DNA from: an uncultured Clostridia bacterium
Lineage (GTDB): Bacteria > Bacillota > Clostridia > Oscillospirales > Acutalibacteraceae
Length of the DNA: 64,000 nt
NCBI GenBank assembly: GCA_947589415.1
Contig: CANQBP010000007.1
Coordinates: 1 to 64,000, forward strand
Direction: 5' to 3'
Shown here: positions 1-64,000 of the stretch, piece by piece
How positions within the stretch are numbered: the stretch's first letter is position 1
Layout: every line of letters starts with the position of its first letter
Made by a program: the position numbers and the translations under genes
Notes under the pieces: generated by a model
The model's database searches: none
What the model was told of the DNA's origin: nothing
What the model saw: only the letters and a program-made list of their open reading frames with translations

Positions 1-252
1 GATAAAAACGAAGATACGTCGAATGAGGTAGAGTCGGATAAAAACGAAGATACATCGAATTGGGTTGAGTCGGATAAGAACGAAGATACATCGAATTGGG
101 TTGAGTCGGATAAGAACGAAGATACATCGAATTGGGTCGAGTCGGATAAAAACGAAGATACATCGAATTGGGTTGAGTCGGATAAAAACGAAGATACATC
201 GAATTGGGTTGAGTCGGATAAAAACGAAGATACATCGAATGAGGCTGAGTCA
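1..252 (+). repeat. Seven tandem 36-bp units (gataaaaacgaagatacatcgaattgggttgagtcg), in frame, 12 aa each
   Basis: Units start at 1, 37, 73, 109, 145, 181 and 217; a degenerate eighth begins at 253. The array may extend left of the window. Confidence 0.95.
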
Positions 253-921
253 AATAAAAACGAAAAAACATATATTGAGGGCAGTGTCCCGGCTAATGAA
301 CCTGCATATATCTTGTCTGTTAAGAATATATGCCAATACAGTGAACCTGCATTACCGACAGGCTGCGAGGTAACGGCACTTTCTTGCTGGTTGAGGTATT
401 ACGGTTTTGACGTAAGTAAAAATATTATTGCCGATAAATATTTGCCAAAGGGTAATCTTTACTATAAAAATAATGTACTCTGCGGGCCTGATCCGTCAAC
501 AACCTTTATCGGTTCTCCCTATTCGGAAAATTCCTACGGCTGCTATTCCGACTGTATCGTGATAACAGCCAACAGATACCTGACAAGTGTCGGTTCGACA
601 AAAAAAGCCGTGAATGTAAGCGGGCGGAATATGACAGATTTATTTAAGTATCTCAGAAACGGAGATCCCGTTATAGTTTGGGCAACCATGGGAATGAGCC
701 AAACGGTATTGACAACCTCCTGGAAAACCGTCAACGGAAAAAATGTAGTATGGAAAGGAAACGAACATTGTTTTGTGCTTGCCGGGTATGACTATGGCAA
801 AAATATCGTTTATGTTGCCGACCCCATGAAGAATACGGAAAAGCTGACCGAATACGATCTGAATCTGTTCATGGAGAGATATAATGAACAGGGGCATAAT
901 GCGGTTGTTATCGAATATTAA
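1..921 (+). CDS. C39-like cysteine peptidase (Peptidase_C39_2 type) with N-terminal 12-aa tandem repeats; 5' end outside the window
   Basis: Frame 1 is open from base 1 to the TAA at 919-921: (DKNEDTSNWVES)n repeats, then LPTGCEVTALSCWLRYYGFDV (catalytic Cys region) and NEHCFVLAGYD..YVADP (His/Asp region). The ORF track only shows the part after the first ATG (313). Confidence 0.8.
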   Translation, partial: DKNEDTSNEVESDKNEDTSNWVESDKNEDTSNWVESDKNEDTSNWVESDKNEDTSNWVESDKNEDTSNWVESDKNEDTSNEAESNKNEKTYIEGSVPANEPAYILSVKNICQYSEPALPTGCEVTALSCWLRYYGFDVSKNIIADKYLPKGNLYYKNNVLCGPDPSTTFIGSPYSENSYGCYSDCIVITANRYLTSVGSTKKAVNVSGRNMTDLFKYLRNGDPVIVWATMGMSQTVLTTSWKTVNGKNVVWKGNEHCFVLAGYDYGKNIVYVADPMKNTEKLTEYDLNLFMERYNEQGHNAVVIEY

Positions 922-986
922 ACGGATATAAAAAGAGGCTGTCAGAGGAGCTTATAGCTTGACTGTCAGCCTCATTTTAATTCGGA

Positions 987-2933
987 TTATCTTATCCTGC
1001 TTCCGGGAGCTATTCCGTCAACAAATATTACCTTGACATTTTCTCCCTCGTCGGCGGCAAGGATCATACCGCTGCTTTCTACCCCGCAAAGTACTGCGGG
1101 TTTAAGGTTGGAAACAACGATAACACTTCGTCCGATAAGTTCTTCGGGCGTATAAAATTCTGCAATTCCGCTTGCAACGGTTCTTTCTTTTCCCGAACCG
1201 TCATCAAGTGTGAGCTTGAGGAGCTTCTTTGCCTTTTTGATGTGTTCGCAGTTTGTTATTTTTGCAACAGTAAGCTCAATTTTTGAAAAATCATCAATGC
1301 CTATCATTGCAAGTCCTTCGGTATTTTTAGTTGTGTTATTTTCTTTTACTTCACGGTCTTTTATAAGTTTATTCAGTTCGGTTATTTCTTTTTCGACATC
1401 AATTCTCGGAAAAATTATTTCTCCCTTGTGTACTGTCACATTTTTTGGAAGAACACCGAACACGGCAGTATTGTCATAAGAAACGTCACTTTCGGAAGCT
1501 CCGATTTGCTCAAATACTTTCGGCATGGTTGTCGGCATAAACGCCGAAAGCAGCGTGGAAATAATCCTTATGGTTTCAAGCAGATTATAAAGTACTGTTG
1601 CAAGGCGGGCTTTTTTTGTTTCATCTTTGCCGAGAATCCAAGGAGTTGTTTCGTCAATATATTTATTAGCGCAGGATACAACTTTGAATATTTCCTCAAG
1701 AGCATTATTGAGTCTGACTTCGTCAATATATTTGTCTACCGTATCGGAAAGAGCAACCGCACGGGAAATAAGTTCGCTGTCAAATTCACCCTCTTCTCTT
1801 TCTTCGGGCAGCGTTCCTCCGAAATATTTTTCAACCATTGCCGTCGTTCTTGAAACGAGATTGCCAAGATCGTTTGCAAGGTCAGTATTTATGCGGTTAA
1901 TCATAATTTCGTTTGAAAATGCGCTGTCCGAACCGAGAGCCATTTCCCTCATTATGTGATATCGTATTGCATCAGCACCGTAACGTTCGCCGAGAATGAA
2001 CGGGTCAACAATATTGCCGAGGGATTTGCTCATTTTTTGTCCGTTAAAAGTTATCCAGCCGTGTACGGCAAGGTGTTTCGGCAAAGGCTGTTCAAGTGCC
2101 ATGAGCATTGCGGGCCATATTATGGCATGGAAACGCATGATGTCTTTTGCCACCATGTGAACATCGGCAGGCCAGAATTTGTCATAGTCGTTATAGCGTT
2201 CGTTATTGAATCCCATAGCAGTTATATAGTTTGAAAGCGCATCTATCCACACATATATAACGTGTTTTTCGTCAAAGGTCACGGGAATACCCCATTTAAA
2301 ACTTGTTCTCGAAACACAAAGATCCTCAAGTCCGGGACGTATGAAGTTATTGACAAGCTCGATTGCTCTTGTTTTCGGCAGTAAATAGTCAGTTTCCGTT
2401 AGCAGCTTTTCTATTCTGTCGGCAAACGGCGACATTTTAAAGAAGTATGCCTCCTCCTTTGCTTCAACAACATCTCTGCCGCAATCGGGGCATTTTCCGT
2501 TGACAAGCTGCGAATCCGTCCAGAAGCTCTCGCACGGAGTACAGTATTTACCGCTGTATTCACCCTTATATATATATCCCTTGTCATACAGTTCCTTAAA
2601 TATTTTCTGAACCGCCTCGATATGGTAGTCATCGGTTGTGCGAATATACCTGTCATATTTAATATTCATAAAGCTCCATAGCTTTTTAAATGTTTCTACT
2701 ATTTCATCGACATATTCCTTTGGGGTAACACCCTTTTCGGCAGCCTTCTGCTCTATTTTCTGTCCGTGTTCATCAGTGCCTGTAAGGAACATTACGTCAT
2801 ATCCCTGCATTCTGCGGTAGCGTGCTATTGAGTCGCAGGCTGTTGTCGTATAGCAATGACCTATATGCGGGTTACCCGACGGATAATAGATCGGTGTGGT
2901 GATATAATATTTTTCACCTATGTGTTTATGCAT
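987..2933 (-). CDS. metG: Methionyl-tRNA synthetase with C-terminal tRNA-binding domain
   Basis: YYITTPIYYPSGNPHIGH signature, KMSKSLGN, Cys4 zinc knuckle CTPCESFW..CPDC, C-terminal EMAP/Trbp111-like domain. Confidence 0.97.
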   Translation of the reverse strand: MHKHIGEKYYITTPIYYPSGNPHIGHCYTTTACDSIARYRRMQGYDVMFLTGTDEHGQKIEQKAAEKGVTPKEYVDEIVETFKKLWSFMNIKYDRYIRTTDDYHIEAVQKIFKELYDKGYIYKGEYSGKYCTPCESFWTDSQLVNGKCPDCGRDVVEAKEEAYFFKMSPFADRIEKLLTETDYLLPKTRAIELVNNFIRPGLEDLCVSRTSFKWGIPVTFDEKHVIYVWIDALSNYITAMGFNNERYNDYDKFWPADVHMVAKDIMRFHAIIWPAMLMALEQPLPKHLAVHGWITFNGQKMSKSLGNIVDPFILGERYGADAIRYHIMREMALGSDSAFSNEIMINRINTDLANDLGNLVSRTTAMVEKYFGGTLPEEREEGEFDSELISRAVALSDTVDKYIDEVRLNNALEEIFKVVSCANKYIDETTPWILGKDETKKARLATVLYNLLETIRIISTLLSAFMPTTMPKVFEQIGASESDVSYDNTAVFGVLPKNVTVHKGEIIFPRIDVEKEITELNKLIKDREVKENNTTKNTEGLAMIGIDDFSKIELTVAKITNCEHIKKAKKLLKLTLDDGSGKERTVASGIAEFYTPEELIGRSVIVVSNLKPAVLCGVESSGMILAADEGENVKVIFVDGIAPGSRIR

Positions 2934-3015
2934 TTTTATTCCTCCAACTTTCTTTTTGGTATAGTGTTATAATTATACCATTTCTACATAATAATTCAAT
3001 ATCTGTTTTGTTAAG

Positions 3016-3417
3016 TTACCGATTTTTTTCGAGTTTGGCAGCAGTTTTTTCCATAAATCGTTCAGCCTTTACGGTAAATCTTTCGTGTTTTCCCGTTGCG
3101 ATGACTCCCGCATTATCTCTTGCCGTAAGCTCAAAGGTATATTTTCTGTCCGTAATATCCGTCAGTTTGGCGAGTGCGGTTATTTCAGCTCCGAGAGGGG
3201 TAGAACTTATATGGTCAATGCTTATCATAGTCCCGACCGTTGTAATTCCCTCCGGGAGGAAAGGCTGAACAAGCTCACAAGCTGCTTTTTCCATAAGTGC
3301 GGCTACAACAGGCGTTGCAAGTACTTCCAATGTACCGCTGCCGACATTGACTGCAAGCATTGACTCGTCTACATTTACCCTTATCTCTTTGGTAATTCCT
3401 ATACTTATGTCATTCAT
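3016..3417 (-). CDS. Thioesterase family protein (FlK-like hotdog fold)
   Basis: VGSGTLEVLATPVVAALMEKAA...GTMISIDHISSTPLGAEITALAKL. Confidence 0.8.
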   Translation of the reverse strand: MNDISIGITKEIRVNVDESMLAVNVGSGTLEVLATPVVAALMEKAACELVQPFLPEGITTVGTMISIDHISSTPLGAEITALAKLTDITDRKYTFELTARDNAGVIATGKHERFTVKAERFMEKTAAKLEKNR

Positions 3418-3581
3418 TTTGCAAATTCTTCCCTTCTGTCCTTGATAAAAAATAATTTTGCTGTTATAATATCTTACATAAGATACTTATTAGTATAACA
3501 CATAAATACAGGAAATACAAAAATAAAACGTATATTCAGTATTAAAAAAATCGGAATATTTCCATTGAGGGGGAGGAGCGC

Positions 3582-4379
3582 TTGGCTGAAAAAAAAGTTG
3601 AAACAAAGGCTAAAACTAAACCTAAAACAAAAAAAAGACCGAGGATATATCTTCTTGATGAACTTAGAGGGTTTGCAATTATCTGCATGGTTTTCTATCA
3701 TGCATTCTATACGGTCGGGATATTTTTTGACTGGGGCTGGGGGAAAATGCTGCTTGATTTTTTTGCTCCTGCCGAACCGTTTTTTGCGGGACTGTTTATT
3801 CTTATATCCGGTATATGTTCAAACTTGAGCCGTTCAAATATAGAAAGAGGAGCAAAACTGTTCTTTATAGCGTATATTCTTACGGTTGTCACGTATTTTG
3901 TCGTGGGAAACGACTCTGCGATAAGATTTGGCATTTTGCATATGCTTTCGATATGCATGATGCTTTACGGAATACTTTCGGGTATTTGTAAGTACATACC
4001 TATGTGGATAGGAATTATTGTGAATGCGGCGATGTTTGTTTTTACATTCGGAGTCACTTCCGGCTATGTGGGAATACCGTTTGTATGGACTTTCAGGCTG
4101 CCGATTGAGTGGTATCAAACCGATTTCCTTTATCCTTTGGGATTTGTGGGAAGTGGTTTTTCGTCGGGAGATTACTTTGCATTGTTACCGTGGCTGTTTC
4201 TGTTTTTTGCGGGCGGATATTTCGGACGGCTTGCGGCGCAGAATAAATTTCCCAAGGCGGCATATAAGAACCACATACCTTTTCTATCGTTTCTCGGTAA
4301 GTATTCGTTGATAATATACCTTGCACATCAGCCGGTTATATTCGGCATTTGTGAGGCAGTAAAATATATTGTAAAGTAA
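3582..4379 (+). CDS. DUF1624 / heparan-alpha-glucosaminide N-acetyltransferase-like membrane protein
   Basis: IYLLDELRGFAIICMVFYHAFY motif, multiple TM segments; TTG start; Lys-rich N-terminus. Confidence 0.8.
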   Translation: MAEKKVETKAKTKPKTKKRPRIYLLDELRGFAIICMVFYHAFYTVGIFFDWGWGKMLLDFFAPAEPFFAGLFILISGICSNLSRSNIERGAKLFFIAYILTVVTYFVVGNDSAIRFGILHMLSICMMLYGILSGICKYIPMWIGIIVNAAMFVFTFGVTSGYVGIPFVWTFRLPIEWYQTDFLYPLGFVGSGFSSGDYFALLPWLFLFFAGGYFGRLAAQNKFPKAAYKNHIPFLSFLGKYSLIIYLAHQPVIFGICEAVKYIVK

Positions 4380-4401
4380 TGAAAAACAGGGAGGTTTCAG
4401 T

Positions 4402-5085
4402 ATGAAAAAAGAGATATCTGATGTAAATGCAGAAAATACGGAACAAAAAGAAAATGAGGTTTCGGAACATGACAAGGTTTCCGATTTGCTCAAAAAAAAT
4501 TCATCATACAAATTCGGCAAAAGACTTTATGACACGGGTCTTGCGGTTATGCTTTTAATAGTGCTGCTTAATCTGTTAATGAATTTTATGAAAATAGAGT
4601 TTTACATAGGGGGAACAATATGCACGGGAGCCCTTATTTTCCTGTATATCATTCCTTGCGTAATGATGATAATTGGTCTTGTGAAGTCCGTTAAGGCTGC
4701 CAAAAAGGCGGGTGTCAAGGAAAAGGGAAGCGGAGTTTGTTTTATCATATCGGCATTTCTCTTGGCATTTGTAATTTTTGCAGGGACTTTTGAAACGATT
4801 TTACCGTCATATCATGTATATGAGCTTGAAAACGTGACGGCATCTGACGGAAGAGAGTTTTTGGCTGCCAAAAGCGAAACCGTAAAGATATTCGGGGAAA
4901 GACATGGTGAAATGCCGAGTTTTTATGACATTGATATATATGACGTACACGGGATTTTTGCAAAAAGAGTCGTAAGCTGTTCGGCACATACGGGAGAGTA
5001 TAAAATTGAAAAAACGGATAACGGAAAATATAAGCTCATCGTTTCATTCCTCGGCAGAAATGAAGGTTATCCGTTTGAGGGGTAG
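4402..5085 (+). CDS. Hypothetical membrane protein
   Basis: ORF with RBS (ggagg), three hydrophobic segments, co-directional with neighbours. Confidence 0.65.
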   Translation: MKKEISDVNAENTEQKENEVSEHDKVSDLLKKNSSYKFGKRLYDTGLAVMLLIVLLNLLMNFMKIEFYIGGTICTGALIFLYIIPCVMMIIGLVKSVKAAKKAGVKEKGSGVCFIISAFLLAFVIFAGTFETILPSYHVYELENVTASDGREFLAAKSETVKIFGERHGEMPSFYDIDIYDVHGIFAKRVVSCSAHTGEYKIEKTDNGKYKLIVSFLGRNEGYPFEG

Positions 5086-5095
5086 GCATTAAAAA

Positions 5096-5779
5096 ATGAG
5101 GAAATACGATATAGCGTTATTTGATCTTGACGGTACGCTGAGCGAATCGGGCAAGGGAATACTCGACTGTGTGAGAATGGTTTTTGAAGAAACAAAAAGA
5201 CCGATGCCGAACGATGAGATAATAAGAAGTTTTATAGGTCCGCCCATGTATGACAGTCTTGTAAGGTGCGGATTTGAACATGAGGCTGCGCTGAAAGCGG
5301 TAGAAATATATAAGAGGAATTATATTCAAAGCGGTATTTATAAAAACAGGCTCTATGACGGAATGGGAGATGTATTGAAAAGTCTTAGAAATGAGGGTGT
5401 AAGGCTCGGTGTTGCCTCATCAAAATATCAGAAATTTACGGATAAAATTATAAATATGCTTGGTATATCCGAATTTTTTGACGTTATCGGAGGTTCTACT
5501 TCCGTTTCGGGCAGAACGGAAAATGAGATTAAACCGAGGCGGAATAAGTTGGACGTTATCAATTATGTAATTGATAATATGCGAATGACCCCGACCGACA
5601 GAATAGTTATGATAGGCGATACGGGGTTTGACGCCGAGGGTGCGTCTGCTGCGGGAATTGATTTTATCGGCTGTCTTTTCGGGTACGGTACAAAAGAGGA
5701 TATGCAGGAGCATTATACCGTCGGGACACCGATTTTTGCGGAATTGCCGACGGATATAATGTCAAAGATTATTGCATAG
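5096..5779 (+). CDS. HAD-superfamily hydrolase (phosphoglycolate phosphatase-like)
   Basis: DLDGTLSESGKGI, GVASSKYQKF, MIGDTGFDAEGASAAGI motifs. Confidence 0.9.
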   Translation: MRKYDIALFDLDGTLSESGKGILDCVRMVFEETKRPMPNDEIIRSFIGPPMYDSLVRCGFEHEAALKAVEIYKRNYIQSGIYKNRLYDGMGDVLKSLRNEGVRLGVASSKYQKFTDKIINMLGISEFFDVIGGSTSVSGRTENEIKPRRNKLDVINYVIDNMRMTPTDRIVMIGDTGFDAEGASAAGIDFIGCLFGYGTKEDMQEHYTVGTPIFAELPTDIMSKIIA

Positions 5780-5885
5780 AAAATTTACGGGAAAATAAAT
5801 ATCGGGTCATATCACAAAACTTTAGCGGGACTTTAGAGTACTTTAAAACTGCCGAGTCCGGATTAAACAGGAGTGCGGGAGTTTG

Positions 5886-6965
5886 TCACTTGGTGATATT
5901 TATATTTTGATAGTAATGATTAAGAATTTCTTTGTAATCGGAGCCTTGCTTTGCCATTCCCTGCGCACCCCATTGACTCAAACCGACACCGTGACCGTAC
6001 CCCCTTACCGTGAACGTGAACTTATTGTCGGAATATTCGATTTCAAATGCTGCGCTTCGGAGTCCGAAAGCCTGACGGATATCCGAGCCCGTGAATTTCT
6101 TGTTTCCTATGACCGTTTCCGTGACCGATCCCGAAGCGGTACGCTTTATTTCACCAATGTATGTTTCGGGGTTTCCGTTTAGAATTATGTCTTTGTTGAG
6201 AGATGTCATTTTTTCTTTAAATTCAGAAGCCGAGAAACTGCATATTGTCAGATAATCGGGTGCAGCTGTGTCTGTCGGACTTGCAACGGCAATAAGGTTT
6301 TCGCTGTCAAATCCGAATATATCCTTTGCATTTTCGGTCATACCGCTTGATACGGCATGATAACAGGCATCTATTAAATCCCCTTTTTTATCTGTAATAA
6401 CTTCCCCGAAAACAGAGTCAACCGCAGAATGTATTTTTTCTTTGCTTTCATTATACAGATCCCCCCACTTTTTCTTTAATTGTTCATCGTTAAGATAAAA
6501 CTGTCCGTCAGATATATCAGCCGAAAAATCCGCCCCTTTAAGCTCCTTGTCGGGAGTTTCTTTTTGTTTATTTCTTAATCTGCAAAAATGTGTATATAGT
6601 GCAACGGTTTGTGCCTTTAATGCCTCTTCTTCAAATGACGGCGGCATTTCATATGCTAATGCACCGTAACAAAATTCTTTATCGTCAACAGATATTATTT
6701 TTCCGCTTGATGTGTCAAGAATTTTAAAATTATTAGAAATTCTGTCATCGGCGGCGGAAATGTCACTGTCTTTTGTGCTTATTACGCTGCTTTCTGTTTC
6801 TGCTTCACTTTTTCCATAAGGATCAGAACGGCTTGCGGATAATGTGGCAGACACACCGCCGCTTGGCATGATTATGCCGTTTTTTGCCGAAATAAGCGGC
6901 AGAGCCGCCATTATAATAAAACAGAAAAACGCCGGGATCATTTTTTTTCTCATACCGTACCTCAC
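5886..6965 (-). CDS. spoIID: SpoIID/LytB domain protein (stage II sporulation protein D-like)
   Basis: EALKAQTVALYTHFC...GYGHGVGLSQWGAQGMAKQGSDYKEILNHYY. Confidence 0.88.
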   Translation of the reverse strand: MRYGMRKKMIPAFFCFIIMAALPLISAKNGIIMPSGGVSATLSASRSDPYGKSEAETESSVISTKDSDISAADDRISNNFKILDTSSGKIISVDDKEFCYGALAYEMPPSFEEEALKAQTVALYTHFCRLRNKQKETPDKELKGADFSADISDGQFYLNDEQLKKKWGDLYNESKEKIHSAVDSVFGEVITDKKGDLIDACYHAVSSGMTENAKDIFGFDSENLIAVASPTDTAAPDYLTICSFSASEFKEKMTSLNKDIILNGNPETYIGEIKRTASGSVTETVIGNKKFTGSDIRQAFGLRSAAFEIEYSDNKFTFTVRGYGHGVGLSQWGAQGMAKQGSDYKEILNHYYQNINITK

Positions 6966-7118
6966 ATTTTTTTAAATAAATACTTGCCTTTCTTGACATA
7001 ATACCAAAAAGAAGTTAAAATATATATCAGGCGATGGGACTGTCGGTTCATTGTCTGAATGATATGGAGTATTTATATACATTACCGCATATATGTTATT
7101 TTATGATTTTGTGCGGTT

Positions 7119-8534
7119 TTGTATGCGCCTTTGGCAAAACGGATAAAAAGACAAAGGATGTGGCGAAGAATGAATAATGATAATTTTTATGACAGGTTTG
7201 CGGAACTTTGCGATGAGTATCGGCGACATAACGGGTTTAACAGCGAGGACTATCAGACATACGGCGTAAAAAGAGGACTTAGAAATCCTGACGGTACAGG
7301 TGTTATGGCGGGGCTTACAAACATATGTAATGTGCATGGTTTCCTTATTGCAGACGGAGAAAGAATACCTGATGAGGGAAAGCTGACATACAGAGGTTAT
7401 GATGTAAGCAGCATAATTGATGCCTGCATAAAAGAAGACAGGTTCGGATTTGAGGAAACCGTGTGGCTGCTGCTTTTTGGGGATTTGCCCGATAAGACAC
7501 ATTTGAACCGTTTTAAGGAAATACTCGGTCACTACCGTGAGCTTCCCGAAAATTTTGCCGAGGACATGATATTGAAATTTCCCTCGGAAGATATAATGAA
7601 CAAACTGGCACATTCCGTGCTGGGGTTATATACAACAGACCCCAATCCCGACGATACATCACTTGAAAACATAATGCGCCAGTCGATACAGCTTATTGCC
7701 TCTTTGCCGACGATTATGACCTATGCATATCAGGTAAAGAGAAGAGCCTTTGATAAAAAAAGTATGTTTTTTCACCCCGTGGATCTTAAACTTTCCACGA
7801 GTGAGTCTATATTGCGTGCCCTGCGTTTTGATATGAAGTTCACTGATTCCGAGGCGAAGCTGCTCGATCTTTGTATGATACTTCATGCGGAGCATGGCGG
7901 GGGAAATAACTCTACCTTTACGGCAAGAGTGCTGTCATCATCGGGAACGGATACATATTCGGCAATCGCAGCGGCAATAGGTTCGCTTAAAGGACCTCGC
8001 CACGGCGGAGCAAATTTGAGAGTTCGTACCATGATGAATGAGCTTATGGAAAATGTGAAAGACTGGAAGGACGAGGAACAAATATATGACTTCCTTGCCT
8101 CGGTTGTACGAAAGGAAAAAGGGGACGGATCGGGACTTATATACGGTTTTGGTCACGCTATATATACACTTTCCGATGCCCGTGCCGTAATTCTTAGAAA
8201 AACAGCGGAAAAAATTGCAGCCGAAAAAAATATGACAGATGAATTTGAGCTTTACAAGACTGTCGAAAAGCTGACACCGAGAATTATGAAAGAAGTAAAG
8301 GGAAGCTCGAAAGTCATATGTGCTAATGTGGATTTTTATTCGGGCTTTGTATATGATATGCTCGGAATACCGAGTGATCTGTTCACACCGCTTTTTGCTG
8401 TATCAAGGATAGCGGGTTGGTGTGCCCATAGGATTGAAGAGGTAATATACGGCGGAAGAATAATTCGTCCGGCATACAGGTCAATGGTTCATAATAAGGA
8501 ATATGTTCCGATTTCCGAAAGAACTTATGATTGA
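7119..8534 (+). CDS. Citrate synthase; exact start uncertain (an internal ATG at MNNDNFYDRF is possible)
   Basis: GLTNICNVHGF, LTYRGYDVSSI, LHAEHGGGNNSTFTARV, LKGPRHGGAN motifs. Confidence 0.93.
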   Translation: MYAPLAKRIKRQRMWRRMNNDNFYDRFAELCDEYRRHNGFNSEDYQTYGVKRGLRNPDGTGVMAGLTNICNVHGFLIADGERIPDEGKLTYRGYDVSSIIDACIKEDRFGFEETVWLLLFGDLPDKTHLNRFKEILGHYRELPENFAEDMILKFPSEDIMNKLAHSVLGLYTTDPNPDDTSLENIMRQSIQLIASLPTIMTYAYQVKRRAFDKKSMFFHPVDLKLSTSESILRALRFDMKFTDSEAKLLDLCMILHAEHGGGNNSTFTARVLSSSGTDTYSAIAAAIGSLKGPRHGGANLRVRTMMNELMENVKDWKDEEQIYDFLASVVRKEKGDGSGLIYGFGHAIYTLSDARAVILRKTAEKIAAEKNMTDEFELYKTVEKLTPRIMKEVKGSSKVICANVDFYSGFVYDMLGIPSDLFTPLFAVSRIAGWCAHRIEEVIYGGRIIRPAYRSMVHNKEYVPISERTYD

Positions 8535-8637
8535 CAAGGTATGCTGCCGAAACGCAAAAGTGCGGACGGCAGCATACGGCAAAGTTTCCGACAGACGGAG
8601 TCATAACGTTTTATCCTAAAAAGGGAGAAGTAAATGT

Positions 8638-10059
8638 ATGAAAATTAAAAAATTATGGATACCTGCCGTTATAATAGGTATTATAGGCGGGGCAGCGAAA
8701 ATTTGTGATACACTTTTCAATTATACGGGAAAGGGTTTCTTTCTTGATAAGGTAAGCTGCAATGTGATATTTATTATATCAATTATTGCTGTTTTGGCGA
8801 TAGGTATCGGAATGTTATTCGCTGACAGAAAAACAGAAATTTACAGCGCACCGACAAAGAGCATACCGGCAGCGTTTTTCGGATTTATTGCGTCAGTGTC
8901 GATAGTCGGAAGCGGGGTTATTTCCGTTTTGTCTATCGGCTCGACAGAGTATCCGCTCGTTACTTTCATAAATATTATTTTGGGGTTGCTCGGCGGTGTT
9001 GTCATGCTCTATGAGTCTTGTATATGTTTTACGGGGCAGAACGGAATAAAAAGGATACCGTATCTGGTTCTTGCACTCCCCGCATGGTCGTGCGGCAGAC
9101 TTATCTCGCTGTTTGTGGAGTATTCAAAGATTTCGCTTAATGCAACGGAAATGTTTGATGTTATATCCGTGGCACTTCTTACTATGTTCATGTTCTATCA
9201 AGCAATGTTCCTTGCGGAAATCGACCCGCAGAAATGTGTAGGAAAAACCGTTCTTTACGGTTCCGGTTTTATGTTATGTACTCTGATAACAACAACAGAC
9301 ATAATATTAAAGATGATAGTACCCGCAAAAGATACCGTGAATGTAGATACGTTTATTGTTCTGCCGACCCTTTCGAGAATACTTACCTGCACTACCGATA
9401 TTGCATTGTGCGGTTTTGCCTTGTTCTTTATGATAAGCATGGTGAAGAACATTGATGTTGATGATGCGGAAGAAGAGGAAAGTAATGAAAGCATGGGAGA
9501 TGACGAGTTTTTCGGCTATCTCCCGACAGGTGCAAAGGAAAATGTACAGGCTGATGATACCGAAGTCGCAGAACCCGTGGAATTTAGCGGATCGGCTCTT
9601 ACTCTTGAGGATACGTTGTCAATCAGCAGGAAAGAAATAGAAAAGGCAGCAAAAGAGAAAGAGGAGGCTGCCAAATATGATGAGTCTGCAGACGAAACCG
9701 GCAATAATCAAATGACAGAAACGTCGGAATATTCGGAAAGCGGTTTAGAGTCTGCGCCGGATTTAAGTACTGATGTCGGAGATGATCGGGAGGAGGAAAA
9801 AACGGAAATCCAACCGAGTGAACCGATCATCGGGACAGAAGTTCAATCGGACGGCGAAAGCCGGTTTGAAGAAATTGATGTGCAGGCAGAAGAAAATAAC
9901 GAAACAGCCGTAAACTATGAGGAAAACGGCGATATTTCAAGCGACAAGAATACAAGCCGAGGCGGGTTTGAAAATATCTTCGCTGATGTAAGCGGTGATG
10001 ATGATTATGAGGATGTCTGCCGTTTACTTAACGAGATAAGCGAAAATGAAAATTTTTAA
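8638..10059 (+). CDS. Hypothetical membrane protein with acidic cytoplasmic tail
   Basis: Seven or so hydrophobic segments followed by about 200 Glu/Asp-rich residues. Confidence 0.65.
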   Translation: MKIKKLWIPAVIIGIIGGAAKICDTLFNYTGKGFFLDKVSCNVIFIISIIAVLAIGIGMLFADRKTEIYSAPTKSIPAAFFGFIASVSIVGSGVISVLSIGSTEYPLVTFINIILGLLGGVVMLYESCICFTGQNGIKRIPYLVLALPAWSCGRLISLFVEYSKISLNATEMFDVISVALLTMFMFYQAMFLAEIDPQKCVGKTVLYGSGFMLCTLITTTDIILKMIVPAKDTVNVDTFIVLPTLSRILTCTTDIALCGFALFFMISMVKNIDVDDAEEEESNESMGDDEFFGYLPTGAKENVQADDTEVAEPVEFSGSALTLEDTLSISRKEIEKAAKEKEEAAKYDESADETGNNQMTETSEYSESGLESAPDLSTDVGDDREEEKTEIQPSEPIIGTEVQSDGESRFEEIDVQAEENNETAVNYEENGDISSDKNTSRGGFENIFADVSGDDDYEDVCRLLNEISENENF

Positions 10060-10090
10060 TAAAAAATTTTCGCAAAATTGCCGTAAACAC

Positions 10091-10119
10091 TTGTAATTTT
10101 TTCTAAAATGCTTTAAAAT
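10091..10119 (+). promoter_or_regulatory. Putative sigma-A-type promoter of gap (TTGTAA-17-TAAAAT)
   Basis: Hexamers with 17-bp spacer about 30 bp before the gap RBS (aggaggt). Confidence 0.45.
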
Positions 10120-10151
10120 ATAATAAGTAAAATATTAGGAGGTAATTTCCA

Positions 10152-11186
10152 ATGTCAGTTAAAGTTGCTATCAATGGTTTTGGCCGTATCGGTCGTCTTG
10201 CATTCAGACAGATGTTTGGTGCAGAAGGTTATGAGGTTGTTGCTATCAACGATCTTACAAAGCCCTCAATGCTCGCTCATCTTCTCAAGTATGATACCGC
10301 ACAGGGCGGATACATGGGTAAGATAGGTGAGAACCTGCACACAGTAGAGGCTGATGACGAGGCTAATACCATAACAGTCGACGGCAAGACTCTTACAATC
10401 TACGCTAAGGCTAATGCTGCCGAGCTTCCGTGGGGAGAGATCGGTGTAGATGTTGTTCTTGAATGCACAGGTTTCTATTGCTCAAAAGAGAAGTCACAGG
10501 CTCATATTGATGCAGGTGCTAAGAAAGTAGTTATTTCTGCTCCGGCAGGCAATGACCTTAAAACGATCGTTTACAGTGTAAACCAGGATACACTTACGAA
10601 AGAGGATACGATCATTTCCGCTGCATCTTGTACAACTAACTGCCTTGCTCCTATGGCTAAGGCTCTTAACGATTATGCTCCCATTCAGAGCGGTATCATG
10701 TCAACAATCCATGCTTACACAGGTGATCAGATGATTCTTGACGGTCCTCACAGAAAGGGCGACCTCAGAAGAGCAAGAGCAGGTGCTGCTAACATAGTAC
10801 CTAACTCAACAGGTGCAGCAAAGGCTATCGGTCTTGTTATTCCTGAGCTTAACGGCAAGCTCATCGGTTCTGCACAGCGTGTACCGGTTCCGACAGGTTC
10901 AACAACTATCCTTACAGCTGTTGTTAAGGGTGCAGATGTAACAAAAGAGGGTATCAACGCTGCTATGAAGGCTGCTTCTTCCGAGTCTTTCGGCTACAAC
11001 GAAGATCCGATCGTTTCTTCCGATGTTATCGGCATGAAATACGGTTCACTCTTTGATGCTACACAGACAATGGTAAGCAAGATAGCTGATGACCTCTATG
11101 AGGTACAGGTTGTTTCATGGTATGACAACGAGAACAGCTACACAAGCCAGATGGTTAGAACAATCAAGTATTTTGCAGAGCTTTAA
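10152..11186 (+). CDS. gap: Glyceraldehyde-3-phosphate dehydrogenase, type I
   Basis: [46 protein letters not shown]. Confidence 0.98.
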
Positions 11187-11193
11187 GTGGGGA

Positions 11194-11301
11194 GTGGGGA
11201 AGCCCCCACGAGCGTGTTCGGTGGGGATGCCCCCACGGGCGTGTTCGGTGGGGATGCCCCCACAGGCGTGTTCGGTGGGGATGCCCCCACAGGCGTGTTC
11301 G
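11194..11301. repeat. Four perfect-length tandem 27-bp units, each with a GTGGGG..CCCCAC inverted repeat
   Basis: gtgggg(a/t)..gcccccac..gcgtgttcg units at 11194, 11221, 11248 and 11275. Confidence 0.95.
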
Positions 11302-11474
11302 CGTATTCGCTCACTGCGTTCGCTCGTTCTGTACTTAGATAAGTTTATTTCACGCGGCGGCAGTTTGCCTGTCGGAAACAGGAAAAATGACCCGTGAGCG
11401 CCTCTTTCGAGCCGCTCCGTATTGAGTTGTTGAGTGTGCGCCGTAGCGGTAAATAGATATTTTTGGAGCATTAT

Positions 11475-11515
11475 GCCCCGACCGTGTTATTTATTCATGG
11501 TCGGGGCGATTTGTT
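11475..11515 (+). terminator. Rho-independent-like terminator
   Basis: gccccgaccgtg / catggtcggggc stem followed by a T-containing tract. Confidence 0.65.
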
Positions 11516-11864
11516 ATATAAAAAAACATCTTCTATAAATAGAAACTTTATTTTGGATATGATAAAATAGCCTTAGGCTAAAGATATGAACTTATCCGTA
11601 GAACAGCTCACATTTTAGTGCCTGTATAGGGGCGGCAACAGTAGTATTATATCATAAATTTTCACTATATTGGATATTTTGTGGTTTGAATATTGTTTTT
11701 TATTTTTGTTATGATACAATAAGTCTTGAAAAAACCGAACAAGGCAATCCACGAATTGCAAAACAACCCCCGATGAAGTCTGCTACACTCTGCCTGGGGT
11801 TTGTTCATTCCTCCATTAAAGGAACAGCTGAAATAAACCATAGGTTCGTTAATGTTTTCTATTG

Positions 11865-11894
11865 TTGACAAACCAAGATTTAAGGAAGTATAAT
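11865..11894 (+). promoter_or_regulatory. Consensus promoter TTGACA-18-TATAAT for the XRE gene
   Basis: Both hexamers perfect; RBS aaagggga precedes the ATG at 11925. Confidence 0.8.
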
Positions 11895-11924
11895 GTATGT
11901 ATTATGATAAAAAGGGGAAGAAAA

Positions 11925-12254
11925 ATGCTTATTTCTGATACCATGAGGATAGGAACCAAACTTCTTGAAATACGTACAGAAAAAAATCTCACTCAAGCGC
12001 AGGTTGCAGAATTGGCTGAAATATCCGATCGAACGTATGCCGATATAGAGCGTGGCAATGCTAATATGCGTGCGGGTACGCTGATAAGTATATGCAGGGC
12101 GCTGAATATTACTCCCGATGATATTCTCACGGAGCAGGACACGGACCAACCTAAAATTGATGAGCTTTTTATAAGGCTTGAATCATGCGGAAACCATGAA
12201 AAACAAACCGCTGCGAGGCTTTTGGATATTTACCTTTCTTCTTTGGGAAAATAA
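11925..12254 (+). CDS. XRE-family helix-turn-helix regulator
   Basis: RTEKNLTQAQVAELAEISDRTYADIERGNANMRAGTLISICRALNI; ATG at 11925 lies downstream of the consensus promoter. Confidence 0.85.
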   Translation: MLISDTMRIGTKLLEIRTEKNLTQAQVAELAEISDRTYADIERGNANMRAGTLISICRALNITPDDILTEQDTDQPKIDELFIRLESCGNHEKQTAARLLDIYLSSLGK

Positions 12255-12341
12255 AGGATTTTTCGGGTAAATACAATAAATTACGGTCTTGTTGCGCCGA
12301 TTTTTAAAAGTCGGTTGTCGGGTTGTAAATAAATAATTTTC

Positions 12342-12402
12342 GTGTTATATAAAATGTGTTATATAAATGTGTTATATAAAATAAATAAATGTGTTATATA
12401 AA
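12342..12402. repeat. Four copies of gtgttatataaa in an AT-rich leader
   Basis: Copies at 12342, 12356, 12369 and 12391. Confidence 0.85.
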
Positions 12403-12475
12403 ATAAATTTTATGTTGTAAATGAATGATTTTTGTGTTACACTAAAATAAATTTTATATTGTGGGGAGGATAATC

Positions 12476-13726
12476 ATGAAAGTGAGAAAAATTCTGACGA
12501 TTGCCCTTTGTTCCGCACTTGTTGTTTGCGGTACGACAACGTTTGCGGGCTGTAAAAACAGCGGAGAATCCGAGGAAAGCTCTAAAACATCGGTAACTTC
12601 ACAAAATTCCGAAAAAGGTGAGGAGAGTGCCGAAAAGAGTAAACAGGAAGAAAGCAGCAAACAGGACTCTTCTTCCTCATCTTCAAAGGAAGTTACGGAA
12701 GAGGAATTAAATGCTGTAAAAACGGTTGATAGTGCTATTGAAAAAATGAAAAACTCGGACGAATACAAAAACGGTGACTATTCCGAGAAAAAGAAAATTG
12801 CCGAGGAGCTTATGAAAGAACTCAAGGAAAAAGGGCTTATTACGGAAAGTACTGTCAATGAAGATGACGGTGTGTTGAGTTTTTCGTATAAGGACGGCGG
12901 CTCATCGGGAAAAATACAGCTAAACGATAAAGTCGAATCCGACACGAGCAGAGAGGAGTCCGAAAATATACAACAAAGCAGTACACAAACGGAGAACAGC
13001 AGCAGCGAACCCGAAAATAATACGAATAATACGGTTATAACCGCCGATTTTGAACTGACGGAGAGTGAAATAAAACTTTTGGGCAAGAAAACATTTGAGG
13101 ATTTCGAGAAAACAGCAGTCAAGTCAAGTGATAATGTAAGGGGACTTTTCAAAAATTATTTTACAGGCAAGACAAATCTGTCGGAAACACATTGCAGGAT
13201 CTTTGCGTATAATAATGTTACGGATACCGATACCGATAGTTTCTCTACAAGCTATATGGATTTTCAAAAATCGGATAATAAAGCATATATGAAAAACACC
13301 ATAAAAATATCGGGTATGGACGGTTATAATGCAGATGAGGATTATATTTTTAAGGACGGAAAAATATATGCACTATACCCTAAGGTGAAAATGTACACGG
13401 TTTATGAGGGTGACGGCGAAAGCCAAATTCAAACAGTAACCAAACTTGGGGAAGCGGTAGGAAAAATTAAGGAAAGCGGAACTTGTGAGCTTGACGGAAA
13501 AAATATGTATTATGAGTTTTTGGAAGATGATTACGGAATAAGGACAGTTGCATATTTTGATGATGATAAATTTTATAAGGCGGAGGTTTATCGGAGCATT
13601 TCGGAAAGCAGCAGTGACGAATTTGTGCTTTTGGGATATTTGTATGCATCATTTGATTTGGATATCGACAACAGCCTTTATGATATTCCGGCGGAATACA
13701 AAAATTCAAATTCATATACAAATTAA
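12476..13726 (+). CDS. Lipoprotein of unknown function (Ser/Glu-rich linker plus C-terminal domain)
   Basis: Signal peptide with lipobox-like TTFAGC; RBS ggggagg. Confidence 0.7.
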   Translation: MKVRKILTIALCSALVVCGTTTFAGCKNSGESEESSKTSVTSQNSEKGEESAEKSKQEESSKQDSSSSSSKEVTEEELNAVKTVDSAIEKMKNSDEYKNGDYSEKKKIAEELMKELKEKGLITESTVNEDDGVLSFSYKDGGSSGKIQLNDKVESDTSREESENIQQSSTQTENSSSEPENNTNNTVITADFELTESEIKLLGKKTFEDFEKTAVKSSDNVRGLFKNYFTGKTNLSETHCRIFAYNNVTDTDTDSFSTSYMDFQKSDNKAYMKNTIKISGMDGYNADEDYIFKDGKIYALYPKVKMYTVYEGDGESQIQTVTKLGEAVGKIKESGTCELDGKNMYYEFLEDDYGIRTVAYFDDDKFYKAEVYRSISESSSDEFVLLGYLYASFDLDIDNSLYDIPAEYKNSNSYTN

Positions 13727-13769
13727 GACTTGAATTAGTTTAAGATTACTATTGGCAGGAGGGAATATA

Positions 13770-14249
13770 ATGCGTTTTAGTAAAATTATTACGGTATTGC
13801 TTTGCGTACCGCTAATGACTTGTGGTGCGTTACTATTGACCGGCTGCGGCAGTGATAAGAAAACGGAGGAAAGTTCAAAGGGTACGGAAAGCTCCGTACC
13901 CGATGATGTGACGCAGGATTCTTTTGAGGAGGGTGATCCGAGTGAAACCTCTGCACAACAGGATAGTTCCGAATCTGACACCTTTACTGACGAAGAATTG
14001 AAAGCTATGGAGATAACAGACGAAAAATTGGGGAAATTAACAAATACAGACGAGTTTAAGAACGGTGATTTGGAAACCAGAAAAAAACTTGCCGAGGATA
14101 CCTTGAATGAACTTGCCAAAGACGGATATGTCATTAAGGATTCAATGTACGTAAGCGATGACATGATAAGTTTTTCCTACAAGGGCGGTGCATTGGGAGG
14201 TATTCAACTAAAAGATTTTGACCCCTATATGAATGGCACAAAAAATTAA
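13770..14249 (+). CDS. Lipoprotein, paralogous to the N-terminal module of the preceding gene
   Basis: LLLTGC lipobox; NTDEFKNGDLETRKKLAEDTLNELAKDGYV resembles NSDEYKNGDYSEKKKIAEELMKELKEKGLI in the upstream protein. Confidence 0.7.
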   Translation: MRFSKIITVLLCVPLMTCGALLLTGCGSDKKTEESSKGTESSVPDDVTQDSFEEGDPSETSAQQDSSESDTFTDEELKAMEITDEKLGKLTNTDEFKNGDLETRKKLAEDTLNELAKDGYVIKDSMYVSDDMISFSYKGGALGGIQLKDFDPYMNGTKN

Positions 14250-14331
14250 ACTTGACATACCTCCGTTTATATTTGCGAAAAATTATTATTAAATACTGCA
14301 CCGCAGTAAGTACGTAAAATACACAAACGGA

Positions 14332-14598
14332 TCATACGCCGCGAAATTCCGAGGATATGAGTGAAACAGCTCTATCCATAGCCTCTGTTTCGTCTGTACC
14401 GTTACATTTAAGATCAATTTCGGTTCCGCATTTTATGTGGGCGGTCATAATACTTAAAATGCTTTTTGCATTTACCTCATCATTATCCGTTATTATGGTT
14501 ATCTCACATTCATATTTTCCCATTTCCTCCGCAAATACAGCCGCAGGACGCATATGAAGCCCTTCGGGATTGCGTATTGTTATTTTTCTTGAAATCAT
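14332..14598 (-). CDS. HPr-family phosphocarrier protein
   Basis: GLHMRPAA (active-site His) and NAKSILSIM (regulatory Ser region). Confidence 0.9.
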   Translation of the reverse strand: MISRKITIRNPEGLHMRPAAVFAEEMGKYECEITIITDNDEVNAKSILSIMTAHIKCGTEIDLKCNGTDETEAMDRAVSLISSEFRGV

Positions 14599-14931
14599 TT
14601 TTTCCTCCTTTTAGTGCATATATGTATCAAGCAGTCTATGACACGGAAAAGATATTTTGCCTCTAAGACTGCCGTGAACATTTACCGTATCGAACCGGTT
14701 TTAGTCGAATGCCGTTTGCCTTTTTAATCAGTCATAGATATGCCGATATGAGAATGTTTTGCATAACCTAATTATAACATATTTTTATTAAAAAATGAAG
14801 ATGTTTTTGGATATTGTGATAGGAAAATTCCTAAAAATCCCGAAAAAATGTTTTCATGTCTTGCAATATAAATTAAAAAGGTTTAAAATATGGTGTATAG
14901 ATAAATGGAAAGATAACAGGGGGAATTTGGA

Positions 14932-15768
14932 ATGACAACAAAATTTGACAGAATATCCGGAACAGATGAGATTTTTAACAATAAAGAATATCAAGCTGAT
15001 TCCGTTATATTTAATTCCATAGAATCCGCAAGGATTGAGTACAATTATGATATGTATTCGGATCACAAAAATGTAATAGTGATTACGGCAAAAAAAGGTC
15101 ATAGAGTCTGGTTATGGACATCGTCAACAATAAAAGACGATACCGATAAGCTGATAGATATATGCCGCTTTATTCGTGATTGTAAAATCCCTCAAGCGGA
15201 AATATACCTCAAGCATGATGTTGCGGAAAATTTTTCGGATCTTTATGCACTGACAACATTAGAGCTTAATTATGTTGTGAAAGATGAGTATTCTCTTGCC
15301 GTATATGAATACGACGGCGAAAAACTCGATGAGCCTGCAGGCAGTGATGAAACTAAAATTATCCGAATCGACAAGGACAATCAGCAGCACGTAAAGTTGG
15401 TAACGGATTTTTATAGGGCATTATCGACCGAATTCGGTTGGGATAATAAGTTTGAGAGAAAGGTTAATGAATACCTCAATATGGAACACTATGCTCTAAT
15501 TAAAGACGGCAGAATGATTGCCAATGCAGCAATAGGAAGTCCGACAGAAAAATATCTGCGGGTAAAATCCGTCGCTGTTCTTGGAGATGAGCGCAGAAAA
15601 GGATACGGATATAAGATGTGTGTGTTCGTTGTTAATAAGATAAAGGAACGTGAACTCACACCGATGCTTTATGCACACGTTGGAAATGCTTCTGCGGTCG
15701 CATTGTGGAATAAAGCGGGATTTAAAGTAAAAGATAAACTCTATCTCTTGAAACTTGATAATAATTGA
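14932..15768 (+). CDS. GNAT-family N-acetyltransferase
   Basis: VKSVAVLGDERRKGYGYKMCVFVVNK...AHVGNASAVALWNKAGFKV. Confidence 0.85.
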   Translation: MTTKFDRISGTDEIFNNKEYQADSVIFNSIESARIEYNYDMYSDHKNVIVITAKKGHRVWLWTSSTIKDDTDKLIDICRFIRDCKIPQAEIYLKHDVAENFSDLYALTTLELNYVVKDEYSLAVYEYDGEKLDEPAGSDETKIIRIDKDNQQHVKLVTDFYRALSTEFGWDNKFERKVNEYLNMEHYALIKDGRMIANAAIGSPTEKYLRVKSVAVLGDERRKGYGYKMCVFVVNKIKERELTPMLYAHVGNASAVALWNKAGFKVKDKLYLLKLDNN

Positions 15769-15785
15769 GTTTCGGTTTTAATGAG

Positions 15786-15817
15786 GCTCCTCGTTTCAAT
15801 CGGGCGGGGAGCTTTTT
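15786..15817 (+). terminator. Intrinsic terminator after the GNAT gene
   Basis: gctcctcg / cggggagc stem followed by ttttt. Confidence 0.7.
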
Positions 15818-16037
15818 GACTATCTTCCGATAAAGCGGTGAATATCATGTTTTCCGCCTGTTTATAATAAAAACGGGTTTAATAATATTTTAAAATATTA
15901 CTGTAACGTGCCTGCGGGCGGCTCGGTAACATTTTACGTATCGGAAATAATATGTCGGGCGGGATTGCCTGCGGTTATTGAAAATTTAATACGAATTTCA
16001 CTTTTATATCCGTAAAATATATGATATACTATACTGT

Positions 16038-17330
16038 ATGATATTTAAAAAGATTGGAGATGTAGGAATGTCTGAATTTGTACAAAGAAAAATCTGTAAC
16101 GGTGTTACTTTCGGAAGTATTACGGACGACAGATTTAAAATAGGAAGATTGAGTGCAACACTGCTGGTGCCGTTAAGCAGACAGACGGCGGCTGCAAATG
16201 CTCTGCTTTCATGTGTTTTAACACGATCATGCAAAAGATATCCTAATTTTACTGCCCTTAGCAGGAAACTTGACAGTCTGTACGGGGCGGCACTCTATCC
16301 GTCGGTCAGACAGATTGGGGATTATCAGGCGCTTACAATAGCTGTATCGGGAATAGATGATGCATATGCCCTTGACGGGGAATTCGTTTCCGCCGAGCTT
16401 GCCGATTTACTTTCTTCTATAATATTTGAACCCGATGTAAACGGCGGTCTTTTCAAAGAAGAGGATATAGAACAGGAAAAAAGACAATTGCTTGAAAATA
16501 TTGATTCGGAATATAACGATAAACGTTATTATGCGGTAAAACGCTGTATTGAGAATATGTGCAGCGACGAGCTTTATTCGATAGGTCGATTTGGCAGCAG
16601 ACAAGATGTCGAGTCGCTCAAGAATGCCGATGTATATGCCGCATGGGAAAGACTTCTTTCCGATGCCCGTGTTGAACTTACCATGCTCGGAAATACATCT
16701 CCCGATAAGGCATATGAGGGATTTGTAAAATATTTCGGAAGCAAACCGAGAACGATAGATGCTGTCGAACACACGGAAATCGTGCCGAATGAGGTCAGAT
16801 ATGTTTGCGAAAATCAGGAATTGTCACAATCTAAGCTGGTCATGGGTTTCAGATGTAATTATGATAATGACGATGCGGCGGCACTTGAAAATTCACTTAT
16901 GTCTGCCGTATTGGGGGGAACACCTACATCTAAGCTGTTCCTCAATGTAAGGGAAAAACAAAGTCTTTGCTATTATTGTGTCAGCCGTGTGGATAATAAT
17001 AAGGGAATTATGCTTATAGACAGCGGCGTTGAAACGGAAAATATTGATAAGGCAAGAGATGCCGTTCTTGAGCAGCTTACACTCCTCAAAAACGGAGATA
17101 TAAGCGATGAGGAACTTACCAATGCAAAACTTGCACTCAAAAATTCGCTGATGTCGTCACTTGATAGTCTTGCTGCACTTCAAAGTTATTATATCGGCGG
17201 TGTTTTGAGAAAAAATCAGCTTACACCGTTGAAAGCGGCGGAGCTTACGGACAAAATTTCCAAAGAAAGAATAGTTGAGCTTGCGAATAAGGTACAGCTT
17301 GATACTGTATTTACTCTTAGGGGTAACTGA
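16038..17330 (+). CDS. M16-family peptidase-like protein (YmfF/YfmF type, no HxxEH motif)
   Basis: Insulinase-like fold sequence; no HxxEH seen; partnered with a second M16 gene. Confidence 0.8.
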   Translation: MIFKKIGDVGMSEFVQRKICNGVTFGSITDDRFKIGRLSATLLVPLSRQTAAANALLSCVLTRSCKRYPNFTALSRKLDSLYGAALYPSVRQIGDYQALTIAVSGIDDAYALDGEFVSAELADLLSSIIFEPDVNGGLFKEEDIEQEKRQLLENIDSEYNDKRYYAVKRCIENMCSDELYSIGRFGSRQDVESLKNADVYAAWERLLSDARVELTMLGNTSPDKAYEGFVKYFGSKPRTIDAVEHTEIVPNEVRYVCENQELSQSKLVMGFRCNYDNDDAAALENSLMSAVLGGTPTSKLFLNVREKQSLCYYCVSRVDNNKGIMLIDSGVETENIDKARDAVLEQLTLLKNGDISDEELTNAKLALKNSLMSSLDSLAALQSYYIGGVLRKNQLTPLKAAELTDKISKERIVELANKVQLDTVFTLRGN

Positions 17331-17363
17331 TGAGGAGGTGTTTGCCGCTTAGGCGGCTGCTGT

Positions 17364-18632
17364 ATGGAATTTACAAAAATCACAAATAAACGTATGAATG
17401 AAGAGTATTACCGCATAAAGCACGGTTCGGGACTGGAAATTATTGTATATCCCAAAAAGGGTTTCAATTCTGCCTATGCAAGTATAGGCACAAAATTCGG
17501 TTCGATATATTCAAAATTTATTTTTGACGGAAAAGAGGTAACAGTCCCCGACGGTACAGCGCATTATCTTGAGCATAAACTGTTTGAAAGTGAGGACGGA
17601 GATGCTTTTTCAAAATATGCAAAAGTAGGTGCTTCGGCAAATGCATATACATCTTTTGATATGACCTGTTATCTTTTTTCCTGTACAGATAATTTCAAGA
17701 AATCGCTTGAAATACTTTTTGATCTTGTTCAATCACCGTATTTCACCAATGAAACGGTGGCAAAGGAACAGGGGATCATTTCCCAGGAAATAAAAATGTA
17801 TGATGACAGTCCCGACTGGAGAGTCATGATGAATCTTTTTAACGGACTCTATCATAATCACCCGATCAATAAGGATATAGCAGGAAGTGTTGAAACTATT
17901 GCAAAAATAACTCCCGAAATACTTTACGAATGTTATAGCGCCTATTATAACCTTAACAATATGGTTCTTGCCGTTGTGGGAGCAGCCGATCCCTATGAGG
18001 TTCTTGCAATAGCAGATGAAAAGCTGAAACCGAGCAAAAAGGTTGATACAAAAGTTATATTTCCCGATGAGCCGTATGATATAGTAAAGAATTATACGGA
18101 ACAAATTCTGCCCGTCGGTCTGCCCCAATTTGAATTGGGATTTAAAGAAAACGGTGCAGACGGATATGCGACAAATAAAGAGCTTGTAACCACGAGCATA
18201 CTGCTCAATGCCTTTATAGGCGAAAGCTCCGAACTTTACCGCAGACTTCTTGATGAAAAACTTATCAATTCGGGGTTCGGAAGTGAATATCTTGAGGGTC
18301 TTGGCTATCGTTCGGTTATTTTTTCGGGTGAATCCTCCGACCCCAAAGCCGCTGCGGAAATGATACGTGATGCCGCTGAAAAAATTCACAAGAACGGAAT
18401 ATCCCAAAGTGAGTTTGAACTGGCAAGAAAGACGATCTACGGCAGACTTGCAGCGGGTTTTGACCACAAGGAGAATATAGCGTCGGAACTCATAAACGGT
18501 CATTTTACAGGAAGAAAAATATTCGAGTCGGTGGAAGCCGTTGCGAAAATAACGCTTAATGATGTAAATGAACGTCTTGAACATCAGCTTGATGCCGATA
18601 ACAGTTGTTTGTCGGTTGTAAAATCAAAGTAA
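17364..18632 (+). CDS. M16-family zinc metallopeptidase (YmfH/YfmH type)
   Basis: GTAHYLEHKLFE (HxxEH) and conserved M16 context. Confidence 0.87.
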   Translation: MEFTKITNKRMNEEYYRIKHGSGLEIIVYPKKGFNSAYASIGTKFGSIYSKFIFDGKEVTVPDGTAHYLEHKLFESEDGDAFSKYAKVGASANAYTSFDMTCYLFSCTDNFKKSLEILFDLVQSPYFTNETVAKEQGIISQEIKMYDDSPDWRVMMNLFNGLYHNHPINKDIAGSVETIAKITPEILYECYSAYYNLNNMVLAVVGAADPYEVLAIADEKLKPSKKVDTKVIFPDEPYDIVKNYTEQILPVGLPQFELGFKENGADGYATNKELVTTSILLNAFIGESSELYRRLLDEKLINSGFGSEYLEGLGYRSVIFSGESSDPKAAAEMIRDAAEKIHKNGISQSEFELARKTIYGRLAAGFDHKENIASELINGHFTGRKIFESVEAVAKITLNDVNERLEHQLDADNSCLSVVKSK

Positions 18633-18662
18633 AACGAAACTGCCGTAAACGGAGGATTTTAA

Positions 18663-19478
18663 ATGTTTAATGTCAGCTTCCCCAAATTGGGATTAAGTTT
18701 TAATATAAACAGGGTTGCTTTTTCGATTGGCGGGTTTGATGTGTATTGGTACGGTATAATAATCGGTGCAGGCTTTTTGCTTGCACTGCTGTTTGCCGTG
18801 TTGAACCTTAAAAGATATAAAATAGATGGTGACGGCTTTTTTGATTGTGTGCTTGCAGGTCTTATATTCGGAATAGTCGGAGCGAGATTGTATTATGTCA
18901 TTTTCAGCTGGAGTGATTATGCGTCAAATCCTATGGAAATATTTGCGATACATAAAGGCGGACTTGCAATATACGGCGGTATAATCGGTGGTCTTGGCGC
19001 AGCCTGCATTGTTGCTAAAATTAAAAAAATGAATATCCCGGCAATACTCGATATAGGAGCTATGGGTTTTCTTATCGGTCAGGGAATAGGCAGATGGGGA
19101 AATTTTATAAATCAGGAGGCTTTCGGCACGCAGACGGATCTCCCGTGGGGTATGGTCAGTGAAAATACTAACGGAGTTGCCGTACACCCCTGTTTTTTGT
19201 ATGAATCGTTATGGTGTCTGATTGGGTTTGGTGTATTGTTTTTGATAAGTCTTAAATGGAGAAAATTTGACGGACAGATGTTTATTTTATATCTGATATG
19301 GTACGGTTTTGAGCGTATGATAGTTGAAGGACTTCGTACGGACAGTCTGTACGTACCGTTTCTCAATTTAAGAGTATCACAGATTTTGTCGGCAATTCTT
19401 GTAATTGTCGGAATTGCCCTTCTGATAATAAATCTTAATAAGGCAAAAAAGGAAAGTGTTTCACACAGCGAATACTAA
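18663..19478 (+). CDS. lgt: Prolipoprotein diacylglyceryl transferase
   Basis: GIVGARLYYVIF, GRWGNFINQEAFG. Confidence 0.95.
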   Translation: MFNVSFPKLGLSFNINRVAFSIGGFDVYWYGIIIGAGFLLALLFAVLNLKRYKIDGDGFFDCVLAGLIFGIVGARLYYVIFSWSDYASNPMEIFAIHKGGLAIYGGIIGGLGAACIVAKIKKMNIPAILDIGAMGFLIGQGIGRWGNFINQEAFGTQTDLPWGMVSENTNGVAVHPCFLYESLWCLIGFGVLFLISLKWRKFDGQMFILYLIWYGFERMIVEGLRTDSLYVPFLNLRVSQILSAILVIVGIALLIINLNKAKKESVSHSEY

Positions 19479-19505
19479 AAAATGCAGTAAAGGGGATTTT
19501 AAAAA

Positions 19506-20360
19506 ATGGCTAAGATAATAAGCGGAAAAGAGGTATCTGCAAAGGTACGTGCGGAGGTCAAGGCTGAGTGTGATGAACTCAAGGCAAAGGGGATAACGCC
19601 CGGACTTGCGGTTATAATCGTGGGTGACGACCCTGCATCGAGGGTATATGTAAACAATAAGAAAAAAGCCTGCGCAGAGGTCGGTTTTGTATCCGAGGAA
19701 TATGCACTCCCGTCAGAAACGACACAGGAGGAGCTGCTTGCACTTGTTGAAAAACTTAATAATAAGCCGGAAATAAACGGAATACTTTGTCAGCTTCCTT
19801 TACCGGGACACCTTGACGAAAAGGCGGTTATAAACGCTATATCACCGCTGAAAGATGTTGATGCTTTTCATTCGGTGAATGTAGGAAAGATAATGATAGG
19901 TAATTATGATTTCCTTCCCTGCACACCTGCGGGAGTTATGGAAATGATACACACAGAGGGAATAGATGTAAGCGGAAAAAATTGTGTTGTAATCGGCAGA
20001 AGCAATATAGTAGGCAAGCCTATGGCAATGCTTTTGCTGCATGAAAACGGTACGGTAACAATATGTCACAGCAAGACGAAAAACCTCAAGGAGATTTGTT
20101 CAAAAGCCGATATATTGGTTGCCGCAGTAGGCAGACCTAAGTTTGTTACGGCGGATATGGTAAAGGAGGGTGCGGTTGTTCTTGATGTCGGCATAAACAG
20201 GGACGAAAACGGTAAACTTTGCGGAGATGTCGATTTTGCCGCAGTTGAGCCAAAGGCATCATATATCACACCCGTCCCCGGCGGTGTAGGCCCCATGACA
20301 GTTGCTATGCTTATGAAAAATACTCTGAAAGCAGCTAAGGTGCAAAATGACGAGGATTGA
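19506..20360 (+). CDS. folD: Bifunctional methylenetetrahydrofolate dehydrogenase/cyclohydrolase
   Basis: VGDDPASRVYVNNKKKAC, GILCQLPLPGHL, GRSNIVGKPMA, TPVPGGVGPMTVAML. Confidence 0.97.
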   Translation: MAKIISGKEVSAKVRAEVKAECDELKAKGITPGLAVIIVGDDPASRVYVNNKKKACAEVGFVSEEYALPSETTQEELLALVEKLNNKPEINGILCQLPLPGHLDEKAVINAISPLKDVDAFHSVNVGKIMIGNYDFLPCTPAGVMEMIHTEGIDVSGKNCVVIGRSNIVGKPMAMLLLHENGTVTICHSKTKNLKEICSKADILVAAVGRPKFVTADMVKEGAVVLDVGINRDENGKLCGDVDFAAVEPKASYITPVPGGVGPMTVAMLMKNTLKAAKVQNDED

Positions 20361-20371
20361 CGTGATGCATT

Positions 20372-21172
20372 ATGTTTGAAATGAATAATGTCCCGCAAAA
20401 GCTCAAAGAGATATTACACAATAAAAAATATAATGTAGATAGTGTGGGAATGTCCGATTCAAATGTATTGTTGTTTGATGATATGGTTCTTAAAATACAA
20501 AAGCAAAGTTATGAATCGGCTAATGAATATAAGGCAATGCAATGGCTTGACGGCAAAATTCCTGTTCCGAGGTGTCTTTACCATGAAACATACGACGGTA
20601 TGTCGTATCTGCTCATGTCGAGGATAAATGGTGAAATGCTCTGTTCCGACAGATGTATGAAAGACCCTGAAATGTTAGTGTCACTTCTGTCGGGCGGATT
20701 AAAAAAATTACAGGGCATAGATATTTCCGATTGTCCGTGTATCAATACGCTTGATGTAAAGCTGAAAGCGGCACGATATAATGTTGAAAATAATCTTGTT
20801 GATATGAATGATGTTCAGCCGGGGACTTTTGGAAAGGACGGATTTAAAGATCAGTTTGATCTTTTGGAATGGCTGGAGAAAAACAGACCCGCGGAGGACT
20901 TAGTGTTTACGCACGGTGACTGCGGTTTGCCCAATGTGCTTATGTCGAACGGTGTTATAAGCGGATTTATAGATTTAGGGAGAGCGGGAATTGCCGATAG
21001 GTGGCAGGATATTTCTATATGTTACAGAAGCCTTAGGGATAATTTCAGCGGCAGATATAACGGAGGTATTTCTTATAAAGGGTATGACTCCGATATGTTG
21101 TTTAAAAATCTCGGAATTAAACCGAATTTTGAAAAATTAAGATACTATATTTTGCTTGACGAGTTGTTCTAA
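20372..21172 (+). CDS. APH(3')-family aminoglycoside phosphotransferase-like kinase
   Basis: VFTHGDCGLPNVLMSNGVISGFIDLGRAGIADRWQDI and C-terminal GIKPNFEKLRYYILLDELF. Confidence 0.87.
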   Translation: MFEMNNVPQKLKEILHNKKYNVDSVGMSDSNVLLFDDMVLKIQKQSYESANEYKAMQWLDGKIPVPRCLYHETYDGMSYLLMSRINGEMLCSDRCMKDPEMLVSLLSGGLKKLQGIDISDCPCINTLDVKLKAARYNVENNLVDMNDVQPGTFGKDGFKDQFDLLEWLEKNRPAEDLVFTHGDCGLPNVLMSNGVISGFIDLGRAGIADRWQDISICYRSLRDNFSGRYNGGISYKGYDSDMLFKNLGIKPNFEKLRYYILLDELF

Positions 21173-21207
21173 ATATAAAATACTTACATGGAAAGGCAGG
21201 TTTAATT

Positions 21208-22410
21208 ATGAAAATACCATTTTCACCGCCTGATGTGGGGCAAGAGGAAATTGACGAGGTTGCGGCCGCCTTGAGAAGCGGTTGGATAACGACAGGGCCG
21301 CGCACAAAAAAGTTTGAAAAAATGATAACCGAATTTTGTATGAGTGAAAAAACCGCTTGTTTCGACTCATGTACCTCGGCACTCGAAATGACTCTGCGTG
21401 TTCTCGGCGTTGGGGAGGGTGATGAGGTAATTGTGCCTGCATATACCTATACTGCCTCGGCAAGCGTTATTTGTCATGTGGGGGCAACACCCGTTATGAC
21501 AGACTGCGGGGAAAATTCCGTTCAAATGGATTATGACAGGCTTGCGGACTTGATTACGGAAAAAACTAAGGTTATAATACCCGTGGATATCGGCGGAGTT
21601 CCGTGTGATTATAACAGAATATTTGATGCCGTTAATTCAAAACGCCCGATATTTCACGCAAATACGCCTCTTCAGGAGATTTTCGGGAGAGTAATAGTTC
21701 TTGCGGACGGCGCACATTCTTTCGGCTCAAGGAGATATCAGCTTATGTCCGGTGCTATTGCCGATTTTACGGCATTTTCGTTTCATGCCGTAAAGAACCT
21801 TACGACTGCCGAGGGCGGTGCGGTTACATGGAAAAAACATGACGGACTTGACAGCGAAAAGCTGTATAAACAATTTATGTTGCTGTCGCTCCACGGTCAG
21901 TCGAAAGATGCGCTCACGAAGACGCAGCTTGGCGCATGGGAGTATGATATTGTCGGGCCGTATTACAAATGCAACATGACTGATATTACTGCCGCTATCG
22001 GTATTGCACAAATGAAACGCTATTCCTCCATGCTGAAGCGCAGGAGGAAAATAATAGAATGTTACAACCGTGAACTTCAAAATATTGGAGTTTCTATGCT
22101 CAAACATTTTTCCGATAAGGATAAGATTTCATCAAACGGACATTTATATCTTGTTAAAATTATCGGAAAAGACGAAGAATACCGCAACAGGATAATTGAG
22201 ATTATGGCAGGTTTCGGAGTTGCGACAAATGTACACTATAAACCGCTGCCTATGCATACGGCATATAAAAAACTCGGTTTTGATATAGCGGATTTTCCTA
22301 ATGCTTATAATATGTACAAAAATGAAATTACTCTGCCGCTTTACTCAAAACTTACAGATGAAGAAGTTTATTATATAACGGATTGTTTTAAAAAGGCTCT
22401 TAAAAATTGA
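21208..22410 (+). CDS. DegT/DnrJ/EryC1/StrS-family aminotransferase
   Basis: ALRSGWITTGPRTKKFE, VPAYTYTASASVICHVGATPV, FSFHAVKNLTTAEGGAV (PLP Lys). Confidence 0.92.
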   Translation: MKIPFSPPDVGQEEIDEVAAALRSGWITTGPRTKKFEKMITEFCMSEKTACFDSCTSALEMTLRVLGVGEGDEVIVPAYTYTASASVICHVGATPVMTDCGENSVQMDYDRLADLITEKTKVIIPVDIGGVPCDYNRIFDAVNSKRPIFHANTPLQEIFGRVIVLADGAHSFGSRRYQLMSGAIADFTAFSFHAVKNLTTAEGGAVTWKKHDGLDSEKLYKQFMLLSLHGQSKDALTKTQLGAWEYDIVGPYYKCNMTDITAAIGIAQMKRYSSMLKRRRKIIECYNRELQNIGVSMLKHFSDKDKISSNGHLYLVKIIGKDEEYRNRIIEIMAGFGVATNVHYKPLPMHTAYKKLGFDIADFPNAYNMYKNEITLPLYSKLTDEEVYYITDCFKKALKN

Positions 22411-22421
22411 GGTGAATTGAT

Positions 22422-23504
22422 ATGTCAAAAAGGGGATCTGCCATACTTCTTGTTATCGCTGCGATTGTGGTAACGGGAATTTTTGGCTATTTGCTTAATG
22501 ATTTGATACATTTTAATTATATTAAAGAAACGGGAATAAAAACAAAGGCAACCGTAATAGCCGTAACAAGTACTGCCATACACAACAGGCACATATCAAA
22601 GTCGGGTATAGCGGTATATTATGATAAAGAAGGGTATGAGCATGAATATCATGGCTATATTGGAAGTTCCGGAACAGGAAAAGGGGATACGATAGATATA
22701 ATCTACGATAAGGACAACCCTGACGAGGTTATAAAGCAGGGTGATGAATTGTGGCTGCAAATATCTACGGTCGTTTCCGGAACGGTTTCTTTGGCAATGA
22801 TTATATTTACCGTATGGGCTATTACACATAGAATTGATAAGAAGCAGATAAGGTGTGTGCATCAAAACGTCACCAATGAGGAGCTTGCAAGAGTTGTAAG
22901 GGAGTATATGCCGCAGACGAGAGAAAAGTTTGCCAAAGAGAAAAAGAAAAATCGCAGGATAGATAAAGTCACGGCAGATGAGTATGTTGAGAATATGCTC
23001 CGTTCGGGTGACGGACTGGTAAATTTTTACAACAATTTCAAGAATATTACCGAAAACGGCAGCGTATATCTCGGAGCAATCATAAGACCGCTTGATAACA
23101 GTATTTTTAGTGAATTAGGCGATAGTGCAAACGAAAGGTTTACAACGCCTGCGTATGTTGTTTACAGTACCGATGATTGGTTTACGGAGCATCCTGAAGA
23201 GCTTATCTCCATATCTCAAGGTTTATGTGCATCTCTTTACGGGGGACAGTTTGACAATCCCGACGTACAGCTTATAAACGCAATTGCTTCAAATTCATTT
23301 CGTCCGTTTAATTTAGAGTATTGCGGAGCTCTTTCTCACGGCAGAAAAATCTATATTTCTACGGTTGTGTTAAGTAAATTTCAGCTTTGCAATCAAAAAT
23401 TGTGTAACAGACTTATTTACATAGTGGCAAATCCCTCGGTAACGCCGTATGCGACGGTTCTGCCTGCATGGTACTGGTCAATGTGGGAATTGAGTGCCTT
23501 TTGA
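22422..23504 (+). CDS. Membrane protein with DUF3592-like extracytoplasmic domain
   Basis: Two TM segments flanking a beta-rich segment ending GDTIDIIYDKDNPDEV. Confidence 0.65.
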   Translation: MSKRGSAILLVIAAIVVTGIFGYLLNDLIHFNYIKETGIKTKATVIAVTSTAIHNRHISKSGIAVYYDKEGYEHEYHGYIGSSGTGKGDTIDIIYDKDNPDEVIKQGDELWLQISTVVSGTVSLAMIIFTVWAITHRIDKKQIRCVHQNVTNEELARVVREYMPQTREKFAKEKKKNRRIDKVTADEYVENMLRSGDGLVNFYNNFKNITENGSVYLGAIIRPLDNSIFSELGDSANERFTTPAYVVYSTDDWFTEHPEELISISQGLCASLYGGQFDNPDVQLINAIASNSFRPFNLEYCGALSHGRKIYISTVVLSKFQLCNQKLCNRLIYIVANPSVTPYATVLPAWYWSMWELSAF

Positions 23505-23513
23505 AAAATAAAC

Positions 23514-23549
23514 GCCCCCTCGGACAGACTCCAAGGGGGCATTTTTTGT
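23514..23549 (+). terminator. Intrinsic terminator
   Basis: gccccct / agggggc stem followed by attttttg. Confidence 0.85.
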
Positions 23550-23582
23550 TATTATTTATGGCACAAGTATCTGCCGTTTTAA

Positions 23583-24050
23583 TTAAACCCTCATAATAAT
23601 ATTGAGCATATCTTTAAGCTCTTTGAGGACATCAACCGTATTCGGACTTTTATATCCGTCTTTAGCGAGTACATCGATCTGCTCCTTGAGAGTCTGTATC
23701 ATCTCTCTTCGAGGATCGTTCTGTTCCGCATATTTTGTCGGCAGAACTATATCGGGTGTATTTTCCGAATTAAAGCTGTTTAGCAGAACTAACAGACTTT
23801 CCGCTTGTGCTTCGGACATTTGTTCGACAGCTGCAATAAGAGCTTCTTTAGTGTCCATGTTTTTTCCTCCTTCTGCATTATCAACGGACGGAGGATTTCC
23901 GGTCAGACAAATCGTATGTGCATCGACGGAAATCGCCCGACCTTTTTTCAGCAGTCCCCTTGCCCTTTTGGGGTAGGTAGTACCAATATAATTTCCGTTA
24001 ATGTCTTTGACAATAATGTTTTTTGTTATGGGTGTCATCCCCTTTGTCAT
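23583..24050 (-). CDS. Hypothetical protein with N-terminal TTYPKRARGLLKKGRA motif; start uncertain
   Basis: NIIVKDINGNYIGTTYPKRARGLLKKGRAISVDAHTICL, then a helical Gln/Glu-rich C-terminal part. Confidence 0.6.
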   Translation of the reverse strand: MTKGMTPITKNIIVKDINGNYIGTTYPKRARGLLKKGRAISVDAHTICLTGNPPSVDNAEGGKNMDTKEALIAAVEQMSEAQAESLLVLLNSFNSENTPDIVLPTKYAEQNDPRREMIQTLKEQIDVLAKDGYKSPNTVDVLKELKDMLNIIMRV

Positions 24051-24355
24051 TGATCGTGCAGCAGTACTGCATGATTGGATTATAACATCTTTAATTCCCC
24101 TTGTCAATAATTGTCGGTTAAATTATCAATTATTTTTAAGTTAAATTAAAAATTGAGTTGTAAATTGATACAAATTATGATAAAATTTATGCATATCGTA
24201 TTTTTAGTTTATCAAATATATTGAACATTGGGGAAAGGTGCTTTATCCGTAATGCAGCCTCAATTTTTAAATTTTGCGTTTAAGATGTTATAAACTCACT
24301 TTCTGTTATGTTTCGCGTCCATTTACCGTTAAAACGGCCTGCCTAAAAAACAAGC

Positions 24356-24390
24356 CGATTTCCGACTATGTTATAAATAGTCGGAAATCG
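24356..24390. repeat. Perfect 13-bp inverted repeat cgatttccgacta-N9-tagtcggaaatcg
   Basis: Arms 24356-24368 and 24378-24390. Confidence 0.95.
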
Positions 24391-24559
24391 ACTTTCGCTA
24401 GCAAGAGTCACCGCCGGAATAAGCAGCTACTTGTATATATCATGTTTTCCACCCCCTCTATGACTTATTATACATTAGAAAAAATGAAAAAACAAACAAA
24501 AATACAAAATAATTTTGCATACGATTTGTGTTTTAATTGCACATGGGAGGCGGTTCTGT

Positions 24560-25861
24560 ATGCCATTTGATAGAGAGTTTTGTTTTTGTGATTTGTTAAA
24601 ATATTTAGATGGTTATGAATATTTGCTTACGTCCAGTTTTAGAGAGCGTAACATTACAGATATGATTTCTAATGTTTTGGGTGATGAACTGTTTAACTAT
24701 GCATTTCATTATGGTGAACCCAGATATATGTCTCCGATATTAGAAAGAAGGGAAAACAAGTCCATACGTAATCCGACATATCGTTTTGTCAGGTGTTTAG
24801 ACGATGCAATTCGGAGGGGTTTCAATCAATTTGAAGAGCAAATCAGACGTATAGTTTCCGTCAAATATTACGGCAAATTGTCTTTTGAAAATATAGAAAA
24901 AACCGGAAGACTGTACAGGGCAAAGGAAATTATTGACTTTTTTTTAAATGATCAGGAAATATGTATTTTTGACAATCCCGGAAAAAGTGAGCTTGCACGG
25001 ATGTGGATTAGCTGTTTAAATGACAGAAAAGAATATTCATTGTGTATATTATGGATACTGATTATTTCAATTTATCCTAAATCTTTAAAATGGCAAAAGT
25101 TTGAGAGGCTTAATGATTATTGGCAGTATTGTATGGGTAATTTTGCCGTTTACGGGCAGAATACCGAACAAATTGAAAAAAACAACAATCCCGTAAATAC
25201 ACTTTCACTAAAAGGTTTGAGGGACTTTTTATCACTTATTGGGAACTCTCAATTGGGGGTAACAGACGAGGACATAAACAAAATTATTGTGGAAAGAAAA
25301 CCGTTCTTTGACAGTATGCCCGGTTGTGTTTTTGAATTGGCGAAAACTAATAATAATTTTAAAAATGCGGTTATTGATGCAGTAAACAGCTTGCAGGACG
25401 ATTTTTACTTTTGTTTGAAGATTTTGCTTTCCGTTTCAAAATGTGATACCGGGCATCAGGGAGTTAATTTTATACCCGTCCCCGAACTGAAAATAGATAA
25501 TGTTCTGTTAGTTAAAATGCAGGGCGCAAATATCATTTTACCCGACGGCAATTCTTACGTGTTGAATTACGGTTATTTGCTCGTATTTGATTTTCTTCAA
25601 AAAATAACTGATGATTTTACTTCTTTTGAGGAGCTTGCTTCGATATTTCCGAGCATGGATTTTTCTAAGCTCGGTTGTTTTAGTTACGATTATTATTCGG
25701 GCAATTGGAATAGTATTCTGAAGGTGTTTTTTATATCTGACAGATACAGAGATGTCCTTGACTCTAAACAGAAAGAGGCAGTATTATCACAAATCAGATT
25801 TCCTGATGTTATGGTGAAAGATATTTATATAAAATCAACGTGGAGGGTTATGGAAAAATGA
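24560..25861 (+). CDS. Unknown protein A of the 3-gene operon
   Basis: ORF with RBS gggagg before the ATG at 24560; stop overlaps the next start (ATGA). Confidence 0.8.
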   Translation: MPFDREFCFCDLLKYLDGYEYLLTSSFRERNITDMISNVLGDELFNYAFHYGEPRYMSPILERRENKSIRNPTYRFVRCLDDAIRRGFNQFEEQIRRIVSVKYYGKLSFENIEKTGRLYRAKEIIDFFLNDQEICIFDNPGKSELARMWISCLNDRKEYSLCILWILIISIYPKSLKWQKFERLNDYWQYCMGNFAVYGQNTEQIEKNNNPVNTLSLKGLRDFLSLIGNSQLGVTDEDINKIIVERKPFFDSMPGCVFELAKTNNNFKNAVIDAVNSLQDDFYFCLKILLSVSKCDTGHQGVNFIPVPELKIDNVLLVKMQGANIILPDGNSYVLNYGYLLVFDFLQKITDDFTSFEELASIFPSMDFSKLGCFSYDYYSGNWNSILKVFFISDRYRDVLDSKQKEAVLSQIRFPDVMVKDIYIKSTWRVMEK

Positions 25862-27093
25862 TTACAGATGTTTTTGACTCTGTCAAATTTTCGGAAATTG
25901 AAAACGATTATGATACAATTAGAATAAATAAAATTCATGCAACCGCAGCGCTTTATGAGGCACTGATATTCTGCCCCGAAGGTGTTCTTATGCTGTCAGC
26001 ACCGCAGTTTTTTGACGGATTGGCGGCAGTGGATAAAAAGTGGAGAAGTGTTATATTTGACCTGATTAAAAAGGGATTTGTGAAAATTGCTCTATACAAT
26101 ACACCAAACGGAAACGGCGGAATACATAATATAAAAGAATATCTTTCAAAATTTGTAGCCCCGAAGAAATTCATTTATTCTTCAAGACCTCACCTTTCTA
26201 AGATGCTCGCCGAAGGGGACAGGTTTATTGAGGAGCACACTAAGGCGGTATGGGATCATATACTGAACCGTTCTCCCAAGCCGTCGCTCGGAACAGATCC
26301 GATTTCGGAAGAATTGAAAGATTTGATTTCATTTTTTGATGAGTTTTTTAATTGTGTCGGTAATGACAGCGACATTTATTCCATACAAAATTCTCAATAT
26401 GTTTCGTATAAAGACTATATAAACAACTCGTTTTGTGATGCGGAAAAAATTTCGGATTTTAATCCGTATGTGCTGTTTAACCTGTTTGCGGTCAAGAGGA
26501 GAGATGAATTTCTGTATAGTTTGAACAATTGTGCCAACAGAACCGAATTAAATGATTTTCTTGACGAAAATCCTTTTAATATAGATAGTGAAACAATAAG
26601 GGATATAAAACGGATATATGAGGTACTGTATAATAAATTTTCATTGATAACTTTTAACAATTCTAAAATTCATGTGCCTGTCATTGAGGGAGAAGATCGG
26701 AGGAGATACTTAAATATGTTGGTTTCTGCCTCTAATGTTAATCACCCTAATAAATATAAGTATGAAAATACCGAATTGATCCGAAAGGCAACCCGCAATA
26801 TTACGGCACTTTCGTTAGATGATGTCATAGGTATGCATAATGAAATAAAGGAACTTAAAGATTTGGAGCGTATACCATGGAATGATGCGCTGAATAAATA
26901 CAAGGATAACTTGCGGCGTACTTCCGAACTTGAATTTGATGACAATTTCTATACTATGGTTGTGTCAGACAGCAGTAAAAATTCAAAGTATCTTTTTACG
27001 TCCGTTGATGTTGAAAATGCGCTTGATGCTGCCATAAAAAATGTATTTTTGGATAACATTGATAATTTACTTCAGGAGGATTCGTATATATGA
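25858..27093 (+). CDS. Unknown protein B of the 3-gene operon
   Basis: ATG within ATGA overlap at 25858; RBS ggaggg; stop overlaps the next gene by ATGA. Confidence 0.8.
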   Translation: MITDVFDSVKFSEIENDYDTIRINKIHATAALYEALIFCPEGVLMLSAPQFFDGLAAVDKKWRSVIFDLIKKGFVKIALYNTPNGNGGIHNIKEYLSKFVAPKKFIYSSRPHLSKMLAEGDRFIEEHTKAVWDHILNRSPKPSLGTDPISEELKDLISFFDEFFNCVGNDSDIYSIQNSQYVSYKDYINNSFCDAEKISDFNPYVLFNLFAVKRRDEFLYSLNNCANRTELNDFLDENPFNIDSETIRDIKRIYEVLYNKFSLITFNNSKIHVPVIEGEDRRRYLNMLVSASNVNHPNKYKYENTELIRKATRNITALSLDDVIGMHNEIKELKDLERIPWNDALNKYKDNLRRTSELEFDDNFYTMVVSDSSKNSKYLFTSVDVENALDAAIKNVFLDNIDNLLQEDSYI

Positions 27094-27752
27094 CAAAAGA
27101 GTTAAAACGTTATTATGAGCTTATGGAAGAACGACCGCAGGAATTTTTGAAATCGGAAATTATTGATATAATTACAGATGAAACAACGATTGAGGAATTT
27201 TGCCGTAAAAATAATGTTAAAACCGGTGTTGTTTATGAAAGCAAATACCACATAATGGTGGTTGACGTTGTAAAGGATAAAAACGGCAGAATGTTTACGT
27301 ATGAACGCATTTTGAATACCGTTCCGGGCGGAAGTGTTGTGATAACAATACATAATGATAAGTTTGTTCTGCTTGAACAGTTCCGTCATGCCATGAGATG
27401 CCGACAGTACGCTTTTCCGAGAGGTTTCAAAGAATTGAAAATAAGCAATATTGAAAATGCGAAAAAAGAATTAAATGAGGAGATCAAGGTCAACAACTCG
27501 GATAATGTTTCGTACCGATTTATAGGAAATATTATTGCAGACAGCGGTTTGTGCGGAAACGTGGCAGATGTTTATCTTTGCACGATCACTGATGATGAGG
27601 ACATAAGTGCAAGGGCAACGGAAGGAATTGTAGGAACGAAAGAAGTGACTCAAGACGGGCTTAATGATATGATAAGGAACGGAAGTATTGATGACGGATT
27701 TTCTTTGGCTGCGTATTCCTTATTCTGCGCAAAAACCGAGAAACAATCTTAA
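27090..27752 (+). CDS. Nudix hydrolase (ADP-ribose pyrophosphatase-like) of the 3-gene operon
   Basis: PRGFKELKISNIENAKKELNEEI degenerate Nudix box in ADPR-pyrophosphatase-like context (VLLEQFRHAMRCRQYAFPRGF). Confidence 0.8.
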   Translation: MTKELKRYYELMEERPQEFLKSEIIDIITDETTIEEFCRKNNVKTGVVYESKYHIMVVDVVKDKNGRMFTYERILNTVPGGSVVITIHNDKFVLLEQFRHAMRCRQYAFPRGFKELKISNIENAKKELNEEIKVNNSDNVSYRFIGNIIADSGLCGNVADVYLCTITDDEDISARATEGIVGTKEVTQDGLNDMIRNGSIDDGFSLAAYSLFCAKTEKQS

Positions 27753-27760
27753 ATAAACAA

Positions 27761-27805
27761 AAAAAACGCTTGAAATACCCGAATGTAAGGTTTTCAAGCG
27801 TTTTT
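27761..27805 (+). terminator. Intrinsic terminator closing the 3-gene operon
   Basis: aaaaaacgcttgaaa / ttttcaagcgttttt. Confidence 0.85.
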
Positions 27806-27895
27806 CTGTCAAATGGGGCATAGAGTCTTTTTATAATGCGACGGACAATATCAAGGAATTAAGCGTTTTACAATGAACAAACCATGTTACGCTTT

Positions 27896-30109
27896 TTAGT
27901 TTTCTATTCCGTCAGTTTTATAAATAAATTTTACCTGACCGTCGGTATTATCGTCAATGCCCGCAAAACTCTTGTAATTAAGCGATACTTCCTTAGTTGC
28001 ACGTATTCTTGCAACTAAATCTTCGAAATTATTGTTTACTATATCCGCAAGTTTTTGTATACCCTCTTCATTAAATTTTGAAAGACCGTCTTTAAGCTGT
28101 TCAGAGCCGTCTTTGATCTGTTTAATGCCGTCAATAAGTGCCGGAACGGAGTTTTTCATTTCTATCACACCGTCATACAATTCGGCAGAACCGTCTTTAA
28201 GCTGTTCGGTACCGTTTTTAATTTCTTCTGTTCCGTCTTTCAATTCGTCTGCACCCTCAGCAGCCTGCGAAACACCGTTTGTATATGCTTGTAAGCCTGT
28301 ATAAAAAGTATTATAGTTGTCGAGAGATGATTTTAGGGATATCACGGATTTTGCACCCTCCGATGCTGCAGCAAGCTGCGACTGCACCTCATCTGATGCC
28401 ATATTGTCAGATACAGCTTTCTGCACCTGTATTTCCGTATTTGAAATAATTTGTTGTTTAACGTTATCGGTTTCCATTTGTTTTGAAACATTATTTTCAA
28501 CAGTTGCCTGTATTTCTTTGGTATTCATTTGTTCTTCGGTTTTAGCGTTTATGGTCTGTAATACGGCATCGCTTTTCATTTGCTTTTCTATTTCGTTTTC
28601 CACGGCCTTGCGTGTCTGCTCGTCTATAATACCTGCTTTAACGGCAGCGTCATATTTCGATATATCCGTGTTCATTGCTGCAAGCACCTGCATACGGACG
28701 TTTTCACGTACAGCCTGCGTAACTTTGGCGGCAACCTCTTTTTTAACGACTTCCGTTACCTGCTTTGTTACTTCTTGGCGGACTGCTGCTGTAACCTGTT
28801 CCGTAATATACGGACGCTTTTTCTCAACTTCGGTCTTTACGGTATTTACGGCTTTATTGTAAACTGCATTTTCGTCAAGAGAAGAGATTACATCGTCCAG
28901 TACGGTAGAATAGTTATCTATGGTAAGTAACGGCACTTCAAGACCCGCAGCGGCAAGCTGATTGTTTGCAGTAGAAAGAAGTGTTTCAAATACCTGTTTT
29001 GCACCGCCGTTAAGTTCACTGTTTTTATCGGAAAGAGTATTCAGACCGTCATACAACTGCTCTGCACCTGTCTTTAGGCTTGCTGCTCCCTCGTCCAATT
29101 TGTCTGTACCGTTTTTGAGTGTTTCAGCACCGTCGGCAAGACGATTTGTTCCGTCCGTAAGCTCTCCCGATTTATCGAATAATTCCGAAATACCGTCATA
29201 AAGCTCCGATGAGCCGTCGAGCAGCTTATCCATACTGTCGGTAAGCTCTTTCATTGAATCCTTGAGATCATCTGCTTTATTAAGACCGTCCGTATCAATT
29301 TCATTGAAAAGCTCGTTTGCAGCAACTGTCAATGTCATTCCAAGCTCAAAATTTTCCGCATCGGCGGTAATCTCTACATAATTCGGAATTTCAAGGTCTT
29401 TTTCCGAAATTCCGAGATTTTCCTGCAAACCGGGGAATGATACTCCGACAACGGCAGTTCGGCTGCCGTCGTTAATCAATTTGCCGTTTTTGATATCAAC
29501 ATTTTTGAATATATTATTGTCAAGAATAACTCCCGTAATCATGGTGTAGGGAACATATATCTTCTCTTTTTTGCCGTTTATTTCTTTATATTCAAACTGT
29601 TTGTTTGTGTAATCAAAGCGTATCGTTACCTTACCGCTTTTTCCTTTAAGCTCGGAGGCGGATATTTCCCTGTCGTCCAGCTTATATGAAATTTTCATAT
29701 CAACGGGAAGCTCCTTATCTATATTTCCCTGATAGTAAATATCGTTTCCTTCGGAATCCCATACTTTTACGTTGTCATTTCCGTCAGTAAAGGTTTCATC
29801 ACCCTTTACATTCTCAATGTCAGACAGCTCCGTTCTATCCGTTATGGATTTATCCTTGAGCCTGTTTTTTATCCAGTCGCTTACAATTATCTTATTGGCA
29901 GATCCGTCGGCATTTGCAAGGATATATACCGTTTCGTCTTTAAAAGCGGAGTTATCTTTGCTTTCTTTTTCGGTGGAAACCGAACTGCTTTTCTCCGTAT
30001 TATTATCATTATTATCCGTATTCAGAGATGAGGCGGTAAGAACAACACCGCCGAACGATACAGCCGCACAAAGACAAACGGCTATTATTTTAATTATGGA
30101 CTTTTTCAT
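27896..30109 (-). CDS. YhgE/Pip-like extracytoplasmic protein with heptad (LxxG) repeats and long coiled coil
   Basis: N-terminal TM; repeated LKDG/LYDG heptads; VTKQVTEVVKKEVAAKVTQAVREN coiled coil. Confidence 0.75.
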   Translation of the reverse strand: MKKSIIKIIAVCLCAAVSFGGVVLTASSLNTDNNDNNTEKSSSVSTEKESKDNSAFKDETVYILANADGSANKIIVSDWIKNRLKDKSITDRTELSDIENVKGDETFTDGNDNVKVWDSEGNDIYYQGNIDKELPVDMKISYKLDDREISASELKGKSGKVTIRFDYTNKQFEYKEINGKKEKIYVPYTMITGVILDNNIFKNVDIKNGKLINDGSRTAVVGVSFPGLQENLGISEKDLEIPNYVEITADAENFELGMTLTVAANELFNEIDTDGLNKADDLKDSMKELTDSMDKLLDGSSELYDGISELFDKSGELTDGTNRLADGAETLKNGTDKLDEGAASLKTGAEQLYDGLNTLSDKNSELNGGAKQVFETLLSTANNQLAAAGLEVPLLTIDNYSTVLDDVISSLDENAVYNKAVNTVKTEVEKKRPYITEQVTAAVRQEVTKQVTEVVKKEVAAKVTQAVRENVRMQVLAAMNTDISKYDAAVKAGIIDEQTRKAVENEIEKQMKSDAVLQTINAKTEEQMNTKEIQATVENNVSKQMETDNVKQQIISNTEIQVQKAVSDNMASDEVQSQLAAASEGAKSVISLKSSLDNYNTFYTGLQAYTNGVSQAAEGADELKDGTEEIKNGTEQLKDGSAELYDGVIEMKNSVPALIDGIKQIKDGSEQLKDGLSKFNEEGIQKLADIVNNNFEDLVARIRATKEVSLNYKSFAGIDDNTDGQVKFIYKTDGIEN

Positions 30110-32207
30110 TTATAACAGCCTCCTGTTTATTATAAGATTTATAAATTTTTCCCATACCCCATGTTGTGGCGCAAACAATTCTGTCACAAAGCACCAGTAA
30201 TGCAGGAAGAATCAATATTACCGATAACATACTGATAACAGCACCTCTTGCCATTAGCATACACATTGAGCCTATCATATCTATGTCGGAATAAACACCC
30301 ACACCGAACGTGGCGGCAAACAACCCTACTCCCGAAACGATAATAGACGGAATTGAAGTTGAAAGTGCTGTTTGTACAGCCTCCTTTTTATTGTGTCCGT
30401 GAATACGCTCGGACTTGTATCTTGTTGTCATAAGAATAGCATAATCAACGGTTGCGCCCAGTTGTATTGTGCTTATACATATAGGTGCAATAAAAGGAAG
30501 GCTCTGTCCGAGATAGTGGGGAAGTCCGAGATTTATGAAGATTGCCAGCTCAATAACCGAAATCAATATAAACGGCAGGGAGATACTTTTTTCAACAATT
30601 CCTATTATAACGAATATGGCGATTATTGATATCATATTTACGACTTGAAAATCGTGTGATGTGGTTTCTATCATATCCTTCATACAAGGACCTTCACCGA
30701 TCAGCATACCGTTTTCGTCGTATTTTTTTAATATCGTATTTAACTCATCGATCTGCCCGCTTACTTCATCGCTTGCCACCTTATATTCCGAATTTATTAA
30801 AAGCAGTTCCCATTTATCGCTTTCCAAAATATTCCTTACCGAGTCGGGGATAACCTCCTCCGGTATTCTTGTGCCGACCAGTGATTCCAGACCGAGAACA
30901 TATTTAACTCCGTCAACTTTTTCCATTTCATCTGTCATAGCTTTAACCGTTTTCGGTTTAAGTTTTGCGTCGGTGAGAATCATATGTGTAGATGCAATAT
31001 CAAAATCCTCCGATAACTTACTGTTTGCGATTGCATAGTCCATATCATCAGGCAAACATTGTGCTATATCGTAATAAACTTCGTCATTCGTTTTTTGGTA
31101 TCCGTAGTATGCCGGAGGAACGAGCAATACAAACAAAACGAGAAATACCGGGAATATACGGACTATACCCTTTGAAAAACCGTTCATGTTCGGTATAAGG
31201 GATTTGTGTTTCGTTTTTTGCAGCGGTTTGTCAAAAATAAGAATAAGTGCAGGGAGAACCGTAACGCAGCCCAAAACACCAAGGATAACACCCTTGGCCA
31301 TTACAATGCCGAGATCACGTCCCATTGTAAATGCCATAAAGCAAAGTGCAATAAATCCCGCCACGGTTGTTATTGAACTTCCGACGACCGAGGTAAGAGT
31401 TTCTTTTATTGCTACTGCCATTGCATCGTTTTTATCTTCGTATTTATCCCGTTGTTCATTGTAGATGTGCCACAAAAAGATTGAGTAATCCATTGTAACG
31501 GCAAGCTGTAAAACTGCGGAGAGAGCTTTGGTTATATAGGAGATATCCCCCATAAAATAATTGCTTCCGAGGTTAATAAGTATCATCATTCCAATGCTTA
31601 TCAGGAAAATAAACGGTATAATCCAATTGTCGAGGAAAATAATCATTGCAATGCAGGCAAGTAATACGGCAATACCGATATATATAGGTTCTTCCTGTTC
31701 GCAGAGATCTTTCAAATCCGTTACCATGGCAGACATACCCGAAACGAAACATTGTTTTCCGGCAATATCACGAATTTTCCTTATTGTGTCCATGGTAATA
31801 TCGGACGATGTTGAGGTATCAAAAAATACTGCCATCATGGTCGAATGATCCGTATTAAATTCGTTATAAATTTTATCGGGCAAAATTTCTTTCGGTACGG
31901 ATATATCAGCCAATGAATCATACCAAATTACATTTTCGACATGGTCTGTCGCTTCTATTTTCTTTTTCAATTCCGACACGTCTTTATCGGGCATATCCTC
32001 GACAATAATAAACGAAAATGCCCCCTTACCGAATTCTTTCAGAAGCTGTTCCTGTCCCTTAACGGTTTCCATATCCTCCGGCAGATAGGTAAGCATATCA
32101 TAATTTATTCTCGTCCCTATCATACCGAGTACCGACGGTATTAACAGCACAACAGCAATAATTAAAATCGGTATCCGATATTTAACTACCGTTTTTGAAA
32201 AACGCAT
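30090..32207 (-). CDS. MMPL/RND-family transporter
   Basis: Two repeated 6-TM halves; AVTMDYSIFLWHIYNEQRDKYEDKNDAMAVAIKETLTSVVGSSITTVAGFIAL and GATVDYAILMTTRYKSER. Confidence 0.9.
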   Translation of the reverse strand: MRFSKTVVKYRIPILIIAVVLLIPSVLGMIGTRINYDMLTYLPEDMETVKGQEQLLKEFGKGAFSFIIVEDMPDKDVSELKKKIEATDHVENVIWYDSLADISVPKEILPDKIYNEFNTDHSTMMAVFFDTSTSSDITMDTIRKIRDIAGKQCFVSGMSAMVTDLKDLCEQEEPIYIGIAVLLACIAMIIFLDNWIIPFIFLISIGMMILINLGSNYFMGDISYITKALSAVLQLAVTMDYSIFLWHIYNEQRDKYEDKNDAMAVAIKETLTSVVGSSITTVAGFIALCFMAFTMGRDLGIVMAKGVILGVLGCVTVLPALILIFDKPLQKTKHKSLIPNMNGFSKGIVRIFPVFLVLFVLLVPPAYYGYQKTNDEVYYDIAQCLPDDMDYAIANSKLSEDFDIASTHMILTDAKLKPKTVKAMTDEMEKVDGVKYVLGLESLVGTRIPEEVIPDSVRNILESDKWELLLINSEYKVASDEVSGQIDELNTILKKYDENGMLIGEGPCMKDMIETTSHDFQVVNMISIIAIFVIIGIVEKSISLPFILISVIELAIFINLGLPHYLGQSLPFIAPICISTIQLGATVDYAILMTTRYKSERIHGHNKKEAVQTALSTSIPSIIVSGVGLFAATFGVGVYSDIDMIGSMCMLMARGAVISMLSVILILPALLVLCDRIVCATTWGMGKIYKSYNKQEAVINEKVHN

Positions 32208-32341
32208 AAACTGTCACCTTTCCTTTTCTTTGATCATATCGACGGATATGTTCTTTGAGGTTAAACCGAAACCATATTTCATTCCCCCTCTACCCATAAC
32301 ATTATATTTATTACTTATGATAACGAAAACGGACAAAAAAC

Positions 32342-32370
32342 GCCCCGTGCCTGTTTTTTAGGCACGGGGC
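32342..32370 (-). terminator. Intrinsic terminator of the TetR gene
   Basis: gccccgtgcct / aggcacggggc; on the minus strand followed by gtttttt. Confidence 0.8.
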
Positions 32371-32413
32371 AGCTTAATGTCTGAAATTGCGGCAGTATCG
32401 TCTGTCGGATTGT

Positions 32414-32971
32414 TTACTTTATTTCACACCTTGAAATCATTTCTTCGAGCATTCCTCTTTTTATTTCACATATTCTTGAAAAGAATGTTTGGATATCGGT
32501 TGTCATGCCTGCCGTAAGCCATGCGGATATCATTCCGAAACCGACGCTTTCAAGATATTTTTTTATCACATAAAAATCATTTTCGGATATTTTTCGTCCG
32601 TTGAGTATAGTGTTAATGTACGAGCTAATGACATAATCACACACTTTCCATAAATATTGTTCATATATTTCTCTGTTAGTCGAATTGTATATATGCAACA
32701 CTGCTTTTCTTTTTGAAATGGCAGTTTCTATAACGGAATTAAGGCAGTCTTCAACTTTTTCAACTGTCGGATATCTGCGTATTATTTCGTCGGCATCTTC
32801 GGTCACTATATCTTCTATAAGTGTCGGTATATCGTCAAAATAGTAATAGAATGTGTTTCGGTTGACACCACAATGATTAACTATATCCTTTACGGTTATT
32901 TGGGCAAGCGGGCGTTCTTCGAGCAATTCAATAAATGCTTCTCTTAGTGCCTGTTTTGTGAAAGTAGCCAT
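32414..32971 (-). CDS. TetR-family regulator
   Basis: ALREAFIELLEERPLAQITVKDIVNHCGVNRNTFYYYFDDI. Confidence 0.92.
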   Translation of the reverse strand: MATFTKQALREAFIELLEERPLAQITVKDIVNHCGVNRNTFYYYFDDIPTLIEDIVTEDADEIIRRYPTVEKVEDCLNSVIETAISKRKAVLHIYNSTNREIYEQYLWKVCDYVISSYINTILNGRKISENDFYVIKKYLESVGFGMISAWLTAGMTTDIQTFFSRICEIKRGMLEEMISRCEIK

Positions 32972-33140
32972 TAAAGACCTCCTTTAGTTTAGCATGGGTT
33001 ATGCCGAAAATTATATCACTTAAAACGTAAAAAATACCTGACCCGTATAATAAAAATCAGGCAAACGTCACGACTTCGGGTTTACTCAAAAAGCGGATAC
33101 GGTTAATAAAATTATCCGAATGGGCAGCCGTACTGACAAA

Positions 33141-33168
33141 CAAGGCAAGGGTCAGAACCCTTGCCTTG
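33141..33168 (-). terminator. Strong hairpin downstream of tRNA-fMet (probable terminator)
   Basis: caaggcaagggt / acccttgccttg, 12-bp stem, 4-nt loop, short T tract on the minus strand. Confidence 0.6.
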
Positions 33169-33183
33169 CAGTAATAGTTGAAG

Positions 33184-33256
<73 letters not shown>

Positions 33257-33337
33257 ATATCTTCTTGAAAGTACTTTAATATTATATCAACAAACTTATG
33301 CTTTGTCAATACCCAAAATAAATTTTTTATCTTTTTT

Positions 33338-33466
33338 ATGGCAGGAATAAAGACTGAAAAAAGTATTGGCAATACTACCAAGTATTGGTACGACAATATG
33401 GACAATTTGACAAAAGAAACGGATTTGCTTGACGGTGTTATCACATATGAGTATAATGAATATTGA
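33338..33466 (+). pseudogene. Rhs/YD-repeat protein remnant
   Basis: MAGIKTEKSIGNTTKYWYDNMDNLTKETDLLDGVITYEYNEY resembles one YD-repeat unit; stops after 42 aa. Confidence 0.6.
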
Positions 33467-33869
33467 TGTATGACCTTTACAGGGATTGCAAAATGCATTA
33501 AAATCGTGTATGAAATATTATGCATCGTTAGTCCCGCATGGTATTAGGGTATGATAAGGCGGTCAATGTCATACATGAAATGTATGGAAAACATTAAATA
33601 GGCGGGAAAACGGGGATATAATATGAATTTTAATAGAAAAACGAAAATAACCCCTTGAGGTGTTAGGGACAGATAAGGCGTAAAGTGAACTTTTTGTTGA
33701 AACTGCGATAATGGGTTAAGGAAATTGTAAGGTTTGGCAGGGGGTGTTTACAAATAAGAGGAGTCTTTTACAACATTTACGGAAAAGTATTTTCTGAATG
33801 AATATGACGTTCCGAAAGAACTTTTGTAATATGGTTATGTGTTAAATTCTGCAAAATATACCGAAAGGT

Positions 33870-34811
33870 GTGGTGTTTATGGAAGAATATATATTGAGAA
33901 CCTGTAATTTGAGTAAAAGTTTCGGTTTGAAAGATGCAATTCGGAATTTGAGTATCAGTATAAAAAAAGGTGATATCTACGGATTTATCGGGCCTAACGG
34001 CTCCGGTAAGACTACCGCCATGAAAACTGTACTCGGACTGCTTACACCGGACAGCGGGACGGTTGAGCTTTTCGGAGAAGAAAATAATAATAAGGCATTG
34101 AAATGTGTCGGTTCTCTTATTGAATCTCCGGGACTGTATACAGATTGTTCCGCATACGAGAATATGAAGCGTTTTTCCATTATAAGCGGGGGAGATGAGC
34201 AGCAGATAAACAGTTTACTGCATTTTGTCGGGCTTGCAGATGCAGGCAGGAAAAAGGTAAAATCTTTTTCGCTGGGAATGAAGCAAAGACTCGGAATAGC
34301 GGTAGCACTCCTCGGCAAGCCTAAACTGCTCATACTTGACGAGCCTGTTAATTCTCTCGATCCCATGGGTATAAAGATTATCAGGGATATGATACTGCAA
34401 ATAAATAAAGAAATGGGAGTTACGTTTTTTATATCAAGTCACCTGCTTGGGGAATTAGAAAAAATATGTAATGTGTACGGTATCATAAATATGGGCAGGC
34501 TTGTTGAAGAAATTACTGTTGAAGAGTTGAACGAGATTTGCGGAAAGCGTATCAAAATAACCTGTGACAGACCCGAACAGGCTGAAAAACTGATAAATCA
34601 GCATTTTAATAATGTGAAAAAGATTACAACGAATACCGACAGCATAGAGGTTTCCATTGACACGTCATATATTTCCGAAATGAATCAGATGCTTGTACTT
34701 GCAGGAATAAATATAACGGAGATAAAAATTATTGCTGTCAGCCACGAAGATTATTTCCTTGAAAAAATGGGAACATTTAATGTTGGAAGAGGGGTTGGTA
34801 AATATGCGTGA
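33870..34811 (+). CDS. ABC transporter ATP-binding protein (BcrA/lantibiotic-immunity type)
   Basis: GFIGPNGSGKTTAMKTVLGLL, FSLGMKQRLGIAVALL, LLILDEPVNSLDP. Confidence 0.92.
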   Translation: MVFMEEYILRTCNLSKSFGLKDAIRNLSISIKKGDIYGFIGPNGSGKTTAMKTVLGLLTPDSGTVELFGEENNNKALKCVGSLIESPGLYTDCSAYENMKRFSIISGGDEQQINSLLHFVGLADAGRKKVKSFSLGMKQRLGIAVALLGKPKLLILDEPVNSLDPMGIKIIRDMILQINKEMGVTFFISSHLLGELEKICNVYGIINMGRLVEEITVEELNEICGKRIKITCDRPEQAEKLINQHFNNVKKITTNTDSIEVSIDTSYISEMNQMLVLAGINITEIKIIAVSHEDYFLEKMGTFNVGRGVGKYA

Positions 34812-35619
34812 ACTTCTGCATTTTCAATTTCATAGACTCTATAAAAAAGCTACTCCGTATATTTTTCTGGTAATTGTGTTTTTTATAACGTTGTCCGAGT
34901 TGGATAGGTGTAACAATATTTCACGTTACTATAACTATATTGACGGACTCTCGTATTACAGCAGGATACACGAAAATTTAGGAATGAATCAAATAATATT
35001 TAGCTGCTTTTACAAACTTGAATTGATTGTATCATTATTGATTGCAGTATTTGTCGGAATTTTTGTAACGGAGGACAGAGTCAGGGGTACAATAAAAAAT
35101 ATTTATTCTAAGGGCTATTCAAGGGTGAAAATATTTTTTTCAAAGTACATAGCGACAATATCATTACCTGTTCTGTTATTTTTTTTGATTTTGATAATGG
35201 GGTTTATAGGAGCGTTAATATGCGGTGCAGAAAATAAAAGCGCTGTAACGGCTTCTTTTTCGGAGGATACGTTTGTTCTGATAACTGTTTTTTTCAGATA
35301 TATAGCACTTACCACGTTTTTCTTTATGCTCAGTGAGCTTGTATCTTCCACGGGCGGAGCTATTGCGCTTAATATATTTTCCCCTGTTACTATAATGATT
35401 ATATTAACGATGCCTGTCATGGGAAGTCTTTCCGAGCAATTTTGGAATTTTTGGTTAAATATTATGATTGTTTTTATGTCCTTGGTATCAGTCATGGATA
35501 CAATACATTTTAGTTCTCCGGGTAAAGTAGGAATTATTTTTGTCGGCTTAATAGTGATTACGCTGTTATCCGGGGCTTTATCATTGCTTATTACGGTCAA
35601 AAAGCAAATTAAAAGCTGA
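34804..35619 (+). CDS. ABC-2 type permease
   Basis: Six hydrophobic segments; overlaps the end of the ATPase gene by 8 bp. Confidence 0.8.
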   Translation: MRELLHFQFHRLYKKATPYIFLVIVFFITLSELDRCNNISRYYNYIDGLSYYSRIHENLGMNQIIFSCFYKLELIVSLLIAVFVGIFVTEDRVRGTIKNIYSKGYSRVKIFFSKYIATISLPVLLFFLILIMGFIGALICGAENKSAVTASFSEDTFVLITVFFRYIALTTFFFMLSELVSSTGGAIALNIFSPVTIMIILTMPVMGSLSEQFWNFWLNIMIVFMSLVSVMDTIHFSSPGKVGIIFVGLIVITLLSGALSLLITVKKQIKS

Positions 35620-35786
35620 ATGTGGAGAACATGGGACTGTCGTGAAGTAATGAAAGAGAATTGTCTTATTATTGAATTGACGGGTAGTTGAACGAACCGA
35701 TTTTAGTGCTGAAATAATTATTTATTTTTGTTCGTTCATATTTCGGTTATCGTGCCGAATGGTTATGATATGACTGCAAAAGAGTT

Positions 35787-35820
35787 AAAAAATCCTGTTT
35801 TTACGGACAGGATTTTTTAA
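35787..35820 (+). terminator. Intrinsic terminator
   Basis: aaaaaatcctgt / acaggatttttt. Confidence 0.8.
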
Positions 35821-36077
35821 TTGTGATTTCGACGCGGGTATCTGTTACTGTTATGTAACAAAAACGGATGAACGATCATTGATTGCTGTTTATTCTGTTA
35901 TCGGGTGATCGCTTGCCGTATGCACCGTAAGAAAGCACATCAAAAATTGATAAGGCATAAATTTTTTCGGTTTATTAACAAAAATCGGATTAAATAACGA
36001 ATAATACAAACTTATAGGTAAATACTTAATATATAAGTTTCTTATAAACAAGACCGATAACTGTTATACTTAACCCG

Positions 36078-36425
36078 GTGATAATGATGATTGATTATAA
36101 GGCAATCGGCAGGAGAATAAGTTTATACAGAAAAAAGAAAGGACTGACTCAAGCAGCCCTTTCAGAAATATTGGAGGTGTCCGAAAGCTACATAAGTCAG
36201 GTTGAGAGGGGTATTGCAAAGATCTCACTTGCACGTCTTGACGAGATATCCGGAGTATTGTCAACGGATATCGCTATGCTTGTTTCGGACTGCGCGGTTT
36301 TGCCGGATATGGCGGTCAATACGGAAATATTTGAGATAATCGAAAATTGGGATAAAGAAAAAATCGATTTTCTCATAAACCTATTGATGTGTGCCGACGA
36401 TCAGTTTTCAAAGAGTGGAAAATGA
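36078..36425 (+). CDS. XRE-family HTH regulator
   Basis: RISLYRKKKGLTQAALSEILEVSESYISQVERGIAKISLARLDEIS. Confidence 0.88.
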   Translation: MIMMIDYKAIGRRISLYRKKKGLTQAALSEILEVSESYISQVERGIAKISLARLDEISGVLSTDIAMLVSDCAVLPDMAVNTEIFEIIENWDKEKIDFLINLLMCADDQFSKSGK

Positions 36426-36504
36426 TCGTTCAATAACGTTTACCGGCTTAGAAAAAAAGATATAAGATCCATGAAAAAAAATCTCTATGCATGTTTGCAC
36501 GTTC

Positions 36505-36544
36505 CTTTCTTGTGTCGTTATATAATATATAATCCACAAGAAAG
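36505..36544. promoter_or_regulatory. Perfect 10-bp dyad CTTTCTTGTG-N20-CACAAGAAAG flanking TATAAT-like sequences
   Basis: Arms 36505-36514 and 36535-36544; two TATAAT hexamers between them. Confidence 0.55.
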
Positions 36545-36648
36545 AATTTTTGTAGAGGGTTGCGAGTTATCTGTATAAAAATTGAACTCAACTGTAATAT
36601 TCGTGTTTCGGTTTGGGGGGGTGATGCTTTATTATCGGTAATTTTATT

Positions 36649-37968
36649 TTGTGTGCTGAATTTATAATGTATTATATTTCCGCCGTTATTCTGTCGGTAA
36701 AACTTTTCAGAGCAAAGTTTGATGTCAAAAAATTTGCAATATCATTTTTGTACTACATAGCTTTATTGATAGTTATTATTATCGGATCGGAAGCTGATAT
36801 AATGCACGATATAATGTGGCTCTCGATGCTTGTAAACGTTTTTTTGACAAGATTTTGTGTTAAGCCCATACGGTCGGGTACGATATTGTCAATATATGTT
36901 TTCCTTTTTTTCGTAAATTCCCTTGTGTTGTCGTTTGTGTATATTTTCTTTTCCCAAGAGCAATACGAAAAGATGGATATTTATATTGAATTTATTTTGA
37001 ATTTTTTATCAATGGTTTGTTGTATATTGGCGGGTTATACCGGTATAAACACAAAGTTGTGCAGGATACTTGACTGTACTTCAAAGGCAATAAAAAGGCT
37101 TATCCTCTCGCTTACCGTTTGTATGACGTTTATGGCGGCACTTTTTTTATTCCTTTTGCCCATGTATTTATCACAATCCAAAAAGCCGACGGTATCCGAG
37201 ATAGTTATGAAAATTTTGTTTATTTCGGTAATCGTGATAGTAATGATAATAGTATTTTTACTGCTTGCATATTCGGTATCGAACAAACATATCAGAAATA
37301 TTGCGGATAATTTTGAAAAGCAGATAAAAGCGCAGTCCGATTATTATGTCACGCTTTCTAAATATAATTTTGACCTCAGAAGGTTTCGTCATGATTATAA
37401 AAATATGTGCATAGGTTTGAGGGCTTTGATATCAGAGGAAAAATATGATCAGGCACTTGAAATGCTTGATAACAATGCCCATGTTTTCGACACGGGTCTT
37501 GTAAAATTCGATACGGGGAACGGCATAGTTAATGCCCTTCTTGCCGATAAGCAGAGAAAGGCGGACGAAATAGGTACAGATATAAAGTTTGAGGGTTCGC
37601 TGCCCCCGAATATGATAGACCCCGCAGATTTGTGTATAATTTTCGGGAATACCGTTGATAATGCCCTTGAGGCCTGCGGTAAGATAAATACGGAAACCGA
37701 AAAGCAAATTCTTATAAAAAGTATATGCAACAGCGGTTTTGTATTTATAAACATAACAAATCCCGTGGACAAAAAGGTCAGCATGAAAGGACATATCCCG
37801 AAAACGAGCAAGCCCGATAAGGATATGCACGGCTTCGGATTGTATTCCGTGGAAAAGGCTTTGAAGCGATATCAGGGAAATTTAAGTCTTGATTGTGACG
37901 ATAAAAATTTTTGTGTATCCATGGAGTTGTGTATGCAAAATGACCGACCCCCGATAACGGATAATTGA
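36649..37968 (+). CDS. AgrC-like GHKL-domain sensor histidine kinase; start uncertain
   Basis: N-terminal TM block; RRFRHDYKNMCIGL (phospho-His region), GNTVDNALEAC (N box), HGFGLYSVEKALKRYQG (G box). Confidence 0.87.
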   Translation: MCAEFIMYYISAVILSVKLFRAKFDVKKFAISFLYYIALLIVIIIGSEADIMHDIMWLSMLVNVFLTRFCVKPIRSGTILSIYVFLFFVNSLVLSFVYIFFSQEQYEKMDIYIEFILNFLSMVCCILAGYTGINTKLCRILDCTSKAIKRLILSLTVCMTFMAALFLFLLPMYLSQSKKPTVSEIVMKILFISVIVIVMIIVFLLLAYSVSNKHIRNIADNFEKQIKAQSDYYVTLSKYNFDLRRFRHDYKNMCIGLRALISEEKYDQALEMLDNNAHVFDTGLVKFDTGNGIVNALLADKQRKADEIGTDIKFEGSLPPNMIDPADLCIIFGNTVDNALEACGKINTETEKQILIKSICNSGFVFINITNPVDKKVSMKGHIPKTSKPDKDMHGFGLYSVEKALKRYQGNLSLDCDDKNFCVSMELCMQNDRPPITDN

Positions 37969-38021
37969 CAGATCCGTTATCGGAGGCCGGCATTTTATTT
38001 TTGTCGGGTTGTTAAAAATTG

Positions 38022-38264
38022 TCAGTCGGCTTCTTCAATAAGCGCTCTGTATCCGAGAACAAACGCAGCCGCCTCAAAGATAAATGAGAACTGCCATATA
38101 GTCGATGCAGTTACGCCTTTGCCGCCCATTCCTAAAAGCATTGATATAAGCTCAAAGACAGCGGTATCATTATTCAAGAATAATATACCGGTAAACACGG
38201 CGAGAATTATTCCTATTCCGCCGAAAATTATAGCAGTGATAAGAAGTGGTTTATTCTTCAGCAT
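38022..38264 (-). CDS. Small membrane protein of unknown function
   Basis: MLKNKPLLITAIIFGGIGIILAVFTGILFL; RBS ggggaa upstream of this ATG. Confidence 0.6.
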   Translation of the reverse strand: MLKNKPLLITAIIFGGIGIILAVFTGILFLNNDTAVFELISMLLGMGGKGVTASTIWQFSFIFEAAAFVLGYRALIEEAD

Positions 38265-38311
38265 TGTCTTATTCCCCTTTTTTTTACATAATGTAATATT
38301 TGTGATACGGT

Positions 38312-39997
38312 TCACATTGACTGCGGTGCTGTAATTTTAAACATGGTCAGGACATTGGCTATAACCGTTTTAGTCGCATTACAAAGCGCAAGACGTGCCT
38401 GGGTAAGCGGCTCATCATCATTCTTGACATGGCATGAATTATAGAATTTATGGAAAAGTGCAGCTAAATCGTACACATAACGTGTTATCTGCGAGGGATC
38501 ATAATCCTTTGCGGCAGATATAATTTCGTCGCTGTATGCTGCGAGCTTATTTATAAGTTCTATCTCTTCGGGGGCTGTCAGCTTTGCATAATCATCGGCG
38601 GTACATTCTCTTGCCTGTATTCCTTCTTCTTCGAGCTTTTTGATAATACTGCAAATCCTTGCATGGGCATACTGTACATAGTAGACCGGATTTTGCGAGG
38701 ACTGCTCAACTGCAAGGTCAAGGTCAAATTCAAAATGGCTGTTTGCCTCTCGCAGGTTAAAGAAGAAACGTGCGGCATCAATCGGTATCTCATCAAGAAG
38801 TGTTACAAGCGTTATTGCCTTACCGCTTCTTTTGGATATCTTTATGGTTTCGCCGTTGCTTATAAGCCTTACCATTTGCATGAGTACAACATCAAGTTTT
38901 GAGGCATCTACGCCGAGTGCCGTAAGAGCAGCTTTAAGTCTGGGTACATACCCGTGATGGTCTGCACCGAGTATATCTATTGCCTTGTCATAATTTCTTG
39001 TTACGAGTTTATCATAGTGATATGCTATGTCGGGGACAACATATGTGGGTATGCCGTTTGAACGTACAAGTACGAAGTCTTTGTCAGCACCGAATTGTGA
39101 GGCTTTAAACCATAATGCTCCGTCCTGTTCGTAGGTATGTCCTTTTTCCTTGAGAAGTTTTATAATATTATCGACCGCACCGCTGTTATGGAGTGTGCTT
39201 TCTCTGAACCAGCGGTCGTATTTTATGCGGTATTTAAGCAGATCTCTTTCAAGTCCCTCAATATTTTTGGGCAGAGCGAAATCTACAAGTGCTTTTCTTC
39301 TTGTTTGCGAATCGGTTTCCGTATATTTGTCACCGTTTATTTCCGCAAATGCTTTTGCGTGGTCGATTATATCCTGACCGTGGTAAGCATCATCGGGGAG
39401 TTCATAACCTTCCCTGTAAATCTGCATATAGCGGATCTCAAGTGAGGTTGCAAATTTTTCTATTTGATTGCCGGCATCGTTTACATAAAATTCTCTCGAT
39501 ACCTCATAGCCCGCCGCATCAAGTATGCTCGAAAGAGAATCACCTATTGCGCCGCCTCTTGCATTTCCTATATGCATTGGGCCTGTGGGGTTTGCGGAAA
39601 CAAATTCTACAAGTATTCGTTTTCCCTTTCCGTAATCGGATCTTCCGTAATTATCGCCCGCATTTTTTATTTCCTCAAGAACTTGTGCATAAAAGGAGCT
39701 GTCGTAAAAGAAGTTGATAAATCCGGGACCGGCTATTTCACACCTTGACAGATTTGTACCGCTAAGGTCTATGTTCTGTACGATCGCCTCGGCAATTTTT
39801 CTCGGCGCACTATGAAATGCTTTTGCCGATACCATGGCGGCATTTGCTGCAAGATCTCCGTGACAGCGGTCGGACGGTGTTTCTATACTGAATTGCGGAA
39901 TTTCCGCATCAGGCAGGAGTCCGCTTTCTATTGCCCTGCCGAAAGCGTCCGTTATTGCTTTATAAAGATTATTCAGGGATATTGATGCTGTGGACAT
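38312..39997 (-). CDS. argS: Arginyl-tRNA synthetase
   Basis: VEFVSANPTGPMHIGNARGGAIGDSLS, DILGADHHGYVPRLKAAL, C-terminal anticodon-binding domain. Confidence 0.97.
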   Translation of the reverse strand: MSTASISLNNLYKAITDAFGRAIESGLLPDAEIPQFSIETPSDRCHGDLAANAAMVSAKAFHSAPRKIAEAIVQNIDLSGTNLSRCEIAGPGFINFFYDSSFYAQVLEEIKNAGDNYGRSDYGKGKRILVEFVSANPTGPMHIGNARGGAIGDSLSSILDAAGYEVSREFYVNDAGNQIEKFATSLEIRYMQIYREGYELPDDAYHGQDIIDHAKAFAEINGDKYTETDSQTRRKALVDFALPKNIEGLERDLLKYRIKYDRWFRESTLHNSGAVDNIIKLLKEKGHTYEQDGALWFKASQFGADKDFVLVRSNGIPTYVVPDIAYHYDKLVTRNYDKAIDILGADHHGYVPRLKAALTALGVDASKLDVVLMQMVRLISNGETIKISKRSGKAITLVTLLDEIPIDAARFFFNLREANSHFEFDLDLAVEQSSQNPVYYVQYAHARICSIIKKLEEEGIQARECTADDYAKLTAPEEIELINKLAAYSDEIISAAKDYDPSQITRYVYDLAALFHKFYNSCHVKNDDEPLTQARLALCNATKTVIANVLTMFKITAPQSM

Positions 39998-40427
39998 TGT
40001 TTTTTGCCTCCTTAATTTTTAATGTAAGCTCATTAAGACTCGCAAGCTCCGATTGGATATCTATTGAATATTTTACCGTAAGTTCTCCACCGTTATCATC
40101 GAGTTTTATATTTACATCTTCGGTATATACCCCAAGTGTAAGAATCCCGAACGGCGTATTATAATTGCACTTATGGCGTTCTCCCTTTTCAAGGATAAGC
40201 TGGTGACTTTCCTCGCCGCCTTTTATAACGGTAACTACATTGTCCGGCGTGACTTTTACTGTTGTTCGGTAGTGCTTGAGGGGGGCATCGGGATCATATT
40301 CCTTATAGCTTATGTAGCGGTTGCCGTTCCTTTTAACATAGGAAGCAGAGGTTTCAAGCTCTATTTTATCCGTGCTTCCGTCGACATTTTGTCTGCCGCA
40401 TACGGAAAGAATATAGTTTTTTTCCAT
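39969..40427 (-). CDS. DUF1934 (YwiB-like) beta-barrel protein
   Basis: Sequence pattern and position directly upstream of argS (29-bp overlap). Confidence 0.82.
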   Translation of the reverse strand: MEKNYILSVCGRQNVDGSTDKIELETSASYVKRNGNRYISYKEYDPDAPLKHYRTTVKVTPDNVVTVIKGGEESHQLILEKGERHKCNYNTPFGILTLGVYTEDVNIKLDDNGGELTVKYSIDIQSELASLNELTLKIKEAKNNVHSINIPE

Positions 40428-40452
40428 TATTGTTATTTTCCTTTCTTAATTT

Positions 40453-41274
40453 TTACTGTAAAGCGACCTGTTCGATATTTATATGGCGCACCTCGTCCTC
40501 GACGCTTTTTCCGAGAAAAATTTCCGCAGTATGCCTAAAACTCTCAACCGTATCCGTGACATAATATGAGCAGCTTCCCGCAGTGCTTTCTTTATTGAGC
40601 AAGCCGTTTGTTTTAAGAATATTTGCCGCATAAAGTGCCGTTTCACGTCCGGAGTCTATAAGACATACGTTACTTCCGAGGTAGTCGGAAATAGCCTTAG
40701 CAATTATCGGAAAATGTGTACAGCCGAGTATCAGCGTGTCTATGCCGTCTTTTTTCATTTCGCAGAGATAGCGTTCCACAACAAGACGTACAATATCGTC
40801 ATCGGGCGAAATGAAGCCCGTTTCAACGAGAGATACAAACAGCGGGCAGTCCTGCTGAAATACGGTTATACCGTTATTTTGGCGCAGAATTTCCTTTTTG
40901 TATGATCCGCTGTTTATTGTTGCCGAAGTTCCGATAATTCCTATTTTACCGTTTCTTGTGGCATTTACCGCCGCCGTAGCCGTTGGAACGACAACCCCCG
41001 TGAACGGGACGGGAAGTTCGGTATAAAGCTCGGTTGCGACCGAGCTTACCGTACCGCAGGCGGCTATTATCAGCTTAACGCCTTTTGAAAGCAGGAAATC
41101 GGCGTCCTGCTTTGCATATCTCCGTATTGTTTTTTGACTTCTGTTACCGTAAGGTACTCTTGCGGTATCTCCGAAGTAGATTATATTTTCGTGCGGCAGT
41201 ACTTTAATTAGTTCCTTGACGGCAGTAAGTCCGCCAAGACCCGAATCAAATACTCCAATAGACTGTTCAGACAT
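40453..41274 (-). CDS. murI: Glutamate racemase
   Basis: IGVFDSGLGGLTAVKEL, YFGDTARVPYGNRS, ILGCTHFPII. Confidence 0.95.
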   Translation of the reverse strand: MSEQSIGVFDSGLGGLTAVKELIKVLPHENIIYFGDTARVPYGNRSQKTIRRYAKQDADFLLSKGVKLIIAACGTVSSVATELYTELPVPFTGVVVPTATAAVNATRNGKIGIIGTSATINSGSYKKEILRQNNGITVFQQDCPLFVSLVETGFISPDDDIVRLVVERYLCEMKKDGIDTLILGCTHFPIIAKAISDYLGSNVCLIDSGRETALYAANILKTNGLLNKESTAGSCSYYVTDTVESFRHTAEIFLGKSVEDEVRHINIEQVALQ

Positions 41275-42343
41275 TTTTTTCCGTCCTCTCAAAAGCAAGC
41301 TCAATCAGCCTTTCGATAAGGTCACTTCCCTCTTGACCGGAAACGGCCATAAGTTTCGGGTACATACTTATCGAGGTGAAGCCCGGCAGCGTGTTTATCT
41401 CGTTCAAAAGAACCCTTCCGTCATCGGTTACAAAAAAGTCTGCTCTCGAAAGACCCGTACAGCCGAGAAGCCGATATGCTTTTACAGCCGTCTGCTTAAC
41501 CTTTTCCGTAAGCTCAGGGCTTATTTGAGCGGGAATAAACAGCTTGGATTCGGAATTATTGTACTTTGCATCATAATCATAAAATTCCGCTGCGGGGGCA
41601 ATCTGTCCCGGAACGGAAGCGAAAGGCTCGTCGTTTCCCAGAACGGCACATTCAACTTCTTTGCCGATTATGTTTTCCTCTATAAGTATCCTGCTGTCCT
41701 CCTTTGATGCCTTTATGACGGCAGCCTTGAGTTCCTCTCTGTTTGATGCCTTACTTACTCCGACAGATGATCCGGCATTTGCCGGTTTTACGAAAACAGG
41801 ATAATCGAGCTTGGTTTCAACATCGGAAATGTATTTATCGGGTGATTTGAAATAATCCGAAGAATAGAACCATGTAAATTCTGCCTGTTCTATACCCGAA
41901 TAGCCTAAAATTATATTTGTAACGATCTTGTCCATGCAGTCGGCGGACGAAAGCACTCCGCAGCCGACATACGGTATCCTTGCAAGCTCAAGGAGTCCCT
42001 GTATTGTTCCATCTTCACCGTTTTTACCGTGCAGAACGGGGAATACACAATCGAGCTTTATGATTTTGCACCCGCTGCCGTCCATAACGACAATTCCGCC
42101 TATTGACGGAGCAGGAGAAATAAAAGCCGTCCTGTTTTCGGGATCGTTTTCCCATGAACCGTCGGCGATTTTTTCCGTATCACCTTTGTACATAAGCCAT
42201 CTTCCGTCTTTCGTTATGCCTATGGTCACAACTTCATACAAGTCCGCAGGTATTTTGTTTATTACATAAGATGCCGATACCCTTGAAACTTCATGCTCTG
42301 ATGATCTGCCGCCAAAAATAACGGCTATACGTTTTTTCTGCAC
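41267..42343 (-). CDS. ddl: D-alanine--D-alanine ligase (probable GTG start)
   Basis: VIFGGRSSEHEVS, HGKNGEDGTIQGLLELARIPYVGCGVL, LLNEINTLPGFTSISMYPKL; 8-nt overlap with murI. Confidence 0.95.
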   Translation of the reverse strand: MQKKRIAVIFGGRSSEHEVSRVSASYVINKIPADLYEVVTIGITKDGRWLMYKGDTEKIADGSWENDPENRTAFISPAPSIGGIVVMDGSGCKIIKLDCVFPVLHGKNGEDGTIQGLLELARIPYVGCGVLSSADCMDKIVTNIILGYSGIEQAEFTWFYSSDYFKSPDKYISDVETKLDYPVFVKPANAGSSVGVSKASNREELKAAVIKASKEDSRILIEENIIGKEVECAVLGNDEPFASVPGQIAPAAEFYDYDAKYNNSESKLFIPAQISPELTEKVKQTAVKAYRLLGCTGLSRADFFVTDDGRVLLNEINTLPGFTSISMYPKLMAVSGQEGSDLIERLIELAFERTEKNV

Positions 42344-42555
42344 ATTAACCACTCTCCGTAAAAGATCGGGGATCATTCCCCGTATATACTTTGATTATAC
42401 TTCCACAATTTATTATATTAACATATATTATGCTTTCGTGCAATTAGATTTAAAAGAAAATCATTATTCTAAGTGAGAAGTTGGGGATTGTTTTCGTGTG
42501 TTTTTGTGCAAAGTGACAAATATTTCTTTGATTTTTTGATAAATCGTAAAAAGAC

Positions 42556-42584
42556 TTGATTTTTACATTGGGAAATGTTATTAT
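42556..42584 (+). promoter_or_regulatory. Putative promoter TTGATT-17-TATTAT
   Basis: Within aaaaagacttgat...; 17-bp spacer; upstream of the NlpC/P60 gene. Confidence 0.6.
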
Positions 42585-42688
42585 CTATTAAGGATTTGTT
42601 ACAAGTTTGAAATAATTTATTTCTGTTAGTCAATTTTATTTTGAAAACTGTAATTGATGTTAAAACTTTGAAAGGAGCCTATTTTAAA

Positions 42689-44776
42689 ATGGCGAAGTTT
42701 ATGAAAAAAGTTATTGCCGGTGCTATGACGGTAAGTATTGCCTCGGCAATGTTGGTATCGGGTACATTGACTGCGTCAGCAGAGTCGAGTACCGGTGTGG
42801 GATTGTCTGCCCACGCTCTTACGGCATACCGTGAGGGTTGGAGTTATGTATGGGGAGGAACTTCCTATGGTGCTGTTGACTGTTCGGGACTTATCTGGAC
42901 ATATAACGGAGTCGGAGGAATGCGAACCGATATGCTCGGAGCGTCGTCCTCATGGGGCTATGTGAGCAACGGTATTCCTAACATACACGGTCTTGGTCTT
43001 CATATGCCGGGTCATGTCGGAGTATATATCGGTTCGGGAATGGCAGTTGATGCAAGAGATGAATATTCCGGTGTCGTTTACCATAATGTGTATAGTAAGA
43101 ATTGGGTAGAATGGTTTAAGGTTGCGGGCGTGTCCTATCCCGAAAACGGTTGGGTGCTTCTCGACGGAGATTCGTTCTATTATGAAAACGGCGAGTATCT
43201 TACTAATACCTCAAGAACTCTTGACGGTGTAACATACAGCTTTGACGGTGCGGGCGTATCTGATATGGCACCGCCGTCGGAGGCTTATCAGGCAACCGAC
43301 TATTCTTATGCTTCGGCTGAACCTGCCCCGGAACCCGAACCTTCGTACGAGCCGGAGCCGTCTTATGAGCCGGAACCTTCTTATGAACCCGAACCTGAAC
43401 CCTCTTATGAACCGGAATCGAATATTGAAAGCGAAGAGCCGCAGGAGTCGGAGGAAATAGAGGTTTCCGAACCTGAGTCTGAGCCGGAGTCCGAATCCGA
43501 ATCCGAGCCTGAGTCGAGCGTTGAGGAAGAGAAGCCGAAAGAAGAGTCGGTATCCGAGCCGAAAGAGGAGTCTAAGGAAGAAGAAAACAAGATTGTTGCC
43601 TCTTATGGTGATGAGGACAGCGGTAAGAACAAGGCGGTACATAATGTTCAGACAAGGCTGTATGAACTCGGATATCTCGACGAGAAGGCTTCGGGATATT
43701 TCGGAAGTGATACTGTAGATGCAGTAATGCTCTTCCAAAACTATAACGACCTTGAAGTAACGGGTATAGTTGACGAAAAGACATATGCAAAGCTGAAAGA
43801 CAGTAAGGCAAAGGATAACTTTACGGCTATTGAGCCTGATACATATGATGACGGGGAAACTCTCCCGATAACGGCACTTCAAACAAGACTTGCCGAACTT
43901 AAATATTATTTTGACGATATAACCGGTTATTACGGTGACGTGACAAAGAGTGCCGTTAAGCTGTTCCAAAAGGACAACGAAATTAAGGAAACAGGTGTCG
44001 CTGACGTTTCAACACTTAAAAAACTTTACAGCAGCAAAGCTAAGGAAAATCCCAATGCGGATAATCTTGTTCTCGGACAAAAGGGTTCTCCGGTTCTTAA
44101 AATGCAGAAAAGACTTTCGGAGTTGAGATATCTTGCGGGGGTAGTTGGCGAGGAATTTTCAGATGACGTACTCGCTGCCGTGAACCTTTTCCAAAAGACT
44201 GCCGGTTTTGAGGAGTCAGATGTAGTAACTCCCGATCAGCTTGATGTACTGTATTCGGACACCGCACCCAAATCACCCGATTATGATGTACTGCAATACG
44301 GATTTAGCGGTGATGATGTAGCGCAGCTCCAGTCACATCTTGCAATACTCAAGTACTATGACGGTAAGGTTTCCGGAACGTTTTCCAAAGACGTTGAAAA
44401 GGCTGTAAAGCAGTTCCAGGGAGATTATAAACTCGAGGTGACAGGTATTGCCGATGAAGAAACACTTCAGCTTATAAAGACCGAGTCACAGCGTGAAAGC
44501 TCAAATATCGGCGAAAGCCTTATAATTAAAACGGCAAGCGTATCGGACAACGCTCTTGCAAGTCTTGCACAGGCAAAGGCACAGTCAAAAGTGCCCGGAG
44601 ATGTGGCTGTTACGGATTACAGCGGAGTTGAAAAAATAAAGACCTTTGTTATCCTCGGAGCCGTTGTTGTATTTACAATATTCCTTTCTGTACTCTTCAT
44701 TGTTGAACTCAAGAGAAGAAAGCAGGAAAGTGTATCGAAAATTGATATCAGTGACAGTTATATGAGAAAACTGTAA
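42689..44776 (+). CDS. Secreted or membrane-anchored NlpC/P60-type hydrolase with Pro/Glu/Ser linker, about four peptidoglycan-binding modules and C-terminal TM helix
   Basis: Signal peptide; YVWGGTSYGAVDCSGLIW (Cys), PGHVGVYIG (His); PEPSYEPEPSYE linker; repeated LQxRLxELxYxxxxxxGxxxxxTxxAVxxFQ; terminal VILGAVVVFTIFLSVLFIV. Confidence 0.88.
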   Translation: MAKFMKKVIAGAMTVSIASAMLVSGTLTASAESSTGVGLSAHALTAYREGWSYVWGGTSYGAVDCSGLIWTYNGVGGMRTDMLGASSSWGYVSNGIPNIHGLGLHMPGHVGVYIGSGMAVDARDEYSGVVYHNVYSKNWVEWFKVAGVSYPENGWVLLDGDSFYYENGEYLTNTSRTLDGVTYSFDGAGVSDMAPPSEAYQATDYSYASAEPAPEPEPSYEPEPSYEPEPSYEPEPEPSYEPESNIESEEPQESEEIEVSEPESEPESESESEPESSVEEEKPKEESVSEPKEESKEEENKIVASYGDEDSGKNKAVHNVQTRLYELGYLDEKASGYFGSDTVDAVMLFQNYNDLEVTGIVDEKTYAKLKDSKAKDNFTAIEPDTYDDGETLPITALQTRLAELKYYFDDITGYYGDVTKSAVKLFQKDNEIKETGVADVSTLKKLYSSKAKENPNADNLVLGQKGSPVLKMQKRLSELRYLAGVVGEEFSDDVLAAVNLFQKTAGFEESDVVTPDQLDVLYSDTAPKSPDYDVLQYGFSGDDVAQLQSHLAILKYYDGKVSGTFSKDVEKAVKQFQGDYKLEVTGIADEETLQLIKTESQRESSNIGESLIIKTASVSDNALASLAQAKAQSKVPGDVAVTDYSGVEKIKTFVILGAVVVFTIFLSVLFIVELKRRKQESVSKIDISDSYMRKL

Positions 44777-44784
44777 TAAACTTT

Positions 44785-44820
44785 AAGCAGGAAAGATTGA
44801 AGAGTCTTTCCTGCTTTTTT
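44785..44820 (+). terminator. Intrinsic terminator
   Basis: aagcaggaaaga / tctttcctgctt followed by tttt. Confidence 0.9.
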
Positions 44821-44996
44821 GATATATGAAAAATTTCATTCAAATTTTTTTGTTGTTTTATGTTTATAATCGAATATTAGTTTGTATTCGACATAAGAAA
44901 TATGATAAAATAAGTTCCCTCGGACATGATTAGTGCCATTGTTATAGCTAATTGTTACTTTTTAATGGATTTTCATAAAAAAACGCTTAAAAAGAC

Positions 44997-45025
44997 TTGA
45001 AATTTGGATAGAATTAAGCTATTAT
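44997..45025 (+). promoter_or_regulatory. Putative promoter of the glg operon, TTGAAA-17-TATTAT
   Basis: Within aaaaagacttgaaat; 17-bp spacer. Confidence 0.65.
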
Positions 45026-45067
45026 ATAAATAATAAACAGTATTTGGTAAAAAGGAGTTGTTATATT

Positions 45068-47104
45068 ATGCAGCTTGAAAACAGTACAGGCAATGAACGC
45101 TCGGAACTGGATTTATTTCACAGCGGAGAAAATTACCACGCTTATAAGTATCTGGGAGCGCATAGGGCAACTGTCAACGGTATTGAAGGCGTTATGTTCC
45201 GTACATGGGCTCCTAATGCTAAGACCGTATCGGTTGTCGGTTCTTTTAACGGTTGGGATCGAAATCAACACAGAATGAACAGAATATCTGACGGCGGTGT
45301 TTGGGAATGTTTTATATCCGAAATTGTTGAGCCATTCGCAATATATAAATACAGTATAGAAACGTTTGATGATGTTTGTATGATGAAATCGGATCCGTAT
45401 GCCTACCACTATGAAACACGTCCTAATAATGCTTCGGTATTTTTCGATATAGACGGGTTTGAGTGGCACGATCAGGATTGGGAAAAAACTAAGCATGAGC
45501 ATGAGTCGTACAGCAGCCCTATGAATATATATGAGGTTCATGCCGGTTCATGGAGAAAATATAAGGACGGAAATTATTTTTCGTACAGTAAGCTGGCAGA
45601 CGAGCTTATACCGTATGTTAAGGAAATGGGCTACACTCACATTGAACTTATGCCGCTGACAGAATATCCGTTTGATGCATCATGGGGATATCAGGTGACG
45701 GGATACTTTGCCGTGACGTCAAGATACGGTGCGCCGTTTGATTTTATGGAATTTGTCGATAAATGCCATGCTGCCGGTATTTATGTCATTATGGACTGGG
45801 TGCCTGCACATTTTCCGAGAGATGCATTCGGACTTGCACGTTTTGACGGTACACCCTGTTATGAGTATGCCGATCCCCGCAAGGGCGAACATAAGGATTG
45901 GGGAACACTTGTATTTGACTACGGAAGAAACGAAGTTGTAAGTTTCCTTGTTTCAAGTGCGATATTTTGGATGGATTACTACCACATAGACGGGCTGCGT
46001 GTTGATGCCGTTGCCTCAATGCTCTATCTTGATTACAGCAGAAGGGACGGAGAATGGGTTCCGAATAAATTTGGCGGAAAGGAAAATCTTGAGGCTGTTG
46101 CGTTCCTGCAAAAGCTGAATGAGGCAGCGTTCAGATATTACCCGGAGGTTCTCATGATAGCCGAGGAGTCTACATCTTGGCCCATGGTTTCAAGACCGAC
46201 ATATTCGGGCGGACTCGGATTTAACTACAAATGGAATATGGGCTGGATGAACGATATGCTCCACTATGTGTCGCTTGATCCGCTTTACCGTCCTTTTAAT
46301 CACGATAACCTTACTTTCTCGTTTTTCTATGCTTTTTCGGAGAATTTCATACTTCCGATATCACATGATGAGGTCGTTTACGGAAAGGCTTCGCTTATAA
46401 ACAAAATGCCCGGCTCGTATGAACAGAAGTTTGCGGGAGATAGGACATTTGTTGCATATATGATGGCGCACCCCGGTAAAAAGCTCACCTTTATGGGCAC
46501 GGAATTCGGTCAGTTCAAGGAATGGGATTATGCAACGGAACTTGATTGGCTTTTGCTTCAATATCCCGCACATAATGACCTTAAAAACTTCTTTAAACAG
46601 GTAAATAAATTCTATCTTGAAAATTCACCGTTTTGGGAAGTGGATTACTCTTGGGACGGCTTTTCGTGGATTTCCAACGATGACTATACACAAAGCGTTA
46701 TCAGTTTCAGGCGAATAAATAAAAAGGGTAACGAAATTATTGTTGTATGTAATTTCCAGCCCGTGCTGCGTGAAAATTATCGTATAGGTGTTCCGATTGA
46801 CGGTACATATTCCGAAGTATTCAATACGGAGTCAAAGGAATTTGGCGGATGCGGAATAACTAACGGTTCGTCAATTGTTTCCGATGAGATAGGTATGCAC
46901 GGATTTGAACAGTCAATATCACTCACCCTCCCGCCGATGTCGGTGCTTTATTTGAAATGTGTGCGTAAAAAGCCGAAGAGAAAACCGAAAGTCGTTTCGG
47001 ATGCCAAAACAAAAGAAACCAAGAAGGTTACGGCAAAGGCAAAGTCGGAAAAAGTGACCAAGCCTAAGACAAAAAAACAAAAAACGACCAAAAAAGAGTC
47101 GTGA
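45068..47104 (+). CDS. glgB: 1,4-alpha-glucan branching enzyme with Lys-rich C-terminal tail
   Basis: [80 protein letters not shown]. Confidence 0.96.
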
Positions 47105-47149
47105 TACATAAGTCTTTAAGATAAATCAAGAAATGAGGAGGAATACTAA

Positions 47150-48367
47150 ATGTATCCAAAACAGGAAGTAGTTGCCATGCTGCTTGCGGGCGGACAGGGC
47201 AGCAGACTCGGAGTGCTGACACAAAAGCTGGCAAAGCCGGCAGTACCGTTCGGCGGAAAGTACCGTATAATTGATTTTCCGCTTTCAAACTGTGTAAACT
47301 CAGGCATTGATGCTGTGGGCGTTTTGACGCAGTATCAGCCCCTTGTACTTAATGAGTATATCGGAAACGGTCAGCCGTGGGATCTTGACAGCAATAACAG
47401 CGGTGTCAGCGTACTTTCACCGTATCAGCAGGTAAAGGGGGCGGATTGGTACTCCGGTACCGCAAATGCAATTTATCAAAATATAAATTACATAGACAGA
47501 TATAACCCCGACTATGTTGTTATACTTTCCGGCGACCATATCTACAAGATGGATTATTCAAAAATGATAGCTGCCCATAAGGAAAACAATGCGGACTGCA
47601 CTATTGCCGTTATAGATGTGCCTCTTGCAGAGGCTTCAAGGTTCGGTATTATGAATACTAATCCGGACGGCTCGATATATGAGTTTGAGGAAAAGCCCGC
47701 AAAACCGAAGAGTACGAACGCTTCAATGGGTATTTATGTTTTCAGCTACGATAAGCTGCGCAAGTACCTTATTGAAGATGAGGAGGATCAAAATTCAACG
47801 CATGACTTCGGTAAAGATGTGCTTCCCAAAATGCTTAATGACGGGCTTAGAATGTTTGCTTATCAGTTCCAGGGCTATTGGAAAGATGTCGGTACGATAG
47901 ACAGCCTTTGGGAGTCGAATATGGATCTGCTTGACCCGAATGTACCTCTTGACCTCACGGACGAATCATGGAAAATCTATTCAAGAAATCCCGTTGTTCC
48001 GCCCCAGTATATTTCGGACAGCGCAACGGTACAAAATTCTCTTATCGCAGACGGCTGTTCGATAAGCGGTTCGGTCGATTTCTCCGTGCTTTTCTCAAAT
48101 GTAGTCGTTAAAAAGGGAGCAGTTGTACAGGATTCTATAATAATGCCCGGTTCGGTCATTGAAGAGGGAGCAGTTGTTCAGTATGCGATTGTGTCCGAGA
48201 ATACCGTCATAGGTAAAAATGCCGTTATCGGAGCTCGTCCCGAAACGATAGAGGATAAGGATAAGTGGGGTATTGCCGTTATCGGTGATAATCTTAAAAT
48301 AGGCGACGGTGCAAAAATAGCACCTAAGACAATGGTTTCAGAAAATGTAGAGGGGGTTGATGAATAA
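47150..48367 (+). CDS. glgC: Glucose-1-phosphate adenylyltransferase
   Basis: [45 protein letters not shown]. Confidence 0.96.
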
Positions 48368-49479
48368 TGCGCGGAAACAACATCATGGGAATTATCTTCG
48401 CCAATCTGCATGAAGATCTTGTCAGTTCGCTTACAGACGTAAGAATTATGGGTGCAGTTCCTTTCGGCGGAAAATATCGTCTTATAGATTTCCCGCTTTC
48501 AAATATGGTAAATTCCGGTATTAACAAGGTCGGGGTTCTTACAAAGAGCAATTACCAATCCATAATGGATCATCTCGGAACAGGTAAGGCTTGGGATCTT
48601 TCGAGAAAACAGGGAGGACTTTTCATACTTCCTCCGTTTACAAATTCTAATGATTATTCAAACAGGATAACAACTCTTAACAGTATTCTCCCGTTCCTGC
48701 AAAATTCCACTCAGGAATATGTTGTTATATCCGATTGTGATACCGTATGCAATATAGATTTCCAAGATGTGTGCAGAAAGCATCTTGAAAACAATGCGGA
48801 TATCACGCTTGTTTATAAAAGAGATGTGCTTCCGGAAAAGCTTCATGCACCTGCCGTGCTTTCGTTTGACAGAAACGGAAAGGTCATAGATGTTCTTATT
48901 ACGAATAATGTTGAAGGCTCATGCAGTTTCTATATGAATATGTTGTTCATAAAGAGGGAACTTTTGATTGAGCTTGTAAATAAGTGTGTAAGTAAGAATA
49001 CGCTTAATTTCAAGAGGGATATACTCCAGGTTGAGTATAAGAATTTAAGTGTTTACGGCTATGAATTTAAAGGGTTCTCACAAGTAATAACGTCCATGAA
49101 TGATTACTTTAACGCAAATATGGCACTTATGGAGTCCGAAGTACGAGCAGATCTTTTCAACAGCGATCACCCGATTTATACGAAGGTAAGAGATGATATG
49201 CCGACAAAATACGGTCTTGGTTCAAAGGTTAGAAATTCGCTCATCGCTAACGGCTGTACCATTGAGGGCGAGGTAGAGAACAGTGTCTTGTTTAAGGGTG
49301 TGCATATCGGAAAGGGTACGAAGGTTTCCAACTGTGTTATCATGCAGGATACAAAGGTCGGAGCAAACAGCAGTTTGAGTTATATTATAGTCGATAAGGA
49401 CGTAACTATCGGAGATGAAAAAACTTTAATGGGTACGCTTTCGTATCCTCCCTATTACAGTAAGGGAAGCGTTGTTTGA
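48367..49479 (+). CDS. glgD: GlgD-type ADP-glucose pyrophosphorylase subunit
   Basis: GlgC paralogue with altered nucleotide-binding N-terminus ([45 protein letters not shown]). Confidence 0.93.
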   Translation: MRGNNIMGIIFANLHEDLVSSLTDVRIMGAVPFGGKYRLIDFPLSNMVNSGINKVGVLTKSNYQSIMDHLGTGKAWDLSRKQGGLFILPPFTNSNDYSNRITTLNSILPFLQNSTQEYVVISDCDTVCNIDFQDVCRKHLENNADITLVYKRDVLPEKLHAPAVLSFDRNGKVIDVLITNNVEGSCSFYMNMLFIKRELLIELVNKCVSKNTLNFKRDILQVEYKNLSVYGYEFKGFSQVITSMNDYFNANMALMESEVRADLFNSDHPIYTKVRDDMPTKYGLGSKVRNSLIANGCTIEGEVENSVLFKGVHIGKGTKVSNCVIMQDTKVGANSSLSYIIVDKDVTIGDEKTLMGTLSYPPYYSKGSVV

Positions 49480-49516
49480 GCTGATCTGATACATTGATCG
49501 GAGGTGCATCAGTAAG

Positions 49517-50941
49517 ATGAAGGTATTGTTTGTTGCAAGTGAAGCGCAGCCTTTTGCTGCTTCGGGCGGACTTGCGGACGTTGCGGGTTCACTGCCGCAC
49601 GCACTGCGACAAAGGTTGATAGGCTGTAGGATTGTTATGCCGTTGTATGATGAAATTCCGCAGAGCTTTAAGGATCAAATGCGTTTTTTGACCAGTTTTT
49701 CCGTGCCGGTTTCATGGAGGAGGCAGTATTGCGGCGTATTTGAAATGAGATATAACGGTGTCATATACTACTTTATTGATAATCAGTATTATTTTCAGCG
49801 TCAGGGATTGTATGGACACTATGATGATGCAGAAAGATTTGCATATTTTTCACGAGCCGTTCTTGAGATGCTTCCGTATATTGATTTTAAGCCTGATATA
49901 ATCCATTGTAACGACTGGCAGACAGCACTTGTTCCTACATATTATAATCTGTTCTATGCACAGAATGATTGGTATAGCGGGATAAAAACTATATTTACGA
50001 TACACAATATTCAGTATCAGGGCAAATACGGTACGGAGCTGTATGATGAGGTTGTGGGAATACCTCCCCACGGCAGATCAATACTTGATTGTGACGGCTG
50101 TATAAATTACATGAAGGGTGCCATAGAAACGGCTAATCGTGTAACAACGGTAAGTCCGAGTTATGCATGGGAAATTCGTAACCCGTGGTTTGCGCACGGA
50201 CTTGACAGTATGCTTAATGCAAGAGCGTGGAAGCTGCGAGGTATTCTTAACGGAATAGATACAACGTCGTATAACCCGTCAACCGATATACAGCTTTACG
50301 AACATTACAGCGCCGATGATCTTTCGGGCAAGGCTGTAAATAAGCAAAAACTTCAGGAAAGACTGGGATTGGAGCAAAATGCGGATATTCCCATAATCGC
50401 TATGGTTACAAGGCTGGTTTCGCATAAAGGACTTGATTTGGTTAAATATGCACTTGATCAGCTTATGCGTGAGGAGTATGTGCAGTTTGTAATACTCGGT
50501 TCGGGTGATTGGGAATATGAAAGTTTCTTTCGTTCAATGCAGGACAGATATGCCGGCAGACTTTGTGCTTGTCACGGATTTATTCCCGAACTGTCCCGAA
50601 AAATATATGCGGGTGCTGATATTTTCCTCATGCCGTCAAAATCGGAGCCGTGCGGACTTTCACAAATGATTGCACTAAGGTACGGTACTATTCCGGTAGT
50701 CCGTGAGGTCGGCGGTCTGCGTGACTCAATACAGGACAGCGGAACAGGCGAAGGAAACGGTTTCACGTTTTCAAATTATGATGCTATGGATATGCTCGGC
50801 TGTATCAGGAGAGCAATTGCAGGATACTGGCAGCGTGACGGTTGGAAGATACTCGTGCAGCGTGCCATGAAATGCGATAACAGTTGGTCTAAATCCGCTA
50901 CCGAATACATCAATCTCTATCGGGAAGTAATAAATGAATAG
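49517..50941 (+). CDS. glgA: Glycogen synthase
   Basis: MKVLFVASEAQPFAASGGLADVAGSLPHAL, MPSKSEPCGLSQMIALRYGTIPVVREVGGL. Confidence 0.97.
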   Translation: MKVLFVASEAQPFAASGGLADVAGSLPHALRQRLIGCRIVMPLYDEIPQSFKDQMRFLTSFSVPVSWRRQYCGVFEMRYNGVIYYFIDNQYYFQRQGLYGHYDDAERFAYFSRAVLEMLPYIDFKPDIIHCNDWQTALVPTYYNLFYAQNDWYSGIKTIFTIHNIQYQGKYGTELYDEVVGIPPHGRSILDCDGCINYMKGAIETANRVTTVSPSYAWEIRNPWFAHGLDSMLNARAWKLRGILNGIDTTSYNPSTDIQLYEHYSADDLSGKAVNKQKLQERLGLEQNADIPIIAMVTRLVSHKGLDLVKYALDQLMREEYVQFVILGSGDWEYESFFRSMQDRYAGRLCACHGFIPELSRKIYAGADIFLMPSKSEPCGLSQMIALRYGTIPVVREVGGLRDSIQDSGTGEGNGFTFSNYDAMDMLGCIRRAIAGYWQRDGWKILVQRAMKCDNSWSKSATEYINLYREVINE

Positions 50942-51007
50942 CAGCGGTGCTGCGTAACGTGTTGACAGCGGTTTTTAATAAGCCGCCGCATACCGATATG
51001 AATTTAA

Positions 51008-51044
51008 GCAGATGTTCTTTAAGAGGGCATCTGCTCATTTTTTT
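51008..51044 (+). terminator. Intrinsic terminator of the glg operon
   Basis: agcagatg / catctgct stem followed by cattttttt. Confidence 0.8.
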
Positions 51045-51209
51045 AGGATATGTTAAAAGAGGGATTGCAGACAAAACTGCGGGAGTGTCGATTATGACGA
51101 ATGTATAAAATAATCGGGATTTGAGAGAAACACAATGCGGGCGATACCCGAAAGGAATTTCCACGGTAAAAACAAGACAAAAGCATAGTATATTACACCG
51201 GCATAAAAC

Positions 51210-51258
51210 GGAATATCGGCTCAAGACGGCTAATAAGCCTGCCTTGAGCCGATATTTT
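51210..51258. terminator. Long hairpin, possible terminator
   Basis: aatatcggctcaag / cttgagccgatatt (14-bp arms) followed by tta. Confidence 0.5.
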
Positions 51259-51479
51259 ATATCAGTTTTTCCCTGCTGTTTAAGCCTCTTCGTCTATCGG
51301 TATCTTCTGAAAAGCAACTGATATTTTTTCCGTTTTAACGGATTTTTTTCTATTTCATTTTGCTATATTACTCGTTGATTGACAACTGCAATTCATGGCT
51401 ATTTTTTGAAAAATATGATACAGTAGTTTTTAGCAGATATGTCCAACTTACACTAAAATATGGAAGGAGGTTATCCGAA

Positions 51480-51626
51480 ATGAAATACTTCTGCTTTAGA
51501 GATTCTGTCAAATCTGATAATTTAGAATACCCCGGTAAAAATATCCGGGCATCGGACAAAACCGTGCTGCGGGAACGGAACCGGAATAATTTACGAAGTT
51601 CAGATCCCTTTATACGCCGTGCGTAA
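51480..51626 (+). CDS. Possible 48-aa small protein
   Basis: ATG preceded by ggaggttatccgaa; MKYFCFRDSVKSDNLEYPGKNIRASDKTVLRERNRNNLRSSDPFIRRA. Confidence 0.3.
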   Translation: MKYFCFRDSVKSDNLEYPGKNIRASDKTVLRERNRNNLRSSDPFIRRA

Positions 51627-51769
51627 AAGGATAATGGATATTTGCTGTTGAAGTATATGATTTTTAGTGTGAGTTTCCTTTTGAACATACTGTACTGATG
51701 CTGCCGTGCAGCGGTAGATCCCGCTGTTTGAAAACAACAATACTTTACAATTTTGAGGAGGAATTTATT

Positions 51770-52282
51770 ATGTTTAATCCTGTATTTATTATATTATTAC
51801 TCGGTATGTTGGTTTTGGCTATTGTGGGCTTGGTAAAAGAAAACAGGATACACATGAGATACAAAAAGGTTTTCGGAAGAGTCGCATCTTATTTATTTGC
51901 GGATTTTATATTCGTGGGTGTATTTTCAATTATTGCAACGATAATATCACCCCTTATACCCGAAGTTTCAGATATGATTGCGGGGAATTATCTCCTTTAT
52001 GCGGGTATGGGAGTTTTAGTGCTGTTATTGGGAATTGCTATATACCTTTTTGTGCGTATGAAATGTCCGACATATCTTAAAAAGTCATTATTTATAAATA
52101 TGCTTCTTGACGGATTGGGTATTGCATTAAAAATAAGTTTGTTCTTCCTGCCTTTTATTATTAAATATTTAAAAACCGAACTAAGCTGCGCGCAGACGTT
52201 TATTTTCGATCAGTATTGCCTTCCCCAATATACCATATGCTTTGCGGGTTTGCCGCAGCACACGCATACATCGCTGAGGTGA
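51770..52282 (+). CDS. Small multi-spanning membrane protein of unknown function
   Basis: RBS gaggagg, [22 protein letters not shown], four TM segments; 3' end overlaps convergent proS. Confidence 0.65.
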
Positions 52283-53652
52283 TCCTCAACAAAGGGAATA
52301 CAGCGGGATTTTACTCCTCCGGTTTCGTCTTTTAACCTATCTTCGCAGGCACTGTCGCCGCACCACATAGCCTTTATGAATCCCGGCTTGTTTGCTGCAA
52401 TATCAAGAAATTCCTCATGTGTGCGGGCCTCAAAAGTTTTGGCTTTCAGATTTTCAAGAGCCGCATTGTAAAGGCTTTCGTGTATGTTGTCGAGCAGAGC
52501 TTTAATTTCGTCCTCAACATTATCGAGAGAAACAAATTTCTTTTCTCTTGTATCTCTTCTGACAAGGACACATTGGTTATTTTCTATATCCTTAGGCCCT
52601 ATCTCAAGACGTACGGGTACACCGAGCATTTCATACTGACTGAATTTCCAACCGGGAGCTTTGTCGCTGTCATCGAGTTTTACTCTAAGGTCAGCGTCGA
52701 TAAGCCTGTTTTTAAGCTCCGCAGCCTTTTCGAGTACACCCTCTTTTTTCTGCGCTATCGGAATTACGGCTACCTGTACGGGTGCGATTTTAGGCGGAAG
52801 TACAAGACCGTCATCATCACTATGTACCATTATTATCGCACCTATCATTCTTGTAGAAACTCCCCATGATGTCTGGAACGGGTATTGCAAAGTGTTATCT
52901 CTTCCCGTAAAGGTGATATTGAAACTCCTTGCAAAGCCGTCGCCGAAGAAGTGTGATGTACCTCCCTGAAGTGCAACACCGTTATGCATCATAGGCTCAA
53001 TTGTATATGTTTCTTCTGCTCCCGCAAATTTTTCCTTTTCGGTTTTTCTGCCCGTTACTGCCGGAATGGCAAGAGTTTCTTTGTAGAAGTCCGTATATAC
53101 CTGCAGCATTCTCAAGGTTTCCTCACGGGCCTCCTCGGCTGTTTCGTGCATGGTATGACCTTCCTGCCACAAAAATTCGGATGTCCTCAAAAACGGACGT
53201 GTGGTTTTTTCCCAGCGTACTACCGAACACCACTGATTATAGAGTTTCGGCAGGTCACGGTATGAATTTATTATTTTTGCAAAATGCTCACAAAACAATG
53301 TTTCCGATGTCGGGCGGACACAAAGCCTTTCGCTCAGATTTTCACTTCCTCCGACAGTCACCCACGCACATTCCGGTGCAAAACCTTCAACATGATCCTT
53401 TTCTTTTTGCAGCAGGCTTTCGGGAATGAACATAGGCATATATACATTTTCATGTCCCGTTTGCTTAAATCTCTTATCGAGATCATGCTGAATATTTTCC
53501 CATATAGCATAGCCGTGCGGGCGTATAACCATGCAGCCTTTAATTCCCGAATAATCGGCAAGCTCGGCTTTTTTTACTATATCCGTGTACCATTTTGCAA
53601 AATCCTCATCTCTTGACGTTATAGCTTCAACGAGCTTTTTCTGTTGTGCCAT
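52210..53652 (-). CDS. proS: Prolyl-tRNA synthetase, short archaeal/eukaryotic-type
   Basis: [67 protein letters not shown], no editing insert. Confidence 0.95.
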
Positions 53653-53852
53653 TTCCTTCAATCCTTTCACTCTTTATAATGAACATTTTACGCTCACGTT
53701 ATTTCTTTTTGAAACCGCTTTTAATGTATTGTACCGTATGCGGTAATTATAATTTTACGTCCGAACGGCAAGTCAAACAAATCCGACAGGCGTGACATAT
53801 TACTGCCGCAACCGTATTTTGACCATATGCGGGTGATTACTTAACTGTCGGG

Positions 53853-54290
53853 TCAAATTATATAGTCATTGGAATAATTTTCGTTATGCCTATCTAAAAT
53901 ATCCTGCAAGGTTATACCGTCGAGATATTCTGTTATGACCTTATAAAGCCCCTGCCATACCGAAAGAGTCGGACATTCGGCGGCTCTTTCACATTCTACG
54001 GGTGTGTGTTCTACACACGACACGGGCGCCAGACTTCCCTCTGTAAGCCGCAAAATCATTCCGACCGTGTATTTGTTCGGTTCTCTTGCGAGCATATATC
54101 CGCCCTGATACCCTCTGTTGGTTTTGAGAATATCGGACTTATTCAAAATAGGAACGATCTGTTCAAGATATTTTTTTGAAATACCCTGCCTTTTTGCAAT
54201 ATCCTTCAGTGCAACAAAACCGTCATTTTTATGTTCCGCAAGGTCAATCAACATTCTAAGTGCATATCGACCTTTTGTTGATATCCTCAT
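53853..54290 (-). CDS. Rrf2-family regulator with Cys triad
   Basis: MRISTKGRYALRMLIDLAEH, KRQGISKKYLEQIVPIL, CVEHTPVECERAAEC. Confidence 0.93.
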   Translation of the reverse strand: MRISTKGRYALRMLIDLAEHKNDGFVALKDIAKRQGISKKYLEQIVPILNKSDILKTNRGYQGGYMLAREPNKYTVGMILRLTEGSLAPVSCVEHTPVECERAAECPTLSVWQGLYKVITEYLDGITLQDILDRHNENYSNDYII

Positions 54291-54315
54291 ATATAAACAC
54301 CTCGTATTCTATGAC

Positions 54316-54347
54316 CCTATAATAACATATATTTTATAGGTTTTCAA
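54316..54347 (-). promoter_or_regulatory. Promoter TTGAAA-17-TATTAT of the rrf2 gene overlapped by a 25-bp dyad
   Basis: Minus-strand -35 at 54342-54347, -10 at 54319-54324; dyad CCTATAA...TTATAGG at 54316-54340. Confidence 0.65.
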
Positions 54348-54443
54348 GTACGGAATAGCATTTTAGTGATTTTAACAAACGATCGGGAATTTTCCCTGCG
54401 GTTTGGCGGACATCAGGCATATATCTTTTTTAAAAAAATGTTT

Positions 54444-54974
54444 TCACATATGTAATATATGCTGCATTATATCAGTACATATACTCATAGGGGAACGGTT
54501 TGCATTGACCGTTATATCCGCAGCCTCACGATAAACGGGAAGACGTTTATTATATAATTCCCGCATGACCTCGTCTTTGTCCTCACGGTTCAGCAGGGGT
54601 CTTGTTTTATCGTTTTGGAGTCTTGAGGCAATATTCTCGACAGGTATGTCCAGGAGGATTATTATACCGCTTTTTCGGAAATTATCCGTATTTTCTTTGA
54701 AAGTAAGCGTTCCGCCTCCGGCGGCAATTATTACTCCCCTTTTCTCGGAAAGTTCTTTTACTGCTTCTCTCTCAAGCATACGGAAATACTCCTCCCCGTT
54801 ATCCTCAAAAATTTGTGCTACGGTTTTGTTTTCCTTTTTTTCTATATAGTCGTCAAGGTCTATGAATGACATACCGTTTCTTTTGGCGAGCAGTGCGCCT
54901 ACGGTGCTTTTTCCGCAGCCCATAAAGCCGCAAAGTATTATATTTTTCTGTTTCATTTTCAATTCTCCGTTCAT
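54444..54974 (-). CDS. aroK: Shikimate kinase
   Basis: IILCGFMGCGKSTVGALLAKRNGMSFIDLDDYIE. Confidence 0.94.
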   Translation of the reverse strand: MNGELKMKQKNIILCGFMGCGKSTVGALLAKRNGMSFIDLDDYIEKKENKTVAQIFEDNGEEYFRMLEREAVKELSEKRGVIIAAGGGTLTFKENTDNFRKSGIIILLDIPVENIASRLQNDKTRPLLNREDKDEVMRELYNKRLPVYREAADITVNANRSPMSICTDIMQHILHM

Positions 54975-55003
54975 AATGGTTTTACGGCAGTATTATCCGT
55001 TTT

Positions 55004-55849
55004 TTAGAAAAGTTTTTTAAGTTCTTTTGAAGAGTCCTCTATAAGCTGATTTATATCGTCTGTATTATACTCGGAACCGTCCCATATTTCGTGGGAAACG
55101 ACAGCCTGCCATACCAGCATTGACATTCCGCCGACAGAACGCAGTCCGTTTGCCTTTGCCGCCTGCACCAGCTTTGTTTCAAGCGGATTGTATATTGCAT
55201 CGAAAACACTCTTACATCTTGTTATAACGTTCTCGGACACGGGCATAACGTCTGTTTTAGGATACATACCCACGGGTGTGGCGTTTATAAGCAAATCAAA
55301 ACTGCCCTCTCTTTCGATATCGGAAATAAGACAGGTATCAATATCGGATATACCGGTCTTTTCCTTAACGTCTTTCACAAGAGCCTGTTGTATTTCCGTA
55401 TCTTCAGGGCGTACAGATACGGTTATTCGGCAGCCTGCAAGGGCAGCTTCATATACAAAAGTACGTGCGACTCCTCCGCAGCCTATAATACATATATCTC
55501 CGTCAAGAGGTATATTATTTGCCGCAAGTGCTTTAAGAAAGCCGTCGGGGTCGGTAGTAAAGCCCTTGCGCACGCTGCCGTTTTTTACGGTATTGACCGA
55601 GCTGTATAATTCTGCCTTTTTGTCAAGCTCGTCAAGAAACGGTATAATCACCTGCTTATTGGGTATTGTGACATTATATCCCGCAAGCTCGTTAAGGGCG
55701 GAAATTTTTTTCGGAAATTCCTCCGGCGCAACGTCCAACACGGTATATACGCCATTTTCCCCCGCAAGTTCAAATAATCTTTTGTTGATAAACGGCGACA
55801 TAGTATGACCTATCGGGTGTCCTATAACTGCAAATTTTCTTTCTGACAT
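55004..55849 (-). CDS. aroE: Shikimate dehydrogenase
   Basis: FAVIGHPIGHTMSPFINKRLF, GYNVTIPNKQVIIPFLDELD, LLINATPVGMYP. Confidence 0.95.
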   Translation of the reverse strand: MSERKFAVIGHPIGHTMSPFINKRLFELAGENGVYTVLDVAPEEFPKKISALNELAGYNVTIPNKQVIIPFLDELDKKAELYSSVNTVKNGSVRKGFTTDPDGFLKALAANNIPLDGDICIIGCGGVARTFVYEAALAGCRITVSVRPEDTEIQQALVKDVKEKTGISDIDTCLISDIEREGSFDLLINATPVGMYPKTDVMPVSENVITRCKSVFDAIYNPLETKLVQAAKANGLRSVGGMSMLVWQAVVSHEIWDGSEYNTDDINQLIEDSSKELKKLF

Positions 55850-56121
55850 AACATTACCTCCGTATTTTTTATATAAAGCTATAAGTAATTGAAGTGTTTT
55901 TTATAAAATATTTATAATTATTGGAAAAATATAAATAAATTGTAATTTTCTTATTGACAAATCATTAAATAACTTATAAGATTTAAGTGTAAGAAGTTGT
56001 GTTCGGCGGTGCTGGTTCCGCATAACATATTGTAACATAAACGATATGTTTTTGTCCACAGCGGAAAGCGTCGGACGCACATTTTTTATTGATTATTTTA
56101 TATTTTTAGGAGGATTTATTT

Positions 56122-56361
56122 ATGGTACTGGAAAAGGTTAAGTCAATTCTTAGTGAACAGTTTGACGTTGAGGAGGATTCAATTACTCTCGAAACATCAA
56201 TTATTGATGATCTCTCTGCTGATTCTCTTGATGTTGTTGATCTTCTCACAACAATAGAGAGTGAGTTTGGTGTTGAGGTTCCCGATGATGAGGTGGGCAA
56301 CGTAAAGACCGTTGAGGATCTTGTAAATTATATTGAGGCACATCAGGATTCTGCCGACTGA
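56122..56361 (+). CDS. acpP: Acyl carrier protein
   Basis: DDLSADSLDVVDLLTTIESEFGVEVPDDE (phosphopantetheine Ser). Confidence 0.96.
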   Translation: MVLEKVKSILSEQFDVEEDSITLETSIIDDLSADSLDVVDLLTTIESEFGVEVPDDEVGNVKTVEDLVNYIEAHQDSAD

Positions 56362-56512
56362 TTTTTATTAAACTGAAATATTCAGCCCGACCGTCAGGTT
56401 TTACTCTTACGGTCGGGCTGATATTTATATACTGTTGTGATTTAACGACACCAACGTTAAGCACGGCATCTATTTGCGTCAGGTTTTATATAAACGGCTG
56501 CGTTATTTCGGA

Positions 56513-57535
56513 TCAGCTGTTCATAATTTCATCGTATGCTTTTTTGAGGGCAAATACCTTACGTGCCACCTCATCAAATTTATCGGGCGTAAGGGACTGC
56601 GCTCCGTCAGATAAGGCGTGTTTGGGGTCGTTATGCACCTCTATCATAAGACCGTCTGCGCCCGCTGCAACGGCGGCAAGGGACATCTGCTCGACGAGTG
56701 CGGCTTTTCCCGTTGCATGACTGGGGTCTACGATGATCGGGAGGTGGCATAGTTTTTTCACGACAGGTACGGCGGAAAGGTCAAGTGTGTTTCGAGTTGC
56801 GGTTTCGTATGTCCTTATACCTCTTTCGCAAAGTATAACCTTGTCGTTGCCGCCTGCCATGATATACTCGGCACTCATTATCCATTCCTCAATAGTATTA
56901 GCAAGACCACGTTTGAGAAGAATGGGTTTGTTTATTTTGCCGAGTTGTTTAAGCAGCTCGAAGTTCTGCATATTTCTTGCGCCGACTTGAATTATGTCAA
57001 CACCCTCGAACATATCAATATGTGATGCACTCATTATTTCGGTTACTATGGGCAGACCCGTTGCCTTTCTTGCACCTTTCAAAAGATCAAGACCTTCCGA
57101 TCTCAGACCTTGGAACGAATACGGGGAAGTGCGGGGTTTAAATGCGCCTCCTCTCAGGAATGATGCACCGGCGTCTTTGACTCTTTGAGCAACGTAATTT
57201 ATTTGTTCCTCCGATTCAACAGAGCAAGGGCCTGCCATAATGCAAAGACTGCCGTCTCCGATTTTCTGTCCGGTAGGAAGTTCGATAACGGTATTATCGG
57301 GGTGAAATTTACGATTGGCTTTTTTATAGGGTTCTTGTACACGTTTCACATTCTCGACTATTTCCTGTGCGCTTATCCAATCCTCATCAATCGGTGTGGT
57401 ATCTCCTATAAGTCCGAGTACTGTGGACTCCACGCCTACCCACGTATTCACCGACACGTTATATTTTTCTTCCAGTGATGCTTTGAAGAGTATAAGCTGT
57501 TCTTTCGATGTATTCGGTTTAAGTACGATAATCAT
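56513..57535 (-). CDS. 3-deoxy-7-phosphoheptulonate synthase (AroG/KDOPS-like class)
   Basis: IMAGPCSVESEEQI, FLRGGAFKPRTSPYSFQGL, IVDPSHATGKAALVEQMSLAAVAAGADGLMIEVH. Confidence 0.95.
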   Translation of the reverse strand: MIIVLKPNTSKEQLILFKASLEEKYNVSVNTWVGVESTVLGLIGDTTPIDEDWISAQEIVENVKRVQEPYKKANRKFHPDNTVIELPTGQKIGDGSLCIMAGPCSVESEEQINYVAQRVKDAGASFLRGGAFKPRTSPYSFQGLRSEGLDLLKGARKATGLPIVTEIMSASHIDMFEGVDIIQVGARNMQNFELLKQLGKINKPILLKRGLANTIEEWIMSAEYIMAGGNDKVILCERGIRTYETATRNTLDLSAVPVVKKLCHLPIIVDPSHATGKAALVEQMSLAAVAAGADGLMIEVHNDPKHALSDGAQSLTPDKFDEVARKVFALKKAYDEIMNS

Positions 57536-57988
57536 GGTTTTCCCTCCTGTAAATTAAAAGACGGGATCCGCACGGACTCCGTCTATCGGCTGTAAATACG
57601 ATCGTTATATACGAATCGCACCGTTCAGGTTACACACAAGACCGCCGTCGTGCGGAAGAGCCTGCACAAACGGGCGGGAAAATACTTGACAAACCGCAAA
57701 ATGCGGAAATTTAGTATTCATGTGTTTACCTGACAATATCCGATAATAATGATAACACCATTGCTTTAAATTGTCAAGGCTTTAAATCATAAAAGTGCGC
57801 AAAATAAAATGACCCGAAAAATCAAAAATTACAGTTATATTTCCAAAACCGAAATTAACTTTATTTATGACGTTTGAACGGTTTTTAAAATTTATATGCT
57901 CATAAAACACAATATAATAAATTGCCGTTCCCACTTTAATATGTCGGAAAATTATGCTATAATGAATACAAACTAAAAGTCCGACGGA

Positions 57989-58711
57989 GTGATAGATTTG
58001 CTTAATGTATTTCATTTGACAAAAAAATATCATAGGTTTGTAGCGAACGATAATCTTACATTTACTGTGAATGACGGAGAAACGGCAGTATTGGCAGGGC
58101 CTAACGGTGCGGGAAAATCGACTGCAATAAAATGTATTGCGGGTCTTTTGCGCTTTGAGGGAGAAATTGAATTGTGCGGTTATAAGAATAAAAGTACGGA
58201 GGCAAAGAGAATACTCGGATATGTTCCCGAAATACCTGCTCCGTTTGAACTTCTTACCGTGTGGGAGCATATGGAATTTATCGCACGTGCATATAATCTT
58301 GAAAACTGGGAAGACAGAGCGGAGGAACTTATGTACAGGCTGGAGCTTAAAGATAAAAGGGATAAGCTCGGAAAAGAGTTGTCTAAGGGTATGCAGCAGA
58401 AGATAAGTATATGCTGTGCGATGCTTATTGAACCGAAGATACTTCTCTTTGATGAGCCTCTTGTGGGGCTTGATCCCCATGCAATAAAGGAACTCAAGCT
58501 GATGCTTTCGGAAATGAAAGAAAAGGGTACAACGATCGTAATCTCGACACATATGCTTGAAAGTGTCGAGGGCGTATGGGACAGAGTGTTTATAATGATG
58601 AACGGAAGAATTGAGGCGGAGCGAACACGCACGCAGGTCGAGAAAAGCGGGGAAAATCTTGAGGAGCTGTTTTTCAGCATTACAGAAAAGCCGGCGGTAA
58701 AGTCTGAATGA
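57989..58711 (+). CDS. ABC transporter ATP-binding protein without an adjacent permease
   Basis: LAGPNGAGKSTAIKCIAGLL, LSKGMQQKISICCAML, LLFDEPLVGLDP. Confidence 0.9.
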   Translation: MIDLLNVFHLTKKYHRFVANDNLTFTVNDGETAVLAGPNGAGKSTAIKCIAGLLRFEGEIELCGYKNKSTEAKRILGYVPEIPAPFELLTVWEHMEFIARAYNLENWEDRAEELMYRLELKDKRDKLGKELSKGMQQKISICCAMLIEPKILLFDEPLVGLDPHAIKELKLMLSEMKEKGTTIVISTHMLESVEGVWDRVFIMMNGRIEAERTRTQVEKSGENLEELFFSITEKPAVKSE

Positions 58712-59100
58712 AAAAGGGTATACTAAAAAGGGTAAAATATGATATATTTCTTGTCGGCATACTGATTACGGTCGGGGCTGCCGTATTGTTGACTGCTGTC
58801 TTTAACGGACAGGGCGGGGAATATGTTTGTATAAAAACGGACGGAGAGGTAAGTGCGGTATATCCGCTTACGGAAAACAGGAGAGTTGTCATTAACGGGG
58901 CAAACGGTACGAATTTACTTGTTATAGAAAACTGTCAGGCATACATTAGTGAAGCCGACTGCCCCGATAAGTTGTGCGTAAGGCAGGGGAAAATCAGCAT
59001 GAAAGGTCAGTCCGTTATATGTCTGCCGCATAGGATAGTTGTAGAAATAACGGGGCAGGAGCAGAAGGATAATTCCGATATTGATGTGATTGTAAAGTAG
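58708..59100 (+). CDS. NusG domain II-containing (NusG_II) extracytoplasmic protein
   Basis: One TM, then ADCPDKLCVRQGKISMKGQSVICLPHRIVVEI. Confidence 0.87.
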   Translation: MKKGILKRVKYDIFLVGILITVGAAVLLTAVFNGQGGEYVCIKTDGEVSAVYPLTENRRVVINGANGTNLLVIENCQAYISEADCPDKLCVRQGKISMKGQSVICLPHRIVVEITGQEQKDNSDIDVIVK

Positions 59101-59104
59101 GGTT

Positions 59105-59620
59105 ATGAATAAAAAGAGTAGAGTTAATGTAAAAAAAATATCCGTGTACGGAATGATAACGGCTGCCGCAATTGTGTTAAGCTGGCTTGAGGCACAAATT
59201 CCCCCGTTTTTTCCTATCCCCGGAATGAAGATCGGGCTTACTAACATTATCGTTGTTATTGCGCTGTATAAAATGGGAAGCGGCAGCGCTATGGCTGTAA
59301 ACGTTCTTAGGATATTGCTTGTGTCGTTCCTGTTCGGAGGCCCTTCGGCACTGATTTACAGTTTGTCGGGGGGGATGTTGTCGCTGCTTGTGATGATATT
59401 ACTTAAAAAGACGGGTAAATTTAAAATGATAAGCGTAAGCATAGCAGGCGGGATTTTCCATAATGTGGGGCAGATACTTATTGCAATGCTGATGACCGAT
59501 ACAACAAGTATTTTGTGGTATCTTGCCGTATTGTGGTTTGCCGGTGCGGTTTCCGGCACACTTATAGGGATATTGGGCAATACGCTTTTAAAACATCTGC
59601 CGGACAGTATTTTTAAATAG
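59105..59620 (+). CDS. Gx transporter family / heptaprenyl diphosphate synthase component I-like membrane protein
   Basis: ISVYGMITAAAIVLSWLEAQIPPFFPIPGMKIGLTNIIVVIALYKMG. Confidence 0.88.
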   Translation: MNKKSRVNVKKISVYGMITAAAIVLSWLEAQIPPFFPIPGMKIGLTNIIVVIALYKMGSGSAMAVNVLRILLVSFLFGGPSALIYSLSGGMLSLLVMILLKKTGKFKMISVSIAGGIFHNVGQILIAMLMTDTTSILWYLAVLWFAGAVSGTLIGILGNTLLKHLPDSIFK

Positions 59621-59628
59621 GAGTAATT

Positions 59629-60690
59629 ATGAAAAAGATTTTCGGTTTATTTTTAGTTTTTAATTTAGTATTTGTTTTATGTGCTTGCGAAAGCGAAACT
59701 AATGCGGAGAAAGACGGTATGATCTCCGCAACAAGGGAAATTTTCGCCATGGATACATATATGACCGTGACGGCATACGGAGAAAATGCCGACAAGGCGG
59801 TTGAAGCTGCGGAAAAGGAAATATACAGACTTGACAGTCTGTTGTCAACGGGAAATACCGACAGCGAGGTGTATAAAATAAACAGTACGGGTGAGGGCAG
59901 CCTTTCCGAGGATACCGAAAAACTTATAGAAAAATCGGAATGGATATATGAAAATACAGACGGTGCGTATGATATAACCGTATATCCGCTTATGGATTTG
60001 TGGGGGTTTACGGGTGACAAGCAGGCTGTGCCTGATGATGAGGACATAAAAAGAGTCGCAGATGTATGCGGGTTTGATAAGCTGACATACGCAGACGGTT
60101 TTATTAAGCTCGGAGAAAATATGGGTATAGATTTCGGAGGTATTGCAAAGGGTTATACGAGCGACAGCATAATGCGTATCTTTGAGGAGTACAACATCAC
60201 ATCGGGTATTGTATCACTTGGGGGAAATGTTCAATGTTGCGGAAATAAAACGGACGGCAGTATGTGGAAGTGCGGGATAACCGATCCGGACAATCATAAC
60301 GACACGGGAAGTCTTATGGGGGTTATAAGTGTGAGTGACAAGGCTGTAATAACATCGGGCGGGTATGAGAGATTTTTTACCGATGAAAAAAGCGGAAAGA
60401 CATATCATCACATAATGGATCCGAAAAGCGGATATCCCGCCGAAAGCGGTCTGAAGTCCGTTACGATAGTAAGCCGTGACGGAACGCTTGCGGACGGACT
60501 TTCGACTGCGTGTTTTGTTATGGGAAAAGAACGTGCATTGGATTTTTGGAGAAAGAATAGTGATAAGTTTGATATGGTGCTTATGGACGATAACAGAAAA
60601 ATTTTTGTGACAGAGGGGATAGCGAAAGATTTTACCTCGGAATATGATTTTGAAATTGTGAAAAAACGGCAAAATTGTGATAATTCGTAA
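59629..60690 (+). CDS. apbE: FAD:protein FMN transferase, lipoprotein
   Basis: LCAC lipobox; FAMDTYMTVTAYGENADKAVEAAEKEIYRLDSLLS; GIDFGGIAKGYTSD; HHIMDPKSGYPAESGLKSVTIVS. Confidence 0.95.
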   Translation: MKKIFGLFLVFNLVFVLCACESETNAEKDGMISATREIFAMDTYMTVTAYGENADKAVEAAEKEIYRLDSLLSTGNTDSEVYKINSTGEGSLSEDTEKLIEKSEWIYENTDGAYDITVYPLMDLWGFTGDKQAVPDDEDIKRVADVCGFDKLTYADGFIKLGENMGIDFGGIAKGYTSDSIMRIFEEYNITSGIVSLGGNVQCCGNKTDGSMWKCGITDPDNHNDTGSLMGVISVSDKAVITSGGYERFFTDEKSGKTYHHIMDPKSGYPAESGLKSVTIVSRDGTLADGLSTACFVMGKERALDFWRKNSDKFDMVLMDDNRKIFVTEGIAKDFTSEYDFEIVKKRQNCDNS

Positions 60691-61110
60691 TCTTAAATGA
60701 CGAGTTGTATAATTTGCGTGGTTGTTGTTTATTGTCAAAGAAAGCGGTTTGTCGGCATATGAAAGCATTATGAACGCTCTTACATATGGTATCGTTAATT
60801 TCACTTAATTACACCGTTTCGGTTCAAGCAGAAGTTTGTAATCTTTATAAATTACTTTACATTCAAGAAACCTTTTGCCGAGCCGTTAGGAAAATTCGTT
60901 TTTGTCAGCAAAACCTGTATGTACGGGCATATTGACCGCAATCAATTTGACGATGAAAAAATCATGTGGTTCTAAATACTGATTTTCATAATTATGGTGT
61001 TTGTTGATTTTTTTGTAAATATTTTGGCGGGTACTTGATTAAAAAACATAAGTTTAATATAATAATTGTACGATGTAAGACTTGTTTAAAAATAGGAATA
61101 GGGAGATATT

Positions 61111-61965
61111 ATGAACAGGCTGACGGATATATCATATGTGAAAAGTGTTTTGTCAAAACACGGCTTTACTTTTTCAAAGGCATTGGGGCAGAATTTTCTT
61201 ATAAATCCTAATGTATGCCCGAAAATGGCGGAGGAATGCGGATGCGGTGCGGATGTGGGTGTGATAGAGATAGGGCCGGGAGCGGGTGTGCTGACAAATG
61301 CACTTGCAGATGTTGCATATAAAGTTGTTGCAATAGAGCTTGATAAAAGACTGATATCGGTTCTTGAGGAAACGTTAAGTGAGCATAATAATGTTAAGAT
61401 AATAAACGGCGATGTTATGAAGTTGGATATCGGGAAAATTATAAGAGAGGAATTTGAAGGGGGAGAGGCAGTCGTATGCGCAAATCTTCCGTATTATATA
61501 ACCTCACCGGTAATAATGAAATTTCTTGAGGAAAGACTTCCGATAAATTCGCTTACGGTCATGGTGCAAAAGGAGGCTGCGGACAGAATATGTGCCGTTC
61601 CCGGCACGAGGGAATCGGGTGCAATAAGTGCGGCGGTAAATTATTACAGTAAACCGGAGATTTTGTTCCGAGTATCGAAAGGCAGCTTTTTGCCTGCGCC
61701 GAAAGTTGACTCTGCCGTTATAAAACTGAATATACTGAAAGAGCCTTCCGTGGGTGTGGGGGACGAAAAAATGTTTTTCAAAATAGTTAAGGCTGCGTTT
61801 TCACAAAGAAGAAAAACACTTGCTAACTCGTTAAGTTCGGGATTATCAATTTCAAAGTCGGAGGTAACACAAATTCTTGAGCGTGTCGGTATAAATCAAA
61901 CTGCAAGGGCGGAGGAAATGACAATGGAGAATTTTGCGGCAATTTCCGATGAATTTCTCAATTAA
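61111..61965 (+). CDS. ksgA: 16S rRNA (adenine1518/1519-N6)-dimethyltransferase
   Basis: SKALGQNFLINP, VIEIGPGAGVLTNALA, VVCANLPYYITSPVIMKFLEE. Confidence 0.96.
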   Translation: MNRLTDISYVKSVLSKHGFTFSKALGQNFLINPNVCPKMAEECGCGADVGVIEIGPGAGVLTNALADVAYKVVAIELDKRLISVLEETLSEHNNVKIINGDVMKLDIGKIIREEFEGGEAVVCANLPYYITSPVIMKFLEERLPINSLTVMVQKEAADRICAVPGTRESGAISAAVNYYSKPEILFRVSKGSFLPAPKVDSAVIKLNILKEPSVGVGDEKMFFKIVKAAFSQRRKTLANSLSSGLSISKSEVTQILERVGINQTARAEEMTMENFAAISDEFLN

Positions 61966-62151
61966 AACTATGATGTCAATATATTGAAACAGGGGATAAG
62001 TACATTGCTTTTCCCTGTTCTTTTTTTTATAAAGTGAGATGAATTCGGGAACGGATAGCGTATATATTTTTTGAACGGGAAAATATTTTGGAATAAAATG
62101 TGTGATTTGTACTTTTTCTATAAAAATATTTCATTTTTTTTACATTTTGAG

Positions 62152-62180
62152 TTGATTTTTACATAAATATATGTTAAAAT
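62152..62180 (+). promoter_or_regulatory. Putative promoter TTGATT-17-TAAAAT (copy 1)
   Basis: Conserved in both copies of the duplication. Confidence 0.6.
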
Positions 62181-62255
62181 ACATTTACAGTAAATTTTCA
62201 TGCTTTAGTCGGTGAAAGTGTTTAATCTGAATTTATTAGAAATGGGGAGTTTTAG

Positions 62256-62729
62256 ATGAAAAAAATCAAAAAGATCACGAAGAACGTCGCAAAAGTGTTT
62301 GGTATGTCAACAATCGCTGCGGTTACCTTGTTTTCTGCGGCAGTAACGGTTCAGGCTTATTCTGTGACTATTTTAGGTAAGTATTCGGTATCCCTAAATA
62401 CTGATCGCACATTTAACCCGGCAAGCCAGATGTATGGATATTTTGAAACGAAAAATAGTCAACATGGGCCAAGGGCAGGTACGCATTTCAATCCCGGTAG
62501 CCTTTCAGGGGGAGCATACACCGAACTCTATTATCGTACAACTACCTCCAGTGAAGTACTTGTACAACCAAAAGGTTATGTAAGCGGTGGACCTAACGAG
62601 TGGATTTGTTCCGAATGGGTAGAGGTTCCTGAAGATTATACAGCAGTATTAAGTCTTGCATTTATTGGCGAGAAGTTTAACAATAATGGTACTATTATAG
62701 CGAAAGAAGTAACATATGTAAATAGGTAA
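62256..62729 (+). CDS. Secreted protein of unknown function (copy 1)
   Basis: Signal peptide MKKIKKITKNVAKVFGMSTIAAVTLFSAAVTVQA; RBS ggggag; paralogue of next gene. Confidence 0.85.
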   Translation: MKKIKKITKNVAKVFGMSTIAAVTLFSAAVTVQAYSVTILGKYSVSLNTDRTFNPASQMYGYFETKNSQHGPRAGTHFNPGSLSGGAYTELYYRTTTSSEVLVQPKGYVSGGPNEWICSEWVEVPEDYTAVLSLAFIGEKFNNNGTIIAKEVTYVNR

Positions 62730-62861
62730 ATTCCAATTATCTGTAAATGTTTGTAACTTAAACGTTTCATTAGTGTAGATTAGTTTGATGATTTAATAAA
62801 ATGTGTGAAATTATTGATTTGGATTTTTTTATAAAAATATTTCATTTTTTTACATTTTGGG

Positions 62862-62890
62862 TTGATTTTTACATAGATATATGTTAAAAT
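62862..62890 (+). promoter_or_regulatory. Putative promoter TTGATT-17-TAAAAT (copy 2)
   Basis: Same layout as copy 1. Confidence 0.6.
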
Positions 62891-62965
62891 ATATTTACAG
62901 TAAAATTTTTCGCTTTGACTGGTGAAAGTGTTTTATCTGAATTTATTAGAAATGGGGAGTTTTAG

Positions 62966-63463
62966 ATGAAAAAAATCAAAAAGATCACGAAGAACGTCGC
63001 AAAAGTACTTGGTACGACAGCAATCGCTACGGTTACTCTGTTTTCTGCGGCAGTAACGGTTCAGGCTTACGATACGGTTACCTTAGGTAAGAAGTGGAAC
63101 GTAGCTCTTGATGTTGATCAAACATTACACGAGGCGAGTCAGATGTATGGATATTTTGAGACGCATAATGATCAACATAGGGCAAGGGCGGGTACGCATT
63201 TTAATCCAGGTAACCTTTCGGGTGCGGCATACACCGAACTCTATTATAATACAAGTTCCTCCAATGAAGAAAAAATTGTATCGGCAAATGGTTATGTAAC
63301 TGGTAGTCCTAACAGTTGGATTCGTGCAAAATGGGTAGAGGCTCCTGTTGGTTATACAGCAGCATCGAGTATTGCATTTGTTGGCGATAAGATCAACGAT
63401 TATGGTGTTTTGATAGTCAAAGAAGTAACATATGTAAACAGGTCAACCGTAACGAGGAAGTAA
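62966..63463 (+). CDS. Secreted protein of unknown function (copy 2)
   Basis: Near-identical signal peptide; shared core SQMYGYFET.N.QH..RAGTHFNPG.LSG.AYTELYY. Confidence 0.85.
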   Translation: MKKIKKITKNVAKVLGTTAIATVTLFSAAVTVQAYDTVTLGKKWNVALDVDQTLHEASQMYGYFETHNDQHRARAGTHFNPGNLSGAAYTELYYNTSSSNEEKIVSANGYVTGSPNSWIRAKWVEAPVGYTAASSIAFVGDKINDYGVLIVKEVTYVNRSTVTRK

Positions 63464-63687
63464 GTTTATTTTAATTTATTTGTAGATTAAATGGTATATT
63501 TTATGACAAATAAAGAGAATGTATTTATAAATATTTCTTACTTACTCATTTAAAAAAACGGTTATAATTTGGTTTTGTTTCAAAATATAAAAGCGATCTT
63601 TGTCTGCATTTACTTAAAATCATACATTTAAGGCAAAATACTTGTTTTCGTATAGATCAATTTTAGGATTTAATCTATCGGTGTTGG

Positions 63688-63727
63688 CGTCACCCCGCTG
63701 AGTCAACTGCATTCGGCGGGAGTGACG
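63688..63727. promoter_or_regulatory. Stem-loop between the secreted-protein genes and the downstream membrane gene, no T tract
   Basis: cgtcaccccgc / gcgggagtgacg, 11 bp with a single bulged A. Confidence 0.5.
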
Positions 63728-63763
63728 GCAAATATCGCTTTGTACTTATAAGGGGAGATTGAT

Positions 63764-64000
63764 GTGAATAAACTCCGGCTTTTTTTTCAATTCTTTAATA
63801 AAAACATATTAAAATCACTTGCATTATTTATCATATTTGTCGGGTCGGGAATTATCATTTCGGATATGGTGAGCCGTGTTGAGTTTAATATGCAGGCAGT
63901 CGGTTTTTTTCAAGGGGACGGTATTGAAAATTCGGATGTAGTGTCGGTTTATCGTACATTTGAATGGTGTTTCCTGCAGAAGCAGGAACCGACAGACCAA
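63764..64000 (+). CDS. N-terminus of a membrane protein (permease-like), truncated by the window end; GTG start
   Basis: RBS aagggga; VNKLRLFFQFFNKNILKSLALFIIFVGSGIIISDMVSRVEFNMQAVGFFQGDGIENSDVVSVYRTFEW..., open to base 64000; absent from the ORF track. Confidence 0.65.
   Translation, partial: MNKLRLFFQFFNKNILKSLALFIIFVGSGIIISDMVSRVEFNMQAVGFFQGDGIENSDVVSVYRTFEWCFLQKQEPTDQ

Follow-up and report, generated by a model that had tools for sequence, protein, structure and literature searches.

The stretch of 64,000 nucleotides analysed here (the window) carries a tight operon encoding two proteins of no recognised family and a putative Nudix hydrolase, which raises the question of whether these proteins work together and what such a unit might do. 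All three genes lie on the plus strand: gene A (24560..25861; 433 aa, start ATG at 24560), gene B (25858..27093; 411 aa) and gene C (27090..27752; 220 aa, the Nudix protein). In agreement with the original prediction, the three reading frames are intact, consecutive genes are joined by ATGA stop/start overlaps at exactly the predicted positions (25858..25861 for A/B and 27090..27093 for B/C, plus strand), and each gene is preceded by a plus-strand ribosome binding site, with the RBS-like sequences GGGAGG (24545..24550) and GGAGGG (25842..25847) in front of A and B, and AGGAGG (27074..27079) in front of C. The strong terminator proposed to close the operon is real as well: folding energy and z score identify a terminator-like stem at about 27765..27805 (-18.9 kcal/mol; z -5.2 on the plus and -7.0 on the minus strand), and as the z scores are strong on both strands, it appears usable in either direction; the gene on the 3' side (27896-30109) is convergent.

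A perfect inverted repeat had also been described upstream of the operon. It is present, but its perfect arms measure 14 bp (24356-24369 and 24377-24390) and not 13 bp, and they extend to 18 bp at 94% (24352..24394); exact copies of the arm occur in the window at these two places only. Because a T-run follows on the minus strand, the repeat looks like a minus-strand terminator and not an operator, and it is not evidently a control site of the operon. Two other features were observed on this side. Downstream of a DegT aminotransferase gene lies a gene (22422-23504) whose product of 360 aa has a hydrophobic stretch at the N-terminus and no match in Pfam or PADLOC, and a consensus-perfect promoter of the sigma-70 type (TTGACA-17-TATAAT with TG; 24107-24079, minus strand) leads into a minus-strand reading frame (23583-24068).

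Searches of Pfam, NCBIfam, PADLOC, PHROGs and PDB sequences returned nothing significant for A or B, so that the two proteins are, as foreseen, without a recognised family and not members of housekeeping families. The frame of A comprises 433 sense codons in a row at 34% GC, for which base composition gives an estimated chance of ~1e-14; it is open far beyond chance, though no homologue confirms it. None was found in 300 genomes of the family (besides its own), in IMG/VR or in plasmids (tblastn), and A has no homology to the ~1100-aa proteins or the TIR protein described below. The idea that A is the split-off N-terminus of the fused protein hence has a positional basis only. A is an orphan protein with no detectable homologue.

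For B, single-protein scans of IMG/VR and GTDB genomes yielded no relatives, and tblastn against plasmids and phages gave no match. Its counterparts lie beside relatives of C. In three Clostridia (G698, G971 and L027) a ~1100-aa protein is encoded 2-40 bp upstream of a C-type Nudix gene, and B is matched by the C-terminal ~400 residues of these proteins (E 4.9e-5 in blastp, covering B residues 40-201). In genome G1172, a single 744-aa polypeptide (L070:9079-11313) consists of an N-terminal domain shared with B, two predicted TM segments and a C-terminal Nudix domain with the PRG motif discussed below; its gene sits within a polysaccharide gene cluster. The shared region, termed the B-domain, covers B residues 1-115 (25858..26202, plus strand) and shows the motif DS...NQ/PQ-x-x-D...KG-h-I/V-x-h-x-h-Y...F-I-Y/F-S-S/A-x-P. 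It was defined on five sequences (window, L025/L010, L026/L012, L027 and L070), and in each of these a B-domain protein adjoins or is fused with a PRG Nudix. In leave-one-out HMM searches against a background of reversed ORFs, B of the window ranked first of 599 sequences (E 2.7e-4, Z=1e4) and the L070 fusion also ranked first (E 1.1e-7), with the next-best sequence at an E of about 2-3. The HMM did not match A, the TIR protein or the protein next to the Nudix in L071, and this test ruled out the corresponding L071/L072 protein as a B homologue. Judged from its sequence, the B-domain is a new, previously unrecognised domain. The structure model of B is of low confidence (pLDDT 35.7), and an effector role of B hence gains no structural support from it. 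The adjacency in several lineages and the natural fusion strongly indicate that the two proteins function jointly as a recurrent unit: B and C make up a real module.

The original prediction described C as an ADP-ribose-pyrophosphatase-like protein with a degenerate Nudix box. Family models place C below their cut-offs, with 14.6 bits for Pfam NUDIX (cut-off 21.1) and 26.4 bits for the best NCBIfam match, NudE (NF008736; cut-off 169), an enzyme acting on ADP-ribose, Ap3A and NADH; the best phmmer match in the PDB is NudF (4.9e-8). The AlphaFold model, built from a ten-sequence alignment, reaches a pLDDT of 88.6, and Foldseek against the PDB retrieves ADP-ribose and NDP-sugar hydrolases (best E 1.0e-11, TM 0.58/0.67). 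According to this confident model, C is a Nudix-fold protein. The box at residues 112-134, GFKELKISNIENAKKELNEEIKV (27423..27491, plus strand), preceded by FPR, reads G-x5-I-x7-K-E-L-N-E-E-I-K-V against the consensus GX5EX7REUXEEXGU. It is indeed degenerate, the first Glu being replaced by Ile and the final Gly by Lys, while the REUxEE core is kept as KELNEE with the metal-binding glutamates E127, E130 and E131 intact; the REUxEE glutamates are invariant across the nine aligned members of the branch. The likeness to ADP-ribose pyrophosphatases holds for the fold, but C carries PRG and falls into a clade separate from the PAG enzymes.

This separation was seen in a tree of 46 Nudix rows, in which a set of 20 including C is split with 100/99 support from 26 housekeeping ADP-ribose pyrophosphatases. 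Before the Nudix box, the housekeeping rows have PAG, and C and its closest relatives have PRG. The host genome's own ADP-ribose pyrophosphatase sits among the housekeeping rows. C pairs with the Nudix of the L070 fusion (99/79) and then with a TIR-partnered Nudix (96/82). Three Nudix rows from prophages lie outside the housekeeping clade, on its side of a weakly supported root fork. In this tree, C belongs to a Nudix branch distinct from the housekeeping ADP-ribose pyrophosphatases, and with PRG and a position outside the PAG clade it does not qualify as a housekeeping enzyme of the NudF type.

The genes beside PRG Nudix relatives differ from carrier to carrier; these neighbourhoods were inspected singly, and several of the carriers are metagenome-assembled genomes. 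TIR and CHAT proteins, both typical effectors, are among them. The closest relative of C in the scan of genome contigs (40% identity) is the PRG Nudix of an Oscillospiraceae MAG (L024:6798-9636). Immediately upstream of this Nudix is the gene for a protein of 721 aa; it has a TIR_2 domain (E 5.6e-17), and its C-terminal ~550 residues fit no Pfam family. On an Embleya plasmid, a CHAT-TPR protein (CHAT E 4.7e-14) is encoded divergently beside the Nudix gene. A Streptomyces ADI95-16 plasmid (L031:1-5687) carries two annotated CHAT proteins, a 477-aa protein of no known family and a related Nudix gene; as the annotated CHAT protein tested from this locus has no Pfam CHAT match, the CHAT partnership is firm for Embleya only. 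On prophage contigs, which also carry integrase, replication O, baseplate or tail-spike genes, the gene for a 205-aa membrane protein with sub-threshold similarity to Pfam 8xMP (E 2e-5 to 1e-4) overlaps the Nudix gene. In L015-L023 this membrane protein and Nudix cargo was observed at two places, near tail-spike and near replication/integrase genes.

Other partners are of a different kind. In two other genomes of the Bacillota group (L071:7102-8900 and L072:4966-6761) the gene for a 425-aa protein of no known family shares a 4-base overlap with the Nudix gene; the pair adjoins nucleotide-sugar epimerase and polysaccharide genes, and in L072 the 425-aa protein is broken into two ORFs. On two Streptomyces plasmids (L030 and L035) the gene of a PLP-dependent decarboxylase overlaps the related Nudix gene, a hint that part of the branch may be metabolic. 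Most generic Nudix matches on plasmids were set aside as probable metabolic enzymes, with neighbourhoods of NAD salvage or ABC transporter genes.

The operon is rare. Of 300 family genomes, a single one, that of the window, has A and B, and the same holds for B among 396 genomes of the order; C-type Nudix genes were found in two more of 392 genomes of the class, and a motif-based GTDB scan added L024 and L027, while the single-protein scan of IMG/VR gave no relatives of C. In genomes of the same genus that retain the adjoining pair of MMPL genes, different genes occupy the site of A-B-C, and the GC content of the operon genes is 0.34-0.38, compared with about 0.38-0.45 for most neighbour genes. 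The full set was found nowhere else where A was sought (300 family genomes, IMG/VR and plasmids). A-B-C is thus rarely carried and was probably acquired horizontally. The proposal of an accessory module, in which a nucleotide-metabolite hydrolase works with two partner proteins, is supported for B and C, which recur adjacent in three Clostridia and fused in one genome, but not for A, an orphan seen in the triple once. Nor were known defence genes found by PADLOC next to the operon, as had been considered: among ten window proteins tested, the sole match (C3a214, 45044-47104) is to a model of a GlgB-type metabolic enzyme and was discarded as a defence gene.

What, then, might the unit do? The Nudix is constant and its partners are exchangeable, several of them typical effectors, which suggests a division of labour, with a nucleotide ligand handled by the Nudix and the output provided by the partner. 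Tentatively, and at somewhat less than an even chance, we favour the reading of A-B-C as a conflict module that is gated by a nucleotide, rarely carried and probably gained by horizontal transfer. C would be the constant subunit and would deal with the ligand, binding an NDP-X nucleotide (ADP-ribose-like or other) and hydrolysing it slowly; B would be the output subunit with an activity set by the ligand state of C, and A a partner that may stabilise, sense for or extend B. Infection or another stress would alter the ligand and release a growth-stopping activity of B; in the relatives, a TIR, CHAT or membrane protein would serve as output in place of B. This reading is supported by the fusion and adjacency of B-domain and Nudix, the tree, the exchange of partners, the fold of C, the patchy distribution, the low GC content and the precedent of the CBASS effector Cap16. 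Against it stand the position of the prophage Nudix rows on the housekeeping side of the root fork, the PLP-decarboxylase neighbours in Streptomyces, the lack of homologues of A, the lack of a nucleotide-signal synthase in the window operon, the low-confidence model of B, and the failure of C to match the PADLOC candidate Nudix model, which several of its relatives match weakly. A link to phage defence is plausible, on contextual grounds. The wider notion that PRG Nudix proteins are a shared ligand-gate in a family of immune modules whose outputs can be exchanged (TIR, CHAT, membrane protein or B-domain), with A-B-C as a three-gene version that uses the B domain as effector, is possible but rather doubtful.

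The tight ATGA coupling and the invariance of the catalytic glutamates would also suit a toxin-antitoxin-like arrangement, in which B, or A and B, makes or uses a toxic product of the NAD/ADP-ribose type and C, as the antidote, clears this product until infection blocks C. The modelled ADP-ribose-type fold of C fits this arrangement, as does the TIR protein that partners one relative; TIR proteins are known NAD consumers. However, such a product would not be expected from partners of the CHAT or membrane-protein kind, searches of Pfam, PADLOC and NCBIfam reveal no signature of an NADase or ADP-ribosyltransferase in B, and a direct fusion of B-domain and Nudix fits sensing as well as detoxifying, so that we consider an antidote role unlikely.

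It is quite improbable that C is an ordinary metabolic Nudix of nucleotide-sugar, NAD or ADP-ribose metabolism and that A and B are auxiliary enzymes or hitchhikers. The fold and the best matches of the NudF/NudE type agree with such a role, as do the polysaccharide genes around the fusion, L071 and L072, the DegT aminotransferase gene near the window operon and the PLP decarboxylases paired with some Streptomyces relatives; yet the genome also has a housekeeping ADP-ribose pyrophosphatase, which falls into another clade, a single one of the 300 family genomes has the module, and TIR and CHAT proteins as partners, together with carriage by prophages, speak against it. Very improbable, despite its intact catalytic glutamates and the sub-threshold match to NudE as closest curated family, is C as an effector that destroys NAD caps, dinucleoside polyphosphates or another essential NDP-X pool with A and B as infection sensors, given that the partners of the TIR and CHAT kind are typically effectors in their own right and that the Nudix mutant of Cap16 keeps its toxicity.

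Cap16, a NUDIX-containing membrane protein that stays toxic when this domain is mutated (PMC10419184), is the nearest precedent for the nucleotide-gated conflict module favoured here. Like the L070 fusion and the prophage pairs of membrane protein and Nudix, it combines a Nudix with a membrane output, there in nucleotide-signal immunity. The likeness is one of domain make-up, not of sequence comparison. In contrast to the Cap16 system, PADLOC found no CD-NTase among A, B, C and ten other window proteins, the terminator closes the operon behind C, and the window operon holds no nucleotide-signal synthase; no TM helix is predicted for A, B or C, as against two for the fusion, and a B-domain has not been described for Cap16. 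With NudE and NudF (PDB 5c7q/5c7t, NudF with ADP-ribose), C shares the fold and the box glutamates, but it differs in its PRG, its clade, its low score against the NudE model and its changing partner genes. The TIR_2 protein of L024 recalls Thoeris and other TIR immune systems, although its pair with the Nudix matches no complete known system and Pfam finds neither TIR nor SLOG nor Macro domains in A, B and C. The parts consulted of surveys of NAD/ADP-ribose conflict networks group Nudix, TIR, SLATT and related domains (PMC9503650, PMC7159879); neither the B-domain nor the combination of this Nudix branch with B, CHAT and TIR partners is described in these parts.

Nudix domains occur in immune systems such as that of Cap16, where their role is unclear, as toxicity persists in the Nudix mutant. 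With a compact module that is free of predicted TM segments and combines a Nudix subunit of known fold with a new partner domain, and with a natural fusion of B-domain and Nudix, the roles of sensor, antidote and effector can be told apart directly for a Nudix protein, and further modules of this kind may easily be sought by way of the PRG motif and the B-domain.

Follow-up and report, generated by a model that had tools for sequence, protein, structure and literature searches.

What is the role of two tandem genes for small secreted proteins that lie directly upstream of genes for membrane transport? The stretch of DNA that we analysed (the window: positions 1-64000 of contig C7, which is 83.8 kb long and runs on beyond it) comes from a gut Ruminococcus-like bacterium. 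A sequence-only reading of the window had described two secreted proteins of 157 and 165 aa, and had proposed that an FtsX-like permease and an ABC ATPase would follow beyond its edge. The coordinates and lengths of both genes, A and B, hold (Table 1), and on extending the contig the permease and ATPase were found twice: A and B are located directly upstream of two complete permease-permease-ATPase sets, followed by gatB. All open reading frames of the locus are conserved coding genes, with relatives in five other genomes. On balance, we lean modestly towards interpreting it as a bacteriocin-like module, in which A and B would be exported by Sec and the MacB-type transporter would serve as self-protection.

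Table 1. Features of the locus; positions beyond the window continue in the same numbering.
Feature	Position	Strand	Remarks
Promoter A, predicted	62152..62180	+	TTGATT, 17 nt, TAAAAT, extended -10 TG; consensus match and duplication before gene B
Gene A, secreted protein, 157 aa	62256..62729	+	Signal peptide 62256-62357, mature from 62358
Promoter B, predicted	62862..62890	+	Copy of promoter A; same TTGATT-17-TAAAAT, extended -10
Gene B, secreted protein, 165 aa	62966..63463	+	Signal peptide 62966-63067, mature from 63068
Stem-loop, gene B / permease 1a intercistronic	63679..63737	+	Folding energy versus shuffles; without U-tract
Permease 1a, 439 aa	63764-65083 (in window 63764..64000)	+	GTG start; MacB/FtsX-type, 4 TM
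Permease 2a, 289 aa	65106-65975		FtsX-type; beyond window
ATPase a, 227 aa	65992-66675		ABC ATPase; beyond window
Permease 1b, 466 aa as called	67266-68666		Likely start near 67290, probably ~457 aa
Permease 2b, 361 aa	68663-69748		Beyond window
ATPase b, 225 aa	69764-70441		Beyond window
gatB	70508-71923	-	After second transporter set

Genes A and B are tandem duplicates. As first noticed from the letters alone, their promoters, leaders and signal peptides are near-identical and their mature parts have diverged: the upstream regions share 91% identity over 154 aligned bases, with near-identity in the last ~60 bases 5' of the ATG and the first 14 codons, while protein identity is 66% over the full length and 60% for the mature portion, counted from a cleavage site placed by eye after VTVQA. 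The shared segments SQMYGYFET, RAGTHFNPG, AYTELYY and KEVTYVNR are exact in both. Nonsynonymous change affects 66 of 281 sites in the mature part versus 5 of 77 in the signal peptide (Fisher p=0.0006), and the corresponding difference in synonymous change is not significant (p=0.27); codon comparison gave a dS of 0.13 and dN of 0.07 for the signal peptide, and a dS of 0.31 and dN of 0.28 for the mature part. Because of this nonsynonymous enrichment in the mature part, the combination of a constrained export signal with a fast-changing product is a real pattern, to which gene conversion at the 5' end may contribute. The signal-peptide-like N-termini of A and B carry no lipobox, and the mature proteins (13.6-14.5 kDa) would be exported through Sec and have their effect outside the cell. 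The pI values of mature A and B, 5.6 and 6.5, respectively, lie in the acidic to neutral range; other family members are basic.

A and B represent an undescribed secreted protein family. No relatives were found in Pfam, NCBIfam, PDB sequences, plasmids (PLSDB) or phages (INPHARED), profile searches revealed no hydrolase or wall-binding domain, and DUF2712, which the earlier reading had named as a family to look for, gave no match to either protein up to E 1. A weak match of B to DUF4777, at 15.4 bits where the cut-off is 34.4, was put down to chance, and the idea of relatives on viral contigs, tried with a single protein, was rejected. The AlphaFold2 model of mature B is all-beta (pLDDT 86.5, pTM 0.82), and thus predicts with confidence an all-beta fold without a close solved relative: neither the PDB nor viral models yielded a close fold match, RhoGDI-like matches (E 5e-3, TM <0.3) being discarded, and A and B fall in no known structural family. 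Residues H37, R40, G52, Y60 and W89 (mature B numbering) are invariant in the family, which is present in six of the 64 genomes of the genus. Besides the source genome (G000), these are G021, G027 (three copies, two loci), G017, G063 and G064, metagenome-assembled genomes deposited as uncultured Clostridia bacterium isolates Lapin-013 and Lapin-005, uncultured Ruminococcus sp. RUG14529, 'bacterium' bin337 and Clostridia bacterium SUG1651. Such patchy presence fits an accessory trait. Outside the genus, the mature-part profile found none in 300 genomes of the taxonomic family, and the full-length profile gave no convincing match in 394 genomes of the order; apparent relatives in G181 and G182 are explained by the signal peptide (mature-part hhalign 0.1-0.2%).

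What then do the downstream genes encode? The GTG-started frame at 63764, seen earlier with its N-terminal TM segment, is a real and transport-related gene: permease 1a has predicted TM segments at 15-33, 313-331, 359-377 and 407-425, and carries a Pfam FtsX domain. In all four permeases one TM is followed by an ectodomain and then by three TMs, which is the MacB topology; permeases 1a and 2b score above the Pfam FtsX cut-off and the other two just below. TM1, a large ectodomain, TM2-4, the FtsX domain and an accompanying ATPase together place them in the MacB type, and each set would form a heteromeric MacB-type (type VII, mechanotransmission) ABC transporter of an ATPase and two unlike 4-TM permeases. 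The DUF1430 permease that had been suggested is not borne out; real lactococcin-972 (Lcn972) loci do match DUF1430, whereas here there are two separate MacB/FtsX-type subunits that match only FtsX, and no DUF1430 or bact_immun_7tm protein exists at the locus. Both ATPases belong to the LolD/MacB/L_ocin_972 group with LolD as top-scoring family, but reach none of the curated cut-offs of the families listed (for TIGR03608, L_ocin_972_ABC, 222.6 and 220.6 bits versus 254.85). The model of the permease 1 orthologue in G021 (L065; 57% identical, pLDDT 74.9) matches the fold of MacB 5gko at E 6.6e-12, has LolC/LolE among its top matches, and further matches LolCDE, S. pneumoniae MacB, YtrEF, BceAB, YknZ (including the ectodomain 5f9q) and FtsEX-EnvC. 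While the two ATPases of the source genome are 76% alike, the adjoining permeases are only 27-39% alike, and the same holds for the two loci of G027.

The space between gene B and permease 1a contains a stem-loop of -35.3 kcal/mol (z -4.8, reached by 0 of 200 shuffles). It was considered as a genomic repeat and is single copy in the genome, and Rfam candidates at the locus were chance matches to eukaryotic families only. Stem-loops of unrelated sequence occupy the same place in four of the six other loci (G021, G063, G064 and G017, with z -4.2, -5.9, -5.9 and -3.8), and are absent there from both G027 loci; a U-tract is missing after the window stem and present after that of G021. A hairpin kept in position and unrelated in sequence is suggestive of an attenuator or mRNA-stability element, through which the secreted protein would be produced at much higher levels than the transporter.

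Every family copy has the same split transporter of the MacB type in its locus. The order of small gene, permease 1, permease 2 and ATPase recurs in G021, G027, G063 (where the contig ends within the ATPase) and G064; G017 has the small gene and both permeases, in this order, at a contig end. In G021 the locus occupies the same site, flanked by ksgA and gatB, and consists of a single small gene with a single transporter set; this small gene (L065 1346-1420) is thrown out of frame by one base in an A8 run of the signal peptide, possibly an assembly error of this metagenome-assembled genome or a phase-variable site. On contig C2 of G027, two small genes are interspersed with four permease 1 genes, whereas permease 2 and the ATPase are each present once, and on contig C88 of the same genome a permease 1 remnant with three stop codons (7734-8003) lies upstream of the small gene. 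Among the 64 genus genomes, the small protein and close permease 2 relatives (E <1e-79; next best 9e-41) are confined to the same six and adjoin every time, a test that is partly circular because these very loci went into the permease profile. Divergence of the small protein follows that of permease 1 (Mantel r=0.75, p=0.001; 7 loci), and that of the ATPase weakly (r=0.34, p=0.11); like the co-occurrence, these correlations are drawn from a small sample and carry shared ancestry and query bias. Upstream of permease 1b (C7 67080-67300; L002 7080-7300), the promoter and leader resemble those of the G021 small gene, which would fit the loss of a small gene at this point, and tblastn found no remnant small gene before the second transporter set.

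Related transporters also exist without a small secreted gene, some of them beside a two-component system, and therefore the transporter family has other uses. Such permease/ATPase sets are found at L054 4091-6039, L055 3472-5423 and L057 1660-3596, where the neighbouring two-component pair looks, by its sequence, AgrC/LytTR-type. Elsewhere, unrelated small secreted proteins of ~150 aa adjoin split FtsX-type ABC genes (L062 4633-5100, L063 3725-4198 and L030 4497-4955), which suggests a broader theme of diverse secreted partners for such genes.

How might such a module work? We propose that A and B act most likely on competing close relatives, and that the transporter protects the producer at the outer face of its membrane, acting on the secreted protein or its target complex much as YknXYZ guards against SDP, with permease 1 as the likely specificity subunit. 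The kept gene order, the co-occurrence, the co-divergence of permease 1 and its extra copies in G027 argue for this, as do the conserved leader and signal peptide next to a changing mature part, and a locus that holds no gene for a modification enzyme, protease or adaptor. Against it stand profile and PDB fold searches that tie the proteins to no known bacteriocin by sequence or clearly by fold, the neutral to acidic mature A and B, unusual for bacteriocins, and the occurrence of related transporters without the small gene. If true, this would add a competition system for rumen and caecal Ruminococcus-like bacteria that current family-profile bacteriocin mining would miss.

At the gatB site of five other genomes (G005, G009, G020, G070 with two, and G071), solo permease 1-like proteins are encoded (L128 8277-9692, L129 811-2217, L130 574-2082, L131 362-1786 and L132 887-3723). 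They keep the ectodomain motifs YPxAVxxG and GKxxxPY, have a diverged C-terminal half and an acidic tail, and occur in genomes that lack both the small gene and a close permease 2; a role in orphan immunity or as receptors is conceivable, as is an unrelated use of the ectodomain. In a bolder form of the bacteriocin-like proposal, A and B would found a new class of all-beta bacteriocins exported by Sec, with immunity conferred by a modular heterodimer of the MacB type in which permease 1 is exchangeable; its copies would multiply in producers, and the solo proteins at the gatB site would serve as orphan immunity. We hold this as a tentative idea, more probably wrong than right.

Could A and B instead be extracytoplasmic partners of a MacB/FtsX-type complex in wall or envelope control, as EnvC or PcsB are for FtsEX, or sense or sequester foreign antimicrobials? 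The FtsX-type permease domain, FtsEX-EnvC and BceAB among the fold matches, and the co-divergence of small protein and permease agree with such a role. However, presence in six of 64 genomes and fast change of the mature part misfit a core process, and A and B have no hydrolase or wall-binding domain, so that we think this unlikely. Slightly less likely still is that the ABC transporter releases Sec-exported A and B, with a MacB-like complex as a dedicated secretion helper that detaches them from the membrane or drives them across the wall space, whatever their action thereafter. The predicted MacB/LolCDE-type fold of permease 1 would suit it, as would LolD being the best ATPase family, though under its cut-off, and MacB can act on substrates up to ~10 kDa (PMC5985334); yet there is neither lipobox nor adaptor gene, a cleavable Sec signal should suffice in a monoderm, and the extra permease 1 copies of G027 fit specificity or immunity better.

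Finally, a true lactococcin-972 locus that has diverged beyond profile detection is very improbable: size class, Sec signal, predicted beta-richness, gene order and the TIGR03608 scores of the ATPases (222 and 221 bits) are in its favour, and mediterrocin shares just 18% identity with Lcn972 (PMC12345188), but family membership fails because sequence, DUF1430 and the ATPase cut-off are all against it, besides a mature part about twice as long. Already the sequence-only reading saw no match between A/B and lactococcin 972, and we agree: neither PF09683 nor TIGR01653 matches them, PF09683 has no match in the whole source genome, hhalign gave a probability of 0.2% where positive controls reached 98% (halves of the Lcn972 set) and 99% (halves of the secreted family), and no Lcn972 entry (2LGN fold type) is among the best 50 PDB fold matches of the mature B model. 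The comparison set comprised real Lcn972-type loci from the same taxonomic order and plasmids; two genuine loci of that order, L083 1-4215 and L084 2152-5201, have PF09683 over its cut-off, and the L084 permease passes DUF1430.

In layout, Lcn972-type loci are nonetheless the closest known systems, encoding a Sec-exported beta-sandwich bacteriocin and, after it, a membrane protein and an ABC ATPase (PMC12345188, PMC11796350), of which the latter two have roles never verified by experiment (PMC11796350). Lcn972, streptococcin B and mediterrocin share with our locus a small Sec-exported beta-rich protein (beta-rich by prediction here), no modification enzymes, and, as next genes, one for a large membrane protein and one for a MacB/LolD-group ABC ATPase. 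They differ in a mature part of ~66-90 aa, versus 122-135 aa here without any sequence link, and in one DUF1430 7-TM protein in place of two separate 4-TM permeases. LolCDE is likewise heteromeric, with one ATPase and two unlike permeases of the same 4-TM type; however, the host here is a monoderm, no lipoprotein substrate was recognised, and the ATPases stay below the LolD cut-off. The closest mechanistic precedents are in our analysis YknXYZ of Bacillus and AS-48FGH of Enterococcus, MacB-type transporters that protect against Sec-exported SDP, probably from the outer face in the case of YknXYZ, and against AS-48 (PMC5985334, PMC4887032). In both, a MacB-type permease and ATPase are linked with a secreted peptide or protein, as here, but they use an adaptor (YknX/AS-48F), whereas our locus has none, has two unlike permeases, and places the transporter next to the secreted-protein gene. 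What makes the locus useful is that an undescribed secreted family comes together with a MacB-type pump amenable to structural work. Through the natural duplications and the additional copies of permease 1, both cognate and non-cognate combinations are at hand for asking whether such pumps confer immunity.
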